Assembly (NCBI RefSeq): GCF_017305435.1
Contig: NZ_JAFKIP010000006.1
Location: 248,001-312,000, forward strand
Direction: 5' to 3'
Length of the DNA stretch: 64,000 nucleotides
Origin: Microbacterium sp.
GTDB lineage: Bacteria > Actinomycetota > Actinomycetes > Actinomycetales > Microbacteriaceae
Shown: positions 1 through 64,000 of the stretch, piece by piece
Layout: each line of letters starts with the position of its first letter
How positions within the stretch are numbered: position 1 is the first letter of the stretch
Notes under the pieces: model-generated
What the model saw: the letters and a program-made list of their open reading frames with translations, nothing else
Databases searched by the model: none
Told to the model about the DNA's origin: nothing
Program-made: the position numbers and the translations under genes

Positions 1-735
1 GCGCGGTGCGCCCAGCTCGCTCCGCGCCTCCGCGGCCACCAGATCTTCAGTCACCTCTCCGCCGCGGCGATCTGGGAGCTCCCCCTCCCGGCGTGGTGCG
101 CGTACCGCCCGCTCGAGGTCTGCGCTCTCTGGGGCGCTCGCGAGCCGCGCACCGAGGGAGTGATCGGTCATCGCCATACGTTCGATGCGACCGAGGTCAC
201 GCTGGTTCACGGGATGCCGGTGCCTCCACCCGCTCTCGTCTGGGCGCAATGCGCGGAGCACCTCGCCCTCGAGGACCTCATCGCCATGGCAGATGCCATC
301 CTCAGCCGGGGAATGGCCGCGCCGGATGAACTCGCGGCATCCATCCGCCGCGGCCACCGCGGTGCCGTGACGGCACGGGCAGCGCTGGCGGAGGCCCGCG
401 CCGGCTCCGAATCGCCGCGCGAAACCTTCACGCGGCTTGCGCTCGTTCGTGCGGGGCTTCCCGAGCCGGAGCTCAACATCGACCTCCGCCGCTCCGACGG
501 CCGGTTCGTCGCACGTCTCGATCTCGCCTACCGACGGTGGAAGGTGTGCGTCGAGTACGACGGACGCCAGCACAGCACGGGCCTGCAGTTCGCGCGCGAC
601 GCCGACCGCTGGTCGGATATCGCCGCCGAGGGCTGGCTCATCGTGCGCGTCCTCGCGCACCACTTCGACGATCCCAATCACGGAATCGTCGCGCGCACCC
701 GCGCGGCACTCGCCTCTCGCGGCTACCCCGATTGA
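1..735 (+). CDS. DUF559/Vsr-like endonuclease-fold protein, 5' partial
   Basis: The frame is open from base 1 to a TGA at 733-735, so the true start lies outside the window. The N-terminal part reads FSHLSAAAIWELPLP, which resembles the conserved region of actinobacterial proteins of the AbiEi/DUF559 type. The C-terminal half carries a VEYDGRQH motif after a LDLAY strand and ends with an IVRVLAHHF-like strand, the order seen in Vsr/DUF559 endonuclease-like folds (acidic residues followed by E-x-D-G-x-x-H). An internal ATG at 160 would remove the conserved N-terminus, so I regard it as an artefact. Such genes are common as scattered paralogues in Microbacteriaceae; their role is unproven and no antitoxin or DNA methylase partner is visible. 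The fold call is fairly secure; the function is unknown. Confidence 0.7.
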   Translation, partial: ARCAQLAPRLRGHQIFSHLSAAAIWELPLPAWCAYRPLEVCALWGAREPRTEGVIGHRHTFDATEVTLVHGMPVPPPALVWAQCAEHLALEDLIAMADAILSRGMAAPDELAASIRRGHRGAVTARAALAEARAGSESPRETFTRLALVRAGLPEPELNIDLRRSDGRFVARLDLAYRRWKVCVEYDGRQHSTGLQFARDADRWSDIAAEGWLIVRVLAHHFDDPNHGIVARTRAALASRGYPD

Positions 736-744
736 CCCCGGGAC

Positions 745-803
745 GCCGAGTGTCCAAGAAACGCGGTACCGCCCCCGTCGGCATCCGCGTGTTGTGGACA
801 CTC
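745..803. repeat. Imperfect palindrome, copy 1 of a tandem pair
   Basis: Arms at 748-766 and 785-803 pair with two mismatches around an 18-nt loop. The left arm reads GAGTGTCCAAGAAACGCGG. It lies between two convergent genes, so it may act as a bidirectional terminator, but there is no T-tract. It is a degenerate copy of the perfect palindrome at 844-899. Confidence 0.7.
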
Positions 804-843
804 AGCGGGGAGGCGGGGGGCGCCGCGCGCCGACCGGGGTGCC

Positions 844-899
844 GAGTGTCCAAGACACGCGGAGGGCGCGCGGGGCATGTCCGCGTGTCTTGGACACTC
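844..899. repeat. Perfect 19-bp inverted repeat, copy 2 of a tandem pair
   Basis: Arms GAGTGTCCAAGACACGCGG (844-862) and its exact complement (881-899) flank an 18-nt spacer. The spacer length equals that of copy 1 (745-803), so the two look like copies of one element. It sits between the convergent partial gene and ccsB and could end transcription from both sides. It could alternatively be a REP-like dispersed element; copy number elsewhere in the genome cannot be seen here. Confidence 0.8.
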
Positions 900-935
900 G
901 ACGGAGGGGTGGAGGCGGGGGCGGGGCCGTGCGCC

Positions 936-2084
936 TCAGCTCAGGCCGCTGTAGACGTGCAGGCCCTTGAAGAACATGTTCACGATCGTGAAGTTGAACA
1001 TGACGGCCGAGAAGCCCACGATCGACAGCCACGCCGACCGTGTGCCGCGCCAGCCGCGCGTCGCACGCGCGTGGATGTAGCCGGCGTAGAGGACCCAGAT
1101 GACGAAGGTCCAGACTTCCTTCGTGTCGAAGCCCCAGTAGCGGCCCCACGCGTCGTTCGCCCAGATCGAGCCCGCGATGAGCGTGAACGTCCAGAAGATG
1201 AAGCCGATGATCGCGAACCGGTAGGCGAGCGACTCCAGGGCGTCCGCGGAGGGCAGCGTCCGCAGGAAGCGCGGCCCGGTCTTCGCGGGGGCCGCGGGAG
1301 CCGCGGCGGTGGATGCCTCGGCATCCGTCGCCTCCGATGAGCCCGCCTCCTCCGCGGCGACGGCGAGGCGTTCACGCCGGGCCTGCAGCAACTGCACGAC
1401 CGAGAGGGCGAAGGCCAGCGCGAACAGCGCCGTCGCGAGAGACGCGACGAACACGTGGATGACGAGCCACACGCTCTTGAGCGGATCCGACAACGGCACG
1501 ACCGTCGTGTAGAACCAGATCGCCGTGCCGCCGAGGAGCACCGTCACGAGGCCCGTGATGAAGGTTCCGAGGAACCGGAGGTCGTAGCGGAACAGCACGA
1601 GGAGATAGACCGCGACGATCAGCATCGTGCCGGTGAGGGCGAACTCATACATGTTCGACCACGGCACGCGCCCGGCGGCGATGCCGCGCGTGATGTCGGC
1701 GCCGACGTGGAAGAGGAAGCCGAGAACCGTCAGCGACGTGCCGATGCGGGCCCAGACGTAGCGCGGACGTGCCGCGGGGCGCGCCTCGACGGCCTCCAGC
1801 GCCGCGGCCTCCTCCGCCCGGAGCTGCGCGACCGACGACGGCGCGACGCCGGCGGCACCGGATGCCGAGCCGCCGGATGCCGAGGCGCCCGCGCCGACGA
1901 GGGCGCCCGCCGTCACGGCCTGAGCCCTGGCATCCTGCGTCTTCACGTCCTGGGCCTTCACGGCGAGGTCGGAGCGACGCGCGAGGTCGACCGCGTACGC
2001 GACGAATGCGAGGGCGTAGATCGCGATGGCCGTCCAGACCAGCAGGACCGAGACGGAGTCGAGCGAGAAGTCGGCGTCGGGCAT
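936..2084 (-). CDS. ccsB: Cytochrome c biogenesis protein CcsB/ResC-type
   Basis: This 382-residue polytopic membrane protein belongs to the CcsA/CcsB family. It works with ResB in System II to export haem and attach it to CXXCH motifs of apocytochrome c on the outer face of the membrane. The N-terminus has one membrane segment (residues about 9-32), a variable Ala/Gly-rich linker, then several hydrophobic spans. The haem-handling WWD-type motif is visible near residue 305 as AWGRYWGFDTKEVWTF. It is the last gene of the leftward run DedA, phosphatase, TlpA-like, CcdA, ResB, CcsB, 24 nt downstream of resB. A TAGACT box 7 nt before the ATG suggests an additional leaderless promoter. The family assignment is strong. 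Confidence 0.93.
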   Translation of the reverse strand: MPDADFSLDSVSVLLVWTAIAIYALAFVAYAVDLARRSDLAVKAQDVKTQDARAQAVTAGALVGAGASASGGSASGAAGVAPSSVAQLRAEEAAALEAVEARPAARPRYVWARIGTSLTVLGFLFHVGADITRGIAAGRVPWSNMYEFALTGTMLIVAVYLLVLFRYDLRFLGTFITGLVTVLLGGTAIWFYTTVVPLSDPLKSVWLVIHVFVASLATALFALAFALSVVQLLQARRERLAVAAEEAGSSEATDAEASTAAAPAAPAKTGPRFLRTLPSADALESLAYRFAIIGFIFWTFTLIAGSIWANDAWGRYWGFDTKEVWTFVIWVLYAGYIHARATRGWRGTRSAWLSIVGFSAVMFNFTIVNMFFKGLHVYSGLS

Positions 2085-2091
2085 GGCGTCC

Positions 2092-2097
2092 AGTCTA
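2092..2097 (-). promoter_or_regulatory. Leaderless -10 box for ccsB
   Basis: On the minus strand TAGACT is followed by 7 nt and the ccsB ATG (2084), so transcription would begin at or next to the start codon. No convincing -35 element is seen. Inferred by position and by similarity to other genes in this window. Confidence 0.5.
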
Positions 2098-2108
2098 CGC
2101 GGGGCGTG

Positions 2109-3854
2109 TCAGCGGCCGGTGGTTCCCGGCCTGTCGAGGGATGCCTCGTGCGTGCGCTTCAGCTCGGCGACGGCGACCGCGATCGCCGGGTCCTCGCCGC
2201 GGGCGAGTCCTGCGTACTCGAGCTGCACGGACGAGCCCGACGCGGTCGCCTTGACCCACATCCGGCGGCGGGGGACGAAGAGCGCCGTGACGAGCCCGGC
2301 GAGGGCGAGGATCGCGAAGCCGAGGACCCAGGGCGCACCCACGTCGCGGTGGATCGAGAGCGAGACGTAGCGCTTGACGACCTCCGCTCCCCCGTTCGCG
2401 GTGTTGTCCTCGAACGTGATCGTGCCCATCCCGTCCGGCAGCGGGACGGTCTGACCGGGCTCGAGCTGCAGGGCATCGGTGCCGCTCGTGCCGCCGGCGA
2501 GCTGCGTCATCTCGGACGGGTCGAGCGCGTAGACGTTCCGGGCGGTGCCGTCGTTGATGCCGAGGTCGCCCGCGTAGACCCACAGCGTCAGCACGGGGTT
2601 CGCGAGGGCCGGGTAGGCGGAGGTCAGCGCGCCCGTGTGGAGCGTCGCCGCCGTCGGGTAGAAGAAGCCGATCAGGCCGAGCTGCGTCGGAGCGCCGTCC
2701 TCGCTGAGGCCGTCGGCGATCTTGATGACGCCCTGCGAGGTCATGTTGGCGTCCTGGGGAAGGAATTCGACGTCCTCGCGGAAGACGACGTCGCCCGCGG
2801 GGTCTCGCACCGTGATGGTCGGCGCGTAGCCGTTGCCCATGAGATAGATGCGGTCACCGGCCATGTCGAGCGGATGGTTGACGCGGACGGTCTTCTGCTC
2901 GGGATCGTGACCGGGTTCGCGCGTCGTGAGGTTCGCGGCGAAGTCGCCCGCCATGCCCTGCCCCGCCTGACCGACCGGCACGTACGACACCTCGAAGCTG
3001 TCGAGGCCGAGGGAGTACGGCGGGAGGTGCTCCGTGTCGACGAAGCGGCCGGGGTTGAACGACGTGTACCCGAGACCGAGGGAGTTGACGAAGCTGTCGC
3101 CCTCGGCGATCACGGTCTGGCCCGTGTAGGTGAGCCCGCCGCCGACGCCGACCGAGATGAGCACGCCCACGAGCGCGGCATGGAAGACGAGGTTGCCGGT
3201 CTCGCGGGCGTACCCGCGTTCGGCAGAGACGGAGGCGATGGCCGGGCGCTTCCCCGTCGCGGGCGTGTCGTAGCGCTCGACGCGATAGCCGGACTTCCGC
3301 AGCTGCGCCTGCGCCAGGTCGATGACGCGGGATGCCTCGGCCTCGGCATCCCGTCCTTCAGGGACGGCGCGCTCGGCCGTCGCATAGTCGTCGAGACGCG
3401 ACAGGCGCATGGGCGTCCGCGGCGGACGGGCGCGCATGGCCTTGAAGTGGTGCTTGGTGCGCGGGATGACGCAGCCGATGAGCGAGATGAACAGCAGGAT
3501 GTAGATCGCCGAGAACCACACCGAGGAGTACACGTCGAACAGCTGCAGCGCGTTGTAGACGGGATACAGCCCGGGGTTCTTCGACTCGAAGTCGATAACG
3601 CCGTTCGGGTCGGCGGAGCGTTGCGGCACGATCGAGCCGGGGATCGCGGCGATCGCGAGGAGGAGGAGCAGGACGAGCGCCGTCCGCATGCTCGTCAGCT
3701 GGCGCCAGCCCCACCGCAGCCAGCCCACGAACCCCAGCTGCGGCTGGGTGATGCCGCGGCCGTCGCCGCCGTCGCCGTCCGCGTGATCGGACGGGCGCAG
3801 CGGATCGGACGCGTCGGCCGCGATCACGGGAGCGTCAGAGCGGGAGCGTGACAC
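2109..3854 (-). CDS. resB: Cytochrome c biogenesis protein ResB
   Basis: This 581-residue protein has the ResB/Ccs1 layout: a cytoplasmic N-terminus, a first membrane span near residues 57-75 (ALVLLLLLAIAAIPGSIVPQ), a second span about 100 residues in, a third near residues 215-235, a long extracytoplasmic domain, and a final span near 520-540 followed by RRRMWVKA. It partners CcsB in the haem-transport and ligation complex. The chosen start is a GTG at 3854, which overlaps the end of ccdA by 20 nt and implies translational coupling. A later GTG (3827) is an alternative start. The charged, Gly/Asp-rich N-terminal tail is probably unstructured. Confidence 0.92.
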   Translation of the reverse strand: MSRSRSDAPVIAADASDPLRPSDHADGDGGDGRGITQPQLGFVGWLRWGWRQLTSMRTALVLLLLLAIAAIPGSIVPQRSADPNGVIDFESKNPGLYPVYNALQLFDVYSSVWFSAIYILLFISLIGCVIPRTKHHFKAMRARPPRTPMRLSRLDDYATAERAVPEGRDAEAEASRVIDLAQAQLRKSGYRVERYDTPATGKRPAIASVSAERGYARETGNLVFHAALVGVLISVGVGGGLTYTGQTVIAEGDSFVNSLGLGYTSFNPGRFVDTEHLPPYSLGLDSFEVSYVPVGQAGQGMAGDFAANLTTREPGHDPEQKTVRVNHPLDMAGDRIYLMGNGYAPTITVRDPAGDVVFREDVEFLPQDANMTSQGVIKIADGLSEDGAPTQLGLIGFFYPTAATLHTGALTSAYPALANPVLTLWVYAGDLGINDGTARNVYALDPSEMTQLAGGTSGTDALQLEPGQTVPLPDGMGTITFEDNTANGGAEVVKRYVSLSIHRDVGAPWVLGFAILALAGLVTALFVPRRRMWVKATASGSSVQLEYAGLARGEDPAIAVAVAELKRTHEASLDRPGTTGR

Positions 3855-4662
3855 CGCCGATCACCCCCTGCAGCTGGGACATGATCGCCGTCCACGCTCC
3901 CGAGATCATGAGCACGCCGAGCGCCACGAGCAGAACGCCTCCGATGATGTTGACCGCGCGGATATGCCGGCGCAGGAACGCGACCGAGCGCGTCGCCCAG
4001 CCGAAGCCGACGGCGAGGAGGAGGAACGGGATGCCGAGGCCCAGCGAGTACGCGACGGCCAGGAGGACGGCCCGCCACGGGTCGGCCTGCGTCAGCGAGA
4101 TCGAGAGGATCGACGCGTAGGTCGGACCGATGCACGGCGCCCAGCCGATGCCCATCGCGACGCCGAGGAGCGGCGCGCCGACGAGACCGAGGCCGCTGCG
4201 CACCTGCGGCTTGACGGTGCGCTGCGCGAACCCGAAGACGCCCAGGAAGACCAGACCCATCACGATGACGACGATGCCCAGCACACGCGTGAGGACGTCC
4301 TGGTACTGGATGAAGAATCGCCCGAGGCTGCCCGCGAGCACGCCCATCGCCACGAAGACGACCGTGAAGCCCGCGATGAACAGGGCGACACCGGCGAGCA
4401 GGCGCCCCCGGCCGGGCGCGCGCTTCACGAACTCCGCACTCTGTCGCGAACTCCGCAGGCTTTCCGCGGCATCCTGCGGAGCACGTGCATTTCTGCGGAC
4501 TTCCTCGCCGGATGCCGGGGCGCTCGCTCCCCCGAGGAACCCGAGGTAGCCCGGCACGAGCGGCAGGACGCACGGCGACACGAACGAGATGAGGCCCGCG
4601 AGCATCGCGATCGGGATCGCGAGCCACAGCGCCCCGTCGAAGACGACCGATCCCGCGTTCAC
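3835..4662 (-). CDS. ccdA: Cytochrome c biogenesis protein CcdA with in-frame palindromic insertion
   Basis: This 275-residue member of the CcdA/DsbD transmembrane family carries electrons across the membrane to reduce the TlpA-like thioredoxin and, through it, apocytochrome c cysteines. The hallmark FVSPCVLPLVPGYLGFLGG lies at residues 27-45, and a second redox cysteine occurs in GWAPCIGPTYAS near residue 172. Family members usually pass from the first span directly into the next (VALFIAGFTVVF). Here about 40 polar residues intervene, and residues 53-78 are encoded by a palindromic DNA element (4428-4503). The reading frame is intact and both cysteines are present, so the protein is probably functional. 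The start is a GTG at 4662, 19 nt after the upstream stop. Confidence 0.92.
   Translation of the reverse strand: MNAGSVVFDGALWLAIPIAMLAGLISFVSPCVLPLVPGYLGFLGGASAPASGEEVRRNARAPQDAAESLRSSRQSAEFVKRAPGRGRLLAGVALFIAGFTVVFVAMGVLAGSLGRFFIQYQDVLTRVLGIVVIVMGLVFLGVFGFAQRTVKPQVRSGLGLVGAPLLGVAMGIGWAPCIGPTYASILSISLTQADPWRAVLLAVAYSLGLGIPFLLLAVGFGWATRSVAFLRRHIRAVNIIGGVLLVALGVLMISGAWTAIMSQLQGVIGGVTLPL
4428..4503. repeat. Palindromic element inside ccdA
   Basis: The block CGAACTCCGCA occurs twice in direct order (4428-4438 and 4447-4457). It is then mirrored by CTGCGGAG (4474-4481) and TGCGGACTTC (about 4494-4503). The inner pair CTCCGCAG/CTGCGGAG (4451-4458, 4474-4481) is a perfect 8-bp stem. The element reads through without a stop in the ccdA frame and encodes an Arg/Ala/Ser-rich linker. 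The arrangement recalls palindromic elements found within coding genes in other bacteria. Confidence 0.65.
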
Positions 4663-4681
4663 CGCTGCGGCCTCCGCCGTC

Positions 4682-5308
4682 TCACGAGGACTCGCCCAGC
4701 ACGTCGTTCACGATCGTCTGCAGGATCGAGGCGCTCTCGACCTGACCGACGAAGCGCGCGGCGACGCGCCCCTGCCGGTCGAGCACGAGCGTGATGGGCA
4801 CGGCCTGCAGCGGCGTCCAGTCGACGAAGGCGAGCTTGAGGTCGGCGTCGTCCTTCGCGAGGAGGGACGGGTAGGAGATGCCGTAGGTCTTCTCGAACGA
4901 GGTCGCCTGCTCGGGGCCGTCGTAGATGTTGACGCCGAGGAATTCTGCGCCCTTTACGTTGGTGGCCTGGAAACTCTCCTCCAGGAGAGGGGCCTCGGCC
5001 CGGCACGGACCGCACTGCGCGTACCAGAAGTTCAGCACGAGCACGTCGCCCTCGTAGTCGGCGCTCGTGACGGTCGAGCCGTCGATCGCCGTGCCGGTGA
5101 AGTCCACCGCGCCGTCTCGCTGGTCGGCGGGGATCTCCTGCACACGGCCGTCACCGGAGATGAACCCGGTGTCGCCGCCCTGCTTGTACTGCTCGGCGAG
5201 CTCGTCGTTCGGGCTCGTGCACGCCGCGAGCGTCAGCGCGAGCGTGACGGCCGCGAGGGATGCCACGATCCGCCTGATCGGGAGTCCGGCCATCGGGAAC
5301 ACGGGCAT
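4682..5308 (-). CDS. TlpA/ResA-like thioredoxin lipoprotein
   Basis: This 208-residue secreted lipoprotein starts at ATG 5308, which overlaps the phosphatase stop by one base (TGATG). A longer open frame to 5374 would lie inside that gene. A hydrophobic signal ends in a lipobox (LTLAACTS). The mature part is a thioredoxin-fold domain with the redox motif WYAQCGPCRAE and the strand VLVLNFWYA just before it. Its role is to reduce apocytochrome c cysteines before haem attachment, taking electrons from CcdA encoded immediately downstream. The order phosphatase, thioredoxin, CcdA, ResB, CcsB matches the order I recall in mycobacteria (Rv0525-Rv0529). Confidence 0.92.
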   Translation of the reverse strand: MPVFPMAGLPIRRIVASLAAVTLALTLAACTSPNDELAEQYKQGGDTGFISGDGRVQEIPADQRDGAVDFTGTAIDGSTVTSADYEGDVLVLNFWYAQCGPCRAEAPLLEESFQATNVKGAEFLGVNIYDGPEQATSFEKTYGISYPSLLAKDDADLKLAFVDWTPLQAVPITLVLDRQGRVAARFVGQVESASILQTIVNDVLGESS

Positions 5309-5937
5309 CAGACGGCCCCCACATCCACGGCTCCCGCCGTCGTCGCCGGCTCCGCATACGCGACCTCGCGCCATTCATCGCCGCGACGCTCGAAGCTCGT
5401 CACGCTGGACAGCGCGCAGCGGCGCTTGCGCGGGTCGTGCTTGAGCGGCTTGCCGGCGATGGCGAGGTGAGTGATCCAGATGGGGAGCTGGTGGGAGACG
5501 ATGACGACGTCACCGGACGGTGCGGCGTTCCAGGCATCCGTCATCGCGGCGTCCATCCGCTCGACGACCTCGAGGTACGGCTCGCCCCAGCTCGGGATCG
5601 CGGGGTCCGTCAGGTGCTTCCAGTTCGCCGGGTTGAGGACGGCACGGCGCATCCGCTTGCCCTCGAAGACGTTCGTCGGCTCGATTACGCGGTCGTCGAT
5701 CACGGGTTCGAGCCCGAAGGCCTCGGCGAACGGCGCGGCGGATTCGCGCGTGCGCTGCAGCGGCGAGGCGTAGAGCGCCGTCACGGGGCGCCCGAGGCCC
5801 TCGACGTGCGCGGCGGCGGCGGCGGCCATCGCGCGGCCGTCGGCGCTCAGTGCGAAGTTCGGCAGACGCCCGTACAGCACGCGATCGGGGTTGTGGACCT
5901 CGCCATGGCGCACGAGGTGGAGGCGATCGGCGGGCAC
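5308..5937 (-). CDS. Histidine phosphatase family protein
   Basis: This 209-residue protein has the phosphoglycerate-mutase-like signature LVRHGEVHNPDRVLYG at its N-terminus (catalytic RHGE), YASPLQRTRESA with the second catalytic arginine, and a later VIVSHQLPIW with the second histidine. The substrate cannot be read from sequence. The family includes broad sugar-phosphate phosphatases. It starts at GTG 5937, 6 nt after a TAGACT box, which points to a leaderless message. It directly precedes the thioredoxin gene with a one-base overlap and so heads the cytochrome c maturation operon, a linkage conserved in actinobacteria but unexplained. Confidence 0.92.
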   Translation of the reverse strand: MPADRLHLVRHGEVHNPDRVLYGRLPNFALSADGRAMAAAAAAHVEGLGRPVTALYASPLQRTRESAAPFAEAFGLEPVIDDRVIEPTNVFEGKRMRRAVLNPANWKHLTDPAIPSWGEPYLEVVERMDAAMTDAWNAAPSGDVVIVSHQLPIWITHLAIAGKPLKHDPRKRRCALSSVTSFERRGDEWREVAYAEPATTAGAVDVGAV

Positions 5938-5943
5938 GCCCCA

Positions 5944-5949
5944 AGTCTA
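5944..5949 (-). promoter_or_regulatory. Leaderless -10 box for the histidine phosphatase operon
   Basis: Minus-strand TAGACT is followed by 6 nt and the GTG start at 5937. The geometry fits a leaderless transcript and favours this GTG. It may be the main promoter of the cytochrome c maturation operon. Confidence 0.55.
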
Positions 5950-5982
5950 CGGGGGCGCAGGTTGTGGGCGGGCTGGGAGCCG

Positions 5983-6642
5983 TCAGGCGGGGTCGCTGTC
6001 CACCGCGCGTCCGCGCCCGCGCAGCTGGCGCACGCGGGCGACCGTGAACCACACGAGCGCCGCGCCTGCGGCCGCGATGACGACGTACTGCAGGATGCCG
6101 GCGTACTCCTCGACGATGTGCCATTGCGCGCCCAGGAAGTAGCCGGACAGGACGAACACGGCGTTCCAGACCAGCGACCCGCCGAACGTGAGCAGGCCGA
6201 ACCGCCACATCGGCATGCGGACGACACCGGCCGGGATCGAGATGAGACTGCGGAAGATCGGCAGCATCCGTCCGAAGAAGACGGCCTTGCCGCCGTGTCG
6301 CGAGAACCACAGGACGGTGCGATCGACGTCCTCGACCTTGAGCAGCGGCATCCGGTCGACGAGGCGACGAAGGCGCTCGATGCCGAGCACGGCGCCGAGA
6401 CCGTACAGCGCGAACGCGCCGACGACCGAGCCGGCGGTCGTCCAGAACAGCGCCTCGAAGAGCGTGAACGACCCGCGCGCGGCGGCGAGGCCCGCCATCG
6501 GCAGGATCATCTCGCTCGGCAGCGGCGGGAAGAGGTTCTCGAGCGCGATCGCGATGCCCGCACCGGGGGCGCCGATGAGGTCCATGAGCGAGACGACTCC
6601 GTCGACGAGCGCCGTGAGCCAGGATCCGTCGAGTGCCGTCAT
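5983..6642 (-). CDS. DedA family membrane protein
   Basis: This 219-residue integral membrane protein carries family marks: the amphipathic GIAIALENLFPPLPSEMILPMAG near residues 29-51 and the conserved glycine/arginine loop FFGRMLPIFRSLISIPAGVVRMP around residues 120-145. DedA proteins belong to the VTT superfamily of putative lipid scramblases and affect membrane-potential-dependent traits. It starts at ATG 6642 with a TAGCGT box 7 nt upstream (leaderless). The gap to the downstream phosphatase is 45 nt and holds that gene's own -10 box, so co-transcription is possible but not required. Confidence 0.9.
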   Translation of the reverse strand: MTALDGSWLTALVDGVVSLMDLIGAPGAGIAIALENLFPPLPSEMILPMAGLAAARGSFTLFEALFWTTAGSVVGAFALYGLGAVLGIERLRRLVDRMPLLKVEDVDRTVLWFSRHGGKAVFFGRMLPIFRSLISIPAGVVRMPMWRFGLLTFGGSLVWNAVFVLSGYFLGAQWHIVEEYAGILQYVVIAAAGAALVWFTVARVRQLRGRGRAVDSDPA

Positions 6643-6649
6643 ACCCGCG

Positions 6650-6655
6650 ACGCTA
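6650..6655 (-). promoter_or_regulatory. Leaderless -10 box for the DedA gene
   Basis: Minus-strand TAGCGT lies 7 nt before the ATG at 6642. The same hexamer precedes sbcD, the GNAT gene and the MFS gene in this window. Confidence 0.5.
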
Positions 6656-6662
6656 TGCGGCC

Positions 6663-6679
6663 CAGGTTACGAGAACCTG
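6663..6679 (-). terminator. Short stem-loop after the TetR gene
   Basis: CAGGTT (6663-6668) and AACCTG (6674-6679) form a 6-bp stem with a 5-nt loop just downstream of the leftward TetR gene and upstream of the DedA promoter. There is no T-run, so it is at best a weak terminator. Confidence 0.35.
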
Positions 6680-6690
6680 AGCGGACGCCG

Positions 6691-7215
6691 TCAGGAGCGG
6701 AGGCTCACGGCGAGCCGGCGCACGCCGTACTCGAAGGCGCCGTCGACGTCACCGCCGAGGCGGAACGCGCCGGCGAGCTCCATCTGGAGGAACCCCGTGA
6801 CCCAAGCGACCGCGAACCGTGCGGCATCCAGAGCGTCGGCCTCGCCGACGATGCGCGTGCAGGCGCGCAGCAGCGGATCCGCGGACCGCCGCAGCACCTC
6901 GACGGGCATCGGGACGGCGGACATCAGCCGAAACGCCTCGGGGTGCTCGTGCGCGAACGCGCGGTAGACGCGGGCGAGCGCGGCGAGATCATCGCCCGTC
7001 GACTCCAGGCGGGCGGACAGATCGTCGAGCGTCGCCCCGGCGACCGCGCGCAGGAGCGCGTCGCGATCCGCGACCTTCTTGTAGAGCGACGGCGCCCGCA
7101 CGCCGACGCGCTCGGCGACGGCCTGCATCGTGAGCCCGGCGGGTCCGGAGACCTCGACGATCTCGCGGCCGGCGTCGATGATCTGGGCCAGAGAGGCACG
7201 AGGGGGCGTCGGCAC
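6691..7215 (-). CDS. TetR/AcrR family transcriptional regulator
   Basis: This 174-residue regulator has an N-terminal TetR DNA-binding domain: IIDAGREIVEVSGPAGLTMQ, AVAERVGVRAPSLYKKVADR, with the typical LYKKV recognition-helix end. The C-terminal ligand/dimer domain matches the type found in WHG/TetR_C-33 regulators (FRLMSAVPMPVEV). I place the start at GTG 7215, because GGAGG lies exactly 5 nt upstream. The ATG at 7239 falls inside the operator and has no ribosome-binding site. It is divergent from the metallo-hydrolase gene at 7317 and is likely its repressor and its own, through the tandem operators at 7228-7268. Confidence 0.88.
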   Translation of the reverse strand: MPTPPRASLAQIIDAGREIVEVSGPAGLTMQAVAERVGVRAPSLYKKVADRDALLRAVAGATLDDLSARLESTGDDLAALARVYRAFAHEHPEAFRLMSAVPMPVEVLRRSADPLLRACTRIVGEADALDAARFAVAWVTGFLQMELAGAFRLGGDVDGAFEYGVRRLAVSLRS

Positions 7216-7227
7216 GGGATCCTCCAA

Positions 7228-7268
7228 AGCTATTGACATTAGCCATCATAGCTATTTATCGTAGCCAT
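7228..7268. promoter_or_regulatory. Tandem operators with overlapping divergent promoters
   Basis: Two 19-bp sites, AGCTATTGACATTAGCCAT (7228-7246) and AGCTATTTATCGTAGCCAT (7250-7268), repeat with a 22-bp period. Each is a partial palindrome (GCTA...TAGC). For the rightward gene TTGACA (7233-7238) and TATCGT (7257-7262) are 18 bp apart. For the leftward gene TATGAT (7250-7245, minus strand) is a good -10 box. A TetR dimer at either site would cover both promoters. The sites are seen directly; regulator identity is inferred from adjacency. Confidence 0.7.
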
Positions 7269-7316
7269 GGCAGGGATCCCCGCCGACGATCGCCCCAACC
7301 GCCATGGAGGCCCAAC

Positions 7317-8036
7317 ATGCGACTCGCTCCCCACCTGCACCGCCTCGGCGGCGACATCGTCTCGTCGTATCTGGTCGAGCTGCCCGATGGCATCACGCTG
7401 ATCGACGCGGGACTTCCCGGGCACTGGCGCGACCTGCAGCGCGAGCTGCGGGAGATCGGGTGCCCGCTCTCCGACATCCGCGGGCTCATCCTCACCCACG
7501 GCGACAGCGACCACATCGGCTTCGCCGAGCGCCTGCGCCGCGAAGGCGTTCCGGTCTACGTCCACGCCGCCGATGCCCACCGCGCGCGCACCGGCGAGAA
7601 GCCCAAGACGGCGATGGGACCGGCGCGGGTGATGCCGACGGCGGGCTTCCTCGCCTATGCGCTGCGCAAGGGCGGATTCCGCACCGCGTATCCCCGGGTC
7701 GTGCAGGAAGTCGCAGATGGGGATCGACTCGATCTGCCCGGGGCGCCCCTCGTCATCGGGATGCCGGGGCATTCGCCCGGGAGCATCGCCGTCCACGTTC
7801 CCGCCGTCGGCGCGCTGTTCGTGGGAGATGCGCTCACGACGCGCCACGTGCTGACGGGCCGGTCCGGCGCGCAGCCGGCACCGTTCAGCGACGATCCCGC
7901 CGTCGCACTGGCCTCGCTCGATCGGATCGCGGGCGTCGACGCCGCCTGGGTGCTGCCCGGTCACGGGGCACCCTGGCACGGCTCCCCCGCCGCGATCGCC
8001 GCCGCCGTGCGGGAGCAGGCGGAGACCCCCGCGTAG
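7317..8036 (+). CDS. Metallo-beta-lactamase fold hydrolase
   Basis: This 239-residue single-domain MBL-fold protein has metal-binding motif THGDSDHIG (the H-x-D-x-D-H variant of the usual H-x-H-x-D-H), a later GMPGHSPGS histidine strand, VGDAL as the bridging aspartate, and LPGHGAPW as the last histidine. Glyoxalase-II-like or lactonase-like hydrolysis is possible; the substrate is unknown. The start is ATG 7317 with GGAGG at 7306-7310; the frame is open further upstream but would run through the operators. It is paired with the divergent TetR regulator. Its TAG stop is also the first half of the aspS -10 box. Confidence 0.88.
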   Translation: MRLAPHLHRLGGDIVSSYLVELPDGITLIDAGLPGHWRDLQRELREIGCPLSDIRGLILTHGDSDHIGFAERLRREGVPVYVHAADAHRARTGEKPKTAMGPARVMPTAGFLAYALRKGGFRTAYPRVVQEVADGDRLDLPGAPLVIGMPGHSPGSIAVHVPAVGALFVGDALTTRHVLTGRSGAQPAPFSDDPAVALASLDRIAGVDAAWVLPGHGAPWHGSPAAIAAAVREQAETPA

Positions 8037-8039
8037 ACT
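8034..8039 (+). promoter_or_regulatory. Leaderless -10 box for aspS, sharing the upstream stop codon
   Basis: TAGACT begins with the TAG stop codon of the preceding gene (8034-8036) and lies 8 nt before the aspS GTG (8048). This supports a leaderless aspS mRNA. Confidence 0.55.
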
Positions 8040-8047
8040 GGACCCTC

Positions 8048-9388
8048 GTGACCGAACGCACCCTCGTCAGCCAGCTGCAGTCCCGCGAAGACGGACCCGT
8101 CCGGGTCTCCGGATGGGTCGAGACCGTCCGCGACCAGAAGAAGGTGCAGTTCGTCATCCTGCGGGACGAGACCGGTGCCGTGCAGCTCGTGAACCCGGCG
8201 ACCCGCCCGGATCCCGACGGCGCGGACCAGGATGCCGAGGCCCTCGCCCTCACGGCCCGCATCTCCGAGATGTCCACCGGCACGTTCCTCACGGTGACCG
8301 GCGACCTGAAGCACGACGAGCGCGTCAAGCTCGGCGGCGTGGAGATCAAGATCGGCGCCCTCGACGTGGCATCCGCCGCGCTTCCCGAGACTCCGATCGC
8401 GCCCGACAGCGGGCTCGACAAGCGCATGGACTGGCGATTCATCGACCTGCGCCAGCGCCGCAACGCCCTGATCTTCCGCATCCAGACGACGCTCGAGCAC
8501 GCGATGCGCTCCTACTGGATCGACCGCGACTACATCGAGATCCACTCGCCGAAGCTCATGTCGACGCCCGCCGAGGGGAACGCCGAGCTGTTCGCCCTCG
8601 AGTACTTCGGCGACCAGACGGCGTACCTCGCGCAGAGCCCGCAGCACTACAAGCAGATGGCGCAGGCCGCCGGCTTCGGCAAGGTCTTCGAGATCAGCGA
8701 TGTCTTCCGCGCCGACCCGTCGTTCACGAGCCGCCACGCGACCGAGTTCACCTCGATCGACGCCGAGATCAGCTGGATCGACTCGTACGAAGACGTCGCG
8801 CAGATGCAGGAGGAGCTCCTCGCGGCAGCCTTCCAGGCGGTGAAGGACAAGCACGGCGACGAGATCACAGAGCTCTTCGACATCGATGTCGTCGTGCCGA
8901 CCCTCCCCTTCCCGCGCATCCCGCTCGCCGAGGCGCGCGAGATCGTGAAGGCGCGCGGCTACGACATCCCGCGCACCGACGGCGACCTCGATCCCGAGGG
9001 CGAGCGCCAGATCTCGGCGCACGTGCGCGAGACCTTCGGGCACCAGTTCGTGTTCATCACGGACTACCACCCCGAGATCCGGCCGTTCTACCACATGCGC
9101 AACGCCGAGACCGGGCTCACGACGAGCTACGACCTGCTCTTCCAGGGCACCGAGATCACGACCGGCGCGCAGCGCGAGCACCGCATCGATGTGCTCGAGG
9201 CGCAGGCGCTCGAGAAGGGCCTCTCGCTCGAGGGCCTCGCCCACTACCTCGACTTCTTCCGCTACGGTGTGCCGCCGCACGGCGGCTTCGGGATGGGTCT
9301 CGCGCGTGTGCTGATGCTCATGCTCGGGCAGGACTCGATCCGCGAGGTCACCTATCTCTTCCGCGGCCCGACCCGGCTGGCGCCGTAA
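8048..9388 (+). CDS. aspS: Aspartyl-tRNA synthetase, archaeal type
   Basis: This 446-residue class II synthetase has an N-terminal OB anticodon-binding domain (VRVSGWVETVRDQKKVQFVI) followed by the catalytic domain. Class II motif 2 reads FRADPSFTSRHATEFTSID and motif 3 GGFGMGLARVLMLML. It lacks the GAD insertion of the usual ~590-residue bacterial AspRS, which marks it as the archaeal/eukaryal AspRS2 type. In bacteria such enzymes are often non-discriminating and also charge tRNA-Asn for the GatCAB amidotransferase route; that specificity is inferred, not seen. The GTG start is set by the OB domain and by TAGACT 8 nt upstream. Confidence 0.93.
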   Translation: MTERTLVSQLQSREDGPVRVSGWVETVRDQKKVQFVILRDETGAVQLVNPATRPDPDGADQDAEALALTARISEMSTGTFLTVTGDLKHDERVKLGGVEIKIGALDVASAALPETPIAPDSGLDKRMDWRFIDLRQRRNALIFRIQTTLEHAMRSYWIDRDYIEIHSPKLMSTPAEGNAELFALEYFGDQTAYLAQSPQHYKQMAQAAGFGKVFEISDVFRADPSFTSRHATEFTSIDAEISWIDSYEDVAQMQEELLAAAFQAVKDKHGDEITELFDIDVVVPTLPFPRIPLAEAREIVKARGYDIPRTDGDLDPEGERQISAHVRETFGHQFVFITDYHPEIRPFYHMRNAETGLTTSYDLLFQGTEITTGAQREHRIDVLEAQALEKGLSLEGLAHYLDFFRYGVPPHGGFGMGLARVLMLMLGQDSIREVTYLFRGPTRLAP

Positions 9389-9400
9389 CGAGGGGATGCC

Positions 9401-10195
9401 GTGACCGAGCCGATCGAGGGATTGCACAACTTCCGCGACACGGGCGGCACGCCCCTCGCGTCGGGCGGGGTGACCCGCCCGGGCGTGCTCTTCCGCTCCG
9501 ATGCACTGAACGCGCTCACCGACGCGGGCGTCGCGGCACTCGACGCGAGCCCGATCGGCACGGTCGTCGACTTCCGCACGCCCGAAGAGCGTGCAGCCGC
9601 GCCCGACCGTCTGCCGACCCGCACCATCGAGACCGTAGAGCTGTCGATCCTCGAGGGGGCGATGGCGCAGCTCGCGAAGGAGATGCTCTCGCCAGGCAGT
9701 GCGCCGACGGCGGACCAACTGGCGGATGCCGCCGCGAAGATCCCCACGCTCGACCAGCTCTACATCGGCATGCTGCAGCACGGCGCCGACGCCTTCGCGA
9801 CGGTCGCCCGCCTGGTCGCCGGCAGCGACGCGAAGGACGACGAGCCGAGCGCCGTCCTCGTCCACTGCACCGCCGGCAAGGATCGGACCGGCGTCGCGAC
9901 CGCTCTCCTCCTCGACGCCGCGGGCGCCGAGCGCGCGGCCGTCGTCGCCGACTACGCCTCCTCCGAGCAGAACCTCGCCGGCGACTGGGCGGACGGCATG
10001 CTGCGGATGGTCGCGTCCTTCGGCATCCCACTCACTCCGGCCCTCGAGACGCTCGTCGTCCGGACGCCTCCGGAGGCCATCAGCGCCGCGCTGGCGTGGG
10101 TGGATGCCACGCACGGCTCGAGCGCGGACTACCTGCGCTCGGGCGGCCTGACGGAGCACGGACTCGAGACCCTGCGGACGCGCCTCGCCGGCTGA
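9401..10195 (+). CDS. Tyrosine/serine protein phosphatase, PtpB-like
   Basis: This 264-residue protein of the Y_phosphatase3 family begins with the family N-terminus GLHNFRDTGG, carries VVDFRTPEER, and has the CX5R active site VHCTAGKDRTGVAT, with the extra KDR typical of PtpB-like lipid/protein phosphatases. It starts with GTG 9401, 12 nt after aspS, so it is probably co-transcribed. No signal peptide or transmembrane segment is seen. It could act on phosphotyrosine, phosphoserine or phosphoinositides; the sequence does not decide. Confidence 0.9.
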   Translation: MTEPIEGLHNFRDTGGTPLASGGVTRPGVLFRSDALNALTDAGVAALDASPIGTVVDFRTPEERAAAPDRLPTRTIETVELSILEGAMAQLAKEMLSPGSAPTADQLADAAAKIPTLDQLYIGMLQHGADAFATVARLVAGSDAKDDEPSAVLVHCTAGKDRTGVATALLLDAAGAERAAVVADYASSEQNLAGDWADGMLRMVASFGIPLTPALETLVVRTPPEAISAALAWVDATHGSSADYLRSGGLTEHGLETLRTRLAG

Positions 10196-10295
10196 TCGAA
10201 ACCTCACAGCGGGCGATCTTCCCCCCGACCGGCGCGCGCACTAACGTGTGACGCGATACGGGCGGTGGGCCCGTTCTGTCATGGGAGGTACGGCG

Positions 10296-10472
10296 ATGGC
10301 CGGAAAGTTCGAGCTCTACACCGATGCGGGCGGCAAGTGGCGGTTCCGCCTCAAGGCCGGCAACGGGCAGGTCATCGCCGTCGGCGAGGCGTACGAATCG
10401 AAGGCGGCCGCGCAGAACGGCATCGAGTCCATCAAGAAGAACGCCCCGGACGCGCCCGTCGTCGAGGTGTGA
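10296..10472 (+). CDS. YegP-family (DUF1508) small protein
   Basis: This 58-residue protein consists of one DUF1508 unit: KFELYTDAGGKWRFRLKAGN, then GEAYESKAAAQNGIESIKKN and a C-terminal VVEV strand. Enterobacterial YegP has two such units. The fold is a small beta-beta-alpha module of unknown function. The start is ATG 10296, preceded by GGGAGGT at 10283-10289; the frame extends to 10248 without a ribosome-binding site. A TAACGT hexamer at 10242-10247 is a plausible -10 box, giving a leader of about 40 nt. Confidence 0.88.
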   Translation: MAGKFELYTDAGGKWRFRLKAGNGQVIAVGEAYESKAAAQNGIESIKKNAPDAPVVEV

Positions 10473-10545
10473 TCCCGGTCGAGGTCGTCACCCGGAGGCC
10501 ACGAGCCGTTCACCCGGCCTGACCCGGCGCGTCACGGAGCGGTTC

Positions 10546-10586
10546 TACGTTCCTCTCATCCCCGCACTGCGCGCCTTCCGGCGCGC
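10546..10586 (+). promoter_or_regulatory. Promoter and 5' UTR stem-loop of the PotABCD-type operon
   Basis: TACGTT (10546-10551) resembles an actinobacterial -10 box. GCGCGCC (10569-10575) and GGCGCGC (10580-10586) form a 7-bp stem with a TTCC tetraloop in the presumed leader, ahead of a GAGAGGA ribosome-binding region and the ATG at 10610. Confidence 0.4.
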
Positions 10587-10609
10587 GCGGATCACCCGAG
10601 AGGAATCCC

Positions 10610-11743
10610 ATGCTCCGTACTCCCCTGCGCCGCGCGATCGCCGCGACGGCGGCCGCCACCGCCCTGGCCCTGACCCTCGCCGCGTGCAGCGGCGCGGCGG
10701 AAGCCGGCGAGAGCGGCGGCGGCGTCGACGCGGCATCCGCCACCGATGTGACCGCGTTCGGCTCGTTCGAGGCCCTCGAGACGGCCGCCAAGGCCGAGGG
10801 CGCGCTCAACGTCATCGCGCTGCCCCGCGACTGGGCGAACTACGGCGAGATCCTCGACCTGTTCGCCGAGCGCTACCCGGAGATCGCGATCAACGAGCAG
10901 TCACCCGACGTCTCGAGCGCCGAGGAGATCCAGGCCGCCAAGACCAACGAGGGCCTCGACACCGCTCCCGACGTCTTCGACATCGGACTGACGGTCGCTC
11001 TGCAGAACACCGCTCAGTTCGCGCCCTACCAGGTGCAGACCTGGGCCGACATCCCCGACGCGCTCAAGGAGCCGACGGGCCTGTTCGTCGGCGACTACGG
11101 CGGGTACATGTCGATCGGGTACGACTCGTCGAAGTTCCCCGCGCCGACGTCGCTCGAAGACCTTCTGACCCCCGCGTACAAGGGCGCCGTCGCGATCAAC
11201 GGCGACCCCACGCAGGCCGGCGCGGCGTTCGCCGCCGTGGGTCTTGCGACCGTCCAGTCGGGTGGCACGCTCGACGACTTCCAGCCGGGCATCGACTTCT
11301 TCGGAAAGCTGCAGAAGGCGGGGAACCTCCTCAAGGTCGACGTCACGACGGCGACCGTCGCGAGCGGCGAGACCCCCGTCGTCTTCGACTGGGATTACCT
11401 GAACGCGACGCACCAGGCCGACAACCCCGCGTGGAAGGTCGTCGTGCTGGACGGCACGGGCTACGCGGGCTACTACAACCAGGCCATCAACAAGAGCGCC
11501 CCGCACCCCGCGGCCGCGCGCCTCTGGCAGGAGTTCCTGTACAGCGACGAGGTGCAGAACCTGTGGCTCAAGGGCGGCGCCCGCCCCGCGCGCATGGCGG
11601 CGATGACCGAGGCCGGCACGATCGACGCGAACCTCGCCGCGGCGCTGCCGGAGGCGCCCGCCGAGACCGTCGTCCCGACCGAGAAGCAGTCCGCCGCGGC
11701 GGGCACCCTCCTCGGCGAGAAGTGGGCGACGGCGGTTCAGTGA
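10610..11743 (+). CDS. ABC transporter substrate-binding lipoprotein (PotD/Fe3+-type)
   Basis: This 377-residue extracellular solute-binding protein has a signal sequence ending in the lipobox LTLAACSG. The mature protein follows the PotD/PhnS/FutA-like type II fold (solute-binding families 1/8): an early domain-1 strand GALNVIALPRDWANYGEI, a hinge region ADIPDALKEPTGLFVGDYGG, and VFDWDYLN near the second hinge. It heads a four-gene operon with two permeases and an ATPase joined by GTGA/ATGA overlaps. Relatives bind polyamines, ferric iron, thiamine or aminoethylphosphonate, and the ligand here cannot be assigned. Confidence 0.88.
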   Translation: MLRTPLRRAIAATAAATALALTLAACSGAAEAGESGGGVDAASATDVTAFGSFEALETAAKAEGALNVIALPRDWANYGEILDLFAERYPEIAINEQSPDVSSAEEIQAAKTNEGLDTAPDVFDIGLTVALQNTAQFAPYQVQTWADIPDALKEPTGLFVGDYGGYMSIGYDSSKFPAPTSLEDLLTPAYKGAVAINGDPTQAGAAFAAVGLATVQSGGTLDDFQPGIDFFGKLQKAGNLLKVDVTTATVASGETPVVFDWDYLNATHQADNPAWKVVVLDGTGYAGYYNQAINKSAPHPAAARLWQEFLYSDEVQNLWLKGGARPARMAAMTEAGTIDANLAAALPEAPAETVVPTEKQSAAAGTLLGEKWATAVQ

Positions 11744-12693
11744 CCACTGCCGTGACGGCGGGGGCGGATGCCGTGGCATCCGCCCCCGCCCCTTCCTCCT
11801 CGGGCTCCGCCCCTTCCTCCCCGAGGCCCGCCGCGCCCACCGGGCGACGCCTGTCATGGGCGTGGCTCGGGCTCTTCCCGTTCACGGTCTACGTCGCACT
11901 GTTCCTGGCCCTGCCGACGGCCCTGGCGATCGGCTCGGGATTCTTCACCCGCGAGGGGGCGTTCACATGGTCGAACGTCGCCGCCCTCGGCGACCCGCTC
12001 ATCCTCCGGACGTTCGCGAACTCGGCCGGTCTGTCGCTCCTCACGGCCGTCATCGGCGCCGTCGTCGGCGCGCTCGTCTGCTACGCCCTCCTCGGTCTCT
12101 CCGCCGAGGGCACGGTGCGCTCCGCCGTGGATGCCGCGGCGGGAGTCCTGGCCCAGTTCGGCGGTGTCATGCTCGCCTTCGCGTTCATCGCGACGATCGG
12201 CATCCAGGGGGTCGTCACGGTGTTCCTGCGCGACGCGTTCGGCATCGACATCTTCGCGAACGGCACGTGGCTCTACGAACTGCCCGGTCTCGTGCTGCCC
12301 TACGTCTTCTTCCAGATCCCGCTCATGGTCATCACCTTCCTCCCCGCGCTCTCCGCCCTCAAGCTGCAGTGGGCTGAAGCCAACCTCACCCTCGGCGGGT
12401 CGGCCGCGAGCTTCTGGGCGCGCATCGGCATCCCTGTACTTGCCCCGTCGTTCATCGCGAGCCTGCTGCTCCTGTTCGCGAACGCGTTCTCGTCGTACGC
12501 GACGGCGGCGGCGCTCGCGAGCCAGGGGTCGCAGATCGTGCCGCTGCAGATCCGTGCGGCGCTCACGAGCGAGACCGTCCTCGGGCGGGAGAACCTCGCC
12601 GGGGCACTCGCTCTCGGCATGATCGTGGTCGTCGGCCTCGTCATGGGTGCGTACACCCTCGTCCAGCGGCGCGCCGCGCGGTGGCAGGCATGA
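11740..12693 (+). CDS. ABC transporter permease 1 (PotB-like)
   Basis: This 317-residue permease starts with GTG 11740, overlapping the substrate-binding gene (GTGA). About 35 low-complexity Ala/Pro/Ser residues precede the first span (LGLFPFTVYVALFLALPTAL). There are about six membrane segments and an EAA-like loop around EANLTLGGSAASFWARIGIP, which contacts the ATPase. The PotB/CysT-like family fits the PotD-like binding protein upstream. The next gene overlaps by ATGA, so the subunits are translationally coupled. Confidence 0.88.
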   Translation: MTTAVTAGADAVASAPAPSSSGSAPSSPRPAAPTGRRLSWAWLGLFPFTVYVALFLALPTALAIGSGFFTREGAFTWSNVAALGDPLILRTFANSAGLSLLTAVIGAVVGALVCYALLGLSAEGTVRSAVDAAAGVLAQFGGVMLAFAFIATIGIQGVVTVFLRDAFGIDIFANGTWLYELPGLVLPYVFFQIPLMVITFLPALSALKLQWAEANLTLGGSAASFWARIGIPVLAPSFIASLLLLFANAFSSYATAAALASQGSQIVPLQIRAALTSETVLGRENLAGALALGMIVVVGLVMGAYTLVQRRAARWQA

Positions 12694-13484
12694 CCCGCCT
12701 CGCTCCCCGCCCCGCGACGCGAGCGATCATCGGGGTCGTCGTCGGTGCCTTCTTCGCGATCCCCCTCGTCTCGACCCTCCTGTACACGCTCAAGATGCCG
12801 GATGGCTCACTGTCCTTCGCACGCTGGGCGGGCCTGTTCGATGCGAAGACGGCCGCGACGCTGAAGCCGATCTGGACGGGCCTCGGCAACTCGCTCGTCC
12901 TGTGCGTCGTGACGGTCGCGATCGTGCTCCTCCTCCTCGCGCCGACGATGGTGCTCGTGAACCTGCGGTTCCCCCGCCTGAAGCGCATCTTCGAGTTCAC
13001 CGTGCTGCTGCCGATCTCGATCCCCGCGATCGTGCTCGTCGTAGGGCTCGCGCCGCTCTACCTGCAGATCGGGCGCCTCCTCGGCACGGGGGCGTGGACG
13101 CTCGCGTTCGCGTACGGGATCACGGTGCTGCCCTTCGCGTACCGCTCGATCCAGGCCTCGATCGACGCCGTCGACCTCCGCACGCTCGCGGAGGCCGCCC
13201 GCTCGCTCGGTGCGGGGTGGACGGCGGTCGTCCTGCGGGTCCTCGCCCCGAACCTGCGGCCGGGGCTGCTCGCGGCATCCCTGCTGTCCATCGCCGTCGT
13301 CCTCGGCGAGTTCACGATCGCGTCGCTGCTGAACCGTCAGGTGTTCCAGACCGCGATGGTCGTGGTCCAGAAGCAGGATCCGTTCCTCCCGGCGATCTTC
13401 ACCCTCCTCGCCCTGCTCTTCTGCTTCGTCCTCCTCCTCGTCATCGGCCGCGCCGCGCGCGGCCATCGAAAGGCCCGCCCGTGA
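12690..13484 (+). CDS. ABC transporter permease 2 (PotC-like)
   Basis: This 264-residue permease has six predicted spans and the EAA motif LAEAARSLGAGWTAVVLRVL near residues 167-186. The start is ATG 12690, overlapping permease 1 by four bases; a GTG at 12681 is a weaker alternative. It pairs with permease 1 to form the membrane channel. The gene ends in a GTGA overlap with the ATPase gene. Confidence 0.88.
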   Translation: MTRLAPRPATRAIIGVVVGAFFAIPLVSTLLYTLKMPDGSLSFARWAGLFDAKTAATLKPIWTGLGNSLVLCVVTVAIVLLLLAPTMVLVNLRFPRLKRIFEFTVLLPISIPAIVLVVGLAPLYLQIGRLLGTGAWTLAFAYGITVLPFAYRSIQASIDAVDLRTLAEAARSLGAGWTAVVLRVLAPNLRPGLLAASLLSIAVVLGEFTIASLLNRQVFQTAMVVVQKQDPFLPAIFTLLALLFCFVLLLVIGRAARGHRKARP

Positions 13485-14593
13485 CCATCGACCGCGCTCT
13501 CCCCCACACCGCCGACAACCTGCTGCTCACCGGAGCCGCCGCCGGCACCCGGGTGCAGCTCCAGGCCATCGAGAAGAGCTTCGGCGGCACGCGCGTGCTG
13601 CACGGCGTCGACCTCGACATCGCGCCCGGCGAGTTCGTCTCGCTCCTCGGCCCCTCGGGGTGCGGCAAGACGACGGCGCTGCGGGTGCTCGCAGGCCTCG
13701 AATCCGCCGACGGCGGCACGGTGCTCCTCGGCGGGCGCGACGTGTCGCGCGTCCCGACGCAGCGCCGCGACATCGGCATGGTCTTCCAGTCGTACTCGCT
13801 GTTCCCGCATCTGAGCGTCGTCGACAACACCGCGTTCGGCCTGCGCCGGCGCGGCATCCGTCGCGCGCCCGCCGCACGACGTGCGCTCGACGCTCTCGAA
13901 CTCGTCGGCCTCGGTCACCTCGCCGACCGCTACCCGCACCAGCTCTCCGGCGGGCAGCAGCAGCGAGTCGCCCTCGCGCGCGCACTCGTCACGGAGCCCC
14001 GCGTGCTGCTGCTGGACGAGCCGCTCTCGGCCCTCGACGCGCGCGTGCGCGTGCAGCTGCGCGACGAGATCCGCCGCCTCCAGCTGCGCCTGGGCATCAC
14101 AACCGTGTTCGTGACGCACGACCAGGAGGAGGCCCTCGCCGTCTCCGACCGCATCGCAGTGATGGATGCCGGGCGGATCGAGCAGATCGGCACCCCCGAA
14201 GAGCTGTACCTGCGCCCGCGGACCCCGGTCGTCGCCGCGTTCGTCGGCCTCTCCAGCGCCGTCCCCGCGGTCGCGACGGGCGACGCCGTGACCGTGTGGG
14301 GCGCCACGCTCGCCCGCCTCGGAACGGGCGAGACGGGACCGGTCACGGCTCTCCTCCGCCCGGAGAACGTCCGCATCGAGGCGGTGTCGCCGGCGCCGGG
14401 TGCCGCTGCACCCGGCATCGAGGGTGAGGTCGAGGAGAGCACGTTCCTCGGCAGCTTCCGCCGCACCGTCGTCCGCACCACGGGCGGCGACATCGTCCAC
14501 GTGCAGCACGACGTCGCCGACCGGTACGAGTACGGTCAGCGCGTGCGGCTCACGCTCGCCGAGGTCGCCGTGGCGGTGCGACCGGCCGCGTGA
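13481..14593 (+). CDS. ABC transporter ATP-binding protein (PotA/FbpC-type)
   Basis: This 370-residue ATPase has Walker A GPSGCGKTTALR, Q-loop MVFQSYSLFPHLSV, signature LSGGQQQRVALARAL, Walker B VLLLDEPLSALD and switch histidine VFVTHDQEEAL. A C-terminal TOBE-type domain (VTALLRPENVRIE ... VRLTLAEVAVAV) places it in the PotA/UgpC/FbpC group with regulatory C-termini. The start is GTG 13481, which overlaps permease 2; about 25 residues precede the nucleotide-binding domain. It is the last gene of the operon and is followed by a large stem-loop. Confidence 0.93.
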   Translation: MTIDRALPHTADNLLLTGAAAGTRVQLQAIEKSFGGTRVLHGVDLDIAPGEFVSLLGPSGCGKTTALRVLAGLESADGGTVLLGGRDVSRVPTQRRDIGMVFQSYSLFPHLSVVDNTAFGLRRRGIRRAPAARRALDALELVGLGHLADRYPHQLSGGQQQRVALARALVTEPRVLLLDEPLSALDARVRVQLRDEIRRLQLRLGITTVFVTHDQEEALAVSDRIAVMDAGRIEQIGTPEELYLRPRTPVVAAFVGLSSAVPAVATGDAVTVWGATLARLGTGETGPVTALLRPENVRIEAVSPAPGAAAPGIEGEVEESTFLGSFRRTVVRTTGGDIVHVQHDVADRYEYGQRVRLTLAEVAVAVRPAA

Positions 14594-14620
14594 GAGCACG
14601 GGGTGCGTCCGGCCGGCACA

Positions 14621-14702
14621 CGAAAACTCCTCCACCGCGGCGGTGATCGTGGCCACGGGGGTCGTTATCGGCGTGATCTCCGCCAGATCACCGGAGTTTT
14701 CG
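14621..14702. terminator. Nested stem-loop between convergent operons
   Basis: CGAAAACTCC (14621-14630) pairs exactly with GGAGTTTTCG (14693-14702), and inside it CGGTGATC (14641-14648) pairs with GATCACCG (14686-14693, sharing one base). The outer arms carry runs of A and T, so transcripts from either side end in a stem followed by U-rich sequence. It probably serves as a bidirectional terminator between the ABC operon and the leftward Dabb gene. Confidence 0.6.
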
Positions 14703-14719
14703 CGCGCAACCCCGGGAGG

Positions 14720-15016
14720 TCAGAGCTGGAAGTCGACGGCGACGCGGTCGGCGACGACGGAACGCACGTACGCCACGACCACCTGGTGGTCGGGGTGGGT
14801 CTGGTACGCGTCGAGCGCGGCCTGATCGGCGAAATCGGCGACCAGGGCCACGTCCCAGTTGGTGCCGCCGACGACGTCCGGGCCAACCGAGATCTCGCCG
14901 ATCGAGGGGACGACGCCCTTCAGCGCGAGGAGGTCCGCGGCGATCTTCTGCGCCTGCGCAGCCTTCTCGGCGGGGTCCTCGGTGGCCAGACGCCAGGCGA
15001 CGATGTGACGGATCAT
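14720..15016 (-). CDS. Dabb (stress-responsive A/B barrel) domain protein
   Basis: This 98-residue protein has the Dabb layout: MIRHIVAWRL first strand, a helix with the conserved EKAAQAQKIAADLLALKG, a PSIGEISVGPDV strand and YQTHPDHQVVVAYVRSVVAD near the end. Dabb proteins are small dimeric ferredoxin-like barrels, sometimes enzymes, often stress-associated. The start is ATG 15016, which overlaps the stop of the glutaredoxin-like gene by ATGA, so the two are coupled. The long open frame upstream of this ATG is a shadow of that gene. Confidence 0.9.
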   Translation of the reverse strand: MIRHIVAWRLATEDPAEKAAQAQKIAADLLALKGVVPSIGEISVGPDVVGGTNWDVALVADFADQAALDAYQTHPDHQVVVAYVRSVVADRVAVDFQL

Positions 15017-15336
15017 GCGGGTTCCTCTTCCGGGGCGGTGGTCGTTGCGGGGAGTGCGCCCGCTGCGGGCGCTGCGGATGCCGCGGCATCCAGCGCAGCC
15101 CGCAGGCGGGCGGCGTCGAGGCGCCAGTGCGCGTGCAGACGGTCGTCGATCAGCACGACGGGGATCTTCTCCCACCACGCCTCGTACAGCGCCGGATCGT
15201 CGAGGATCGACACCTCCGCGACCTCGACATCGCTCTCCGGCAGTTCGGAGACGACGAGGTCGACGATCTCGCGGGCGACGTCGCACAGATGGCAGTCGGG
15301 CTTCGAGATGAGCGTGAGTGTCGTCACGGCATCCAT
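15013..15336 (-). CDS. Glutaredoxin-like protein (DUF836 type)
   Basis: This 107-residue thioredoxin-fold protein has redox motif SKPDCHLCDVAREIV (CxxC) near the N-terminus and the cis-proline strand EKIPVVLIDDRL with an HWRLDAARLRAAL end, as in DUF836 glutaredoxin-like proteins. The last 25 residues are Ala/Pro/Thr-rich and probably disordered. The start is ATG 15336; it overlaps the Dabb gene by four bases. The electron partner is unknown. Confidence 0.88.
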   Translation of the reverse strand: MDAVTTLTLISKPDCHLCDVAREIVDLVVSELPESDVEVAEVSILDDPALYEAWWEKIPVVLIDDRLHAHWRLDAARLRAALDAAASAAPAAGALPATTTAPEEEPA

Positions 15337-15405
15337 TCTCCAACACGAAGCGCCCGTCCAGATGGACAGGCGCTCGGTGTCGTTTCAGCGTTGCCGCAGC
15401 AGGAA

Positions 15406-15504
15406 TTACTTCTTGTTGCGACGCTGGTGGCGAGTCTTGCGAAGCAGCTTGCGGTGCTTCTTCTTCGCCATGCGCTTGCGGCGCTTCTTGATGACAGAAC
15501 CCAC
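15406..15504 (-). CDS. Small ribosomal protein bS22-type (AURKAIP1/COX24 domain)
   Basis: This 32-residue, extremely basic protein begins at GTG 15504 and reads GSVIKKRRKRMAKKKHRK, LLRKTRHQRRNKK. It matches the AURKAIP1/COX24-domain proteins of actinobacteria, of which the mycobacterial member was found as a 30S component (bS22). It is easily missed because of its size. It lies downstream of the excisionase-like HTH gene, with proC nearby, an arrangement I recall from Mycobacterium tuberculosis around Rv0500. A TAGACT promoter and two short stem-loops precede it. Confidence 0.92.
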   Translation of the reverse strand: MGSVIKKRRKRMAKKKHRKLLRKTRHQRRNKK

Positions 15505-15530
15505 GGAAAACCTCACTATGTCAGGGGTCT

Positions 15531-15589
15531 GGACGCGGATCGCCGCGTCCGGGAACGGGCACTTCGAAAAATGCCCTCGGAACAGTCTA
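15531..15589 (-). promoter_or_regulatory. Promoter and structured leader of the bS22 gene
   Basis: Minus-strand TAGACT (15589-15584) includes the TAG stop codon of the upstream HTH gene. The leader of about 70 nt contains GGGCA/TGCCC arms (15557-15561, 15572-15576) and a perfect 8-bp stem GGACGCGG/CCGCGTCC (15531-15538, 15543-15550) with a 4-nt loop. Two stems before a tiny ribosomal-protein gene could confer stability or autoregulation (inference). Confidence 0.5.
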
Positions 15590-15778
15590 GCCGACGTCGG
15601 CGACCGGCCGTTGCAGGGCGTCGGTCACGGCGGTCTCGGGTACGCGGTAGCTGCGCCCGAACCGGACGGCGGGCAGCTCTCCGGAGTGCACCAGGCGGTA
15701 CACCGTCATCTTCGAGACGCGCATGATGTCCGCCACCTCGGCGACGGTCAGAAAACGCACATCGGGCAACTCGGCCAT
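15587..15778 (-). CDS. Excisionase-like helix-turn-helix DNA-binding protein
   Basis: This 63-residue protein consists of a single MerR/excisionase-type winged helix: FLTVAEVADIMRVSKMTVYR, LVHSGELPAVRFGRSYRVPE. Despite the name of the family there is no integrase or phage gene nearby. It is a conserved chromosomal gene adjacent to bS22 and proC in actinobacteria. The start is ATG 15778 with GGGGAGAG just upstream; longer frames have no ribosome-binding site. It may regulate neighbouring genes, but no target is evident. Confidence 0.9.
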   Translation of the reverse strand: MAELPDVRFLTVAEVADIMRVSKMTVYRLVHSGELPAVRFGRSYRVPETAVTDALQRPVADVG

Positions 15779-15788
15779 TCTCACTCTC

Positions 15789-15851
15789 CCCAGCGCCTGG
15801 CTCCCCCGCGGCGCTGGGATCAGCGTAGAGGCTGGCCGGGACGCGTGTAAA
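15789..15851 (-). promoter_or_regulatory. Promoter with stem-loop at the mRNA 5' end of the HTH gene
   Basis: Minus-strand TTTACA (15851-15846) and TACGCT (15827-15822) are separated by 18 bp. The predicted start falls in the first arm of the 9-bp inverted repeat CCCAGCGCC/GGCGCTGGG (15789-15797, 15810-15818). The second arm abuts the ribosome-binding site (GGGGAGAG), so the stem could shelter the message or control translation. Confidence 0.55.
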
Positions 15852-15923
15852 CCTCTGTGACGGCTGTGACTGGGCTCGGCGTCTTCTCGGCGCCGGCTGG
15901 ATGACGCGGTCGGTCTGCGCGCG

Positions 15924-16331
15924 TCAGCGGCCCGGGATGCGCTTGAGCATGCTGTCGAAGGCATGCTTCGTGGATGCCGCGGCCCGGCCCACCAGGTCCG
16001 CGGCGGCCGCGGCGGAGTCGGTCAAGGTCGTCGCGCCCTCCGCGGGGCCTGTCAGCGCTTCATCGAAGAACGGGATGAGCCAGTCGTCGACGACGTCGAG
16101 CGGAGCCGTCGACAGGCTGTAGTAGCGGTGCTGCCCCTCCTCGCGGACGGAGACCAGTTCCGCCTCCCGCAGCACCTTCAGATGCTTGGACACCGTGGGC
16201 TGGCTGACGCCGAGCTCGCTCACGATGTACGAGACGCTCGTGCCGTGCTCGCTCGCGATCGCACGCTCGCGCAGCAGCTGCAGGATGTCCCGACGGGTAC
16301 CGTCGGCGATCACGTCGAAGATGTCCGCCAT
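15924..16331 (-). CDS. ArsR family winged-helix regulator
   Basis: This 135-residue protein has an N-terminal ArsR/SmtB winged helix: FDVIADGTRRDILQLL, VSYIVSELGVSQPTVSKHLK, VLREAELVSVREEGQHRYYSL. The C-terminal third is Ala-rich and helical. There are no cysteines, so the classic metal-binding sites are absent and the signal is unknown. The start is ATG 16331, with TAACCT 6 nt upstream (leaderless). It is divergent from the TrkH gene, 76 nt away, and could regulate it. Confidence 0.9.
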   Translation of the reverse strand: MADIFDVIADGTRRDILQLLRERAIASEHGTSVSYIVSELGVSQPTVSKHLKVLREAELVSVREEGQHRYYSLSTAPLDVVDDWLIPFFDEALTGPAEGATTLTDSAAAAADLVGRAAASTKHAFDSMLKRIPGR

Positions 16332-16337
16332 GAAGGT

Positions 16338-16343
16338 AGGTTA
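16338..16343 (-). promoter_or_regulatory. Leaderless -10 box for the ArsR gene
   Basis: Minus-strand TAACCT ends 6 nt before the ATG at 16331. The opposite TrkH promoter (TACCAT, 16363-16368) is 20 bp away, so the two compete for the same short region. Confidence 0.5.
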
Positions 16344-16407
16344 GCCCGCCTCTCGTCCCGAGTACCATGACAACGACCCGGCACGACCACGCAACGAGGA
16401 GGACGCC

Positions 16408-17850
16408 ATGGCGGACGACTCCGTCGGCGTCCGCGTCGGTCGCCGCATCGGCGCCGCCGCCGGGTCGCTCTTCCGCGGTGTGCGCGAACTCGCGACCGCC
16501 TCTCCATCGCGCTTCGCGGTTCTCGTGTTCTCCACCCTCATCCTCGTGTTCACGGGGCTGTTCTCGCTCCCCGCGGCGACGACATCCGGCATCCGCACCC
16601 CCTTCGCCGACGCGCTCTTCACGGCGGTCTCCACGATCTGCGTGACGGGCCTGTCTACGGTCGACATGGCGACGCACTGGTCGCCGTTCGGCCACGTCCT
16701 CGTCTTCATCGGCGTGAACGTGGGCGCGATGGGCGTGCTGACCCTGGCATCCATCCTCGGCCTCGTCATCTCCAAGCGCCTGGGCCTTCGGGCGAAGCTC
16801 ATCGCGGCGGGCGACACGAACCCGCTGCGCGCGCACGGCGGCCCGGTCAACGAGGGGCAGACCGTGCGCCTCGGCGAGGTCGGTCAGCTGCTCGCCACCG
16901 TCGCACTGTCGACCCTCGTGATCGAGGTCGCGCTCGCGCTCCTGCTCTATCCGTCACTGCTCATCGGGGGGGTCGACCCGCTCACGGCGCTGTGGGAGGC
17001 GCCGTTCTACGCGGCGATGTCGTTCACGAACACGGGCTTCACCCCGAACGCCGGTGGGCTCACGCCGTTCGCGACGGACTACTTCTTCCTCACCGTGCTG
17101 ATGGCGGGGGTGTTCCTCGGGTCGATCGGGTTCCCGGTGATCTTCACACTGTGGCGCCACCACTTCCACCTCCGGCGCTGGTCGCTGCACGCGAAGCTGA
17201 CGATCATCACGACCGTGATCCTCTTCTTCGTGGGCGCCGGGGTCTTCCTCCTGCTCGAGTACGCCAACCCCAAGACGTTCGGCGGCATGGATGCCTGGGA
17301 CACGACCTTCCAAGCCTTCTTCCTCTCCGCCATGACGAGGTCGGGCGGGTTCTCCGTCGTCGACATCGGCGATCTGAACGGGTCGTCGCTCGTCGTCGGA
17401 TCGATGCTCATGTTCGTGGGCGGCGGCTCGGCATCCACCGCCGGCGGCATCAAGGTCACGACGCTCGCCGTGCTCGCCCTCGCGGTGTGGTCGGAGGCGA
17501 AGGGCCGCCCCTCGGTCGAGGCGTTCGGGCGGCGGATCCCGAGCGACGTGCAGCGCGTGGCGCTCTCGGTCGTCGCATGGGGGGCGACGATCGTCGCCGT
17601 CTCGACCATCACGATCACGCAGATCACCGGCGACACCGTCGAGAACGTCCTGTTCGACGTCGTCTCGGGCTTCGCGACCGTGGGCCTGTCGACGGGGCTC
17701 ACGGCGACCCTCCCCGACCCCGCCGTCTACGTCCTCGCCCTCACGATGTTCATGGGGCGCGTTGGTACAGTGACTCTCGCCGCGGCCGTGGCCGCGACAT
17801 CCCGTTCGCAGCACTACTCGCTGCCCGTGGAAAGGCCCATCGTTGGTTGA
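16408..17850 (+). CDS. trkH: TrkH/KtrB family potassium uptake channel
   Basis: This 480-residue membrane protein has the four-fold pore repeat of TrkH/KtrB: filter loops TVSTICVTGLSTVD (repeat 1, near residue 75), MSFTNTGFTPNAGG (repeat 2), SAMTRSGGFSVVDIG (repeat 3) and VSGFATVGLSTGLT (repeat 4). The loop GGGSASTAGGIKVTT is the gate region of repeat 3. The N-terminal 40 residues are cytosolic. The start is ATG 16408, preceded by GAGGAGG. The regulatory subunit gene follows with an 8-base overlap. Confidence 0.93.
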   Translation: MADDSVGVRVGRRIGAAAGSLFRGVRELATASPSRFAVLVFSTLILVFTGLFSLPAATTSGIRTPFADALFTAVSTICVTGLSTVDMATHWSPFGHVLVFIGVNVGAMGVLTLASILGLVISKRLGLRAKLIAAGDTNPLRAHGGPVNEGQTVRLGEVGQLLATVALSTLVIEVALALLLYPSLLIGGVDPLTALWEAPFYAAMSFTNTGFTPNAGGLTPFATDYFFLTVLMAGVFLGSIGFPVIFTLWRHHFHLRRWSLHAKLTIITTVILFFVGAGVFLLLEYANPKTFGGMDAWDTTFQAFFLSAMTRSGGFSVVDIGDLNGSSLVVGSMLMFVGGGSASTAGGIKVTTLAVLALAVWSEAKGRPSVEAFGRRIPSDVQRVALSVVAWGATIVAVSTITITQITGDTVENVLFDVVSGFATVGLSTGLTATLPDPAVYVLALTMFMGRVGTVTLAAAVAATSRSQHYSLPVERPIVG

Positions 17851-18514
17851 GCAGCTGCGCAGCGACGCCCCCGTCCTCGTGATCGGACTCGGCCGGTTCG
17901 GCGCCGCGTGCGCCGGCGAGCTCGATCGCCTGGACCGCGAGGTCCTCGCGATCGACGACAACCTCGAGCTCGTGCAGAAGTGGTCCGAGCGGGTGACCCA
18001 CACCGTCCAGGCGGATGCCAAGAACATCGACGCGCTGAAGCAGATCGGCGCGCAGGACTTCCAGGTGGCGGTCGTCGCGGTCGGATCGTCGATCGAGGCA
18101 TCCGTGCTCATCACCGCCAACCTCGTCGACCTGAAGGTTCCGCAGATCTGGGCGAAGGCGGTCTCGCAGAGCCACGGCAAGATCCTCGCCCGCGTCGGCG
18201 CGAACCACGTCATCTACCCCGAGCGCGAGGCCGGCGAGCGCGTCGCCCACCTCGTGTCGGGGCGCATGCTCGACTTCATCCGGTTCGACGACGACTTCGT
18301 GCTCGCGAAGATGTACCCGCCGAAGTTCATCCGCGGGATCGGTCTGAACGAGTCGGGCGTCCGCTCGAAGTACAACGTGACCGTCGTCGGCGTGAAGAGC
18401 CCCGGCAAGCCGTTCCGCTACGCGGAGGCGGACACCGTGGTCACCAACCACGACCTCATCATCGTGTCGGGCACGAACAGCGACATCGAACGATTCGCGT
18501 CGCTCGACCGCTGA
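17843..18514 (+). CDS. trkA: TrkA/KtrA family NAD-binding potassium regulator
   Basis: This 223-residue cytosolic gating subunit has an N-terminal RCK_N Rossmann domain (VLVIGLGRFGAACAGELDRL, then VLAIDDNLELV) and a C-terminal RCK_C domain (GIGLNESGVRSKYNVTVVGV). It binds nucleotides and opens the TrkH channel. The start is a TTG at 17843, inside the end of trkH, which implies translational coupling and lower expression than the channel. Length is typical for KtrA-like proteins. Confidence 0.92.
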   Translation: MVEQLRSDAPVLVIGLGRFGAACAGELDRLDREVLAIDDNLELVQKWSERVTHTVQADAKNIDALKQIGAQDFQVAVVAVGSSIEASVLITANLVDLKVPQIWAKAVSQSHGKILARVGANHVIYPEREAGERVAHLVSGRMLDFIRFDDDFVLAKMYPPKFIRGIGLNESGVRSKYNVTVVGVKSPGKPFRYAEADTVVTNHDLIIVSGTNSDIERFASLDR

Positions 18515-18645
18515 CGGCTGTCGCGGGGTAGCCGAGTGCGCCGGCTCTCGCCGAGTGCGCCGGTTGCTGACCGCGGACAACGGGTGATCTCGACAGCAAG
18601 CGGCGCTGTGGATGCCGCAGCCGGAGGCGAGTTCGCGCGGTAGGG
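18515..18645. other. Intergenic region between convergent trkA and proC
   Basis: These 131 bases hold no ORF of note. GCCGAGTGCGCCGG occurs twice in tandem (18531-18544, 18550-18563). I see no clear terminator. Confidence 0.4.
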
Positions 18646-19476
18646 CTACGCGCCCGCGGCGAGCTCGCGGGCGCGGGCGAGTGCGGCGTCGGTCGCCTCG
18701 GCGAAGATCCCCGCGAGGTTCGCGCCCTGCAGCACGGCGACGGCGCGCTCGGTCGTCCCCTTCGGGCTCGTGACGCGGCGACGGAGCTCGGCCGGATCCT
18801 CCCCCGTGGCATCCAGCAGCGCCGCAGCGCCGATGAAGGTCTGCTCGGCCATGAGCCGCGCGTCGGCGTCGGAGAACCCCTTGCCGCGGGCCGCCTCCGT
18901 GAGCTCCTCGATGAGGAGGAAGACGTAGGCGGGGCCCGATCCGGAGATCGTCGACAGCGCGTCGATCTGCGCCTCGGGCACGTCGATGACGACGCCGCAC
19001 GTCTCGAAGAGCGCGCGCACGAGCGCGAGGTCGGCATCGGATGCCGCGGACCCCCGCGCCAGTCCTGTCACCGCCTTGCCGACGACCGCGGGAGTGTTCG
19101 GCATCGAGCGGATGACCGGCACGCCCTCGCCGACGATCGACTCGAAGGTCGCGATCGTCACCCCGGCGGCGAGGCTCACGACGATCGCGCCGGGTCGCAG
19201 AGCGGGGGCGATCTCGCGCAGCAGATCGGGCACCATGACGGGTTTGACGCCCACGAGGACGATGTCGGCTTCGGCCGCGGCGTGGGTGTTGGCCTCGGCA
19301 TCCGTCTCGAGGGCGATGCTCGTGACGCCGTCGCCGGCGAGCTCCGCCGCCTTGGCCTGGGAGCGGTTGGTGACGGTCAGCTGCGGGGCGAGTCCCGAGC
19401 GGATGAGGCCGTGCGCGATGGCGCCGCCCATCGAACCGGCACCGAGGATCGCGATCGCGGGAAGGGTCTGGGGCAT
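18646..19476 (-). CDS. proC: Pyrroline-5-carboxylate reductase
   Basis: This 276-residue enzyme performs the last step of proline synthesis, reducing pyrroline-5-carboxylate with NAD(P)H. The N-terminal Rossmann motif is AILGAGSMGGAIAHGLI. The conserved VKPVMVPDLL and IRSMPNTPAVVGKA follow. The C-terminal dimerisation helix contains ALSTISGSGPAYVFLLIEEL, the family signature. The start is ATG 19476 with GGGAGGA upstream; a longer frame to 19677 lacks homology. It lies 40 nt downstream of the GntR gene, on the same strand. Confidence 0.95.
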   Translation of the reverse strand: MPQTLPAIAILGAGSMGGAIAHGLIRSGLAPQLTVTNRSQAKAAELAGDGVTSIALETDAEANTHAAAEADIVLVGVKPVMVPDLLREIAPALRPGAIVVSLAAGVTIATFESIVGEGVPVIRSMPNTPAVVGKAVTGLARGSAASDADLALVRALFETCGVVIDVPEAQIDALSTISGSGPAYVFLLIEELTEAARGKGFSDADARLMAEQTFIGAAALLDATGEDPAELRRRVTSPKGTTERAVAVLQGANLAGIFAEATDAALARARELAAGA

Positions 19477-19516
19477 GCTCACATCCTCCCAGAGGAACCG
19501 CGGGATCCCGACGGAT

Positions 19517-20188
19517 TCACCTGTCTCGCCGACCCGAGATGATGTCCACCGAGGGCGCGCGTCCCCTCTCGATATGGCTGAAGGCGAGGCTCTCGGCGAG
19601 ACGCGCATTGCCTTCCGAGATCGCGGCCAGGAGCTGCTCATGCTCATGGGACTGCTCATGCGCGTCGCGGTCGGCACCCGTCAGGTAGAACAGCCAGACC
19701 AGCCTGCCGCTGACGACGCGGGTGAGCGAGGTGAGAAGCGCACTGTCCGCCATCTCGACGATGCACGCGTGGAATGCCGCGTGCGCCTCGGCGATCGCGA
19801 GGCGATCCCCTCCGGTGACGGCCACGTGCGCGGAGTCGAGCGCGCGATCGAGGTCGTCGACCGGTGCCCCACGGCCGGCGTTCTGCGCCGCAAGCCGCGC
19901 AGCCAGGGTCTCGAGACTCAGCCGAACGTCGAACAGCTCGTCGATGGAGCGCCGGTCCCATCCCACGATACGAGCGCTGCGGCGGGGGGCCGTGGCGAGG
20001 AATCCGTCCACGCCGAGCTGGAGGATCGCTGCCCGAACGGGAATCCGCGACATCTCGAGTTCATCGGCCAACCGCCCCTCGACGATGGCGGCTCCGTCGG
20101 GATATCGACCGAGGATGATCGCCGTGCGGATGCGCCGGTAGGCGGTGGCCGCCAGGGAGTCATCCGACGCGCCGTGTCCTTCCGGCAT
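19517..20188 (-). CDS. GntR family (FCD) transcriptional regulator
   Basis: This 223-residue regulator has an N-terminal GntR winged helix (AYRRIRTAIILGRYPDGAAI, VEGRLADELEMSRIPVRAAI) and a helical FCD ligand domain with the metal-binding pattern (FDVRLSLETLAARLAA, AHAAFHACIVEMAD, EHEQLLAAISEGNARL). The FCD group senses organic acids and sugar acids. The start is ATG 20188 with GAGGAG upstream. It is co-directional with and 52 nt downstream of the cyclodeaminase-family gene, and probably controls that gene and the divergent ABC/hydrolase operon. Confidence 0.9.
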   Translation of the reverse strand: MPEGHGASDDSLAATAYRRIRTAIILGRYPDGAAIVEGRLADELEMSRIPVRAAILQLGVDGFLATAPRRSARIVGWDRRSIDELFDVRLSLETLAARLAAQNAGRGAPVDDLDRALDSAHVAVTGGDRLAIAEAHAAFHACIVEMADSALLTSLTRVVSGRLVWLFYLTGADRDAHEQSHEHEQLLAAISEGNARLAESLAFSHIERGRAPSVDIISGRRDR

Positions 20189-20240
20189 CCCATCTCCTCT
20201 CACGGTGCCGTCCGTCGCACCGCCACCGCGCGACGCCGCG

Positions 20241-21236
20241 TCACGATCGGATCGCGACCATTGTGCCAGCGCCGACGGCGCGCGCGCGCAGACACAGCAC
20301 GTGCGCCGCATAGAGGTCCTGGATGCCGAGGCCGACCGAGTTGAAGATCGTGAGCCCGCCGCGCGCCGCACTCGCGGCGGTGTCGATCGCGTCGCCGAGC
20401 GGGACGAGCCGTGTCGGGTCCAGCGCGCCCGCGACGAACGCGTCGCGGATGTTCCCGGACTCGGCGACGGCGACCGCCGGGTGGTCGACGACGACCACGC
20501 GCGCGTCCCGGAACACGTCGGCCTCTACCTCGCTGAACATCGGGCGTGGGGGGGAGCCCACGGCGTTGACGTGGACGCGATCGCCGAGCATCGAGCGGGA
20601 AAGGAATGGTTCCTGAGCGGGTGTCAACGTGCAGACGACATCCGCGGCGTCGAGCGCGGCCTCCCGCGTCGAGGCGGCCGTCGCGGGGATGCCCTCAGCG
20701 GCCAGCTGCCGAGCGCAGGCCTCGGCTCTCGCCGCGCTGCGAGACCACACGCGCACCTCTTCGAATCCACGGACGAGGCGCAGCGAGCGCGCATGCTCGG
20801 CCGCGAGGGGCCCCGCTCCGATGAGGGAGACGACGCGCGCATCGGGGGCCACGAGCACGTCCGTCGCGAGCGCGGTCACCGCCGCGGTGCGGATACGGGT
20901 GAGCGCGCGCCCGTCGACGATGGCGACACACTCCGCCGTGGTCGCATCGAACAGCACGACGGTCGAGCGCTGCGCGGGGAGTCCCGCGGCGCGATTGCGC
21001 GGCGCGTCGGCGAGGACTTTGACGGCGAACAGCCCCAGTTCCTCGGACAGCGCGCTCATGGGCACCACGGCGGGAGCGTCCGCGGTGCCGTCGACACCGA
21101 CCGGGAGCGCGTCGGGTCTCGGCTGCACGGCGCTGCCCGTCCGCAGGGCCCGGTGCGCCGCCGCCATCGCGTGTCGCATCTCCTCCGCGTCCGCGAGGCC
21201 CTCGACGTCGACGGAGGTCAGTGTCAGTGTCGCCAT
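20241..21236 (-). CDS. Ornithine cyclodeaminase/mu-crystallin family protein
   Basis: This 331-residue NAD(P)-dependent protein shows RTAAVTALATDVLVAPDARV before the Rossmann motif SLIGAGPLAAEHARSL. The later strand VHVNAVGSPPRPMFSEVEADVF and GLTIFNSVGLGIQDLYAA are family signatures. Members include ornithine cyclodeaminase, alanine dehydrogenase and ketimine or pyrroline-2-carboxylate reductases. The usual GAD of the family is GSP-like here, so the reaction cannot be named. The start is ATG 21236 with AAAGGAG just upstream; the longer frame would run through the operator. Confidence 0.85.
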   Translation of the reverse strand: MATLTLTSVDVEGLADAEEMRHAMAAAHRALRTGSAVQPRPDALPVGVDGTADAPAVVPMSALSEELGLFAVKVLADAPRNRAAGLPAQRSTVVLFDATTAECVAIVDGRALTRIRTAAVTALATDVLVAPDARVVSLIGAGPLAAEHARSLRLVRGFEEVRVWSRSAARAEACARQLAAEGIPATAASTREAALDAADVVCTLTPAQEPFLSRSMLGDRVHVNAVGSPPRPMFSEVEADVFRDARVVVVDHPAVAVAESGNIRDAFVAGALDPTRLVPLGDAIDTAASAARGGLTIFNSVGLGIQDLYAAHVLCLRARAVGAGTMVAIRS

Positions 21237-21481
21237 GAGATCTCCTTTGGTATACCGAACATAGTGGTTGTGGCGCGGAGCAACGCCACACATGCGTATC
21301 CGCGCGACGGCGCGTAGCCGTCGAACAGTCGCTGCACTCCTCCACTTTCCGCGCAAATACGGGCGAAATTGGCAACGAGGGACAGACCGAAGAGTTCACT
21401 GCGCGGAAACTGCAGGACATATCGCAGAAACATAAGTAGCGGATCCTGTATCCCAAAGCACGGTCGCGAGAGGAGGCGCAC
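21237..21481. promoter_or_regulatory. Divergent control region of the catabolic locus
   Basis: This 245-bp, comparatively AT-rich region separates the cyclodeaminase gene from the ABC operon. An 8-bp perfect palindrome GGTATACC (21249-21256) within TTGGTATACCGA sits just upstream of the leftward ribosome-binding site. GTATAC-centred sites are a known type for FCD-type GntR proteins, so it is a candidate operator. GAGAGGAGG at about 21469-21477 is the rightward ribosome-binding site. No certain -10/-35 pair was fixed. Confidence 0.5.
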
Positions 21482-22408
21482 ATGGCGGCATTGGTCTTGA
21501 GAAGACTCATACAGGCCCTGGCGACGATCTTCGTGGTCGTGACCATCGCGTTCGCCCTGGGGCGCCTCAGCGGCAGCCCTGCCGCTCTTCTGCTCGGTGA
21601 CAACGCTTCGCGCGAACAGATCGACGCTCTCGACGCGAGCCTGGGGTTCGACCAGCCGCTCTGGAAGCAGTACGTCGACTACATCGTCGGCATCGTCACC
21701 CGCGGGGACTTCGGCGACTCGTATCGCCAGCGCGGCATCCCCTCCATGCAGCTGGTGCTCGAGCGGGTCCCTGCATCCTTACAGCTCGGCGCCGTGGGGC
21801 TCGTCGCCGGGGTGCTGCTCGCCGTCGTCGCGGCAGTGGCGGTCCACGTCGTCCGGAGCGCCGGCATGCGCACGGCATTGCTGGCCCTGGGATCGGCTCG
21901 CCAGGCCATCCCCGACTTCTTCTTCGGGTTGTTGCTCGTGCTCGTCTTCTCGGTCGCGCTGGGGCTGCTGCCGTCGCTCGGCAACCGCGACCCGCTCGCG
22001 ATCATCATGCCCGCAGCCACGATCGCGACGGCGCAGTTCGTCGTGTACCTGCGGCTGCTCGACAACGCGCTGGGCGAGCAGTCGCGGCTCGACTACGCCC
22101 GCACGGCCTACGCCCGGGGAGAGACCCGTCTGCGCGTCGTGGTGGCGGAACAGCTGCCCAACGCCGTGCTCCCCGTTCTCACCATCGCCGGCATCAGTCT
22201 CGGGTCCTTCCTGGGCGGGCTCGTCATCGTCGAGAACGTCTTCGCGTGGCCGGGCCTCGGCCAACTGATGCTGAGCGCCGTCTACGCGCGCGACTTCCCT
22301 GTCGTGCAGTCCGGGCTCATCGTCGTCGCCGTGCTTTTCATCCTCGCCAACGCACTCGTCGACGTCGTGAGCGCGCTCATCGACCCGAGAGTGAGACACC
22401 TCGCATGA
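21482..22408 (+). CDS. ABC transporter permease (DppB/NikB-like)
   Basis: This 308-residue permease has the DppB/NikB N-terminal span (RRLIQALATIFVVVTIAFAL), the conserved LGDNASREQIDALDASLGFDQPL periplasmic segment, and an EAA-type loop YARTAYARGETRLRVVVAEQ. It is the first gene of a five-gene peptide/nickel-type (PepT family) importer. The start is ATG 21482 with a strong ribosome-binding site. It overlaps the second permease by ATGA. Confidence 0.9.
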   Translation: MAALVLRRLIQALATIFVVVTIAFALGRLSGSPAALLLGDNASREQIDALDASLGFDQPLWKQYVDYIVGIVTRGDFGDSYRQRGIPSMQLVLERVPASLQLGAVGLVAGVLLAVVAAVAVHVVRSAGMRTALLALGSARQAIPDFFFGLLLVLVFSVALGLLPSLGNRDPLAIIMPAATIATAQFVVYLRLLDNALGEQSRLDYARTAYARGETRLRVVVAEQLPNAVLPVLTIAGISLGSFLGGLVIVENVFAWPGLGQLMLSAVYARDFPVVQSGLIVVAVLFILANALVDVVSALIDPRVRHLA

Positions 22409-23349
22409 CCGTGCACTCCACGCCGGCCGGCTCGGCATTCGCCGAGAGGGCGCACGCCGAGCAGACCCCGCCGCCAGCACCCGACCGCGACACGGCTGCA
22501 CGATTCGTGTGGCCGCGCCTGCGCCCCACGGAATGGGTGGGCGCGGGCATCCTCGCCGCGGTCGTCGCCTTCATCCTCATCGTTCCACTTCTGCCGGGGA
22601 GCGACCCGTACGGGCAGGACCTCTCGGCATCCTTCGCGCGTCCCTTCACCGACTGGTCCCACCCTCTGGGCACCGACATGCTGGGCCGCGACCTCGCGAG
22701 CCGGCTGGCCGTGGGCGGCCAGATCTCGCTCGGGATCGTCGTGTTCGTCGTCGCAATCAATGCGTTCGTGGGCATGGTGACCGGGATGATCGCCGGCTAC
22801 GCGGGCGGACGGCTGGACAACCTGCTGATGGGCTGGGCTGACGTGCAGCTCGCGATGCCGCTCATCCTTGTCCTCATCGCCCTCTCCGCCGCCTTCGGGC
22901 CCAACGTCTGGGTCATGATCCTCACCCTCGCGGCGACGTACTGGGTGGGGTACGCCCGCGTCGCACGCAGCACGGCCATGTCGCTCAAGGGCCGCGACTT
23001 CGTCATCGCACCGCGCATCCAGGGAGCGAGCCCGCAGTGGATCGTCTCGACGCACATCGCACCGCACGTGGGAGTCCAGGTCCTCATCCTCGCCTCGGCG
23101 GACATCGGCGGAGTGCTCCTGCTGACCTCGTCGTTCGACTACCTCGGTCTCGGCGTGCAGGCGCCGACTCCGTCGTGGGGGCTGCTGATCAGCGAAGGCC
23201 AGAAATACGTGCGCGATGCGCCGTATCTGGCGCTGATGCCCGGCATCGCGATCTTCCTCGTGGTGATCGGCGTCAATCTCCTCAGCCAGCGCTTCACCTC
23301 CGAGCGTGAGCTCTCCGCCCTCCGCCGCCGGAAGAAGGTCCGCGCATGA
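22405..23349 (+). CDS. ABC transporter permease (DppC/NikC-like)
   Basis: This 314-residue permease has the DppC signature HPLGTDMLGRDLASRLAVGG near residues 85-104 and an EAA loop RIQGASPQWIVSTHIAPHVG. Six spans are expected. The N-terminal 40 residues are cytosolic and variable. The start is ATG 22405, overlapping the previous stop; the next gene also overlaps by ATGA. Confidence 0.9.
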   Translation: MTVHSTPAGSAFAERAHAEQTPPPAPDRDTAARFVWPRLRPTEWVGAGILAAVVAFILIVPLLPGSDPYGQDLSASFARPFTDWSHPLGTDMLGRDLASRLAVGGQISLGIVVFVVAINAFVGMVTGMIAGYAGGRLDNLLMGWADVQLAMPLILVLIALSAAFGPNVWVMILTLAATYWVGYARVARSTAMSLKGRDFVIAPRIQGASPQWIVSTHIAPHVGVQVLILASADIGGVLLLTSSFDYLGLGVQAPTPSWGLLISEGQKYVRDAPYLALMPGIAIFLVVIGVNLLSQRFTSERELSALRRRKKVRA

Positions 23350-24359
23350 CTCGTGATGTGCTCCTGCGCGTCGATGACCTGGTCGTCGGCACCCGCGGGG
23401 AGAAGGGACGCGAGATACGCCTGGTCGATGGGGTCTCGTTCGAGATCGCGGAGGGTGAGGTGCTCTGCGTCGTGGGCGAGTCGGGATCGGGCAAGAGCCT
23501 GACGATGGCCGCCGTCCTCGGCCTCCTGCCGACCGGCGTCGAGGTCCTCTCCGGGCGCGTCGAGTACCGGGGAGAGGATCTGCTCGGCGCCGGCGAGCGC
23601 CGCCTGCGGGAGCTGCGCGGACGGCGGCTCGCGATGGTGTTCCAGGATCCGATGACCGCGCTCAACCCGGTGAAGCGCGTGGGCGCCCAGATCGCCCGCG
23701 CGGTGCGCCTGCACGCCGATGGCATGACCCGCGCCGAGGCGGACCGGCGCGCAGCAGAGCTTCTTGCTTCCGTCGGCGTTCCGGATGCCGCAGCCCGGGC
23801 TCGCGCCTACCCGCATCAGTGGTCCGGCGGCATGCGTCAGCGGGCGGTGATCGCCGCCGCCATCGCCCACGATCCGGACCTCCTGGTGGCGGACGAGCCC
23901 ACGACGGCGCTCGACGTCACGATCCAGGCGCAGATCATGGAGCTGCTCGCCGACGCCCGGCGCCGGACCGGCGCGGCGATGGCGCTCATCACGCACGACC
24001 TCGGGCTCGTGGCCCAGACCGCGGATCGCATCGTCATCATGTACTCGGGGCGGATCGTCGAGTCGGGGTCCGTGTGGCAGCTCTTCGATGGACCTCGCCA
24101 CCCGTACACGGCGGGCCTCCTGGCGAGCTTGCTCACCGCGGAGAGCGCGAACGGACGCGCCTATGCGATCCCGGGAGCGCCGCCGCAGCCCGCGGCCCGG
24201 CCCGCGGGGTGCCCGTTCGCGCCGCGGTGCCAGCTTCCGGCGAAGTCGGAGCGGTGCGTCAGTGAGGTCCCGGGCCTGCGCACGGTGGCATCCGATCACC
24301 TGTCCGCGTGCCATCACACCGACACAGTCACGCGCTTCGCCCAGGAGGTCGCCCGATGA
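23346..24359 (+). CDS. ABC transporter ATP-binding protein (DppD-like)
   Basis: This 337-residue ATPase has Walker A GESGSGKSLTMAAV, Q-loop MVFQDPMTALNPV, signature WSGGMRQRAVIAAAI, Walker B LLVADEPTTALDVT and switch ALITHDLGLVAQ. A C-terminal oligopeptide-type extension contains CPFAPRCQLPAKSERC, the cysteine cluster that holds an iron-sulfur cluster in some Dpp-type ATPases. It is part of the overlapping operon. Confidence 0.92.
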   Translation: MTRDVLLRVDDLVVGTRGEKGREIRLVDGVSFEIAEGEVLCVVGESGSGKSLTMAAVLGLLPTGVEVLSGRVEYRGEDLLGAGERRLRELRGRRLAMVFQDPMTALNPVKRVGAQIARAVRLHADGMTRAEADRRAAELLASVGVPDAAARARAYPHQWSGGMRQRAVIAAAIAHDPDLLVADEPTTALDVTIQAQIMELLADARRRTGAAMALITHDLGLVAQTADRIVIMYSGRIVESGSVWQLFDGPRHPYTAGLLASLLTAESANGRAYAIPGAPPQPAARPAGCPFAPRCQLPAKSERCVSEVPGLRTVASDHLSACHHTDTVTRFAQEVAR

Positions 24360-25174
24360 GCGCCGCCGAACCCGTGCTGCAGATCGACGACCTGCACGTG
24401 CGCTTCTCCCGCCGCACGGGATGGCGCAGCCGTCACGTCGTGGATGCCGTCGACGGGGTCTCCCTCATCCTCCACCGCGGCGAGACGCTGGGCCTCGTCG
24501 GCGAGTCGGGATGCGGCAAGTCCACGCTCGTACGCACCGTGTTCGGGCTGAACACCCCGGCGTCCGGCGACATCCGCGTCCTCGGTCAACGGCTCGCCGA
24601 CCTGCCGCCGCTCGCCCGGCGGCGACTGCGCAACCGGGTGCAGCTCGTGTTCCAGGACCCGTACTCGTCTCTGGACCCACGCCTGAGCGTGCACGACATC
24701 GTCGCGGAACCGCTGACGATCGTCGGACGCTACTCGAAAGCCCGCGTCGTCGAGCTGCTCGAGAGCGTCGGAATCGGCGCCGAGTCCCTGCGCCGCACGC
24801 CGGCGCAGTTCTCCGGCGGACAGCGCCAGCGCATCGGCATCGCCCGTGCCCTCGCGCTCGAACCCGAAGTCCTCGTCCTCGACGAACCGGTCTCGGCGCT
24901 CGACGTGTCGGTGCAGGCGCAGGTCATCAATCTGCTGCAGGACCTCCAACGCGAGCGGCAGCTGTCATACCTCTTCATCGCGCACGATCTGTCGGTCGTC
25001 CGGCACCTCTCCGATCGTGTCGCTGTCATGCGGCAGGGACGGATCGTCGAGCTCGGCGACCGCGACCAGATCTTCGAGCGGCCGCAGCACGACTACACCC
25101 GCACCCTCCTCGCCGCCATCCCGATCCCCGACCCGCACCTGCGGGCGGACGCACCACCCCGCATCACGCTCTGA
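24356..25174 (+). CDS. ABC transporter ATP-binding protein (DppF-like)
   Basis: This 272-residue ATPase has Walker A GESGCGKSTLVRTV, Q-loop LVFQDPYSSLDPRL, signature FSGGQRQRIGIARAL, Walker B VLVLDEPVSALDVS and switch LFIAHDLSVVRH. It ends at residue 272 without the long cysteine-bearing C-terminus of DppD, as expected for the second ATPase of the pair. The start is ATG 24356 within the ATGA overlap; an upstream in-frame ATG (24308) lies inside the previous gene. Confidence 0.92.
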   Translation: MSAAEPVLQIDDLHVRFSRRTGWRSRHVVDAVDGVSLILHRGETLGLVGESGCGKSTLVRTVFGLNTPASGDIRVLGQRLADLPPLARRRLRNRVQLVFQDPYSSLDPRLSVHDIVAEPLTIVGRYSKARVVELLESVGIGAESLRRTPAQFSGGQRQRIGIARALALEPEVLVLDEPVSALDVSVQAQVINLLQDLQRERQLSYLFIAHDLSVVRHLSDRVAVMRQGRIVELGDRDQIFERPQHDYTRTLLAAIPIPDPHLRADAPPRITL

Positions 25175-25201
25175 CCCCACCCGAACGAACAGAGGACCGT
25201 C

Positions 25202-26734
25202 ATGACCCACCGTTCACCCCGCCTTCGTCGCGGACTCGCCGCCGCTGCCGCCCTCGCCGGCACTGCGCTCGTGCTCTCGGCCTGCGCCGGCGGCACCGGC
25301 TCCGGCTCGGCATCCCACGACCTCACCATCGGAGTCGTCGCCGAACCGGAGAAGTCGCCGGACCCGATCATCGACGGGTCGCTCGCCGGCTACAACATCT
25401 ACTACAACCTCTTCGACCAGCTCACGGTCCTGGATGCCGACGGCAACATCCAGCCGTCGCTCGCGACGTCGTGGACACCGAACGCGGACTTCACGGAATG
25501 GACGTTCACACTCCGCGACGACGTGAAGTTCCACGACGGCGAGCCGCTCACGGCATCTGACGTGGTGTTCACCTATGAGACCGTGCTCCACACGCCGGAC
25601 TCCGACAACCTCGGGTACATGGACATGCTGACCTCTGTATCCGCTCCGGACGACCACACCGTCGTCTTCGACCTCGACTCCCCGTTCTCCCCGTGGCCCT
25701 CGATCACGACTGCGCAGTCCATCGTGCCCGAGAAGGTCTACACCGCGCTCGGCTCGGAGGGCTTCGCCGCCGCCCCCGTCGGCAGCGGCCCGTTCACCTT
25801 CGTCAGCTGGCAGCGCGGCGTCGACTACGTCCTCAAGCGCAACGACGACTACTGGGGCGGAGCGCCGAAGATCGACAAGCTGACGTTCCAGACCGTCTCC
25901 GATGAGGAGGCGCGCCTGAACGGCGTCCTCTCCGGGAGCCTCGACATCGCCCTCATCTCGCCGAACCAGGTCTCCTCCGCCGAGGGCAGCGGCGTCGATG
26001 TCCGGTCCCGGCCCGCCAACGGCACGACCTTCCTCGGAATCAACTCGACGGCGGGCCCGCTCGCCGACGAGCGCATCCGTCAGGCCGTGTGGCATGCCAT
26101 CGACCGCGAGGCTCTCGTGAAGACCGTGCTGAGCGGGCGCGCCGTCGCCAACGACCAGATCGTCGCTGCGAACGTCGCCGGCTACGTCCCCGACGCCGCA
26201 GGCCCCGCCTACGACCCGGCCACGGCGAAGGCTCTGCTCGCCGAGGCCGGCTACAGCGGTGAGGAGATCGACCTCGAGTACGCGACGAGCGGACGCATCC
26301 CCATGAGCGCGGAGATCGCGCAGGCCATCGCCGGCTACCTCGAGGCCGTGGGGATCACGGTGAAGCTCTCCGGCATGGATCAGGCAACCTTGTCGGGCCG
26401 CATCTACGGCACCGTCGACATGAAGGGCCTGTACCTGAACACCTGGGCACCGTCGACGATGGACGGCGATATGCCCGCGACCAACCTGTTCGCCGGAGGC
26501 CAGAACGACTACGCGAAGAGCCCGGAGACGGCCGCGCTGGTCGCGCAGCAGCGCACGGTCGCGGGAGACGATCGCATCGCGGCCTTCCGCGCCCTCGCGG
26601 AGGCGAACTTCCAAGGCGCCTATCTGGTACCCCTGTTCACTCCGGAGGCAGACTACGCCGTATCACCCAAGGTGACATGGACCCCCCGAGTCGACGGCGA
26701 GTACGACCTCGCCGACGTCTCCTACACCGGCTGA
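25202..26734 (+). CDS. ABC transporter substrate-binding lipoprotein, family 5
   Basis: This 510-residue solute-binding protein has a lipoprotein signal (LVLSACAGG) and the family 5 (DppA/OppA/NikA) fold: LTIGVVAEPEKSPDPI at the mature start, NIQPSLATSWTPNADFTEWT, the conserved TFTLRDDVKFHDGEPLTASD, and RQAVWHAIDREALVKTVL. It is the binding component of the importer encoded just upstream. Family members bind peptides, nickel chelates, opines, glutathione or heterocycles; the ligand here is unknown. It is followed by a strong stem-loop that may keep its expression higher than the downstream enzymes. Confidence 0.9.
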   Translation: MTHRSPRLRRGLAAAAALAGTALVLSACAGGTGSGSASHDLTIGVVAEPEKSPDPIIDGSLAGYNIYYNLFDQLTVLDADGNIQPSLATSWTPNADFTEWTFTLRDDVKFHDGEPLTASDVVFTYETVLHTPDSDNLGYMDMLTSVSAPDDHTVVFDLDSPFSPWPSITTAQSIVPEKVYTALGSEGFAAAPVGSGPFTFVSWQRGVDYVLKRNDDYWGGAPKIDKLTFQTVSDEEARLNGVLSGSLDIALISPNQVSSAEGSGVDVRSRPANGTTFLGINSTAGPLADERIRQAVWHAIDREALVKTVLSGRAVANDQIVAANVAGYVPDAAGPAYDPATAKALLAEAGYSGEEIDLEYATSGRIPMSAEIAQAIAGYLEAVGITVKLSGMDQATLSGRIYGTVDMKGLYLNTWAPSTMDGDMPATNLFAGGQNDYAKSPETAALVAQQRTVAGDDRIAAFRALAEANFQGAYLVPLFTPEADYAVSPKVTWTPRVDGEYDLADVSYTG

Positions 26735-26741
26735 TCATCCG

Positions 26742-26780
26742 GACGGGGAGGAACGGTCCACGCGTCCGCTCCTCCCCGTC
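26742..26780 (+). terminator. 11-bp stem-loop between the binding protein and the amidohydrolase
   Basis: GACGGGGAGGA (26742-26752) pairs exactly with TCCTCCCCGTC (26770-26780) over a 17-nt loop, 8 nt after the substrate-binding gene. There is no T-run. It probably causes partial termination or protects the 3' end of the upstream transcript. Confidence 0.55.
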
Positions 26781-26814
26781 ATCCCTGGTTCCCTCACCGA
26801 AAGGCAGACTTCTC

Positions 26815-28035
26815 GTGACTCCCACCCTCCTGCGCAATGTCCGCCCCTGGGGAGGTGAGACGTCGGACGTGCTGATCGGAGACGACGGCATCCTCGAGGT
26901 CGCCCGTCCCGGGGCGATCGTCGGGGCGCCAGCCGATGTGATCGAGGGCGACGGCGGCATCCTGATCCCCTCCTTCAGCGACGTTCACGTGCACCTCGAC
27001 TCGACCCGGATGGGCCTGCCCTTCCGCCCGAACACGGCGGGCGACACGCGCTGGTCGCACATCATGAACGATCGCGAGAACTGGCGGTCGGCGGAGCGGT
27101 CGGTCGCGGACCGAGCCACCTACACGCTCGGACGGATGATCGCGCAAGGCGCGACACGGGTGCGCAGCCACGCGCAGGTCGACGCGGATTCGGGACTGGA
27201 GAAGTTCGAGGGCGTGCTTGCAGCGCGCGCCGCGCACCGCGAGCGCGCAGCGGTCGAGATCGTGGCCTTCCCACAGGTGGGCATCCATCTGGAAGACGGC
27301 GTCCCCGACCTCCTCGACGTCGCTCTGCGCTCAGGCGCCGATCTCATCGGCGGCATCGACCCGTGTGAGATCGACCGCGACCCCGTGCGACACCTCGACA
27401 CGGTGTTCGACCTCGCCGACCGGCATGGCGTCGGCATCGACATCCACCTGCACGAGGGCGGCTCACTCGGTCTCTTCTCACTGGACCTCGTGCTCGAACG
27501 CACCCGTGCGCTCGGCATGGCCGGGCGGGTGAGCGTGTCGCACGCGTTCTCCCTCGCCGCACGCTCCCCGGGAGTCGACCGCGCTCTCGAGCAGATCGCC
27601 GAGCTCGATGTCGCGCTCACAACGATCGCTCCGAAGGGCTCGCTGTCGGTTCCCCTCGATCTTCCTATCGAACGGCTCCTCTCGCTCGGCATCCGCGTCG
27701 GACTGGGAATGGACGGGCAACGCGACTACTGGTCACCGTGGGGCGACGGCGACATGCTCGAACGGACGTGGATGCTCGCCTTCACCCAGGGCTTCTCGCG
27801 CGACGATCTCATCGAGGACTGCCTCGCGATCGGCACGTGGGGCGGCGCGTCGGTGATCGACCCCTCCCTGGCCCGCCTTTCTCCGGGCGCCCGGCCGGGT
27901 CTTGCGATCGGCGACCCCGCCGAGCTTGTCGTCGTGCGCGGAGACACCCCGACGGCAGCCGTCATGGACCGCGACGCGGACCGCATCGTCATCCACCGTG
28001 GGCGGGTCGTCGCGCAGAACGACGAACTGCGGTGA
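26815..28035 (+). CDS. Amidohydrolase, cytosine-deaminase (CodA)-like
   Basis: This 406-residue metal-dependent hydrolase of the amidohydrolase superfamily follows the CodA pattern: first metal motif DVHVHLDST (H-x-H), RSHAQVD, VAFPQVGI, the catalytic IDIHLHEGG (histidine plus general acid/base glutamate), VSVSHAF (metal histidine) and GLGMDGQRDYWSPWGDGDML with the catalytic aspartate. The reaction is expected to be hydrolysis of a cyclic amidine, imide or amide. The exact substrate is unknown. The start is GTG 26815 with an AAAGG-type ribosome-binding site. It overlaps the racemase gene by GTGA. Confidence 0.85.
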   Translation: MTPTLLRNVRPWGGETSDVLIGDDGILEVARPGAIVGAPADVIEGDGGILIPSFSDVHVHLDSTRMGLPFRPNTAGDTRWSHIMNDRENWRSAERSVADRATYTLGRMIAQGATRVRSHAQVDADSGLEKFEGVLAARAAHRERAAVEIVAFPQVGIHLEDGVPDLLDVALRSGADLIGGIDPCEIDRDPVRHLDTVFDLADRHGVGIDIHLHEGGSLGLFSLDLVLERTRALGMAGRVSVSHAFSLAARSPGVDRALEQIAELDVALTTIAPKGSLSVPLDLPIERLLSLGIRVGLGMDGQRDYWSPWGDGDMLERTWMLAFTQGFSRDDLIEDCLAIGTWGGASVIDPSLARLSPGARPGLAIGDPAELVVVRGDTPTAAVMDRDADRIVIHRGRVVAQNDELR

Positions 28036-28796
28036 CCGTTCGGATCCTGGCGGTGAACTGCAACACCGACGCTGCCATGACGACCGCGATCGCGACGGCC
28101 GGTCAGGCGGCCGCGTCCGCGGGCACGACCGTCGTCGGGGTCACTCCGGCGTGGGGTCCGGCGTCAGCGGAGGGGTATGTCGAGAGCTTCGTCACGGCGG
28201 CTGCCGTCATGGATGCGGTCGCCCGCCGCACCGACGCGTTCGACGCCGTCGTGATGGCGGGCTTCGGCGAGCACGGCCGGGAAGGAATGCGGCAGCTGGT
28301 CCCTCAGCCCGTCGTCGACATCACCGAAGCCGCGGCGTTCGCCGCATGCCTGCTCGGCCACCGCTTCGGCGTCGTGACGACCGTGGGGTCAACCGTCGCC
28401 GGCATCCGCGACAGTCTGATGACGATGGGCATGAGCGCCCGGTGCAGTTCTGTCCGAGCGGCCGACGTGCCCATCTCCGCGATCGATGCCGATGTCGCCC
28501 GCACCGCCGACGCGCTCGAGGAGACCGGGCGCGCCGTCATGGTCGACGGCGCCGATGTGCTCGTCCTCGGCTGCGCGGGGTTCGCGGGCCTCGACGCGGA
28601 GCTGGAGCGGCGCCTCGGCGTTCCCGTGGTGGACGGTGTCGCCGCAGCCGTCCGCTTCGCCGAGAGCCTCATCGCGCTCGGCAAACGCACCAGTGCGCAT
28701 GGTCCGTACGCGCCGCGCGCGGCGCACAAACGGTGGACCGGGGCGCCGCTCGGCTCCCTGATGAGCTCCGATTCGGGGGAAAGAACCCCGGAGTAG
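28032..28796 (+). CDS. Asp/Glu/hydantoin racemase family protein
   Basis: This 254-residue protein has the two-cysteine pattern of the Asp/Glu racemase superfamily. The N-terminal strand ILAVNCNTDAAMT is typical of hydantoin racemases, a mid-region FGVVTTVGSTVAGIRD follows, and the second catalytic cysteine lies in VLVLGCAGFAGL. At the position of the first cysteine the protein reads VVMAGFGEHG, so the first active-site cysteine may be replaced by glycine or shifted. If so, the enzyme may be a decarboxylase- or isomerase-like member. The start is GTG 28032 overlapping the amidohydrolase. Confidence 0.8.
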   Translation: MTVRILAVNCNTDAAMTTAIATAGQAAASAGTTVVGVTPAWGPASAEGYVESFVTAAAVMDAVARRTDAFDAVVMAGFGEHGREGMRQLVPQPVVDITEAAAFAACLLGHRFGVVTTVGSTVAGIRDSLMTMGMSARCSSVRAADVPISAIDADVARTADALEETGRAVMVDGADVLVLGCAGFAGLDAELERRLGVPVVDGVAAAVRFAESLIALGKRTSAHGPYAPRAAHKRWTGAPLGSLMSSDSGERTPE

Positions 28797-28799
28797 GAT
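28794..28799 (+). promoter_or_regulatory. Leaderless -10 box sharing the racemase stop codon
   Basis: TAGGAT starts with the racemase TAG stop (28794-28796) and ends 6 nt before the ATG at 28806. It suggests that the next gene is a separate, leaderless unit. Confidence 0.5.
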
Positions 28800-28805
28800 T
28801 CGGCT

Positions 28806-29918
28806 ATGACGCTCTTCGACGGCATCTCCGCCCGGCTGATCGACACCGATCGGCTGACCGTGAACATCCTCGAACGCGAGGGCGACGACCCCGCCGCACC
28901 GGCCGACAGCACGGTCGTCCTCATCCACGGCAACGTATCGTCGAGCCTGTTCTGGCAGGAGCTCATGCAGGACCTGCCGAGCGACCTCCGCGTCATCGCG
29001 ATCGATCTGCGCGGCTTCGGCGACACCGAGAGCCTGCCGGTCGACGCGACCCGAGGCGTCCGCGACTTCAGCGACGACGTCCATGCGACCCTCCGCGCGC
29101 TGGGCCTGGAGACCGCCCACCTCGTCGGCTGGTCGATGGGCGGTGGCGTCGTCATGCAGTACGCGATCGATCACCCCGCACTCAGCCTCACGCTGCAGGC
29201 GCCGGTCTCGCCCTACGGATTCGGCGGTACGCGCCGCGACGGCTCGCGCCTGACGGACGACGACGCCGGCTGCGGAGGCGGCGGCGCGAACCCCGACTTC
29301 GTGCAGCGTCTGACCGATCGCGACATGACGGACGCGGCACCGACGTCACCGCGGAGCGTCTTCCGTTCGGGCTACGTCGCGCCCGGGTACACCACCGACC
29401 ACGAGGACACCTGGGTCGCGTCGATGAACACGACCTCCACCGCCGAGGGGAACTACCCGGGCGACGGCGCCGCGAGCCCGAACTGGCCGGGCTTCGCCGC
29501 CGGCACGATCGGCGTGCTCAACACCATGGTGCCGCGCTACTTCGACACGTCGGGGATCGTCGACATCGCCGCGAAGCCGCCGATCCTGTGGGTGCACGGC
29601 TCGGCGGACGCCATCGTGTCGGATGCCTCGTTCTTCGACCTCAACAACCTCGGCGCGCTCGGGGTCGTCCCGGGCTGGCCGGGCGAGGAGATCGCGCCCG
29701 CGCAGCCGATGGTGTCACAGACGCGCGACGTGCTGGAGGCCTACCGCACGGCGGGCGGCGATGTCATCGAGGTCGAGCTGGAGGGCGTCGGACACTCGCC
29801 GCACCTCGAGCGTCCGGCCCAATTCCGCCGCGCGCTGCTCGAGCGCATCGGCTACATCGGTCGGCCCGCCGACCCGGCGCCTCCCACCGAGGCGATCATC
29901 CTCAGCTCATCGGACTGA
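28806..29918 (+). CDS. Alpha/beta hydrolase fold protein
   Basis: This 370-residue hydrolase has the oxyanion region VVLIHGNVSSSLFWQ, DLRGFGDTES, the nucleophile elbow GWSMGGGVVMQ, an acid strand ILWVHGSADAIVSDASF and the terminal histidine region LEGVGHSPHLERPA. A long cap insertion of about 130 residues contains a glycine-rich stretch (DDDAGCGGGGANPDF). The substrate is not evident; esterase, lactonase or C-C hydrolase activity are all possible. The start is ATG 28806, with TAGGAT 6 nt upstream. It is probably not part of the preceding catabolic operon. Confidence 0.88.
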   Translation: MTLFDGISARLIDTDRLTVNILEREGDDPAAPADSTVVLIHGNVSSSLFWQELMQDLPSDLRVIAIDLRGFGDTESLPVDATRGVRDFSDDVHATLRALGLETAHLVGWSMGGGVVMQYAIDHPALSLTLQAPVSPYGFGGTRRDGSRLTDDDAGCGGGGANPDFVQRLTDRDMTDAAPTSPRSVFRSGYVAPGYTTDHEDTWVASMNTTSTAEGNYPGDGAASPNWPGFAAGTIGVLNTMVPRYFDTSGIVDIAAKPPILWVHGSADAIVSDASFFDLNNLGALGVVPGWPGEEIAPAQPMVSQTRDVLEAYRTAGGDVIEVELEGVGHSPHLERPAQFRRALLERIGYIGRPADPAPPTEAIILSSSD

Positions 29919-29931
29919 GGCGTCGTCGAGG

Positions 29932-30399
29932 TCAGCGACGGGCGTCGAAGAAGGTGCGCAGCAGCGCCTGCGCCTCGGACTCGTGGATGCCGCCGACGAC
30001 CTCGGCACGTACGGGCAGGCGCCGGTCGCGCAGCACGTCGTAGACCGAGCCGGCGGCACCGGCCTTGTCGTCCCACGCACCGAAGACGACGCGACCGATG
30101 CGCGCCTGCAGGATCGCCCCCGCGCACATCACGCACGGCTCGAGAGTGACGACGAGCGTGCATCCCTCGAGGTTCCATGAGCCGAGGGATGCCGCAGCGG
30201 CGCGCAGCGCGACGACCTCGGCGTGCGCCGTGGGGTCGCCGGTCGCTTCGCGCAGGTTGAGGCCTTCGCCGCGGATCGCGCCCGCAGCATCCACGACGAC
30301 GGCGCCGACCGGGATCTCCCCGGCCGCAGAGGCCTGCGCACCCAACTCGAGCGCGCGCCGCATGGCGACGTCATCGCTCGTCCGAGTGGGAAGGGTCAC
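29932..30399 (-). CDS. tadA: tRNA adenosine(34) deaminase TadA
   Basis: This 155-residue zinc deaminase converts adenosine-34 to inosine in tRNA-Arg. Zinc motifs are TAHAEVVALRAAA (H-A-E) and VTLEPCVMCAGAILQARIGRVVFGAWD (PCxxC); the FGAWDDKAGAAGS loop is typical of TadA. The start is GTG 30399, giving VTLPTRTSDDVAMRRALELG. An internal ATG at 30363 is an alternative start. It converges with the alpha/beta hydrolase gene, 13 nt away, and is divergent from upp. Confidence 0.93.
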   Translation of the reverse strand: MTLPTRTSDDVAMRRALELGAQASAAGEIPVGAVVVDAAGAIRGEGLNLREATGDPTAHAEVVALRAAAASLGSWNLEGCTLVVTLEPCVMCAGAILQARIGRVVFGAWDDKAGAAGSVYDVLRDRRLPVRAEVVGGIHESEAQALLRTFFDARR

Positions 30400-30462
30400 G
30401 GCTCCAGCGTAGGGGGCGGTTCTCGCCGGAGAGCTGCTTCGCGCGGAATGCGCCGGGCGCCG

Positions 30463-30468
30463 TAGGCT
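30463..30468 (+). promoter_or_regulatory. Leaderless -10 box for upp
   Basis: TAGGCT ends 7 nt before the upp ATG (30476). No ribosome-binding site is present, which fits leaderless translation. Confidence 0.55.
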
Positions 30469-30475
30469 GAACCCC

Positions 30476-31108
30476 ATGCGCGTGCACGTGGCCGACCACC
30501 CTCTCATCACCCACAAGCTGACGGTGCTGCGCGACGAGCGCACCCCGTCGCCGGTCTTCCGGCAGCTCACCGAGGAGCTGCTGACCCTCCTCGCCTACGA
30601 GGCGACACGGAACGTGCGCGTCGAGGAGATAGAGATCAAGACGCCCGTCACGACGACGAAGGGCGTGCGGATCTCGAAACCGCGGCCGCTCGTCGTCCCG
30701 ATCCTCCGCGCCGGCCTCGGCATGCTCGACGGCATGGTGAAGCTCCTGCCGACCGCCGAGATCGGCTTCCTCGGGATGGCGCGCAACGAAGAGACCCTCC
30801 AGCCCTACACCTACGCCGAGCGGCTGCCCGAGGACCTCAGCGACCGACAGTGCTTCGTGCTCGACCCCATGCTCGCCACCGGCGGCTCGCTCGGCGCCGC
30901 GATCGACTTCCTCTTCGCGCGCGGCGCGCAGGATGTCACGGCGATCTGCATCCTCGGCGCTCCGGAGGGCGTCGCGAAGATCCAGGAGCAGGTCGGTGAC
31001 CGCGACGTGACCCTCGTCCTGGGCGCGCTCGATGAGCGGCTCAACGAGAAGGGCTACATCGTGCCCGGTCTCGGCGACGCCGGCGACCGCCTGTACGGCA
31101 CCGTCTGA
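30476..31108 (+). CDS. upp: Uracil phosphoribosyltransferase
   Basis: This 210-residue pyrimidine salvage enzyme makes UMP from uracil and PRPP. The family N-terminus [19 protein letters not shown] is present, as are the conserved [14 protein letters not shown], the PRPP-binding loop [17 protein letters not shown], and the uracil-binding C-terminus [20 protein letters not shown]. Length is standard. The start is ATG 30476, leaderless. It is divergent from tadA and convergent with corA. Confidence 0.97.
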
Positions 31109-31129
31109 ACTCCGGCGACCCGACCCGGC

Positions 31130-31148
31130 GCCTCGACCTCGGCGAGGC
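31130..31148. terminator. Stem-loop between convergent upp and corA
   Basis: GCCTCG (31130-31135) and CGAGGC (31143-31148) form a 6-bp stem in the 46-bp gap. It may terminate both genes, but lacks T-runs. Confidence 0.35.
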
Positions 31149-31154
31149 CGCGCG

Positions 31155-32156
31155 TCAGAGCCAGCGGCGGCGCTTGAAGATCAGGTAGAGCACCGTGGGG
31201 AACGCCACCATGACCCCGAGCGCGACCGGGTAGCCGTACTCCCAGTGCAGTTCCGGCATGATGTCGAAGTTCATGCCGTAGACGGTGCCGATGAGGGTCG
31301 GCGCGAAGATGATCGCCGCCCACGACGAGATCTTCTTGACCTGCTCGTTCTGCTGCAGGTTGACCTCGGTCTGACGTCGCGCCACGAGCGCGGAGTGGAC
31401 CGTCAGCGCCTTGTCGAGCACGGTGCGGAACCCGTCGATGCGCTCGGTGACACGGATGGCGTGGTCCTGCACGTCGCGCAGCCGCCGCTGCAGCTCGATG
31501 TCGACGTGGTAGGCGTCGTGGCCGCGCTGAAGCCACTCGATGATCCCGACGAGCGGGTGCGTCGCCCGCGAGAACCGGATGAGCTCGCCGGACAGCTCGT
31601 AGATGCGGCGCGAGAGCGCATCGTCGTCGGAGTCGCCGAACAGGGCGTCCTCGATCTCGTCGATGTCGTTCTCGATCCCGGCGACGACGGGCTCGTACTC
31701 GTCCACCATGCGATCGAGCACCGCGTAGAGAACCGCCTCCGAGCCGAGCGCGAGCAGCTCGGGATGCTCCTCGAGCCTCCGGCGCACGGATGCCAAGTCG
31801 GGAGACTCCGCGTGCCGGATGGTGATGAGGAAGTCGGGTCCGGCGAACACGTGGAGTTCACCAATGTCGAGCTCCTCCCGCGCGTCGTCGTAGCGCGCGG
31901 GGCGCAGCACGACGAAGAGGGTGTCCCCGTAGCGCTCGACCTTCGAGCGCTGGTGGCCGACGGCAGCATCCTCGATCGCGAGCGGGTGCAGGTCGAACTC
32001 GGCCGCGACCGACGCGAGCTCGCTCGCGCTGGGCCGGTACAGCCCGATCCACGCGAAGCCGGAGTGCATCTCCTGCATGGTGTAGGTCTCGTCGAGCGAA
32101 CGGGGCGTCGCCACACGGCGGCCGTCCACATAGATGGCGTTGTCGATCAAGGTCAT
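31155..32156 (-). CDS. corA: CorA family magnesium/cobalt transport protein
   Basis: This 333-residue protein has a large cytosolic N-terminal domain, a long stalk helix (residues about 200-270) and two C-terminal spans. The signature YGMNF (GMN selectivity filter) follows the first span (ISSWAAIIFAPTLIGTV), and the protein ends with the basic FKRRRWL after the second. It works as a homopentameric Mg2+ channel. The start is ATG 32156; an upstream in-frame ATG at 32240 gives an Arg/Ala-rich tail with no homology. A leader region with a short ORF and a stem-loop precedes it. Confidence 0.95.
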   Translation of the reverse strand: MTLIDNAIYVDGRRVATPRSLDETYTMQEMHSGFAWIGLYRPSASELASVAAEFDLHPLAIEDAAVGHQRSKVERYGDTLFVVLRPARYDDAREELDIGELHVFAGPDFLITIRHAESPDLASVRRRLEEHPELLALGSEAVLYAVLDRMVDEYEPVVAGIENDIDEIEDALFGDSDDDALSRRIYELSGELIRFSRATHPLVGIIEWLQRGHDAYHVDIELQRRLRDVQDHAIRVTERIDGFRTVLDKALTVHSALVARRQTEVNLQQNEQVKKISSWAAIIFAPTLIGTVYGMNFDIMPELHWEYGYPVALGVMVAFPTVLYLIFKRRRWL

Positions 32157-32254
32157 GGTCGTCTCCGTACGCGCGGGCGCCCGGATCGCGGGCGCGCGGA
32201 AAAGCCGCGCACGCCGGTGGCATGCGCGCGAGTGCGCCACGGGTCGGCGGGAGC

Positions 32255-32311
32255 TCAGCGCAGGAAGACGCGAGCGGCGGACACCGCGGCGCGCGGACTA
32301 TCGTCTGCCAT
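32255..32311 (-). CDS. Possible corA leader peptide
   Basis: An 18-codon ORF, MADDSPRAAVSAARVFLR, begins at ATG 32311 and ends 98 nt before the corA start. AAGGCGG lies about 11-17 nt before its ATG. It is downstream of the promoter at 32380-32385. Between it and corA is a GC-rich segment with a GCGCGG/CCGCGC stem around TTTT. By analogy, the Salmonella corA mRNA has a leader ORF (corL) controlling Rho-dependent termination. No homology is claimed; chance occurrence cannot be excluded. Confidence 0.35.
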   Translation of the reverse strand: MADDSPRAAVSAARVFLR

Positions 32312-32332
32312 GGTCGTCACCGCCTTCGCTCG

Positions 32333-32385
32333 GAGGCGCCGGATCGAGAGCATCGGAACGGATGCCTGGCGCCTCGGTGAGTATA
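32333..32385 (-). promoter_or_regulatory. corA promoter and 5' stem-loop
   Basis: Minus-strand TATACT (32385-32380) is a good -10 box. Transcription would start near 32373, within GAGGCGCC, whose exact partner GGCGCCTC lies 27 nt further on (minus-strand order; plus-strand positions 32368-32375 and 32333-32340). A second pairing, CTCGGAGGCG with CGCCTCCGAG, spans the -10 box itself in DNA. The 246-bp gap holds otherwise only the possible leader ORF. Confidence 0.5.
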
Positions 32386-32402
32386 CGCCTCCGAGGTGAC
32401 CG

Positions 32403-32702
32403 TCACCCGTCCGTACGGCGCCCGGTCTCCTGCTCCCAGAACTCCAGCTGCTGCGTGAGCGCCTTGGCGAGCTCGAACACCTGCTGAGGGGGGATCCGCA
32501 CGCGCTGCACGACCCGGCCGGGGACGATCGTGACCGGGTTGCCGTCGGCATCCGACCCCGCCTGCGGCGGCCTCGCGAGCGAGACGAAGTCCATCACGAA
32601 GACGTCGGGCGTGTGCCACACGTTGGCGAAGTCGGCGTAGTTGCCGGGAACGACCTCGGGCGGCAGGTCGATCTCGAACTGGCGCGGTGCATCGTCGGTC
32701 AT
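32403..32702 (-). CDS. DUF3467 family protein
   Basis: This 99-residue protein matches DUF3467: EIDLPPEVVPGNYADFANVW, HTPDVFVMDFVSLARPPQ and a C-terminal RIPPQQVFELAKALTQQLEFWEQETG helix. The family is widespread but uncharacterised. No membrane segment or catalytic motif is seen. The start is ATG 32702, with TAGACT 6 nt upstream. It lies downstream of the nuclease-helicase gene on the same strand, but appears to have its own promoter. Confidence 0.88.
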   Translation of the reverse strand: MTDDAPRQFEIDLPPEVVPGNYADFANVWHTPDVFVMDFVSLARPPQAGSDADGNPVTIVPGRVVQRVRIPPQQVFELAKALTQQLEFWEQETGRRTDG

Positions 32703-32708
32703 GGGGCG

Positions 32709-32714
32709 AGTCTA
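32709..32714 (-). promoter_or_regulatory. Leaderless -10 box for the DUF3467 gene
   Basis: Minus-strand TAGACT ends 6 nt before the ATG at 32702, directly after the stop codon of the nuclease-helicase gene. Confidence 0.5.
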
Positions 32715-32717
32715 GGC

Positions 32718-35700
32718 TCAGGCCGCTCCGACGAGGCGCGCGAACGCGCTCAACCGGCTCACTCCCTCGGGGGTGCGCGGCAGATCGTCGAGGAGGCCGG
32801 TCGCATAGACGACGTACGCCGTGTGCTCCGCCCGCGACACGGCGACGTTCAGCCGGTTCTGCAGCAGCAGGAACTCGAGGCCGCGCGGCGCGTCGCGGCC
32901 CGACGACGCGGCGAGCGACACGATCGCGACCGCCGCCTCCTGCCCCTGGAACTTGTCGACGGTGCCGACCGGCACCCGATCGAATCCCGCGCCGGCGAGC
33001 GCTTCCTCGACGGTCACCTGCTGCGCGTTGTACGGCGTCACGACGATGAGGTCGTCCTGGTCGAGCGGACGGGCGGGAGCGCCCGCGCCGGGCGTCCAGG
33101 CGCGCCCGATGAGGTCCCACACGAGCGCGACGACGACCTCGGCCTCCTCCGGTGAGGCCGTCGCGTTGCCGGTGTGGCCGAGCGGCACAGCGAGCACCCC
33201 CGGCAGGACGCCCGCCAGGTGGCGCCCGGAGGTCGACTCATGCGCCGCGAGCCGCCCCTCGTACGACAGCTCCGAGACGGGCGCGGCGATCTCGGGACGC
33301 ATCCGCCGCGTCTGCGCGAGGAAGTAGCCGCGATCGGCGGGGATGACGGCAGCACCGTCCATCACCCATCCGAGCGCCGACGTGTCGACGGGCTCCGGAT
33401 GGGTGCCCTGACTCACCTGCGGGAGCTGCTGCGGGTCGCCGAGCAGCATCAGGCGATCGGCGGCGACGGACACCGCGATCGTGGATGCCAGGGAGAACTG
33501 CCCGGCCTCGTCGATGACGAGCAGATCGAGGCTGCCCCTCGGCACCCGCCCGGGATGGCTGAGATCCCACGCCGTGCCGCCGATCACGAACCCCTCGGGG
33601 TGCTCGGCGGCGAAGGTCGCGTAGCCGTCCTTCGCGATCGCGGTGAACGGTGGAGCGTCACCGCCCGCGCCGGCCTTGAGCGCCTTCGCGACCTGCGAGC
33701 CGGGAAGCCCCGCCGCGACGACACGCTCGAGCATGTTCTCGACGACGGCGTGCGACTGGGCGACGACTCCGACACGGAATCCCTTCTCGGCCACGAGACG
33801 CGCGATGACGTGCGATCCGACGTAGGTCTTGCCGGTGCCCGGAGGGCCCTGCACGGCGAGGTAGCTGTGGTCGAGGTCGAGGACGCTCCGGACGATGTCG
33901 CCGACGTCGTCGACCGCCACACCGTCGACCGCGAGTGCGTCCGAGTGTGCGAGCGCGCCGGAACGGGTGCGCGGCGCCCTCCGCAGGAGCAGGTCGGTCG
34001 CGGCATCCCGCGGGAAGGCGTCGGATGCCGACGGGGCAGCGGCGATCACGGCATCCGCCCAGTGGTCGATCGCGGCCTGCTGGCTGCCCGCCTGCGGGGG
34101 CGCCGGCGGGGTCAGCGCGATCGGGAGCTCCTGCCAGGTGAATCCGGCGAGGGAGTTCTCCTCGACGACGACGCCGTCGTCGAGTGCCTCCACGACGCGC
34201 ACGGTGCGCGCGGCGTGGATCCAGCGCGGGCTGGTGTCGATCGGGAACGGCGCCGGCAGCTCGTACAGGACGAAGGTCGACGAGTCGGCGGTGAGTTTCG
34301 TCCCCGGGGCGAGGTCCCCGCGCAGCTCGACGACGCGCCGCTGGACGCGCGCGCCCTCGGGGATGTGCCAGTCGGTCAGCACGCGCGAGCGGTCGTGGTC
34401 GAAGACGACGACGTCGCGGGTGTCCTCCCAGATCGACACCGGCTCGCGCAGCCGCAGGAAGTGCGTCGCCCAGAACGTCTTCGCCTCGCGCGGGTAGTAG
34501 TCGATCGCCGCAGCGCCGAGCGCGAGCGCCGCGACGGCGCGGTCGTCGGGCTGCGACTGCGCCGCGGCGGCTGCGGCGAGCCGCCCGAGGGCTTCGGCGC
34601 GCGGCGACGGTTCGTAGGGGCGCTCGCTCTGATCGATGTCGGCGGACGGCATCAGGTGCGCCTCGCGGGCCCGGTCGACGAGCCAGTCACGCAGGCGCCG
34701 CGTCGAGACGCAGTCGTAGCGGTTGTAATCGGCGAGGTCGTCGAGCACGCTCTGCGCCTCCGCCGTACGCCCGGCATCCAGCAGCGTGCGTGCCTCGACG
34801 TACTTGACGATCGAGTCGTCGCCGCGCTGGACGTCGCTCGTGCGCACCTCGTCGCCCATGTAGAGCGGCTCGAGCTTCTTGATCGAGTACGACCGCGATC
34901 CCACGCGCAGCGCGCGCCGCACGATCGGGTAGAGGTCGACGAACACCCCCTCGCGCAGCAGCGTGTCGACCTCGGCCTCGCGCACGCCGTAGCGTGCCGC
35001 CATCGCGAGCAGATGCGTCGTCTCGTAGGGCGCGTAGTGGTAGATGTGCATGCCGGGATGCGAGGCGCGACGGAGCTTCACGACGTCCAGGAAGGTCTCG
35101 AGCGCGGCACGCTCGTCGGCGAACGAATGCGCCCACACCGCCGTGTACTGCTCGCGGTCGTCCACCCAGCCGAAGAGGTAGTCGATCCCCCACTGCGGTC
35201 CCGCACCGACGGGCGGCGTCTCGGTGTAGAGGGGGTCGCCCTCGAAGTCGAAGAAGATGTCACCGCGGTCGGGTCGGGGCAGCGCACCGATCGCTTTCGG
35301 GAACACGACCTCGTACGTGGGCACGGCGTGCGTCCCCGCGGCGAGCTCGGAGACGGGGAGGACACCGCCCGCGGGGCTCCCCAACTGCAGGCGCGCCTGC
35401 GTGCGCAGGCCCGAGAACGCGTCCCACGACATGCGCTCGGGCGCGTCGCGCGCGGCGGCGAGATCATCGATCGACCGGATGCCGGCACCACGCAGCCGAT
35501 CGCGCTGCACGGGTCGCATGCCGGCGACCAGCAGGAGATCGCGATGCGCCACCACCTCGGCATCGCACGTCGCGCAGCGCCCGCAGGCGACGACGCGGAG
35601 CGCGCCGCGGTCATCGCCCCACGCGATGGGAGCACCGGCGGCGCCCGCGGGGAGGTCACGATCGGCGATGAGCGCGCGCAGGCGGTCTCGCCGCAACCGG

Positions 35701-36290
35701 AAGACGGGCATCAGGTCGCGGACCACATGGGTCGACGTCGTGCCGTCGCCGAGGAGCAGCTCGACCAGATCGCTGCGCGCCACCCCCAACCGGTCGAGCT
35801 GATCGACGTATGCCGCCAGCTGCATGAGCGCCGTCACCCGCGCGTGCCGGGCGAGCTTCGTGTCCTGCACGATCCACGCGCCGGCGTCGTCGCGGACGAG
35901 GAAATCGGCGAAGCCGACGAACTCCTCGGTGGCGAAGACGGCCTGGTAGACGACGGCGACATCGGGATCGGCGAGCGCGGCGTTCGTCTCGGCGACCGCC
36001 GCGGCGACGGCTCCGGCATCCGACGAGCGCGTCTCGGGAAGCTCGACGACACGGCCCGACTCGGGGAACCGCGCGCGATACGCCTCGAGCTGACGGAGCT
36101 CGTGCTGCGTCCCGAGCCGCCCCGCACGCTCGAGCGTCAGGTCCTGCGGCTCCTCGACGGCCGCCACGCGCCCGAGCTTCGCGTCGATCCGGCGAAGCCA
36201 CGCGAACTCGCACTCGGCAGCCGACTTCAGATCGCTCGCGCTCCAGACGATGCGCGCGCCGTCGCCGCCGCTGTCTTCGATGTATCGCAT
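32718..36290 (-). CDS. TM0106-type RecB-like nuclease fused to RNase H-like domain and SF1 helicase
   Basis: This 1190-residue protein combines three modules. Residues 1 to about 320 resemble the TM0106 RecB/Cas4-like nuclease (SASDLKSAAECEFAWLRRID, AYVDQL, and cysteines in CGRCATCDAE). Residues about 340-550 form a DEDD/RNase H-like exonuclease (IFFDFEGDPLY, YHYAPYE, YNRYDCVSTRRL). Residues about 790-1190 are a UPF1/DNA2-type superfamily 1 helicase (Walker A QGPPGTGKTYVG near 812, Walker B LLVIDEAGQFSLA near 923, QTRRMRPEIA, TVDKFQGQEAAVAIVSL, NVAVSRAEH). It probably acts in nucleic acid repair or processing. The start is ATG 36290 with AAGGATGA upstream. Confidence 0.9.
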   Translation of the reverse strand: MRYIEDSGGDGARIVWSASDLKSAAECEFAWLRRIDAKLGRVAAVEEPQDLTLERAGRLGTQHELRQLEAYRARFPESGRVVELPETRSSDAGAVAAAVAETNAALADPDVAVVYQAVFATEEFVGFADFLVRDDAGAWIVQDTKLARHARVTALMQLAAYVDQLDRLGVARSDLVELLLGDGTTSTHVVRDLMPVFRLRRDRLRALIADRDLPAGAAGAPIAWGDDRGALRVVACGRCATCDAEVVAHRDLLLVAGMRPVQRDRLRGAGIRSIDDLAAARDAPERMSWDAFSGLRTQARLQLGSPAGGVLPVSELAAGTHAVPTYEVVFPKAIGALPRPDRGDIFFDFEGDPLYTETPPVGAGPQWGIDYLFGWVDDREQYTAVWAHSFADERAALETFLDVVKLRRASHPGMHIYHYAPYETTHLLAMAARYGVREAEVDTLLREGVFVDLYPIVRRALRVGSRSYSIKKLEPLYMGDEVRTSDVQRGDDSIVKYVEARTLLDAGRTAEAQSVLDDLADYNRYDCVSTRRLRDWLVDRAREAHLMPSADIDQSERPYEPSPRAEALGRLAAAAAAQSQPDDRAVAALALGAAAIDYYPREAKTFWATHFLRLREPVSIWEDTRDVVVFDHDRSRVLTDWHIPEGARVQRRVVELRGDLAPGTKLTADSSTFVLYELPAPFPIDTSPRWIHAARTVRVVEALDDGVVVEENSLAGFTWQELPIALTPPAPPQAGSQQAAIDHWADAVIAAAPSASDAFPRDAATDLLLRRAPRTRSGALAHSDALAVDGVAVDDVGDIVRSVLDLDHSYLAVQGPPGTGKTYVGSHVIARLVAEKGFRVGVVAQSHAVVENMLERVVAAGLPGSQVAKALKAGAGGDAPPFTAIAKDGYATFAAEHPEGFVIGGTAWDLSHPGRVPRGSLDLLVIDEAGQFSLASTIAVSVAADRLMLLGDPQQLPQVSQGTHPEPVDTSALGWVMDGAAVIPADRGYFLAQTRRMRPEIAAPVSELSYEGRLAAHESTSGRHLAGVLPGVLAVPLGHTGNATASPEEAEVVVALVWDLIGRAWTPGAGAPARPLDQDDLIVVTPYNAQQVTVEEALAGAGFDRVPVGTVDKFQGQEAAVAIVSLAASSGRDAPRGLEFLLLQNRLNVAVSRAEHTAYVVYATGLLDDLPRTPEGVSRLSAFARLVGAA

Positions 36291-36345
36291 GTCATCCTTC
36301 CGCGATCGACACTAGCCACCTCCTCCGACACCGCGGGCGAAGTGC

Positions 36346-36351
36346 CAGACT
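36346..36351 (+). promoter_or_regulatory. Leaderless -10-like box for nadE
   Basis: CAGACT ends 6 nt before the nadE GTG (36358). It differs from TANNNT at the first base, so confidence is lower. Confidence 0.4.
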
Positions 36352-36357
36352 GGGCGG

Positions 36358-38430
36358 GTGAGCCAGCAGCTACCGTTCGAGAGCGTCTACCGGCACGGCT
36401 TCGCGCGCGTCGCGGCGTGCACGATCCCGGTCGCGATCACCGATCCGGCGCGGAACGCCGCGGCCGTCCTCTCCGCCGCACGCGCCGCGCACGACGCGGG
36501 CGCGGCCGTCGCCGTCTTCCCGGAGCTGTGCCTCACCGGGTACGCGATCGACGACCTGGTCATGCAGGACGTCGTCCTGGATGCCGCGCGCAGCGCGATC
36601 GCCGACATCGCCGCCGCATCGGCGGATCTCCGGCCCCTCCTCGTCGTGGGCGCCCCGCTCCTGCTCGGGTCGCGTCTGTACAACTGCGCCGTCGTCATCC
36701 ACCGCGGGCGAGTGCTCGGCATCGTCCCGAAGACCTATCTGCCGACGTACCGCGAGTTCTACGAGGCGCGCTGGTATGCGAGCGGCGCCGACGCGCCCGA
36801 TGTCGCCGTGATCGGGGATGCCGAGGTCCCGGTCGGCACGGACCTGCTGTTCGCGGCATCCGACATTCCCGGTCTCGTCGTGCACGCCGAGGTCTGCGAA
36901 GACCTGTGGGTGCCGGTGCCACCCTCCTCGCTCGCGGCCCTCGCGGGCGCGACGGTGCTGCTGAACCTCTCCGGCAGCCCGATCACGGTCGCGCGCGCCG
37001 ACGACCGGCACCTCCTCGCGAAGTCGCAGTCCTTCCGCTGCAACGCCGCGTACGTCTACGCCGCGGCGGGCCAGGGCGAGTCGACGAACGACGTGTCGTG
37101 GGATGGGCAGACCATGATCTACGAGGCGGGGGCGCTCCTCGCCGAGACCGAGCGCTTCCCCGATGGCCCGCGCACGGCCATCGCCGACATCGACCTCGAC
37201 CGGCTGCGTCAGGACCGGCTTCGCCAGGGCACGTTCGACGACAACCGCGTCCTCAGCGGAACCCACCGGCGGACGATCCCGTTCACGGTCGACATCGCGT
37301 CGGCAGCGGCATCCACCACGACGCTGCGGCGCCCGCTCGACCGCTTCCCGTTCGTGCCGGACGACCCGGCGCGCCTCGACCAGGACTGCTACGAGGCGTT
37401 CAACATCCAGGTCTCCGGGCTCGAGCAGCGCATGCGCGCGATCGGCTCCCCCAAGCCCGTCATCGGGGTCTCCGGCGGCCTGGACTCCACGCACGCCCTG
37501 CTCGTCGTGGCGCGCGCGATGGACCGGATGGGCCGGCCGCGCAGCGACATCCTCGCGTACACGATGCCCGGGTTCGCGACGAGCGACCACACGAGATCGA
37601 ACGCGATCGCCCTCGCCGAGGCGATCGGCGCGACGACCTCGACGATCGACATCCGCCCCATGGCGACCGAGCTGCTGCGCGGCATCCAGCACCCGTACGC
37701 CGACGGCGAGCCGGTGTACGACGTCACGTTCGAGAACGTGCAGGCGGGAGCGCGCACCGACTTCCTCTTCCGCCTGGCGAATCAGAACGGCGGCTTCGTC
37801 GTCGGGACCTCCGACCTCTCCGAGCTCGCCCTCGGCTGGGCGACCTATGGCGTCGGCGATCAGATGAGCCACTACGCCGTCAACGCGGGTGTGCCGAAGA
37901 CGCTCATCCAGCATCTCATCCGGTGGGTCATCGCACACCCCGACGACGGCGCCGCGCTGTCGCAGGAGGCGAAGGATGTGCTGCAGTCGGTGCTCGACAC
38001 CGAGATCAGCCCGGAGCTCGTGCCCGCCGGCCAGGACGGCAAGGTGCAGTCCACCGAGGACACGATCGGACCCTACGCGCTCCACGACTTCGCGTTGTTC
38101 CACATCCTGCGCTACGGACTGCGGCCGTCGAAGATCGCCTTCCTCGCCGAGCAGACGTGGGCGGATGCCACGGCGGGCGCCTGGCCGCCGGGGTTCCCCG
38201 ACGCGGACCGCTACGCCTACGACCGCGACGCGATCGTGCGGTGGCTGCGGGTGTTCCTGAAGCGGTACTTCGGCTTCGCGCAGTTCAAGCGCACCGCGAT
38301 CCCGAACGGGCCGAAGGTGCTGCCCGCCGGGTCGCTGTCGCCGCGCGGGGACTGGCGGGCGCCTTCCGACGGCAACGCCGACGCGTGGCTGGCCGAACTC
38401 GACGCCGCCCTGCGCGACGCGGGCCGCTGA
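36358..38430 (+). CDS. nadE: Glutamine-dependent NAD+ synthetase
   Basis: This 690-residue enzyme has an N-terminal nitrilase-type glutaminase with the catalytic triad in VAVFPELCLTGY (Glu), GIVPKTYLPTYREFYE (Lys) and VHAEVCEDLW (Cys), and a C-terminal ammonia-channelled synthetase with the P-loop GVSGGLDSTHALLV, VGTSDLSELALGWATYG and the EISPELVP region. It converts nicotinic acid adenine dinucleotide to NAD+. Length and order match mycobacterial-type NadE. The start is GTG 36358. It is divergent from the nuclease-helicase, 67 nt away. Confidence 0.97.
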   Translation: MSQQLPFESVYRHGFARVAACTIPVAITDPARNAAAVLSAARAAHDAGAAVAVFPELCLTGYAIDDLVMQDVVLDAARSAIADIAAASADLRPLLVVGAPLLLGSRLYNCAVVIHRGRVLGIVPKTYLPTYREFYEARWYASGADAPDVAVIGDAEVPVGTDLLFAASDIPGLVVHAEVCEDLWVPVPPSSLAALAGATVLLNLSGSPITVARADDRHLLAKSQSFRCNAAYVYAAAGQGESTNDVSWDGQTMIYEAGALLAETERFPDGPRTAIADIDLDRLRQDRLRQGTFDDNRVLSGTHRRTIPFTVDIASAAASTTTLRRPLDRFPFVPDDPARLDQDCYEAFNIQVSGLEQRMRAIGSPKPVIGVSGGLDSTHALLVVARAMDRMGRPRSDILAYTMPGFATSDHTRSNAIALAEAIGATTSTIDIRPMATELLRGIQHPYADGEPVYDVTFENVQAGARTDFLFRLANQNGGFVVGTSDLSELALGWATYGVGDQMSHYAVNAGVPKTLIQHLIRWVIAHPDDGAALSQEAKDVLQSVLDTEISPELVPAGQDGKVQSTEDTIGPYALHDFALFHILRYGLRPSKIAFLAEQTWADATAGAWPPGFPDADRYAYDRDAIVRWLRVFLKRYFGFAQFKRTAIPNGPKVLPAGSLSPRGDWRAPSDGNADAWLAELDAALRDAGR

Positions 38431-38440
38431 CGGCGGCGCG

Positions 38441-39028
38441 TCAGGCGGCGGGGAGCAGCCCCACGGCGATCGTGATGATCCAGCCGTCCTGCGAGGCATC
38501 CGTCAGGGCGTACTGCATGTTCCGGTCGCGGAACCAGCCGTGCTGGCGCGTCGAGTCGAGTCGTACGCGCTCGGGTGACATCCGCACCCCCCGGCCATCG
38601 GCCTCGATGACGGCCTGCACGCTCGTCCAGTGGTGCAGCAGATCGTCGATGTCGTTCTCGTCGAACAGGTGCGAGTGCTTGCGCATGAGGCGCAGGTCGG
38701 CCGGCTCGGGGTGCGCGTCGCGGATGTCGATGCCGAGCGGCAGACCGGGGTCGCAGATGGCGACGACGGTCGCGGCGCGGAAGCTCGCGGTCACGATCGC
38801 GATCGGAAGGTCGGCACCATCGCGCGACGCGATGAGCCGCGTGTGGTAGCCGAATCCGCGGGGCGCTTCGCGTTCGATCTTCACGTCGGTCGGCTCGCAG
38901 CCGAGCCTCGCGGCGATGAGCTCCTTCGCGATGATCCGGCGGCGGTCGTGGACCGTCGTCCCCGGGTCCCAGCCGAGTCGCGCCGTGACACCCGCAGGTG
39001 CCGGAAGAAGAACCGTCTGCAAAGTCAT
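38441..39028 (-). CDS. 4'-phosphopantetheinyl transferase superfamily-like protein
   Basis: This 195-residue protein has two features of the Sfp/AcpS superfamily: the strand VAICDPGLPLGIDIRDAHPE (metal-binding GID followed by acidic residues) near residues 90-108 and a later HHWTSVQAVIEADGRG, corresponding to the W-x-x-K-E-A helix. Here the usual KEA reads QAV, so the catalytic Lys/Glu are replaced and activity is uncertain. Substrate carrier proteins are not encoded nearby. The start is ATG 39028. It converges with nadE, 10 nt away. Confidence 0.6.
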   Translation of the reverse strand: MTLQTVLLPAPAGVTARLGWDPGTTVHDRRRIIAKELIAARLGCEPTDVKIEREAPRGFGYHTRLIASRDGADLPIAIVTASFRAATVVAICDPGLPLGIDIRDAHPEPADLRLMRKHSHLFDENDIDDLLHHWTSVQAVIEADGRGVRMSPERVRLDSTRQHGWFRDRNMQYALTDASQDGWIITIAVGLLPAA

Positions 39029-39139
39029 CTCGCTCCGATCGCCGTGTCCGCGGTGGGACGTGTCCGATAGCTCATCTTTGCGCACCTCCGGGGCCGGACG
39101 GCAGAGCCGGAGGCCGTGAGTACTCGCTGCGGCGCATGT

Positions 39140-39145
39140 GAGACT
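39140..39145 (+). promoter_or_regulatory. Possible leaderless -10-like box before the nucleosidase gene
   Basis: GAGACT ends 6 nt before ATG 39152. GGAGG at 39146-39150 would also give a very short ribosome-binding site, so the mode of initiation is ambiguous. Confidence 0.3.
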
Positions 39146-39151
39146 GGAGGG

Positions 39152-39706
39152 ATGAAGCTCCTCGTCGCCGCCCTCTCCTCCGAACTCGTCGCCTTCGAGG
39201 ACGAGCTCGACGGATTCGAGCGCCTCGTCACGGGCCCCGGAAAGCTGCAGGCGACCTACGCGCTGACGCGGCGCCTGGATGCCGGGGGCATCGACGAGAT
39301 CGTCGTCGTCGGAACGGCGGGCGCACTCGATCCGGAGATCGTGGGCGTGCACGACATCGCCGCGGCGATCCAGCACGACGTGAGCGACGTCGACGGGATC
39401 GCAGGCCAGCACGTCTCGCTGCCGCCGCTCGTGTCGACGGGGCGCGGGACGGCGACGATCGCGACCGGCGATCACTTCGTCGACGACGCGGATGCCGTGG
39501 CATCCATCCGCACTCTGGGCGCGACCCTCGTCGACATGGAGACGTACGCCTACATCTGGGTCGCCGGGCAGTTCGGCGTGCCGATCACGGTCCTCAAGGC
39601 CGTCTCCGACAACGCGCAGGACGACGCGATCACCGACTGGCGTGCCGCCGTGGCGGCCTGCAGCGCGGTGCTGCGTGACGAGGTCCGCTCCCGCTACGGC
39701 GTCTGA
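39152..39706 (+). CDS. MTA/SAH nucleosidase-like phosphorylase superfamily protein
   Basis: This 184-residue protein of the PNP/UDP phosphorylase superfamily has MKLLVAALSSELVAFEDEL at the start, EIVVVGTAGALDPEIVGVHD in the middle, and the nucleoside-binding signature ATLVDMETYAYIWVAGQFGV (DMET with the ribose-binding glutamate) followed by LKAVSDNAQDDA (catalytic aspartate). It is shorter than E. coli Pfs (about 230 residues). Nucleosidase activity on methylthioadenosine, adenosylhomocysteine or a related nucleoside is likely. The start is ATG 39152. Confidence 0.85.
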   Translation: MKLLVAALSSELVAFEDELDGFERLVTGPGKLQATYALTRRLDAGGIDEIVVVGTAGALDPEIVGVHDIAAAIQHDVSDVDGIAGQHVSLPPLVSTGRGTATIATGDHFVDDADAVASIRTLGATLVDMETYAYIWVAGQFGVPITVLKAVSDNAQDDAITDWRAAVAACSAVLRDEVRSRYGV

Positions 39707-39765
39707 CGCCGGCCCGGCCGTGTACGCCGAGACACGCCGACGCACGCCGGGCCCGGGGACGTGCG

Positions 39766-39771
39766 TAACGT
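39766..39771 (+). promoter_or_regulatory. Leaderless -10 box for the FUSC gene
   Basis: TAACGT ends 7 nt before ATG 39779. It favours that start over the GTG codons at 39761 and 39770. Confidence 0.5.
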
Positions 39772-39778
39772 GAAGGGC

Positions 39779-40786
39779 ATGAACTGGTCGCTGCGCGCTC
39801 CGCGTCGCTCGCCCCTGCTGCAAGTGGTGAAGTCCGCCGTCGCGACGCTCGCGGCGTGGCTCCTCGCGGGATGGCTGATCGCCGGCCCGCCGCCCGTCTT
39901 CGCGGCGATCGCGGCGCTGCTGACGGTGCAGCCGAGCATCACGCAGTCGTTCGGGCGCGGCGTCGAGCGCACCGTCGGGGTCGTCGCCGGCGTCGTCGTG
40001 GCCTCGCTCATCGGCATCGTGTGGGGCGGCGGCTTCGGCGCGGTCGCCCTCTCGATCGTGTGCGCACTGCTCATGACGTGGGCGCTGCGGGCGACGCCGG
40101 GCACCGCGAACCAGGTCGCGATCAGCGCGATGCTCGTCCTCGCGCTCGGCACGGCGACGCCCGGGTACGCCCTCGACCGCGTTCTCGAGACGCTCCTCGG
40201 CGCCGCGATCGGGCTCGTCGTGAACCTCGCGATCGTGCCCCCGCTCGCCCTCGACCCCGCGCGCGGGCGCGTGGCGGAGCTGACGGCCGACACCGCGGCG
40301 GCGCTCGACCGGCTCGGCGACGCGCTCCTCGCCCCGCAGAACACGGCGTCGCTCGCGGCGCTCCTCGCCGAGGCGCGAGAGGTGCGCGGCGCGGTCGCGG
40401 CGGCGGAGCAGGCGCTCGGCGAGGCGCGGGATTCGCTCGCGTTGAATCCGCGGGGGCGCCGCTCCCGCGAGGAGGTGCGCGAGCTCGTCGATGCGGTCAC
40501 CCGATTGTCTGCCATCACCACGCAGGTCACGGGCATGACCCGCGCCTTCGTCGACGACTACGACGTGTCGACGGCGACGGATGCCGATGTCGCCGCGATC
40601 GCCGAGCAGCTCCATCGCGCAGCGCACGACCTGCGCCTGGGCGCCCCGGGAGCGCTCACGGATGAGCCGCCGGCTCTCACCCGCCCCCTCGAACTGCGGA
40701 CCGCTCCCCCGCAGCACTGGGTGCTCATCGGCTCACTGATGGTCGACATGCGCCGCATCCACGACGCGCTGGCAGCACGGGAGTGA
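39779..40786 (+). CDS. FUSC/aromatic acid exporter family membrane protein
   Basis: This 335-residue protein has paired N-terminal spans (VVKSAVATLAAWLLAGWLIA, PPVFAAIAALLTVQPSI) with the FUSC/ArAE motif LTVQPSITQSFGRGVERTVG, about six spans to residue 160, and a cytosolic helical C-terminal half. Members export aromatic acids or related compounds; the substrate is unknown. I chose ATG 39779 because a TAACGT box lies 7 nt upstream; a GTG at 39761 would add six residues. It is convergent with sbcC. Confidence 0.85.
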   Translation: MNWSLRAPRRSPLLQVVKSAVATLAAWLLAGWLIAGPPPVFAAIAALLTVQPSITQSFGRGVERTVGVVAGVVVASLIGIVWGGGFGAVALSIVCALLMTWALRATPGTANQVAISAMLVLALGTATPGYALDRVLETLLGAAIGLVVNLAIVPPLALDPARGRVAELTADTAAALDRLGDALLAPQNTASLAALLAEAREVRGAVAAAEQALGEARDSLALNPRGRRSREEVRELVDAVTRLSAITTQVTGMTRAFVDDYDVSTATDADVAAIAEQLHRAAHDLRLGAPGALTDEPPALTRPLELRTAPPQHWVLIGSLMVDMRRIHDALAARE

Positions 40787-40807
40787 GGCACGGCCGGTCT
40801 GCCCGGC

Positions 40808-43800
40808 TCAGCTCCGCACCGCCGCCTCCTGGCGGATGATGCTCGGCCCCTGCGGTGTCGCCTCGACCACGAGCTGGGCCGGCAGCTGCTCCTTCATCGC
40901 CTCGACGTGGCTGATCACCCCGACCGTCCGTCCGCCGACGCGCAGGTCGTCGAGCGTGCGCATGGCGAGTTCGAGCGTCTCGGGGTCGAGCGAGCCGAAC
41001 CCCTCGTCGACGAAGAGCGTGTCGAGCCGGATGCCGCCGGCGCGCGCCGTCACGACTTCACCGAGCCCGAGGGCGAGGGCGAGGGACGCGAGGAACGTCT
41101 CGCCGCCGGAGAGCGACTGCGGCGTGCGCAGCCGTCCGGTGTGCGCGTCGAGCACGTCGATGCCGAGTCCCGACGCGCGCCCGCGCGCGGCGCGCGCGTC
41201 ACTGTGGTGCAGCGTGTACCGACCGGCGGACATCTCCGCGAGGCGGACGTTCGCCGCCGCGACGATCTCCTCGAGCTCGGCGGCGAGCACGAACGTCTCG
41301 AGGTCCATCTTCATCGTGTTCGGGGCGCGTCCGGCGACGGTGTCGGCCAGGCGCGTGACGGATGCCGCATCAGCGGCGAGCTCGGCGACGTCGGCATAGG
41401 CGTCGTCGGCCCGTTCGGACAGGTCGCGCAGCTGCGACCACACGTTCTGGGCATCGCGCTCAGCCGCGATCGCGGCCGAGCGCGCGGTATCGGCGGCCGC
41501 GACGAGCGACGCCGCCTCCTCCACCTCGTCGCCCGTGACCTCGGCGCCGACGAGGGCGAGCTCCAACTCCAGGAGGCGCTCGCGCGTGGCGGTGATCTCG
41601 GCCGCATGAGCGGCCGATTCCCCCTCGGCCGCCGCGATCTCGGCGGGGGTGCGGAGCGCTGCGCGCACCGCACCCGGGGCATCGAACGGGCTGTCGACGA
41701 GGAGGCGCTCCACGTCGACGGTCGCGGCCTCCCACGCACGCTGCCGCTCCGCCATCGTCGCCCGCGCGGCGACGAGGGCCGCCGCCCGCGTGCGGCGCGC
41801 TTCGCCGTCCGCGATGCGCGCCGCGACGCTCTCGAACTGACCGCGCGCGCGGGCGACCGCCTCCTCCAGGCGCGCGATCTCCGCGTTCGCCGCCGCCTGC
41901 TCCTCGCGGTCGGCGAGCCGGCGCACGGTGAGGGCGTCACGTTCGGCTTCAGCCGCATCGGCGATCCGGTCGAGATCCGCCCGCTCCGCGGAGAGAAGGT
42001 CGACGTCGCGCGCCCCGGCCGACGCAGCGTCGAGATCCGTGCGCACGAGATCGAGTTCGGCCTCCAGGTCGGCGCGGTCACGGCCCCCGGCATCCGCCTG
42101 GGCGGCGGCGAGCTCGTCGCGCGCGGCACGTGCGGTCGCGGCAGCACTGTTCGCGCGCGCGTGGGCGGCGTCGCGTGTGGCCTCCGCGGCGGCGAGATCC
42201 TCGTCGGTGACCGGTGCCGACGCGGGGGCGGCGGGGTGGGGGTGCTCGCGGGATCCGCACACGGCGCAGGGCTCGCCGGGAGCGAGCGCGGCGGAGAGCT
42301 CACCCGCGTAGCCGGCGAGACGGCGCTGCAGCAGATCGGTGACGGCGAGGCCGGCCGCGGCGGCGGCGGCGCTCGCCTCGAGATAGGCACGCTCCGCCGC
42401 GGCCGCGACCGGCGCGTGCCGCTCGGCGGCGCGCGCCGCCTCGACGTGGGCTTCGAGCCGCGTGCAGCGCGCGCGGAGGTCCTCGGCGCGCGCCGCGACG
42501 GCGCGCGCCGAGGTGAGGCGTTCCTCCAGCGCGAGGCGACGGACCGGGACCTCCGCGAGCTGCTCGCCGAGCGCGGCGAGCGCGGCGTCCGTCTCGGCGA
42601 GCGCGGCGGCGTAGGCGGCGGCGCGCTCCCGCACCGGTGCGAGGGCGAGCTCGGCTTCGGCGGCATCCTCCCAGCGGGCGAGATCGGCCGTGATCTCCCG
42701 CACGGCGATCTCGGCGGCCTCGAGATCGACGTCGACATCGCCGGCAGGATCGACTTCGCGCGCGAGCTCGACCCCGCCCGCCCACGCCTCGTGCGCGCGA
42801 CGCTCTTCGGCGCGCGCGTCGTCGAGTTCGCGAGCGGCGCGATCGGCGGCATCCAGGGGTGCGCGCAGCGCATCCGCGGCCCGCGCGGCGGAGAGGAGGG
42901 CGCGCTGCGCTTCGATCCGAGGGGCGTTGTGCTCCAGCTGCGTGAGCCGCGTACGCGCCTCGGCGCGCTCGCGGCTGCGGCGCGCGCGCTCGACGAGCTC
43001 GACGTGCGCGGCGGATCGCGCCCGGTGCTCCTCTTCGGCGCGCGCACGCGAGGTCGTCGCCTGATCGACGCGATACGCCGCCCGGCCGACGGCCGCCAGC
43101 ACCGCGGCGGACCGTGCGGCGAGATCACCCCCGCCGGACTCCGTCGCGGGCATCGCGTCGTCGTCGCCGTCCGACCCGAGCGCGCGCTCGGCGATGAGGC
43201 GCTCGGCGAGACCGAGAAGGGTGCGCGCGTGCTCGCCCGCGGAGTCCAGGCGCTTCTGCGCCTCGCGGCGGCGCTCGTCGAGGTCGGCCTGATACTGCTC
43301 GAACCGGCGTGTCCCGAAAAGCGTGCGCAGGAGTATCTGCCGCTCGTCCCCGGGAGCGAGCAGGAAGCGCGAGAACTTGTTCTGCGCGAGCAGGATCACC
43401 TGCTGGAACTGCTGAGCGCCGAGGCCGAGGATTTCGCCGAGCGCGAGACCCACATCGCGCGGTTTCGCCGCACGCCCGATCCAGACGCCGTCGCGCAGCT
43501 CCTCGAGCTCGGCCCGCGCCGGCTCGGTGGTGAGCCCGCCGCCGCGTTTGGCGGGGCGGTCGTATTCGGGGGCGCGCGTCACACGCCACCGGGCGTCGCC
43601 GGCCGTGAACTCGAGGCGCACCTCGGTCGGATCGGTGAGGAAGCTATGGTCGCTGCGCAGGCGCTTCTCGCCGCCCTCGTAGCGCGGCACGGTGCCGTAG
43701 AGAGCGAAGCTCACCCCGTCGAGGATGCTCGACTTGCCCGTGCCCGTCCGCCCCGAGATGAGGAAGACGCCATCGCGGTCGAACGCGTCGAAGTCGACCC

Positions 43801-43855
43801 GCTGCATCTCGCGGAACGGCCCGAACCCGGTCAGCTCGAGCGCGTGCAGCTTCAC
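40808..43855 (-). CDS. sbcC: Exonuclease subunit SbcC (SMC-type ATPase)
   Basis: This 1015-residue ATPase of the SbcCD (Rad50-Mre11) complex processes DNA ends and hairpins. The N-terminal Walker A region is FLISGRTGTGKSSILDGVSF, with DFDAFDRDGVF just before. Long Ala/Arg/Glu-rich coiled-coil arms follow. A zinc-hook CXXC (PGEPCAVCGSREHPH) lies near residue 530. The C-terminal signature LSGGETFLASLALALG and Walker B TLFVDEGFGSLD are intact. The start is ATG 43855, within an ATGA overlap with sbcD. The highly biased Ala/Arg codons create long spurious frames on the other strand. Confidence 0.96.
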   Translation of the reverse strand: MKLHALELTGFGPFREMQRVDFDAFDRDGVFLISGRTGTGKSSILDGVSFALYGTVPRYEGGEKRLRSDHSFLTDPTEVRLEFTAGDARWRVTRAPEYDRPAKRGGGLTTEPARAELEELRDGVWIGRAAKPRDVGLALGEILGLGAQQFQQVILLAQNKFSRFLLAPGDERQILLRTLFGTRRFEQYQADLDERRREAQKRLDSAGEHARTLLGLAERLIAERALGSDGDDDAMPATESGGGDLAARSAAVLAAVGRAAYRVDQATTSRARAEEEHRARSAAHVELVERARRSRERAEARTRLTQLEHNAPRIEAQRALLSAARAADALRAPLDAADRAARELDDARAEERRAHEAWAGGVELAREVDPAGDVDVDLEAAEIAVREITADLARWEDAAEAELALAPVRERAAAYAAALAETDAALAALGEQLAEVPVRRLALEERLTSARAVAARAEDLRARCTRLEAHVEAARAAERHAPVAAAAERAYLEASAAAAAAGLAVTDLLQRRLAGYAGELSAALAPGEPCAVCGSREHPHPAAPASAPVTDEDLAAAEATRDAAHARANSAAATARAARDELAAAQADAGGRDRADLEAELDLVRTDLDAASAGARDVDLLSAERADLDRIADAAEAERDALTVRRLADREEQAAANAEIARLEEAVARARGQFESVAARIADGEARRTRAAALVAARATMAERQRAWEAATVDVERLLVDSPFDAPGAVRAALRTPAEIAAAEGESAAHAAEITATRERLLELELALVGAEVTGDEVEEAASLVAAADTARSAAIAAERDAQNVWSQLRDLSERADDAYADVAELAADAASVTRLADTVAGRAPNTMKMDLETFVLAAELEEIVAAANVRLAEMSAGRYTLHHSDARAARGRASGLGIDVLDAHTGRLRTPQSLSGGETFLASLALALGLGEVVTARAGGIRLDTLFVDEGFGSLDPETLELAMRTLDDLRVGGRTVGVISHVEAMKEQLPAQLVVEATPQGPSIIRQEAAVRS

Positions 43856-45078
43856 GTCGCCACCGGCGCCGTGCTCCGCGCGACGCGGCCGCCCGTGCGC
43901 ACGTCCCCGTCACGCTCCGCGCGCTCGCGCGCGCCGAGGACGTCGCGGACGAGTTCCGCCTCGCGATCCGACGCGCCCTCGCCGGCGCGTACGTGCACGA
44001 GGAACGCTTCGACGAGCTCGGCGTCGCTCTGCGCCGCCCGCACCCGCTGCGTATAGCTGCGGGTGTCCTCGGAATTGCGCGCCGGCGGTGTGTGCGCGAC
44101 GGCGGCGCAGTGGGGGAAACGCTGCTGCAGCCGGCGCAGCGGATCGGCCTGCGGAACGGCGTCGGTGTACTCGACCGACACCCAGGCATCCTCCGCGTCG
44201 GCGTACGCGTCGCCCTGCAGGATCTCGTCGAACGCGCCGCGGAGCGTCCGCAGCGGGCGCGGGACCGGCAGATCGAGCCAGCGCGCTCCGGCGAAGCCCG
44301 CGGCATCCAGCTCGACGAGCCACGACCCGCGGGGCTTGTCCCCCTCGCCGAAGCTGTAGTGCAGCGGCGCCCCCGCGTACCGCACCCGGTCGGAGAGCTG
44401 CTGCCGCCCGTGGATGTGGCCGAGCGCCATGTAGTCGACGCCGTCGAACGTCTGGAGCGGCACGACGTCGAGGCCGCCCTGCTGGATGTCGCGCTCGAGG
44501 TGCGGCGTCGGCTCGACGCCCGCCGCGAAGCAGTGCGCGACGGCGACCGCACGCAGAGAGCCGCCCACCCCGGCGTCCGCACCACGTCGTGCCGCGAGGT
44601 CGGCGCGGACGAGGCCCATCGCGTGGGCGAGGACGCCCGCCTGCGAGGTGGCACCCGGCCATTCGTGGCGCAGGAGCGCGGGTTCGAGGAAGGGGATGCC
44701 GTAGATGTGCACCGGGCCGTGCTCGTCGCGCACGGTGATCGGCGTGCCGACTTCGGCCGGATCGGTCAGGACATGGATGCCGGGGCGCAGGAGCGCCGCC
44801 TGGAATCCCAGCCGGGCGGCGGAATCGTGGTTGCCGCTCGTGACGATCACCTCCGCGCCGGTGTCCGCGAGGGCGGCGAGCGTGTCGGAGAGCAGCCCGT
44901 AGCATGCGGCGGCGGGGGTGGCCGAGTCGAAGACGTCGCCCGCGACGATCACGACGTCGACGGCGTGCGCGCGCACCTGCACGACGAGCGCGTCGAGCAC
45001 GCCGCGCAGCGCGTCGAGCGTGGAGTGACCGTGGAAGGTCCGCCCGATGTGCCAGTCGGAGGTGTGCAGGATGCGCAT
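43852..45078 (-). CDS. sbcD: Exonuclease subunit SbcD
   Basis: This 408-residue Mre11-type nuclease has the metallophosphoesterase motifs ILHTSDWHIGRTFHG, VIVAGDVFDSA, VIVTSGNHDSAARL and MALGHIHGRQQL. The C-terminal capping domain extends to residue 408; an Ala/Glu/Arg-rich tail from about residue 340 is longer than in E. coli SbcD. The start is ATG 45078, with TAGCGT 6 nt upstream. It is translationally coupled to sbcC by a four-base overlap. Confidence 0.96.
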   Translation of the reverse strand: MRILHTSDWHIGRTFHGHSTLDALRGVLDALVVQVRAHAVDVVIVAGDVFDSATPAAACYGLLSDTLAALADTGAEVIVTSGNHDSAARLGFQAALLRPGIHVLTDPAEVGTPITVRDEHGPVHIYGIPFLEPALLRHEWPGATSQAGVLAHAMGLVRADLAARRGADAGVGGSLRAVAVAHCFAAGVEPTPHLERDIQQGGLDVVPLQTFDGVDYMALGHIHGRQQLSDRVRYAGAPLHYSFGEGDKPRGSWLVELDAAGFAGARWLDLPVPRPLRTLRGAFDEILQGDAYADAEDAWVSVEYTDAVPQADPLRRLQQRFPHCAAVAHTPPARNSEDTRSYTQRVRAAQSDAELVEAFLVHVRAGEGASDREAELVRDVLGARERAERDGDVRTGGRVARSTAPVAT

Positions 45079-45084
45079 GTCTCC

Positions 45085-45090
45085 ACGCTA
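45085..45090 (-). promoter_or_regulatory. Leaderless -10 box for sbcDC
   Basis: Minus-strand TAGCGT is followed by GGAGAC and the ATG at 45078. The 15-base stretch including the ATG is identical to that of the GNAT gene (61255-61269). Confidence 0.55.
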
Positions 45091-45125
45091 AGCGCGGCCT
45101 CCGACATCGCCCGCGCGGCCCGCCG

Positions 45126-46589
45126 TCAGCCGCGCGCGCGGCGGCGCGCGACGAGGTCGAACAGGCCGAGACCGAACGCGACCACGAGGAACGCCGCGAC
45201 CGAGATCATGCCGAAGGCGTACGCGTCGTGGAAGACGTCGATGCCGTGCCGCCCGGAGCCCTCATCGCGGTAGATCGCGGAGTAGAAGAGCGACAGGGCG
45301 ACCGCCGTCCCGATGGCCGTCCCGATCCGCTGGCCGAGCTGCCCCACCGACCCGGCGAGGCCGCCCGAGCGCGTCGGGATCTCGGCGAGGGTGAGGGTCT
45401 GATTGGGCGCGACGACGAGGCCGGCGCCGGCGCCCGCGACGAGCATGACGGCCGCCATCACGTAGGCGACGACCCCGACGGGCACCGTGAACGCGACGAT
45501 CGTGAGGGCGACCACCGCCACGAGCACGACGCCGAGGCCCCAGACGACGAGCGGGCGGCCGAAGCGGCCGACGAGGTTGCCGCCGTACCACGCGCTCACG
45601 GCGCTCGCCAGGGCGAACCCGATCGACACCATTCCGGCGTACACGGGCTCGAGCCCCACGCCGAGCTGCAGGAACAGCGTCGTCAGCAGGAACATCGCCG
45701 GGATCGCGGTGAAGTACGTCGCCGCGATGAGCGTGCCGTTGCGGAACGACGCGACGCTGAACAGGCCGAGCGGGATGAGCGGCGCTCGTCCGGAGGCCCC
45801 GTACCGGTGCTCCCACCAGAAGAAGAGGACGGCGAAAACGGCGAACAGGACGAGGGTCCACCACCGGCGCGGATCGTCGTCCGGCGACCCGGTCGTGAAC
45901 AGGAAGGGCCACATCAGGGTCACGATCACGACGGCGAAGAGGATCAGCCCGACCGGATCCAGTTCGAGCCGGGAGGCACTCGGCATCCGCGTCTTCGGCA
46001 GCAGCCAGATGACGCCGGCGAGCACCGCGAGGCACAGCGGCACGTTGATCCAAAAGATGAACCGCCAGCCGTCCTGTGCCCCGCCGAGGGCGATCATGAG
46101 ACCGCCGAGCGTCGGCCCGAACGCCGTCGCGATGCCGATCGTCGCGCCGAACAGCCCGAACGCGCGGCCGCGCTCCTTACCGGTGAACAGCTGCTGGATC
46201 GTCCCGATGACCTGCGGCATCTGGATGCCGGCGGCGAGTCCCTGTACGAGGCGTCCCGCGATCAGGACCTCCGTCGTGGGGGCGAGCGCGCACACGATCG
46301 ACGTGACGGTGAACAGGCTCAGGCCGATGATGAACAGCTGCGTGCGCGACCGCTGATCGCCGAGGCGCCCGAACGGCACGAGGGCGAGACCGAACAGCAG
46401 GACGTAGCCCGAGACGACGATCTGCAGTTCGGTGGATGCCGCGCCCAGCGCCTGCTCGATCGACGGCAGCGCCACGTTGACCTTGCTGAGGTCGAGGATG
46501 GTGAGCGCAGCGACCGAGACGCACACCCAGAAGGCGCGCCAGCGCTGACCGTGCTCGAGGGGGATGCTGGCCGTGCCCGGAACCGTCAC
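45126..46589 (-). CDS. MFS transporter, DHA2 family (14-span drug exporter type)
   Basis: This 487-residue exporter has motif 1 ILDLSKVNVALPSIEQAL in span 1 (with the acidic residue typical of EmrB/QacA types), the loop FGRLGDQRSRTQLFI (motif A), GRLVQGLAAGIQMPQVIG (motif B) and GPTLGGLMIA (motif C). About fourteen spans are predicted. It should use the proton gradient to expel hydrophobic drugs or metabolites. The start is GTG 46589, with TAGCGT 6 nt upstream (leaderless). No regulator gene adjoins it. Confidence 0.9.
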   Translation of the reverse strand: MTVPGTASIPLEHGQRWRAFWVCVSVAALTILDLSKVNVALPSIEQALGAASTELQIVVSGYVLLFGLALVPFGRLGDQRSRTQLFIIGLSLFTVTSIVCALAPTTEVLIAGRLVQGLAAGIQMPQVIGTIQQLFTGKERGRAFGLFGATIGIATAFGPTLGGLMIALGGAQDGWRFIFWINVPLCLAVLAGVIWLLPKTRMPSASRLELDPVGLILFAVVIVTLMWPFLFTTGSPDDDPRRWWTLVLFAVFAVLFFWWEHRYGASGRAPLIPLGLFSVASFRNGTLIAATYFTAIPAMFLLTTLFLQLGVGLEPVYAGMVSIGFALASAVSAWYGGNLVGRFGRPLVVWGLGVVLVAVVALTIVAFTVPVGVVAYVMAAVMLVAGAGAGLVVAPNQTLTLAEIPTRSGGLAGSVGQLGQRIGTAIGTAVALSLFYSAIYRDEGSGRHGIDVFHDAYAFGMISVAAFLVVAFGLGLFDLVARRRARG

Positions 46590-46595
46590 CCGTCC

Positions 46596-46601
46596 ACGCT
46601 A
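46596..46601 (-). promoter_or_regulatory. Leaderless -10 box for the MFS gene
   Basis: Minus-strand TAGCGT ends 6 nt before the GTG at 46589, which supports that start. Confidence 0.5.
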
Positions 46602-46657
46602 CTGCCCCGACGACGAGGCGTCTCGACGACGGCGGAGGCTTCCCGGGCGACGGCCCC

Positions 46658-46704
46658 GCACGACGATGGGCGGCTCGGAAGCCCCGAGTCGCCCATCGTC
46701 GTGC
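46658..46704 (-). terminator. Long stem-loop terminating the arabinose locus
   Basis: GCACGACGATGGGCG (46658-46672) pairs exactly with its complement at 46690-46704, and the stem continues inward with one mismatch (GCTCGG/CCGAGT) to a short loop. It lies 22 nt after the stop codon of the glycosidase gene. It is the strongest hairpin in the window and very probably a terminator. Confidence 0.75.
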
Positions 46705-46725
46705 GTGGCGGTGTGTCTGCGGCCG

Positions 46726-49659
46726 TCAGCCCTGGCGGGTACGGCGACGACGCAGCGCCAGCAGTACCGCACCCCCGAGGACCAGCATCGCCGCGAGCAT
46801 CGCCGCCGCGGTGACCGCTGCGGGGCTCTGGCCGGTGACCGCGAGCCCTGCCGCGGTGCCCGCGCCGGTCGAGGGGAGCGCGGTCGAGGAGGACGTCGGC
46901 GACGGCTCGGGCGTCGCCGACGGGTCGGCGAGGCGCACCGTTTCGGAGCTCGAGACGTCGACGAGCCCGTCACGGTAGCCGTCGTACTGCGCCGTCACGC
47001 TCGTGACGGCGGCGGGGACAGCGACGCTCGCCGTCCCGCCCGACAGGGGCACCGTCGCCGTCCAGCCGCCGGCGGCGCGCGCCAGCGGCGACACGGCAGT
47101 CGCGTCCGTGAACGTGACCGTTCCGGCCACGTCCCCCTCGTCGGCGGCGGTGACGCGCGCGGTGACCGTGCGCTCTTCGGCGCTCAGCGACGTCGTCGAG
47201 GCGACCGCGGTAATACCGGTCCAGTCGTGCATGGCGGTGAGGACCGCCTGCGGCACACTCACGAAGGCGCCGTGACGCGGGCTGGCGGGCAGGCCGCCCT
47301 GGGCGCGCACGTTCCAGTCGCTGCGCTGCGACAGCCGGTCGCTCTGGGTGCTCGAGGCGATCGCGTCGCCGCTGGTCACGAACGCGCGGTAGCCGCCGGC
47401 GCCGTAGTTGTCCACCAGGAAGACGTAGCCGTCGCCCGTGTTGTTCGGATCTCCCGCATTGAGCTTGACGATCTCGGGCCCTTCACCGGCCTGGCCGGTC
47501 TCCGCGGAGGTCATGTGCGTGTCGAGCAGCTGCCAGGTGGTGGACGGGTCGGCCGTCCAGCTGGATTCCGTCGTCGGCGCGGTGAGCACCTTCGAGCGCT
47601 CGAGGAAGATGTCCTTGCCCGCCTCGAGAGGGCCCGCGGCGCCGCCCTCCTCGTTCTTCGTGAAGCGGTAGTAGTAGTCCCCGATCTTCGTGACGGTGGA
47701 GTCGATGCGCGCGTAGCCGGTGTCCTGCCAGCTCGCCGGCGGCGCCGTGAACGTGCGGAAGTCACGGGTGAGCACGGCGAACATGCGTGCGTACAGGTTG
47801 TCGCTGTTCGTGTGGCTCGCGTCGGAGTACAGCCGCGACGCGAAGAACACGACATACGACTGCAGTTCGTCGTCCCAGTACGCTTCCGGCGCCCAGGTCA
47901 TCCCGGCTGCGGGCTGATTCACCGTGATGCCGGTGTCCTCGCCGTTGGTGCGTGTCCACGTGACGAGGTCGGTCGACTCCCACACCTCGATCTTGAGGCT
48001 GCCGGCGGACTGGGCCGGGCCCCAGCCCGTGCCGCAGCTGATGCAGAGGTCGGTCGCGACCATGTAGTACTTGTCGCCGTCCTTCGAGCGGAGGATGTAC
48101 GGGTCGCGCAGACCCGTCGTGTCGGTCGTCGACGTGATGACCGCGTTGCCGCCGTTGACCGGGGAGAACGTGAAGAAGTCGTTGCCCGACGTCGCCGCCT
48201 GGTAGATCTTCTCGTCGCCGTCGGACTTGAAGTAGGCCGCCGCGTAGCCCGCGTCGGGCGCCGTGCGCCCGTGCTCGGCGACCGCGACGGTGAACGTGCG
48301 CTCGGCGCTCGCCCCGTTGAGCTCGACGTGCGCCGTGAGCGTCACCTCGCGGTCTCCCGCACCGTACGCGGGTCGGGTGACGAGGCCGCCGCCGCGGTAC
48401 GGGTCGGCGAGACCCGCCGCGGGAGCCGTGTAACCGGCATCCGTCGCCGTCACGAGAGCCGGGTCGGAGGAGGTCCACGTGATGGACCCGCCGTTGACGA
48501 CGCCCGTCGTCAGGAGGGGGAGGTTCTCCGTGGTGCGGGTCGCGAGGACGATCGCGTCGAGGTCCGCCGAGACGTCGGGCGCGACGACGGTCACATCGAA
48601 CGTGAGGGTCGACCCGAGAGAAGTGGCAGCGGTCAGGGTGACCGCGGTGTCGGTCGAGATCGCGCGCGAGACGACGCCCGTGGTCGACACGACCGACGGC
48701 GATGACGACGACCAGGTCAGGCCGACGCCGTTGACGGTCGCCGGCAGGGTCAGGTTCGACGAGACGTTCGTCAGAGCGGAATTGGCCCCGAGCATCTGGG
48801 CGATCACGTCGCCGCGCAGGAGCGCGGCGGTGGTCGCCTTCTTCTGATCGGCCGTCGGCATGCTCGCAGCGACCTCATCGGCCGTGAGCGCCACGTCCCA
48901 GAGCTTGACGTCGGAGACGTCGGCACGCAGCAGCGGGTCGCCCTGGTAGAGCGAGCGTCCGAGGTAGCCCAGCACGGCGCCCGTCGGGATGATCGAGCTG
49001 AGGGAGAGCGAGTGGGCGAGGGTGGAGATCTGCTGGCCGTCGCGGTACAGCGTCAAGGTGCTGCCGGAGCCGACCATCGTCAGCGTCGTGAAGCCCGGGT
49101 TGAGGCCTCCGCCCGCCGGCATCCTGCTCTCGCCGTTGCTGTTGCCGTTCTTGACGCGGATCGCGGCGAGCACCTGATCGGTGTATCCGCCCTGCGCCGA
49201 CCGCGGGCTGAGGAAGATGTGGTTGCCCAGCTGCGTCGTGTTCCACGGCCCGACGCCGTCGCCGATGACCCACCCGAAGTGATTCGCCGACGTCTGCGTG
49301 GAGACCGTGTACTCGACGGTGAAGTCATTGTCCGATCCGGTGATCGACCCGGACGGCAGGGTGGCGTAGCCGTCCGCGCGGAAGCGCAGCACGTCGTCAC
49401 CGCCGGCATCCGCGAACGAGGCGTCGGTCAGGCCGTTCAGCGTCGCGTTGCGGCCGTTGCCCGACACATCGAGCAGCGTCGTGCCGCTGTGCGACATGTC
49501 GTAGTGCGCGGTCGGCGGCGGCGCATCGGCGGCCGAGGCCGCGATCGGGGCCGCCAGCCCGATGCCGGTGACGGCGACGACGCCGGCGATGGTCGCGGCG
49601 ATCAGCCGGCGCGGGGAACGTGCGTGCCCGGAGGGGCGCGAGAGCATGGGTGATCTCAT
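46726..49659 (-). CDS. Secreted cell-wall-anchored GH43-type arabinosidase with LamG and Ig-like domains
   Basis: This 977-residue secreted protein has a signal peptide (LIAATIAGVVAVTGIGLAAP, cleavage after SAA or ADA). Next come a LamG-like beta-sandwich (residues about 45-235; HYDMSHSGTTLLDVSGNGRN) and an Ig-like bacterial domain (about 250-350). A five-bladed GH43-type catalytic domain (about 450-780) has TGLRDPYILRSKDGDKYY near 518 and MTWAPEAYWDDELQSY with the probable catalytic glutamate near 590. An Ig-like repeat (810-910) follows, and a sorting tail ends the protein. The tail contains LPSTG (928-932) and LAVTG (939-943), a hydrophobic span and RRRRTRQG. It probably releases arabinose from plant polysaccharide outside the cell. 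Confidence 0.85.
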   Translation of the reverse strand: MRSPMLSRPSGHARSPRRLIAATIAGVVAVTGIGLAAPIAASAADAPPPTAHYDMSHSGTTLLDVSGNGRNATLNGLTDASFADAGGDDVLRFRADGYATLPSGSITGSDNDFTVEYTVSTQTSANHFGWVIGDGVGPWNTTQLGNHIFLSPRSAQGGYTDQVLAAIRVKNGNSNGESRMPAGGGLNPGFTTLTMVGSGSTLTLYRDGQQISTLAHSLSLSSIIPTGAVLGYLGRSLYQGDPLLRADVSDVKLWDVALTADEVAASMPTADQKKATTAALLRGDVIAQMLGANSALTNVSSNLTLPATVNGVGLTWSSSSPSVVSTTGVVSRAISTDTAVTLTAATSLGSTLTFDVTVVAPDVSADLDAIVLATRTTENLPLLTTGVVNGGSITWTSSDPALVTATDAGYTAPAAGLADPYRGGGLVTRPAYGAGDREVTLTAHVELNGASAERTFTVAVAEHGRTAPDAGYAAAYFKSDGDEKIYQAATSGNDFFTFSPVNGGNAVITSTTDTTGLRDPYILRSKDGDKYYMVATDLCISCGTGWGPAQSAGSLKIEVWESTDLVTWTRTNGEDTGITVNQPAAGMTWAPEAYWDDELQSYVVFFASRLYSDASHTNSDNLYARMFAVLTRDFRTFTAPPASWQDTGYARIDSTVTKIGDYYYRFTKNEEGGAAGPLEAGKDIFLERSKVLTAPTTESSWTADPSTTWQLLDTHMTSAETGQAGEGPEIVKLNAGDPNNTGDGYVFLVDNYGAGGYRAFVTSGDAIASSTQSDRLSQRSDWNVRAQGGLPASPRHGAFVSVPQAVLTAMHDWTGITAVASTTSLSAEERTVTARVTAADEGDVAGTVTFTDATAVSPLARAAGGWTATVPLSGGTASVAVPAAVTSVTAQYDGYRDGLVDVSSSETVRLADPSATPEPSPTSSSTALPSTGAGTAAGLAVTGQSPAAVTAAAMLAAMLVLGGAVLLALRRRRTRQG

Positions 49660-49716
49660 CGTCGAGAGGCTTCCTCGTGATTAGGGTGGGATGGCGTGGG
49701 GGGCGAGGTGTCGAGC

Positions 49717-51219
49717 TCAGAGGCCCTGCGCGAGGCGGTAGTAGGCCTGGTTCCAGCGCAGCTCCTGCTGGAAGCCGCGGACCGTGGTGCCCTCCTCGAT
49801 GACGGCGAGCTCGACACCGGCGATCTCCGCGAAGTCGCGGAACACCTCGATGCCGACCGCCGTCGTCATGACGGTGTGGTGCGCGGCGCCGGCGGTCAGC
49901 CAGCAGGCGGCGCTCGTCGCGAAGTCGGGGGCGGGCTTCCAGACGGCGCGGCCGACGGGCAGCTTCGGCAGGTCGGGGGCGTCGACGTTCTCGACGACGT
50001 TCGCGACGAGCCGGAAGCGGTCGCGCAGGTCGCTCATCGCGACGACGAGCGCCGGGCCCGGGTCGGCCGTGAAGACGAGGCGCACGGGGTCGTCCTTGCC
50101 GCCGATCCCGAGCGGGTGGATCTCCAGCCGCGCCTTCCGCGAGGACAGCGTCGGGGAGACCTCGAGCATGTGCGCGCCGAGGATCTTCTCGTCGCCCGCG
50201 ACGAGGTCGTACGTGTAGTCCTCCATGAGGCTCGCACCGCCCGGAAGCCCCGCCCCCATGACGTTCGCGACACGAACGAGGATCGCGGTCTTCCAGTCGC
50301 CCTCCGCGCCGAAGCCGTACCCGTCGGCCATGAGCCGCTGCACGGCGAGGCCCGGGAGCTGCGTCAGCGCACCGAGGTCCTCGAACGAGGTCGTGAACGC
50401 ACCGAAGCCCCCCGCCTCGAGGAAGGACCGCAGGCCCAGCTCGATCGCCGCACCGTCGCGCAGCGACTGGTGGCGGTCTGCGCCGGGGAGGAGCTCGTCG
50501 GCGACGTCGTACTCGTCGAGGTAGACCTGGACGAGCGCGTCGATGTCGGCATCGGATGCCGCAGCCACGGCATCCGCCAGCTCGTTCACCCCCCACGTGT
50601 TGACCTGCACGCCGAACCGGAGCTCCGCCTCGGTCTTGTCGCCCTCCGTGACGGCGACGTACCGCATGTTGTCGCCGAACCGGGCGAGCTTGAGGGTGCG
50701 CGCCGCCTGCCATCCCGCCGCGGCACGCTGCCAGTCCTCGACCTGCTGCCGAACGGCCGGGTTCGAGACGTGCCCGACGACCGTCTTACGCGCGACGCCC
50801 AGGCGCGTCTGGATGTACCCGAACTCGCGGTCACCGTGCGCGGCCTGATTCAGGTTCATGAAGTCGAAGTCGATCTCCGCCCACGGCAGTTCGACGTTCG
50901 CCTGCGTGTGCAGGTGCAGCAGCGGCTTGCGCAGCGCGTCGAGGCCCGAGATCCACATCTTGGCGGGGCTGAACGTGTGCATCCAGGCGATGATCCCGAT
51001 CACGGAGTCGTCGCTGTTCGCGTCCAGCGCGAGCCGCCGGATCGCGTCGGAGTCGGTGAGGACCGGCTTCCATTCGACCTTCACCGGCAGCCCGGACAGG
51101 CCCGCGGCGACGCGCTGCGACTGCTCGGCGACCTGACGCAGGGTCTCTTCGCCGTACAGGCCCTGGCTTCCGGTGACGAACCAGACGGTCGCGGTCTCGA
51201 GCGAGGAGGAGAGGGGCAT
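49717..51219 (-). CDS. araA: L-arabinose isomerase
   Basis: This 500-residue enzyme converts L-arabinose to L-ribulose. Family marks are [20 protein letters not shown] at the N-terminus, [39 protein letters not shown] and the metal-ligand region [15 protein letters not shown] with later HMLEVSPTL. Length is standard (about 500). The start is ATG 51219, with AAGGACC upstream. It follows the kinase gene by 16 nt. The next gene is the extracellular glycosidase, 57 nt downstream. Confidence 0.97.
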
Positions 51220-51235
51220 TTCGGGTCCTTCGGTT

Positions 51236-52840
51236 CTACAGATGGGCGACGGCGGATGCCTCGACGGCAAGCCCCGCGCGATAACGGTCGAGGTAGGCGG
51301 AGAACCCCGCGACATCCGCGGGGTCGGGGTCGGCGACGGATGCCACGGCATCCGCGAAGACGACCTGAGAGAGGTAGTCGGCAAGAGTCGCGTCGGCGGT
51401 CGGCTGCGCACTGCGGGCGACGGCGCGGCGGTAGGCCGCGAGCACGGCGATCCCCCACGCCCCGCCCTCCGACGCCGTGTCGCCCACCGCGACCGGCGCA
51501 TCGAGCGCCGCGGCGAGGAACCGCTGCGCGACGCCGGCCGTGCGGAACACCCCGCCGTGCGCGAACAGGCGGTCGATGTCCACGCCCTCGCGCGCGAGGA
51601 CGCGCATGCCGAGCGCGAGGGTCCCGAACATCCCGTACAGGTGCGCGCGCATGAGGTTGCCGAGCGTGAACTCGGCATCCGGTGTGCGCACGACGAGCGG
51701 CCTGCCGGCGGTGAGCCCGACGACGGGTTCGCCGGCGAGATGGTTGTAGGCGAGGACACCACCCGCATCGGAGGCCCCGTCGAGGGCTTCGCGCAGGAGG
51801 ACGTCGAAGACGGCGTCGGAGTCGGCGGGGGCGCCCGAGGCCGCGGCGAAGCGCCGGAACAGCCCCGCCCACGCCGCCAGCTCGCTCGCACCGTTGTTGC
51901 AGTGCACCATCGCGACGGCGTCGCCCGCGGGGGTTGCGACGAGATCGAGCTCGTGGTGCCGCGCGGTGAGCGGGCGATCGAGCACGACCATCGCGAAGAT
52001 GCTCGTTCCGGCGCTCACATTGCCGGTGCGCGGCGCGACCGCGTGGGTGGCGACCATGCCGGTGCCCGCGTCGCCTTCGGGCGGACAGAACGGGATGCCG
52101 GGGCCGAGGGAGCCCGACGGATCGAGGAGCGCGGCGCCTGCCGCGGTCAGCGACCCCGCGTCGGCACCCGCGGGCAGCGACGCCGGCAGGAGGGAGCGCA
52201 GCGGGGGGAGCTCCCCGGGTGCGAGACCGTCGAAGAGCGCGATGAGCCGTTCGTCGTAGTCGACCCCTTCGGCGGCGATCGGGAACATCCCCGACGCATC
52301 CCCGACACCCAGCACCCGCCGGCTGGTGAGACGCTCGTGCACGTAGCCGGCGAGCGTCGTGACGGAGGCGAGGCGCGCGACGTGCGGCTCGTGGTCGAGG
52401 ACGGCCTGGCGCAGGTGGGCGATCGACCAGCGGAGCGGGATGTTGACGCCGAAGAACTCGGAGAGCTCTTCGGCGGCCGGGCCCGTGCTGGTGTTGCGCC
52501 AGGTCCGGAACGGCACGAGGAGCTCGCCGGCCGCGTCGAAGGCGAGGTAGCCGTGCATCATCGCCGAGACGCCGATCGATCCGACCGTCTGAAGAGCAAC
52601 GTCATGCCGGACCTGGACGTCGCGGGCGAGGGCCGCGTACGCAGACTGCAGGCCCGACCACACGGCATCCAGCGCGTAGGTCCAGACGCCGTCTTCGAGC
52701 CGGTTCTCCCACTCGTGCGACCCGACCGCGAGGACCTGAGCAGGGTCGTCGGCGTCGACGAGGCACGCCTTGATGCGCGTCGATCCGAACTCGATGCCGA
52801 GGGCCGTCCGCCCTGACCGGATCGCTTCCGCTCCGCTCAT
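51236..52840 (-). CDS. araB: Ribulokinase-like FGGY carbohydrate kinase
   Basis: This 534-residue FGGY-family kinase has the ATP-binding start [20 protein letters not shown] and the mid-domain substrate strand [16 protein letters not shown]. The C-terminal domain contains the second phosphate-binding loop [19 protein letters not shown] and the conserved [12 protein letters not shown]. In this position, between isomerase and epimerase genes, its role is ATP-dependent phosphorylation of L-ribulose. Family resemblance is as much to xylulokinase-type as to AraB of enterobacteria, so the symbol rests on context. The start is ATG 52840 in an ATGA overlap with araD. Confidence 0.88.
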
Positions 52841-53556
52841 CGGCGGTCGTCCGTGCTCTGGCCGTACACGTTCTGATAGCGCGAGTAGAGGGCGTCGATC
52901 GCGTCCTGCGGAAGGGGGATCAGCTCCCCCGCCTGTCGGGCGAGGTGGACCGTACGCGCGACGTCCTCGCACATGACGGCGGCCTTCACGGCGTCCTTCG
53001 CGGTCGCGCCGATCGTGAACGGTCCGTGGTTCTGCATGAGCACCGCACGCGAGCGGTGGCCACGGAGCGTGTCGACGATGCCGCGACCGATCGAGTCGTC
53101 ACCGATGATCGCGAACGGGCCCACCGGGATCGGGCCGCCGAACTCGTCCGCCATCGCCGTGATCACGCACGGGATCTCCTCACCGCGCGCCGCCCACGCG
53201 ACGGCGTAGTCGGAGTGCGTGTGCACGACCCCGCCCACCTCGGGCATGTTCCGGTACACATAGGCGTGCGCCGCCGTGTCCGACGACGGCGAACGGTCGC
53301 TGCCCGGCGTGCCCGGGACGACCGCGCCGTCGAGGTCGCAGAGGATCATGTTGTCCGGCGCGAGGTCGTCGTAGGAGACGCCGGACGGCTTGATCACGAA
53401 GAGGTCGCTGCCGGGCACGCGCCCCGACACGTTGCCGCCCGTCCAGACGACCAGCCCGTAGCGCACGAGCTCGCCGTGCAGGGCCGCGACGTCCGCGCGC
53501 ACCGCGTCGATGCGCGCCTGCAGTTCGGCGCCCGCCGTGACGCCGGCCGCGGTCAT
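52837..53556 (-). CDS. araD: L-ribulose-5-phosphate 4-epimerase
   Basis: This 239-residue class II aldolase/epimerase converts L-ribulose-5-phosphate to D-xylulose-5-phosphate. Features are VVWTGGNVSGRVPGSDLFVI and IKPSGVSYDDL (phosphate binding), SSDTAAHAYVYRNMPEVGGV with VVHTHSDYAVAWA (zinc histidines), and LMQNHGPFTIG (third histidine). The start is ATG 53556, with ATGA overlaps on both sides, to the permease and to the kinase. Length is typical. Confidence 0.96.
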   Translation of the reverse strand: MTAAGVTAGAELQARIDAVRADVAALHGELVRYGLVVWTGGNVSGRVPGSDLFVIKPSGVSYDDLAPDNMILCDLDGAVVPGTPGSDRSPSSDTAAHAYVYRNMPEVGGVVHTHSDYAVAWAARGEEIPCVITAMADEFGGPIPVGPFAIIGDDSIGRGIVDTLRGHRSRAVLMQNHGPFTIGATAKDAVKAAVMCEDVARTVHLARQAGELIPLPQDAIDALYSRYQNVYGQSTDDRR

Positions 53557-54623
53557 CGTGCTCTCCGCTTCGTGAGAGCGCGCTGCAGGAGCACGAACAC
53601 CAGCAGGATGCCGCCGGTGATGATCGTCAGGTACTCCGGCTTGATCGAGCCGTCCTTCGTGATGATCATCCACAGCGCCGCCAGGACGAGCGAGCCGACG
53701 ACGGAGCCGAGCACGTACCCCACTCCTCCGGTGAGCAGCGTGCCGCCGATGACGACGGCGGCGATCGCATCGAGCTCCCAGCCGATGCCCGTCACGTTCT
53801 GCGCCTTGCCGCCGACCTCGGCGGTGTAGACGACCGCGGCGACACCGGCGAGCGCGCCGCTGATGACGTAGATCCACACACGCGTGCGGGCGACACGGAG
53901 GCCCATGAGCTGAGCCGACGACTCCGCCCCGCCGATCGCGTAGATCGTACGGCCGGTGCGGGTGCGGTGCAGGAAGAACACCGCTGCGATGACGACGATC
54001 ACCGCGATGAAGAAGCCGGGAGTGAGGACGAGGTCGTTCACCTTCGGCCCGTCGATCAGCTTGAAGTCGGTCGCCAGCAGGTGGATCGGCGCGTCGTCGG
54101 GGGCGTGCACCGGCACCGTCGACAGGATCGAGGCGAGCCCGCGGGCGAGGAACATCATCGCGAGCGTCGCGATGAACGGCTGCACGTTGAAGTACTGGAC
54201 GAGGACGCCCGAAACGAGTCCGAACAGGGCTCCGAACACGACCATCAGGACGATCGCGACCCAGCCGTTGACCCCGATGTCCATGAGCATGACCCCGGCG
54301 ACGGACGTGAAGGCGACCACGGCGCCGACCGACAGGTCGATGCCGCCGGAGAGGATGACGACGGTCATGGCGACGGCGAGGATGATCGTCGGCGCGAAGC
54401 TGACGAGCAGGCTCGACATCGTGCCCAGGTGGAAGACGCGGCCATAGGCGATCTCGGCGTAGACGAGCATGCCGACGAACAGGACGACGGCCGCGAGGGT
54501 CGGGATGAGCGACTGGCTGCGTCCCCAGACGCGCGCCCAGGCGGCGCCGCGACCCGGCGTGGACGCCGCGGCTGCTCCTGCGCCTCCGGCGGAGCGTTCC
54601 CGTGTGGTGGGTGCGCCGCTCAT
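53553..54623 (-). CDS. Sugar ABC transporter permease (YjfF-like)
   Basis: This 356-residue permease of the ribose/galactose (BPD_transp_2) family has about 25 Ala/Gly-rich N-terminal residues. These are followed by ILSGGIDLSVGAVVAFTSVA, the family signature for the ATPase-facing loop region. Further on come VQPFIATLAMMFLARGLASI and DAIAAVVIGGTLLTGGVGYV. It forms the channel with the second permease for pentose or hexose import. The start is ATG 54623, overlapping the upstream gene by four bases. Confidence 0.9.
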   Translation of the reverse strand: MSGAPTTRERSAGGAGAAAASTPGRGAAWARVWGRSQSLIPTLAAVVLFVGMLVYAEIAYGRVFHLGTMSSLLVSFAPTIILAVAMTVVILSGGIDLSVGAVVAFTSVAGVMLMDIGVNGWVAIVLMVVFGALFGLVSGVLVQYFNVQPFIATLAMMFLARGLASILSTVPVHAPDDAPIHLLATDFKLIDGPKVNDLVLTPGFFIAVIVVIAAVFFLHRTRTGRTIYAIGGAESSAQLMGLRVARTRVWIYVISGALAGVAAVVYTAEVGGKAQNVTGIGWELDAIAAVVIGGTLLTGGVGYVLGSVVGSLVLAALWMIITKDGSIKPEYLTIITGGILLVFVLLQRALTKRRAR

Positions 54624-55720
54624 GCGACGGCCTCCTTCGACTGCGTGGTTTCGGGCTCCGCTGCGGCTCCGGGCTGCGCCGTCGGCGGACCGGCGTCGGG
54701 GGTGCGCGGTCCGACGCGGCGGCGCAGGACGAGCGAACGGACCCGCTCGGACTGCAGCAGCACGAGGGCGACGATCACGATCGCTTTGAACGCGGGGGTC
54801 GCGGCGGCGGACACTCCGAGGAAGAGGACGGTCTTGTTCAGGGTCGCGATCAGGAGCGCGCCGACCGTCGAGCCGACGATGGAGAACTTGCCGCCGGCGA
54901 GGGACGTGCCGCCGATGACGACCGCGAGGATCGCGTCGAGCTCCATCTGGTAACCGGTGCCCGACACGTCGACGGTCATGACCTCGGAGACCGTGAAGAG
55001 CCCGCCGACGGCCGCGAGCGCGGCGGAGAGCACGTAGACGGCGATGAGGATGGGGCGCGGACGGATGCCGGCGAGCCGGCTCGCGTGCGGGTTGATGCCG
55101 ATCGACTCGATCATGAGCCCGAGGGCTGTGCGCCGCATGACGAGCGACACGATCACGACGATCGCGATCGCGAGGACGAAGCTCAGCGGGAGCCCGAGGA
55201 ACTGCCCGTTGGCGAGGGCGCGGAACGGCGCGTTCTCGGCGTTCGTGTTCTGGCCTCCGGTGATGACGCGTGCGATGCCGCGCCCAGCGAGCATCATCAC
55301 GAGCGTGCTGATGAACGGCTGGAGGCCGACGACGGCGACGAGGAAGCCGTTGACCGCTCCGAGCACGGCGCCGAGGAGGACGGCCAGCCCGATGGCGGCG
55401 AACATGGCTCCGACGGATGCCGGCTGGTCGAGGCTGCTCAGCGTCACCATCGCGATCGCCCCGCCGACCGCCATGACCGAACCGACCGAGAGGTCGATGC
55501 CGCTCGTGGCGATGACGAAGGTCATGCCGAGCGCGATCATGACGATGGGCGCGGATACGCGCAGGATGTCGAGCACGTTGCCTGCGACCTGGCCCGTCGT
55601 CGGGTTGATCCCGATCGCGAGGTAGCCGGGGTCCTTCAGGGTGTTCAGTGCGAGCAACAGGGCGATGCCCACGATGCCCCAGAACCAGGGGGTGCGAACG
55701 AGCGCTCTCACGCGGTTCAT
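54620..55720 (-). CDS. Sugar ABC transporter permease (YtfT-like)
   Basis: This 366-residue permease of the same family has IATSGIDLSVGSVMAVGGAI and VVGLQPFISTLVMMLAGRGI, plus DAILAVVIGGTSLAGGKFSI. The C-terminal 40 residues are Pro/Ala-rich and cytosolic. The start is ATG 55720 in an ATGA overlap with the ATPase gene. Two distinct permeases with one tandem ATPase is the YtfQRT-YjfF arrangement for galactofuranose or arabinofuranose-like sugars; here arabinose is likely by context. Confidence 0.9.
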   Translation of the reverse strand: MNRVRALVRTPWFWGIVGIALLLALNTLKDPGYLAIGINPTTGQVAGNVLDILRVSAPIVMIALGMTFVIATSGIDLSVGSVMAVGGAIAMVTLSSLDQPASVGAMFAAIGLAVLLGAVLGAVNGFLVAVVGLQPFISTLVMMLAGRGIARVITGGQNTNAENAPFRALANGQFLGLPLSFVLAIAIVVIVSLVMRRTALGLMIESIGINPHASRLAGIRPRPILIAVYVLSAALAAVGGLFTVSEVMTVDVSGTGYQMELDAILAVVIGGTSLAGGKFSIVGSTVGALLIATLNKTVLFLGVSAAATPAFKAIVIVALVLLQSERVRSLVLRRRVGPRTPDAGPPTAQPGAAAEPETTQSKEAVA

Positions 55721-57300
55721 GCCGATTCTCCTTCGACGGTCTCGGCGAGTCGGTCGGCGCGGGCCTCGGCCGCCTCCTCCGAGTCGGCGGCGATGATCGA
55801 GACGATCCGCTCGGCCGTCACATCGGGGCCGTTCACGACCTCGCCGACCTTCTGGTGGTCCTTCATGATCACGATGCGCTCGGAGAGGCGCACGACCTCC
55901 TCGAGCTCGGAGGAGATGAACACGACGCTCATCCCGCCTTCGGCGAGCTCCGCGACGGTCTCCTGGATGTCGGCCTTGGCGCCGACGTCGATACCGCGCG
56001 TGGGCTCGTCGAGGAGCAGCAGCTCGGGCTCGGTCGCGAGCCACCGCCCGAGCAGGACCTTCTGCTGGTTGCCTCCGGAGAGCAGGCGGATGGGCCGGTC
56101 GGGGTCGTTGGGGCGCACACTGAAGCGCTCCATGTACGTCGTGACGAGGCGATCGACCTCGCGCGCCGGCACACGGCGCAGCCAGCCGCGCTGCGCCTGT
56201 ACGGCCAGCATGATGTTCTCGCGGATGCTGAGGTCGCCGACGATGCCGTCCTCGCGACGGTTCTCGGTCGAGTAGGCGATGCGGTGGGCGAGCCCGGACA
56301 CCGGCGTCGAGATGCTCGCGGGCGAGCCGTTCACGCGCACGTCACCGGCATCCGCCTTGTCGGCACCCACGATGAGACGGGCGAGCTCCGTGCGGCCGGA
56401 TCCGAGGAGACCCGCGAAGCCGACGACCTCGCCGCGGTGGATGTCGATGTCGGTCGCCGCGAGCGCGCCGCTGCGGGCCAGGCCCGTCGCCGCGTACACC
56501 GGGGTGGCGGAGCGGTCGCGCTCGTCGACCTGGCGGTTGGAGCCGAGCGCTCGCAGCGCGCCGAGGTCCTTGCCGATCATCTTCGAGATGAGCGCAGTGC
56601 GGTCGAGGTCGCGCGTCAGGTACTCGCCGACGAACCGTCCGTTGCGCAGCACCGTGATCCGGTCGCTGATCGCGTAGACCTGGTCGAGGAAGTGCGAGAC
56701 GAAGAGGATGGCGACGCCCTGGTCGCGCAGGCGCCGGATGACGCGGAAGAGCATGTCGACCTCGGCGGTGTCGAGGCTCGACGTCGGCTCGTCGAGGATG
56801 AGGACCTTCGAGCGCGTCACCATCGCGCGGCTGATCGCGACGAGCTGCTGGAGCGCGATCGAGATCGAGGACAGCGGCGCCTTCGGGTCGAGGTGGCCGA
56901 GTCCCATCTCGATCAGCGCCTCGTGTGCCCGCGCGTGAGTCTTGCGCCAGTCGATGCCGAAGAGGGAGCGCACCTCGTGGCCGAGCATGACGTTCTCACC
57001 GATCGAGAGGTTCGTGCAGAGGTTGACCTCTTGATACACGGTGGAGATGCCGGCGGCCTGCGCCGAGGCGGTCCCGGAGAAGCGGCGCTCCTCACCGAAG
57101 ACGAGGATCGACCCGGAGTCGATCTGGTAGACACCCGTCAGCGCCTTGATGAGCGTCGACTTGCCGGCGCCGTTCTCACCCATGAGGGTGTGCACCTCGC
57201 CGGGCAGGAGACGGAAGTCCACGTCGTCGAGCGCCTTGACACCCGGGAAGGTGATGGACGCGCCGCGGACCTCGACGATCGGGAGGGGTTCAGTCACCAC
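55717..57300 (-). CDS. Sugar ABC transporter tandem ATP-binding protein (AraG/YtfR-like)
   Basis: This 527-residue protein has two nucleotide-binding domains. The first has Walker A GENGAGKSTLIKALTG, the signature region SSISIALQQLVAISRAM (degenerate: SISIAL in place of LSGGQ) and LILDEPTSSLD. The second carries the linker GEVVGFAGLLGSGRTELARL (degenerate Walker A), the signature LSGGNQQKVLLGRWL and LLLDEPTRGIDVG. This asymmetry is normal for the family. The start is GTG 57300, with a second GTG at 57297 equally possible. It energises the import complex. Confidence 0.93.
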   Translation of the reverse strand: MVTEPLPIVEVRGASITFPGVKALDDVDFRLLPGEVHTLMGENGAGKSTLIKALTGVYQIDSGSILVFGEERRFSGTASAQAAGISTVYQEVNLCTNLSIGENVMLGHEVRSLFGIDWRKTHARAHEALIEMGLGHLDPKAPLSSISIALQQLVAISRAMVTRSKVLILDEPTSSLDTAEVDMLFRVIRRLRDQGVAILFVSHFLDQVYAISDRITVLRNGRFVGEYLTRDLDRTALISKMIGKDLGALRALGSNRQVDERDRSATPVYAATGLARSGALAATDIDIHRGEVVGFAGLLGSGRTELARLIVGADKADAGDVRVNGSPASISTPVSGLAHRIAYSTENRREDGIVGDLSIRENIMLAVQAQRGWLRRVPAREVDRLVTTYMERFSVRPNDPDRPIRLLSGGNQQKVLLGRWLATEPELLLLDEPTRGIDVGAKADIQETVAELAEGGMSVVFISSELEEVVRLSERIVIMKDHQKVGEVVNGPDVTAERIVSIIAADSEEAAEARADRLAETVEGESA

Positions 57301-57355
57301 GTTGAGACTTCCTCATTGAGTATGCGTGTCACCGCTGGGAGTGGTGGAGGGTGGT

Positions 57356-57393
57356 GGGGTGGGGACCGCCGCGGGGACGGCGATCCCCACCCC
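57356..57393 (-). terminator. Stem-loop between the sugar-binding protein and ATPase genes
   Basis: GGGGTGGGGA (57356-57365) pairs exactly with TCCCCACCCC (57384-57393). The 120-nt gap of the operon holds nothing else. It likely causes partial termination or 3' protection so that the binding protein is made in excess over the channel subunits. Confidence 0.6.
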
Positions 57394-57420
57394 GGTATTT
57401 GTGCGGGGCGCGGGGCCGGC

Positions 57421-58434
57421 TTAGAAGCCGAGACCCTCGTCGAGCGCCTTCTGGCCCGCCTCGGGCGAGTCGAACGTCGCGCTCTTGACGATGATGGTCG
57501 AGTCGACGCTCTCACCCGCGAGGGCCTTCTTCACGGCATCCACCGCGTCGGTGCCGAAGAACGGGTTGTACTGCGCGACGAAGCTCAGGTCGCCCTTCGC
57601 GAGCGCCTCGAGCGCACCCTTCGTGCCGTCGATCGTGGCGATCTTGACGTCGGTGCCGGGCTTGAGGCCCGCCGCCGTGACGGCCTGCGCCGCGCCGATG
57701 CCCATCTCGTCGTTCTGAGCGAAGATGAACTGGATGTCGTTGTTGTTGGCCTTGAGGACCGTCTCGATGACGGACTTGCCCTCATCGGTCTTCCAGTTGG
57801 CGGTCTGCGCGCCGACCTTGTTCCAGCCCGACTTGCCGGCGATCGCCGAGTCGAAGCCCTCGTTGCGCTCGTTGACGACCGACAGACCGGGAACGCCCTC
57901 GAGCACGAAGTAGTTCGCGCCCTGCGGGAAGGCGGTGACCGCCCACTCGCCGACGGACTTCGCGACCTGCGTGTTGTCGGGCGCGATCCGGGTGACGTAG
58001 AGGTCGCTCGGAGCGTCGACGCCGCGGTCGAGCAGGATGACGGGGATCTCCGCCTCCTTGGCCTTCTTCAGCTCGTCCTCCCAGCCGGATGCCTCGGTCG
58101 CGGTGAGGAGGATGACATCCACCTCGTCGTTGACGAAGGTCGAGAAGGCATCGAGCTGCGACTTCTGGTCGCTCGGGCTCGCGGCGGGGGCGTACTTGAG
58201 GTCGAAGCCGGCATCCTTCGTGAAGGCGTCCTTGATCGCCTGCTCGTTCGCGTTGCGCCAGCCGCCCTCGGGGCCGACCGCGACGAAGCCGACCGTGACG
58301 ACGTCGTCGCCACCGGCGGCGTCGCCCGTGCTGCCGGCGTCCGCACCGCCGGAGCAGGCGCTGAGGCCGGCGACCAGGGCTCCGGTCGCTGCGAGCGTGA
58401 GCAGTCCGCGGAATCCGCGCTTGGTGATGTGCAT
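57421..58434 (-). CDS. Sugar ABC transporter substrate-binding lipoprotein
   Basis: This 337-residue binding protein of Peripla_BP_4 type (YtfQ/RbsB-like) has a signal ending in LVAGLSACSGG (lipobox). The first domain includes VTVGFVAVGPEGGWRNANEQ, the hinge strand VDVILLTATEASGWEDEL and IPVILLDRGVDAPSDLYVT. The second domain includes QFIFAQNDEMGIGAAQAV and DVKIATIDGTKGALEAL. It is the first gene of the arabinose operon after the regulator. The start is ATG 58434 with AAGGAGGAG upstream. Confidence 0.92.
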   Translation of the reverse strand: MHITKRGFRGLLTLAATGALVAGLSACSGGADAGSTGDAAGGDDVVTVGFVAVGPEGGWRNANEQAIKDAFTKDAGFDLKYAPAASPSDQKSQLDAFSTFVNDEVDVILLTATEASGWEDELKKAKEAEIPVILLDRGVDAPSDLYVTRIAPDNTQVAKSVGEWAVTAFPQGANYFVLEGVPGLSVVNERNEGFDSAIAGKSGWNKVGAQTANWKTDEGKSVIETVLKANNNDIQFIFAQNDEMGIGAAQAVTAAGLKPGTDVKIATIDGTKGALEALAKGDLSFVAQYNPFFGTDAVDAVKKALAGESVDSTIIVKSATFDSPEAGQKALDEGLGF

Positions 58435-58453
58435 TCTTTCTCCTCCTTGAGAA

Positions 58454-58471
58454 GCCCCGCGAGCGCGGGGC
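58454..58471 (-). promoter_or_regulatory. Stem-loop in the leader of the sugar-binding protein
   Basis: GCCCCGC (58454-58460) and GCGGGGC (58465-58471) form a 7-bp stem with a 4-nt loop, just upstream of the ribosome-binding site of the binding-protein gene. It could stabilise the mRNA or modulate translation. Confidence 0.4.
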
Positions 58472-58536
58472 GTAGGCTGCGCCGACGGGCGCGGGACAGT
58501 GCGGGTGCATGGAGGCATCGGGTGCCTTCGAAGAAG

Positions 58537-58600
58537 ATTGTGCGCGCTAACAACCCGTCAGCGCAAGTCGTTTCGGCATATTCGTTACGGTTCTGTTACC
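58537..58600 (-). promoter_or_regulatory. Arabinose operon promoter with LacI-type operator
   Basis: Minus-strand TTGCGC (58566-58561) and CACAAT (58542-58537) are 18 bp apart. A palindrome, TTGTGCGCGCTAACAA on the plus strand (58538-58553), close to the LacI/GalR consensus, overlaps the -10 box, so a bound repressor would block the polymerase. GTTAC occurs twice, 11 bp apart (58584-58588, 58595-58599), upstream of the -35 box, and could be an activator site. Confidence 0.65.
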
Positions 58601-58621
58601 GCGAACACGTCCGGCCGAAGA

Positions 58622-59641
58622 TCAGCTCGCAGGAGGCGCAGTCGAGGCGCGGACGACGAGCTCGGGGGCGATGAGTTCGTGTATCGCGGTGTCGTCGCCG
58701 TCGATCGCGGCGATGAGCAGACGCAGCGCGAGGGAGCCCAGCGCGGTGAAATCCTGACGCACCGTCGTGAGCGGAGGCAGGAAGTGCCGCGCGTCGGGAA
58801 GGTCGTCGAAACCGGCGACGCTCACATCCCCCGGCACGCGCATCCCTCGATCGACGAATCCGTGGATGAGACCCAGCGCCATCTGGTCGTTCCCCGCGAA
58901 CACGGCGGTCGATCCGCCGAGCTCCCTCGATGTGCCGATCCGGTACCCGGAGTCCGAGGTCCAGTCGCCCTGCGCGACCCGCCCCTCGGACAGGCCGCGG
59001 TCGCGCAGCTCGTCGCGCCACCCCTGCCAGCGGGCGCGGGCGTCATACCAGTCCAGGGGGCCGGCGACGTGCGCGATCTCCCGATGCCCCTGCTCGACGA
59101 GGTGCGCGACCGCCATCCGCGCGCCGGCGTATTGATCGACGCCGGCGGTGTGCAGGTGTGCGTCGGGCTCGGACTTGATCACGAGGGTCGGCATGTTCGA
59201 GCTGTGCTCGCGGAACAGCTCCAGCGCCGACGATCGGGGGGCGATGACGCACAGGGCATCGATCCCCTGCGCGACGAGGTCGGCGATCCCGGCCGAGATG
59301 GTCTCGGCGTCCTCGTCCGAGGTGGCGAAGGCGCTCACCGAGTACTGCTGCGCGCGGGCGGCGCTCTCGATCGCCCGCAGCGTGCTGTTGGGGCCCCACT
59401 GCACGGGACTGTCGACGAGGACGCCGATGCGCATCGTCCGGCTCGTCGCGAGCGCGCGGGCGATCGAGCTGCGGGTGTACTGCATCTCGTCGATCGCCTT
59501 GACGACCCGCGCTCGCGTCGACTCGCGGATGTTCGGGTGTCCGTTGAGCACGCGCGACACCGTCATGTGCGACACTCCGGCGGCCCGCGCCACGTCGTAG
59601 ATGCTGGGCTTCTGCCAGCCCCGGTGCGCGTCTTCGGACAT
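58622..59641 (-). CDS. LacI family transcriptional regulator of arabinose genes
   Basis: This 339-residue regulator has an N-terminal LacI helix-turn-helix (PSIYDVARAAGVSHMTVSRV, LNGHPNIRESTRARV) with the hinge helix SSIARALATSRT. The periplasmic-binding-protein-like sugar domain ends the protein (VFAGNDQMALGLIHGFVDRG, VSVAGFDDLPDARHFLPPLT). The start is ATG 59641, 5 nt after GAGGGG; an ATG at 59668 would overlap the TACGAT promoter box. It is just upstream of the sugar-binding gene and probably represses it from the site at 58538-58553 until arabinose binds. Confidence 0.92.
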   Translation of the reverse strand: MSEDAHRGWQKPSIYDVARAAGVSHMTVSRVLNGHPNIRESTRARVVKAIDEMQYTRSSIARALATSRTMRIGVLVDSPVQWGPNSTLRAIESAARAQQYSVSAFATSDEDAETISAGIADLVAQGIDALCVIAPRSSALELFREHSSNMPTLVIKSEPDAHLHTAGVDQYAGARMAVAHLVEQGHREIAHVAGPLDWYDARARWQGWRDELRDRGLSEGRVAQGDWTSDSGYRIGTSRELGGSTAVFAGNDQMALGLIHGFVDRGMRVPGDVSVAGFDDLPDARHFLPPLTTVRQDFTALGSLALRLLIAAIDGDDTAIHELIAPELVVRASTAPPAS

Positions 59642-59666
59642 TCGTCCCCTCTTCCTCGCTGCGGTC

Positions 59667-59672
59667 ATCGTA
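59667..59672 (-). promoter_or_regulatory. -10 box of the LacI gene
   Basis: Minus-strand TACGAT (59672-59667) gives a leader of about 20 nt that contains the GAGGGG ribosome-binding site. It supports ATG 59641 as the start. Confidence 0.45.
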
Positions 59673-59715
59673 GGCGATCCACAGGCGCAGCAACGGGAGC
59701 GCCGTGCGTCGCGGC

Positions 59716-59721
59716 TACGCT
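59716..59721 (+). promoter_or_regulatory. Leaderless -10 box for the alpha/beta hydrolase at 59728
   Basis: TACGCT ends 6 nt before ATG 59728; no ribosome-binding site is seen. Confidence 0.5.
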
Positions 59722-59727
59722 CGAACG

Positions 59728-60627
59728 ATGGGGAAGGACGACGACTCGGCGGTCGAGGCCGCGACGCGTGCCGCGCAGGAGAAGGTCGACGAGGCCGTGG
59801 ATGCCGCGGTCGAGGCGGTCGATCGGGCGATCGACGAGGCCACCGGCGTGCCCACAGACGACGGCGAGATCGAGACGTTCACCCACGATGGCGCGAGCCT
59901 CATCGCGGAACGGCGGGGGGATGCCGCGGCATCCCGCACCCTCGTCCTCGTCCACGGGATCGGGATGGGTCGCAAGGTCTTCGCCGACCTGTCGCTGCGC
60001 GCCGAGGACGATGCGCTCGTCGTCGCGGTCGATCTGCCCGGCTACGGCGATGCCCCGGAGCCGGCGCGCACCCCCACGATCGAGCGCATGGCGGACCTCG
60101 TCGCCGCCTACCTGCGTCATCTCGGTCGAGGGCCGGTGATCCTCCTCGGGCACTCGATGGGGACGCAGGTCGTCACGGAGGTCGCCGTGCGGCATCCCGG
60201 CGCCGTCTCGCACCTCGTGCTCGTCGCCCCCACCGTCGACCGGCACCACCGCCGCGCACTCACACAGCTCTTCCGCCTCGGCCGAGACCTTCTGGGTGAG
60301 AGCGCGAAGGTGCTGCTCCTCGGTACGCGGGAGTACCTGCGCGCCGGCCCGAATCTGCGCCGCAAGATGCGCGCGATGCTCGTCCATCGCCCCGAGCGCT
60401 CCTACCCCGCGATCGACGTGCCGACGCTCGTGATCCGCGGTGAGCTCGACGTCGTCGTGCCACAGGAGTGGTTCGACGAGGTCGTCGCCGCGATCCCCGA
60501 TGCGTCGTCGTTCGTCGTCGAAGGACACCACCACGAGACCCTCATCCGTGACGCAGAGCCGGCGGGCGCAGAGATCCGCCGCTGGCTGCGCGCGCTACAC
60601 GACGCCGCGGACGACGGCGCGCGGTAG
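59728..60627 (+). CDS. Alpha/beta hydrolase fold protein
   Basis: This 299-residue hydrolase has the oxyanion strand LVLVHGIGMGRKVFADL, VDLPGYGDAPEP, the nucleophile elbow LLGHSMGTQVVTE, VIRGELDVVVPQEW and the terminal FVVEGHHHETLIRDAE with its histidine. The first 50 residues form an Ala/Glu/Asp-rich amphipathic helix that is not part of the fold and may mediate association. The substrate is unknown. The start is ATG 59728; an upstream GTG-type extension is not supported. Confidence 0.87.
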   Translation: MGKDDDSAVEAATRAAQEKVDEAVDAAVEAVDRAIDEATGVPTDDGEIETFTHDGASLIAERRGDAAASRTLVLVHGIGMGRKVFADLSLRAEDDALVVAVDLPGYGDAPEPARTPTIERMADLVAAYLRHLGRGPVILLGHSMGTQVVTEVAVRHPGAVSHLVLVAPTVDRHHRRALTQLFRLGRDLLGESAKVLLLGTREYLRAGPNLRRKMRAMLVHRPERSYPAIDVPTLVIRGELDVVVPQEWFDEVVAAIPDASSFVVEGHHHETLIRDAEPAGAEIRRWLRALHDAADDGAR

Positions 60628-60636
60628 GCGAGAAGA

Positions 60637-60852
60637 TCAGGGCGCGGTGAGGTCGGCCACGAGCTGCGCGATCTCGGACTCGTCGAGCGTCATCCCGATG
60701 TCGGTGAGGCGGTGCCGGAGCGCCTGCTCGACGGTCGCGGCATCCTCCCCCTGCACATCGGCGCGCATCTGCGCGACGAGGCCGTCGAGTCGCTCCTGCT
60801 CGGACGCGGTGTTCTGCTCGAGCACCGGCTCGTCCTGCGTGTCTTCGGCCAT
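60637..60852 (-). CDS. Small acidic hypothetical protein
   Basis: This 71-residue protein is acidic and helical: QERLDGLVAQMRADVQGEDA, then ATVEQALRHRLTDIGMTLDE and a SEIAQLVADL C-terminus. I do not recognise a family. The start is ATG 60852, where GAGGGGGA lies 5 nt upstream; ATG 60870 is weaker. Codon use is like that of its neighbours. It converges with the alpha/beta hydrolase, 9 nt away. Confidence 0.7.
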   Translation of the reverse strand: MAEDTQDEPVLEQNTASEQERLDGLVAQMRADVQGEDAATVEQALRHRLTDIGMTLDESEIAQLVADLTAP

Positions 60853-60957
60853 GGGGTCCCCCTCGCTCATGCCTCGATGACGCCATCGTCGCCCGGCGCC
60901 CGCCGGATCGGCAGGGGCTTGACGACCGGGGATGAGCGGGGTACCGGCTGGCAGCGC

Positions 60958-61257
60958 TCAGCCGACGGAGCGCTGTTCGAGGAGCCCCGCGTGGTCGGGG
61001 TGCGCGTCGAACCAGTCCGCGACGTACCAGCAGACCGGCCGGACGGTGCGGTCCGCACGCTGCTCGATGTCGGCGACGGCGCGCTCGACCACGTCCGCTG
61101 CGTAGCCGCGTCCGCGGAACGCGGGCACCGTATAGGCCCGAGTCAGAGCGAGCGTCCGCCCGTCATCGCGGTAATCGAGGACGCTCACGAGGTCATCGCC
61201 GCGGTGCAGGGTGAAGCGCGAGGCGTCCTTCTCGTCGGAAAACCGAAAGCCCGTCAT
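60958..61257 (-). CDS. GNAT-fold N-acetyltransferase, YjdJ-like
   Basis: This 99-residue compact acetyltransferase has the acetyl-CoA loop TVPAFRGRGYAADVVERAVA (R/Q-x-x-G-x-G/A type) and the C-terminal PVCWYVADWFDAHPDHAGLL typical of YjdJ/GTNAT proteins. The substrate is unknown; some members acetylate small-molecule or protein amines. The start is ATG 61257, with TAGCGT 6 nt upstream. It is divergent from the cysteine leader ORF. Confidence 0.88.
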   Translation of the reverse strand: MTGFRFSDEKDASRFTLHRGDDLVSVLDYRDDGRTLALTRAYTVPAFRGRGYAADVVERAVADIEQRADRTVRPVCWYVADWFDAHPDHAGLLEQRSVG

Positions 61258-61263
61258 GTCTCC

Positions 61264-61269
61264 ACGCTA
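61264..61269 (-). promoter_or_regulatory. Leaderless -10 box for the GNAT gene
   Basis: Minus-strand TAGCGT, then GGAGAC and ATG 61257. The whole 15-base block is identical to that before sbcD. Confidence 0.5.
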
Positions 61270-61346
61270 CGCCGCCGAGCCGCTCCCGGCGCCGATTGTG
61301 CACTCTGTCACATTCCGTCACGAAACCCGGGCGCGCGACGTGCGGT

Positions 61347-61376
61347 TTGACACAGTCCGCAACCGTTCGTCATAAT
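61347..61376 (+). promoter_or_regulatory. Near-consensus promoter of the cysteine leader ORF
   Basis: TTGACA (61347-61352) and CATAAT (61371-61376) are separated by 18 bp, the best sigma-70-like promoter in the window. The expected start coincides with the ATG at 61384, so the leader ORF is leaderless. The 126-bp gap upstream holds a possible direct repeat TGTCAC/CGTCAC before the -35 box. Confidence 0.75.
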
Positions 61377-61383
61377 CAGGCTC

Positions 61384-61482
61384 ATGACTGACAACGCACG
61401 CACTCTGTCCGCCCGGGAGGCGAACGGATCTGCCGGCATCATGATGCCGCGCGTTGCCATGTGTTGCCGAATGTGTCTCTGA
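61384..61482 (+). CDS. Cysteine-ended leader peptide (putative attenuator ORF)
   Basis: A 32-codon ORF begins at the likely transcription start and ends in RVAMCCRMCL, with three cysteines among the last six codons. It begins MTDNARTLSAREANG. It is too short for most gene finders. Cysteine-rich leader peptides that govern sulfur genes by translation-coupled attenuation are described in mycobacteria and other actinobacteria. Here the next gene in the same direction is a winged-helix regulator 233 nt further on. Function is inferred from the layout and the C-terminal cysteines. Confidence 0.65.
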   Translation: MTDNARTLSAREANGSAGIMMPRVAMCCRMCL

Positions 61483-61496
61483 CGGTCATCCCCGCC

Positions 61497-61536
61497 GGGT
61501 CCGCCCTCGTCTTCTGAACGACGAGACGGCAGACCC
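61497..61536 (+). promoter_or_regulatory. Stem-loop after the cysteine leader ORF
   Basis: GGGTC (61497-61501) with GACCC (61532-61536) and CTCGTC (61506-61511) with GACGAG (61520-61525) form a two-part stem 14 nt after the leader stop codon. It could be an attenuator stem. The rest of the gap, 61537-61715, shows no ORF with a ribosome-binding site and appears to be 5' untranslated. Confidence 0.5.
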
Positions 61537-61715
61537 CCGAGTCACCGGATGTCTCCGCCCACAACGCGGCTGACGGATGCCTCGCACACCGGCCCCTCCC
61601 CCTTCATCGTCGCCTGACGTCGGTGACAAAGGGGCCGCTCTCGCAGCACACACCCGAATCCGACGGACACGCGCACGGCGCACCGCCCGGGTTCCGCCCC
61701 GAAGGACTTCTCCTC

Positions 61716-62453
61716 ATGTCGACCACCGCCCTTCTCGACTCGCCCGCCGCTCCCCTCGCTCCCGCCACGACGCCGCGTCACCTGCACGCCGTCGATGCGG
61801 CCCCGGCATCCGTCCCCGCCTCCGCTCCCACGACCGGCGCGATCCCGGTGGGCACCGCCCCGCGCGGCTTCGCCCTGTACGTCGGGCTCGATGAGCTGAA
61901 GGCCGCCGCCGACGGCGTCTCGCTCTCGACGATCGTCACGGCGCTCCGTCAGACCCTCGCCGAGCTCGCTCCGCAGGCGGAGAGCTACGCGACCGTCGCG
62001 CTCGCCCCCGCCTCCGCCGGTGGCCGCGACGTCGATGTCGTGCGCCTCGCTCTGCACGAGCCGAGCGCCGTCGCCCGCACGAAGACCGAGGAGCCCGACC
62101 AGGACCACGTGCCCGGGGGCGTCACGATCGACATCTCGCGCCGCCGCGTGCACATCGACGGCGAGGGCGCCGCGCTCACCTTCAAGGAGTTCGAGCTGCT
62201 GCAGTACCTCGTCCTGCGCGAGGGCCGCACGATCGAGCGCACCGAGCTCGTCTCCTCGCTGTGGAGCCACGCCGACGACGGCGAGGCTCCCGGTGAGCGC
62301 ACGATCGACGTGCACGTGCGTCGCCTGCGCGCCAAGCTCGGCCGCTACGAGGACATCGTGCGCACCGTGCGCGGCATCGGCTACCGGTTCGACCGGCACG
62401 CGGACGTCGTGATCCGCTTCGGCCACGGCACGCCCTCTCCCGACCGATTCTGA
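61716..62453 (+). CDS. Orphan winged-helix (OmpR/PhoB-type) transcriptional regulator
   Basis: This 245-residue regulator has a C-terminal Trans_reg_C winged helix (residues about 140-230): GGVTIDISRRRVHIDG, LTFKEFELLQYLVLREGRTI, RTIDVHVRRLRAKLGRYEDI and VRTVRGIGYRFDRH. The N-terminal 130 residues are not a response-regulator receiver; no phospho-acceptor pattern is seen. They start with a low-complexity Ala/Pro/Thr stretch, followed by LYVGLDELKAAADG and SLSTIVTALRQTLAELAP. The start is ATG 61716 with GAAGGA upstream; GTG 61623 is a weaker alternative. Its position behind a cysteine leader suggests a role in sulfur metabolism. Confidence 0.85.
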   Translation: MSTTALLDSPAAPLAPATTPRHLHAVDAAPASVPASAPTTGAIPVGTAPRGFALYVGLDELKAAADGVSLSTIVTALRQTLAELAPQAESYATVALAPASAGGRDVDVVRLALHEPSAVARTKTEEPDQDHVPGGVTIDISRRRVHIDGEGAALTFKEFELLQYLVLREGRTIERTELVSSLWSHADDGEAPGERTIDVHVRRLRAKLGRYEDIVRTVRGIGYRFDRHADVVIRFGHGTPSPDRF

Positions 62454-62502
62454 CGACGCGCGAGGACGACGCCGCGGGTGCGTCGGTGTCCGGTGAGTGA
62501 CG

Positions 62503-62508
62503 TACAGT
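62503..62508 (+). promoter_or_regulatory. Leaderless -10 box for the DNA glycosylase gene
   Basis: TACAGT ends 6 nt before ATG 62515 and argues against the upstream start at 62497. Confidence 0.5.
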
Positions 62509-62514
62509 GACGGC

Positions 62515-63489
62515 ATGACGACGCGGGTGAGGATGCCGAGGCCTGCCGCCGCGCCCGCTCGTGACCCTCGCCCGGCACCCGAACGCCCGATCGAGACGGA
62601 GTACCGTCCCCGCACTCCGATCGACGCGCACCGCGCGATCGCGCTGCAGCAACGCGGGACGCACGACCCCGCCCAGACGAGCACCGCGGGCGTCATCTGG
62701 CGCGCGAGCCGTACCCCCGCGGGCGTCGCGACCCTCGCGATCCGCGTCGAGCGCGCGCGCGTGCGCGCTGCGGCATGGGGGCCGGGCGCCGAGTGGGCGC
62801 TCGATCAGCTACCTCGTCTGTGCGGCGCCGACGACGATCCGATCGGGTTCGACCCGCACCGTCACGCGCTCGTCGCCGAAGTGCACCGGCGCCACGCCGA
62901 CCTGCGCCTCGGTCGCACCGACCTCGTCTTCGATGCCCTCGCGAGTGCCGTCTTCGAGCAGAAGGTCACGGGCCTGCAGGCGTTCGGCGCGTGGCGCATG
63001 ATCCTGACCTGGTGCGGCGAGCGCGCGCCCGGCCCGACCCCGCGCCCGATGTTCGCACCGCCCGCCGACTGGCACCTCGTCCCCAGCTGGACCTGGCATC
63101 GCGCGGGGCTCGAGCCGCCGCAGTCGCGCACGATCGTGGCGGCCGCCGCGCGCCGCGCGTCGATCGAACAGGCAGCGGGGGCGGCATCCACGGGCGCCGA
63201 ACGCGACGCCGTCTTCACGAGTCTGCCGGGCGTCGGCGTCTGGACGAGCGCGGAGGCGCGCATCCGCGCCTTCGGCGACCCGGATGCCGTGAGCGTGGGC
63301 GACTACCACCTCGCCCATCAGGTCGGCTACGCGCTCATCGGCACGCGGGTCGACGACGACGGCATGGTCGCGCTCCTCGAACCGTGGCGTGGCCACCGAC
63401 AGCGGGTCCTGCGCCTCCTCGCGCTGAGCGGGGTTCTGGAGCCCCGGCGGGGTCCGCGTCTGGCGCCCGAGGATCACCGCGCTCGCTGA
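62515..63489 (+). CDS. DNA-3-methyladenine glycosylase II-like (AlkA/HhH-GPD)
   Basis: This 324-residue base-excision repair protein of the HhH-GPD superfamily has the helical core FDALASAVFEQKVTGLQAFG. Then come the helix-hairpin-helix loop FTSLPGVGVWTSAEARIRAF and the catalytic aspartate region DAVSVGDYHLAHQVGYAL. There are no [4Fe-4S] cysteines, so it is AlkA-like rather than Nth-like. The N-terminal 45 residues are Arg/Pro-rich and probably disordered. It would remove alkylated purines from DNA. The start is ATG 62515 by its leaderless box. Confidence 0.9.
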   Translation: MTTRVRMPRPAAAPARDPRPAPERPIETEYRPRTPIDAHRAIALQQRGTHDPAQTSTAGVIWRASRTPAGVATLAIRVERARVRAAAWGPGAEWALDQLPRLCGADDDPIGFDPHRHALVAEVHRRHADLRLGRTDLVFDALASAVFEQKVTGLQAFGAWRMILTWCGERAPGPTPRPMFAPPADWHLVPSWTWHRAGLEPPQSRTIVAAAARRASIEQAAGAASTGAERDAVFTSLPGVGVWTSAEARIRAFGDPDAVSVGDYHLAHQVGYALIGTRVDDDGMVALLEPWRGHRQRVLRLLALSGVLEPRRGPRLAPEDHRAR

Positions 63490-63527
63490 CTCTTGTGGGT
63501 GTCGGATGCCCCCGTCACACTGGCGGA

Positions 63528-63974
63528 ATGACACTGCAGCTGAACCCCTACATCAACCTCCGCGGCACCGCCCGGGAGGCGCTCGAGTTCTACCGATCGG
63601 TGCTGGGTGGGGACCTACGGGTCACCACGTTCTCGGATTTCCCCGAGATGGCCCCGCCCGGTGAAGAACACCTCGTCATGCACGGGCAGCTGACGACGCC
63701 CGACGGGCTCGTACTGATGGTCTCGGACGTCCCGTCGACGATGGAGTATGCCGCGCCCGCCGGCTTCTCCGTGTCGGTGAGCGGCGACGAGGCCGAACGT
63801 CTGCAGCGCGTGTGGGATGCCTTGGCCGACGGCGGCACCGTCACCGCGCCGTACACGACGCCGCCATGGGGTGGCACGTTCGGCATGCTCACCGACCGGT
63901 TCGGCGTCGAGTGGATGATCATGTGCGACGACGAGGGCGCGGGCGGAGACGACACCCCTACAGTGGAGTCATGA
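63528..63974 (+). CDS. VOC family protein (PhnB-like)
   Basis: This 148-residue protein has the PhnB-like glyoxalase/VOC fold: LNPYINLRGTAREALEFYRS, VLGGDLRVTTFSDFPEM, HGQLTTPDGLVLMVSDVP and the second half PYTTPPWGGTFGMLTDRFGVEWM. Such proteins are small dimers, many without proven activity. The start is ATG 63528; CACACT 6 nt upstream is a weak leaderless box. Its TGA stop overlaps the next ATG (ATGA). Confidence 0.9.
   Translation: MTLQLNPYINLRGTAREALEFYRSVLGGDLRVTTFSDFPEMAPPGEEHLVMHGQLTTPDGLVLMVSDVPSTMEYAAPAGFSVSVSGDEAERLQRVWDALADGGTVTAPYTTPPWGGTFGMLTDRFGVEWMIMCDDEGAGGDDTPTVES
63959..63964 (+). promoter_or_regulatory. Leaderless -10 box for the gene at the right edge
   Basis: TACAGT lies within the last codons of the VOC gene and ends 6 nt before ATG 63971. 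Confidence 0.45.
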
Positions 63975-64000
63975 CCTTCACCGGCGCCGACGACGGCAGT
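63971..64000 (+). CDS. Start of a gene cut by the window edge
   Basis: ATG 63971 overlaps the VOC stop codon (ATGA) and reads MTFTGADDGS to the last base. TACAGT 6 nt upstream supports it. Ten codons do not allow a family to be named. Confidence 0.5.
   Translation, partial: MTFTGADDGS

Follow-up and report, generated by a model that had tools for sequence, protein, structure and literature searches.

The window analysed here, a stretch of 64,000 nucleotides from a Microbacterium genome, carries towards its 3' end a short open reading frame (ORF) with cysteine codons close to its stop, followed by the gene of an orphan winged-helix regulator. The elements to which we refer throughout are the following:

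61347..61376, plus strand: promoter TTGACA-18-CATAAT, its -10 element ending 7 nt upstream of the leader ATG
61384..61482, plus strand: leader ORF MTDNARTLSAREANGSAGIMMPRVAMCCRMCL, presumably leaderless, 32 codons plus stop, C-terminus RVAMCCRMCL
61434..61449, plus strand: hairpin P0 within the leader ORF, CGGCA-TCATGA-TGCCG, just 5' of the Cys codons; compensatory changes, two registers
61459..61476, plus strand: segment A, codons Met-Cys-Cys-Arg(CGA)-Met-Cys, with the core TGY-CGA-ATG
61483..61715, plus strand: spacer of 233 nt with 101 C and 62 G, a possible Rho loading region
about 61497-61536, plus strand: two-part stem with loop TTCTGAAC, from folding, noted first by an earlier sequence-only reading of this DNA
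61643..61651, plus strand: candidate anti-leader element A', GCAGCACAC, able to pair with GTGTTGC if one G-U pair is allowed, placed by eye and by analogy
61656..61694, plus strand: hairpin P4, GAATCCG ... CGGGTTC, 5' of the Shine-Dalgarno sequence
61702..61706, plus strand: Shine-Dalgarno sequence AAGGA of the regulator
61716..62453, plus strand: orphan winged-helix regulator, 245 aa, with a GlnR-like DNA-binding domain

The sequence-only reading had described a near-consensus promoter ahead of the leader ATG, and this is indeed what the locus contains: TTGACA (61347-61352) and CATAAT (61371-61376), separated by 18 nt, agree with the consensus at 11 of 12 positions and form the sole sigma-70-like site of the region 60700-62500 (shuffles: mean 0.0, sd 0.1). 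The 32-codon ORF with its RVAMCCRMCL end is likewise present as described (61384-61482), and the gap of 233 nt was recovered when measured from the leader stop to the regulator ATG. The distance from promoter to ATG (7 bases; ATG at 61384) makes a leaderless leader transcript plausible. As for a transcript shared by leader and regulator, on which that reading depended, our scan of 60700-62500 found neither a promoter-like nor a terminator-like site dividing the two, and no intrinsic terminator of the classical transcription attenuator type was found anywhere in that region. Rfam gave no match in 61250-61800 (E up to 1), nor in the whole window at gathering scores.

The downstream gene had been taken for a PhoB-type DNA-binding protein without a receiver; the DNA-binding character and the lack of a recognisable receiver both stand, whereas the nearest known relative proves to be GlnR and not PhoB. 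At a threshold of 0.001 the only Pfam domain in the regulator is PF00486 (Trans_reg_C), all of the NCBIfam matches listed (at least 25) start at residue 106 or later, and no receiver domain of OmpR/PhoB type is recognised by Pfam at this threshold or among those NCBIfam matches. A PDB profile match to PrrA (1ys6) spans residues 46-226 and, given this span, the protein may harbour a decayed receiver; the stretch around residues 50-120 is conserved, is not covered by any Pfam domain at 0.001 and is modelled at moderate confidence. Among solved structures, the DNA-binding domain of GlnR is the nearest to the C-terminal winged helix in both sequence and fold (8hml, with 44% identity, 8hig and 8hih). 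The GlnR matches are limited to this C-terminal domain, however: the receiver-type N-terminus of GlnR is not recognised in the regulator, and the same genome has a separate gene whose match to GlnR (8hih, E 4e-73) spans almost all of the sequence read.

How far is this arrangement kept? With the regulator as query, 39 of 58 drawn genomes match at E up to 1e-25, including all 35 drawn genomes of the window's genus, Microbacterium. We compared 30 same-genus loci, window included, which were picked by the regulator and not by the leader; nine of the 39 matches fall outside this locus set (five of the same genus and four of other families, G039 and G057 being among the nine), and matches in families f7 and f12 were left out of the locus comparison. 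All 30 loci contain an orthologous leader ORF, and each has, 6-7 nt ahead of the leader ATG, a promoter that agrees with the consensus at 10 or more of 12 positions. Conservation of the terminal Cys codons had been proposed as a check on the sequence-only reading, and they are conserved: of the three Cys residues in CCRMC, the first is retained in 29/30 loci, and the second and third in 30/30 each. The Arg codon is CGA in 40/40 ORFs of equal length, some of which were collected with a pattern in which the Cys codons were set but the third base of the Arg codon was free. Among relatives the leader stop differs (TGA, TAG or TAA) and the Cys codons alternate between TGT and TGC. Within the genus the whole of the leader peptide is conserved, and in other Microbacteriaceae much of it; the leader ORFs of the family also keep ATG-ATG-ATG plus further Met codons. 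In being a short ORF, shared by relatives, whose Cys codons lie near its end, the leader resembles the cysteine leaders of actinobacteria; the gene that follows is, in this case, a winged-helix regulator and not a gene of cysteine or sulfur metabolism.

Beyond the genus, the regulator was found at 1e-30 in 17 of 296 genomes of a class-wide draw, all of them Microbacteriaceae (f1) or Micrococcaceae (f6), and in each of 80 drawn Micrococcaceae genomes (31/31 genera). A leader with a CGAATG core precedes the gene in 53 of 65 named loci having the regulator or a full-length relative, a count from which we kept out 15 of 80 loci (L195-L209) that match in the DNA-binding domain or part of it. These leaders occur in Microbacterium, Agromyces, Cryobacterium, Clavibacter, Leifsonia, Leucobacter, Mycetocola, Curtobacterium, Frigoribacterium, Salinibacterium, Rhodoluna, Arthrobacter, Pseudarthrobacter, Sinomonas and Acaricomes. 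The leader was not found in 12 of the 65, in a scan that demanded CGAATG, so that diverged leaders could escape it: Nesterenkonia, Agrococcus, two Rothia, two Kocuria, Micrococcus, Citricoccus, Yaniella, Brachybacterium, one MAG and one Agromyces, whose locus is cut by the contig end. Of the 41 named Microbacteriaceae leaders, 40 have Cys ahead of Arg, with Rhodoluna having Met at this position, and two Clavibacter leaders hold one Cys each (SCRMSA, SCRMPA). In Micrococcaceae we assembled 31 loci, the 30 best-scoring plus L082, which hence do not include the most diverged. All 31 carry CGAATG ahead of the regulator, directly preceded by Cys in 25; at least two Cys codons are nearby in 28 and none in one. 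GTG is the usual start codon of the leader here, and the N-terminal half shows no relation to that of the Microbacteriaceae leader; the most constant part overall is Cys-CGA-ATG.

An exact search of the order with the pattern ATGTGYTGYMGNATGTGY matched 33 of 297 genomes (13/13 of the genus, 9/12 of the rest of the family and 11 elsewhere), compared with a single match for the backward control pattern in the same 297. Five matches in families f14 and f15 lie inside other frames and look like chance, and two f20 matches and one f1 match yielded no locus. The motif MCCRMC also stands before a cysK-like gene in 4/4 loci of family f10 (L041-L044), whose leaders end MCCRMCVECCCL or MCCRMCCEGCCL.

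In relatives P0 takes forms such as GCCGGC-ATGATGATG-GCCGGC, with the variants CCGACA/TGTCGG, GTCGGCA/TGCCGAC and GCCGGG/CCCGGC, and its mean stem score is 15.8 vs 10.2 (sd 3.4) for shuffles over 73 distinct Microbacteriaceae ORFs, which cover 29 of the 41 named leaders of the family (12 left out, including Rhodoluna with its Met before Arg). In one register covariation reaches 0.118, above all 500 shuffles, with slides giving 0.029 to 0.100; the other register is weak (0.100, a value attained by 45/500 shuffles, and 0.121 with a slide of +3). P0 probably accounts for part of the peptide conservation around MMM. The two-part stem after the leader ORF, which the sequence-only reading had mentioned, is present in the fold, yet it is not the best-conserved part of the element, its TTCTGA loop occurring in 17 of 45 loci; comparison better supports the in-ORF hairpin and a long-range pairing between CGAATG and CATTCG.

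This pairing of segment A with A' is supported comparatively, best in Micrococcaceae, where 25/31 loci have CATTCG at 40-50 nt upstream of the regulator start (21/25 by script and 4/6 of the remainder), against a background of 86 in 3348 windows of 70 nt from the same loci. Its flanks covary in these Micrococcaceae, as in CGAATGC/GCATTCG, CGAATGT/ACATTCG, CGAATGCA/TGCATTCG and CGAATGCAGG/CCTGCATTCG, and in most of the loci the complement of A' stops before reaching the Cys codons. Across 45 Microbacteriaceae loci, A/A' complementarity, with A' sought from 78 to 42 nt upstream of the regulator start, scores 17.9 vs 13.2 (sd 0.38) for shuffled regions; in a partner swap, a weak test that ignores kinship, 21/2000 permutations reach the own score, the swapped mean being 17.46. 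The A' region of the window scores 18.5, yet in a wider scan the best complement of the window lies elsewhere (-96, z 1.2). A search for duplexes between spacer and leader showed no signal with the last 27 nt of the leader (mean z -0.36 over 45 loci), but did show one with a 15-nt segment around the Cys codons (mean z 1.9). For 37 same-genus loci, aligned with gaps after the leader stop and before the regulator start, RNAalifold found no consensus structure; in the ungapped ORF of 47 sequences it found a weak one, without P0. Closer to the regulator, P4 recurs with the variants GAACCCG/CGGGTTC, GAGCCC/GGGCTC and GATCCG/CGGATC and scores a mean of 16.5 vs 13.3 for shuffles, with 13/45 loci above the 95% level and several favouring another stem. 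The spacer has a C/G ratio above 1.5 in 44/45 loci vs 1/45 regulator coding starts, and such a C-rich, G-poor composition would suit Rho.

Would a ribosome paused on the leader expose the start of the regulator? In our predictions for 45 loci, a single stalled ribosome left the accessibility of Shine-Dalgarno sequence and start where it was (0.366 to 0.367; up by more than 0.05 in eight loci and down in seven), and we rejected relief of Shine-Dalgarno occlusion by one stalled ribosome; in 25 Micrococcaceae loci there was likewise no predicted change of Shine-Dalgarno/start accessibility (0.447 to 0.434). When a second ribosome is queued behind the first, predicted accessibility rises in 19/19 loci whose start carries CATCATCATG (0.231 to 0.634, with a spacer-mask control at 0.236) and goes from 0.456 to 0.491 in the other 26. 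These CATCATCATG start regions, in 19/45 loci, are able to pair with the ATGATGATG of the leader; the window is not among the responders (0.39 to 0.41). Pairing of the leader ATG-ATG-ATG with CATCATCATG at the regulator start scores 18.4 with its own partner vs 17.5 with swapped ones (0/3000), which leaves this as a possible extra contact. Since accessibility is unchanged with one ribosome, and up with two only in the CATCATCATG loci, simple occlusion is not supported in general, and Rho-dependent attenuation or some other use of the A/A' contact seems as likely.

Taken together, a conserved attenuator-like leader before this orphan regulator is real: the ORF, its Cys codons, the promoter spacing and the pairing are all maintained between relatives. 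On balance we favour an attenuator that acts in cis, through the translating ribosome, on the gene of a transcription factor and so sets the level of the regulator, probably by way of cysteinyl-tRNA shortage. Transcription would begin at the leader ATG, as the promoter spacing suggests. When charged tRNA-Cys is scarce, the ribosome would pause at the Cys codons beside CGA-ATG and so cover segment A (UGY-CGA-AUG), which would otherwise pair with A' a few dozen bases before the regulator start. Keeping A and A' apart, and perhaps Rho off the C-rich spacer, would then yield more regulator; for this direction of the effect we reason by analogy with known cysteine leaders. The regulator, which has a DNA-binding domain of GlnR type and in which no receiver is recognised, would in turn convert cysteine shortage into a transcriptional response. 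The cysK-like gene behind the motif in f10, and a PALP gene behind an LTCRCCR leader in the window's genome, speak for this reading; leaders with one Cys or none near the core, Met in place of Cys in Rhodoluna, and the lack of a PF01507 match in the window's genome speak against it. If the reading is right, the signal of an orphan regulator would be named from DNA alone, and the sensor would be a small RNA switch.

The most serious alternative is that the leader is a general sensor of translation stress in the manner of the whiB7 uORF, with the regulator induced whenever ribosomes slow in the ORF, be it through antibiotics, the CGA codon or a shortage of Met or Cys, and cysteine not the specific signal. 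whiB7 is, after all, a transcription factor controlled by a uORF (PMC13236596), and it is CGA-ATG, not a run of Cys codons, that is most constant in the leader; the conserved Met codons, ATG-ATG-ATG among them, and the leaders with a single Cys or none near the core point the same way. CGA-ATG is, however, explained by RNA pairing, the Cys before Arg is all but invariant in Microbacteriaceae (the 40 of 41 above), and the 28/31 Micrococcaceae loci with at least two Cys codons near Arg retain them, though the A' complement mostly stops short of these codons. We regard a sensor of this general kind as rather unlikely. It is improbable, to a greater degree, that we are dealing with a structured RNA or RNA-processing site which works without translation, the ORF arising merely from base conservation: the CGAATG/CATTCG pairing and the hairpins P0 and P4 would fit, whereas the open frame, start codon and leaderless promoter spacing held in 30/30 same-genus loci do not, nor do stops that vary among TGA, TAG and TAA and Cys codons that vary between TGT and TGC. 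Least likely of all is a functional small protein, such as a metal- or thiol-binding peptide in an ordinary operon with the regulator, to which the full-length conservation in the genus, and largely in other Microbacteriaceae, might point, as the residues near MMM track the RNA hairpin with compensatory base changes that alter amino acids, the N-terminal half is unrelated in Micrococcaceae, and the 3' end of the ORF is complementary to a downstream element.

Under the attenuation reading, several known systems invite comparison. In mycobacteria, leaderless polycysteine sORFs stand upstream of the cysteine biosynthesis genes that they control (Canestrari et al. 2020, as related in PMC9094748 and PMC13236596). 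The two are alike in having a small ORF with Cys codons ahead of the controlled gene, leaderless there and presumably here; they differ in the target, a transcription factor in our case, and in the Arg(CGA)-Met after Cys, which here also pairs downstream. Candidate cysteine leaders of actinobacterial cys and cbs operons have a Cys run near the stop and no conserved terminator, and Rho was proposed to act (PMC1262725). The Cys run near the stop is shared, and a leader of the same look, LTCRCCR, precedes a PALP gene in the window's own genome; unlike those leaders, ours has a regulator as target and a conserved long-range pairing and in-ORF hairpin. The uORFC-8-2 motif before cysS in Rhodobacterales also has tandem Cys codons in a uORF, from which its authors infer attenuation, and ends in an intrinsic terminator (PMC8632094), in contrast to our locus, where none was found in 60700-62500. 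Finally, whiB7/wblC is an actinobacterial gene for a transcription factor that is likewise under attenuation by a uORF (PMC13236596); in our leader, the conserved codons are Cys codons. Our search of titles and abstract openings, with subscription papers largely beyond its scope, brought up no paper on this leader or regulator. The element extends the known cysteine leaders: these precede metabolic genes, and here one is maintained in two families ahead of a transcription factor that is itself uncharacterised.

What might the regulator govern? A sulfate-assimilation regulon is unlikely, because the window's genome has no match to PF01507, the family to which CysH and CysD belong. The same search drew a blank in 8 of 14 other genomes of the genus; the family is present in 6/15, one of them weakly, unlike the regulator, which is present in all genomes of the genus drawn. 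The second cysteine-type leader of the window's genome (locus L236, G000 C4:408203-409069, outside the window), ending LTCRCCR, lies 5' of the PALP gene, presumably a cystathionine beta-synthase, and recurs in 3/3 Microbacterium genomes compared (L236, L237 and L238), the stop-to-gene distance being 72-100 nt, and 100 nt in the window's genome; the G039 gene L232 does not have it. By eye, CTGTCG in this leader is complementary to CGACAG in its spacer. A broader proposal, which we hold possible rather than probable, is that a GlnR-derived regulator gave up its receiver and takes its input from RNA, with pausing on Cys codons setting its amount, to serve as a master regulator of cysteine/thiol supply in Microbacteriaceae and Micrococcaceae. 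It would be a sulfur counterpart of GlnR, and CGA-ATG would be codons and one strand of an RNA switch at once.

Some further features of these loci may be mentioned. In the Micrococcaceae regulator promoters (L085-L114) we observed a direct repeat, RTTACTTGC...RTTAC, which in L085 lies some 18-42 nt upstream of the leader start, and it occurs in Nesterenkonia too, where the leader was not found. The repeat resembles the GlnR box, GTnAC-n6-GTnAC (PMC10704036), and could reflect autoregulation or control by GlnR. Searched with up to three mismatches in seven genomes (six Micrococcaceae and G102 of another family), it is found in exact form only at the regulator's own promoter, in 5/6 Micrococcaceae, alongside ten inexact matches. 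In 6/6 Micrococcaceae loci (L085, L090, L099, L102, L108 and L110), the gene 3' of the regulator has what we take to be the look of a SixA-type histidine phosphatase. In the window, the regulator is followed by a 330-aa ORF (62497-63489) with no Pfam or NCBIfam match at 0.001, which by eye we presume to be like a DNA glycosylase. On the minus strand, 55717-59668 holds, again by eye, an apparent sugar ABC transporter ATPase, a substrate-binding protein and a LacI-type regulator.
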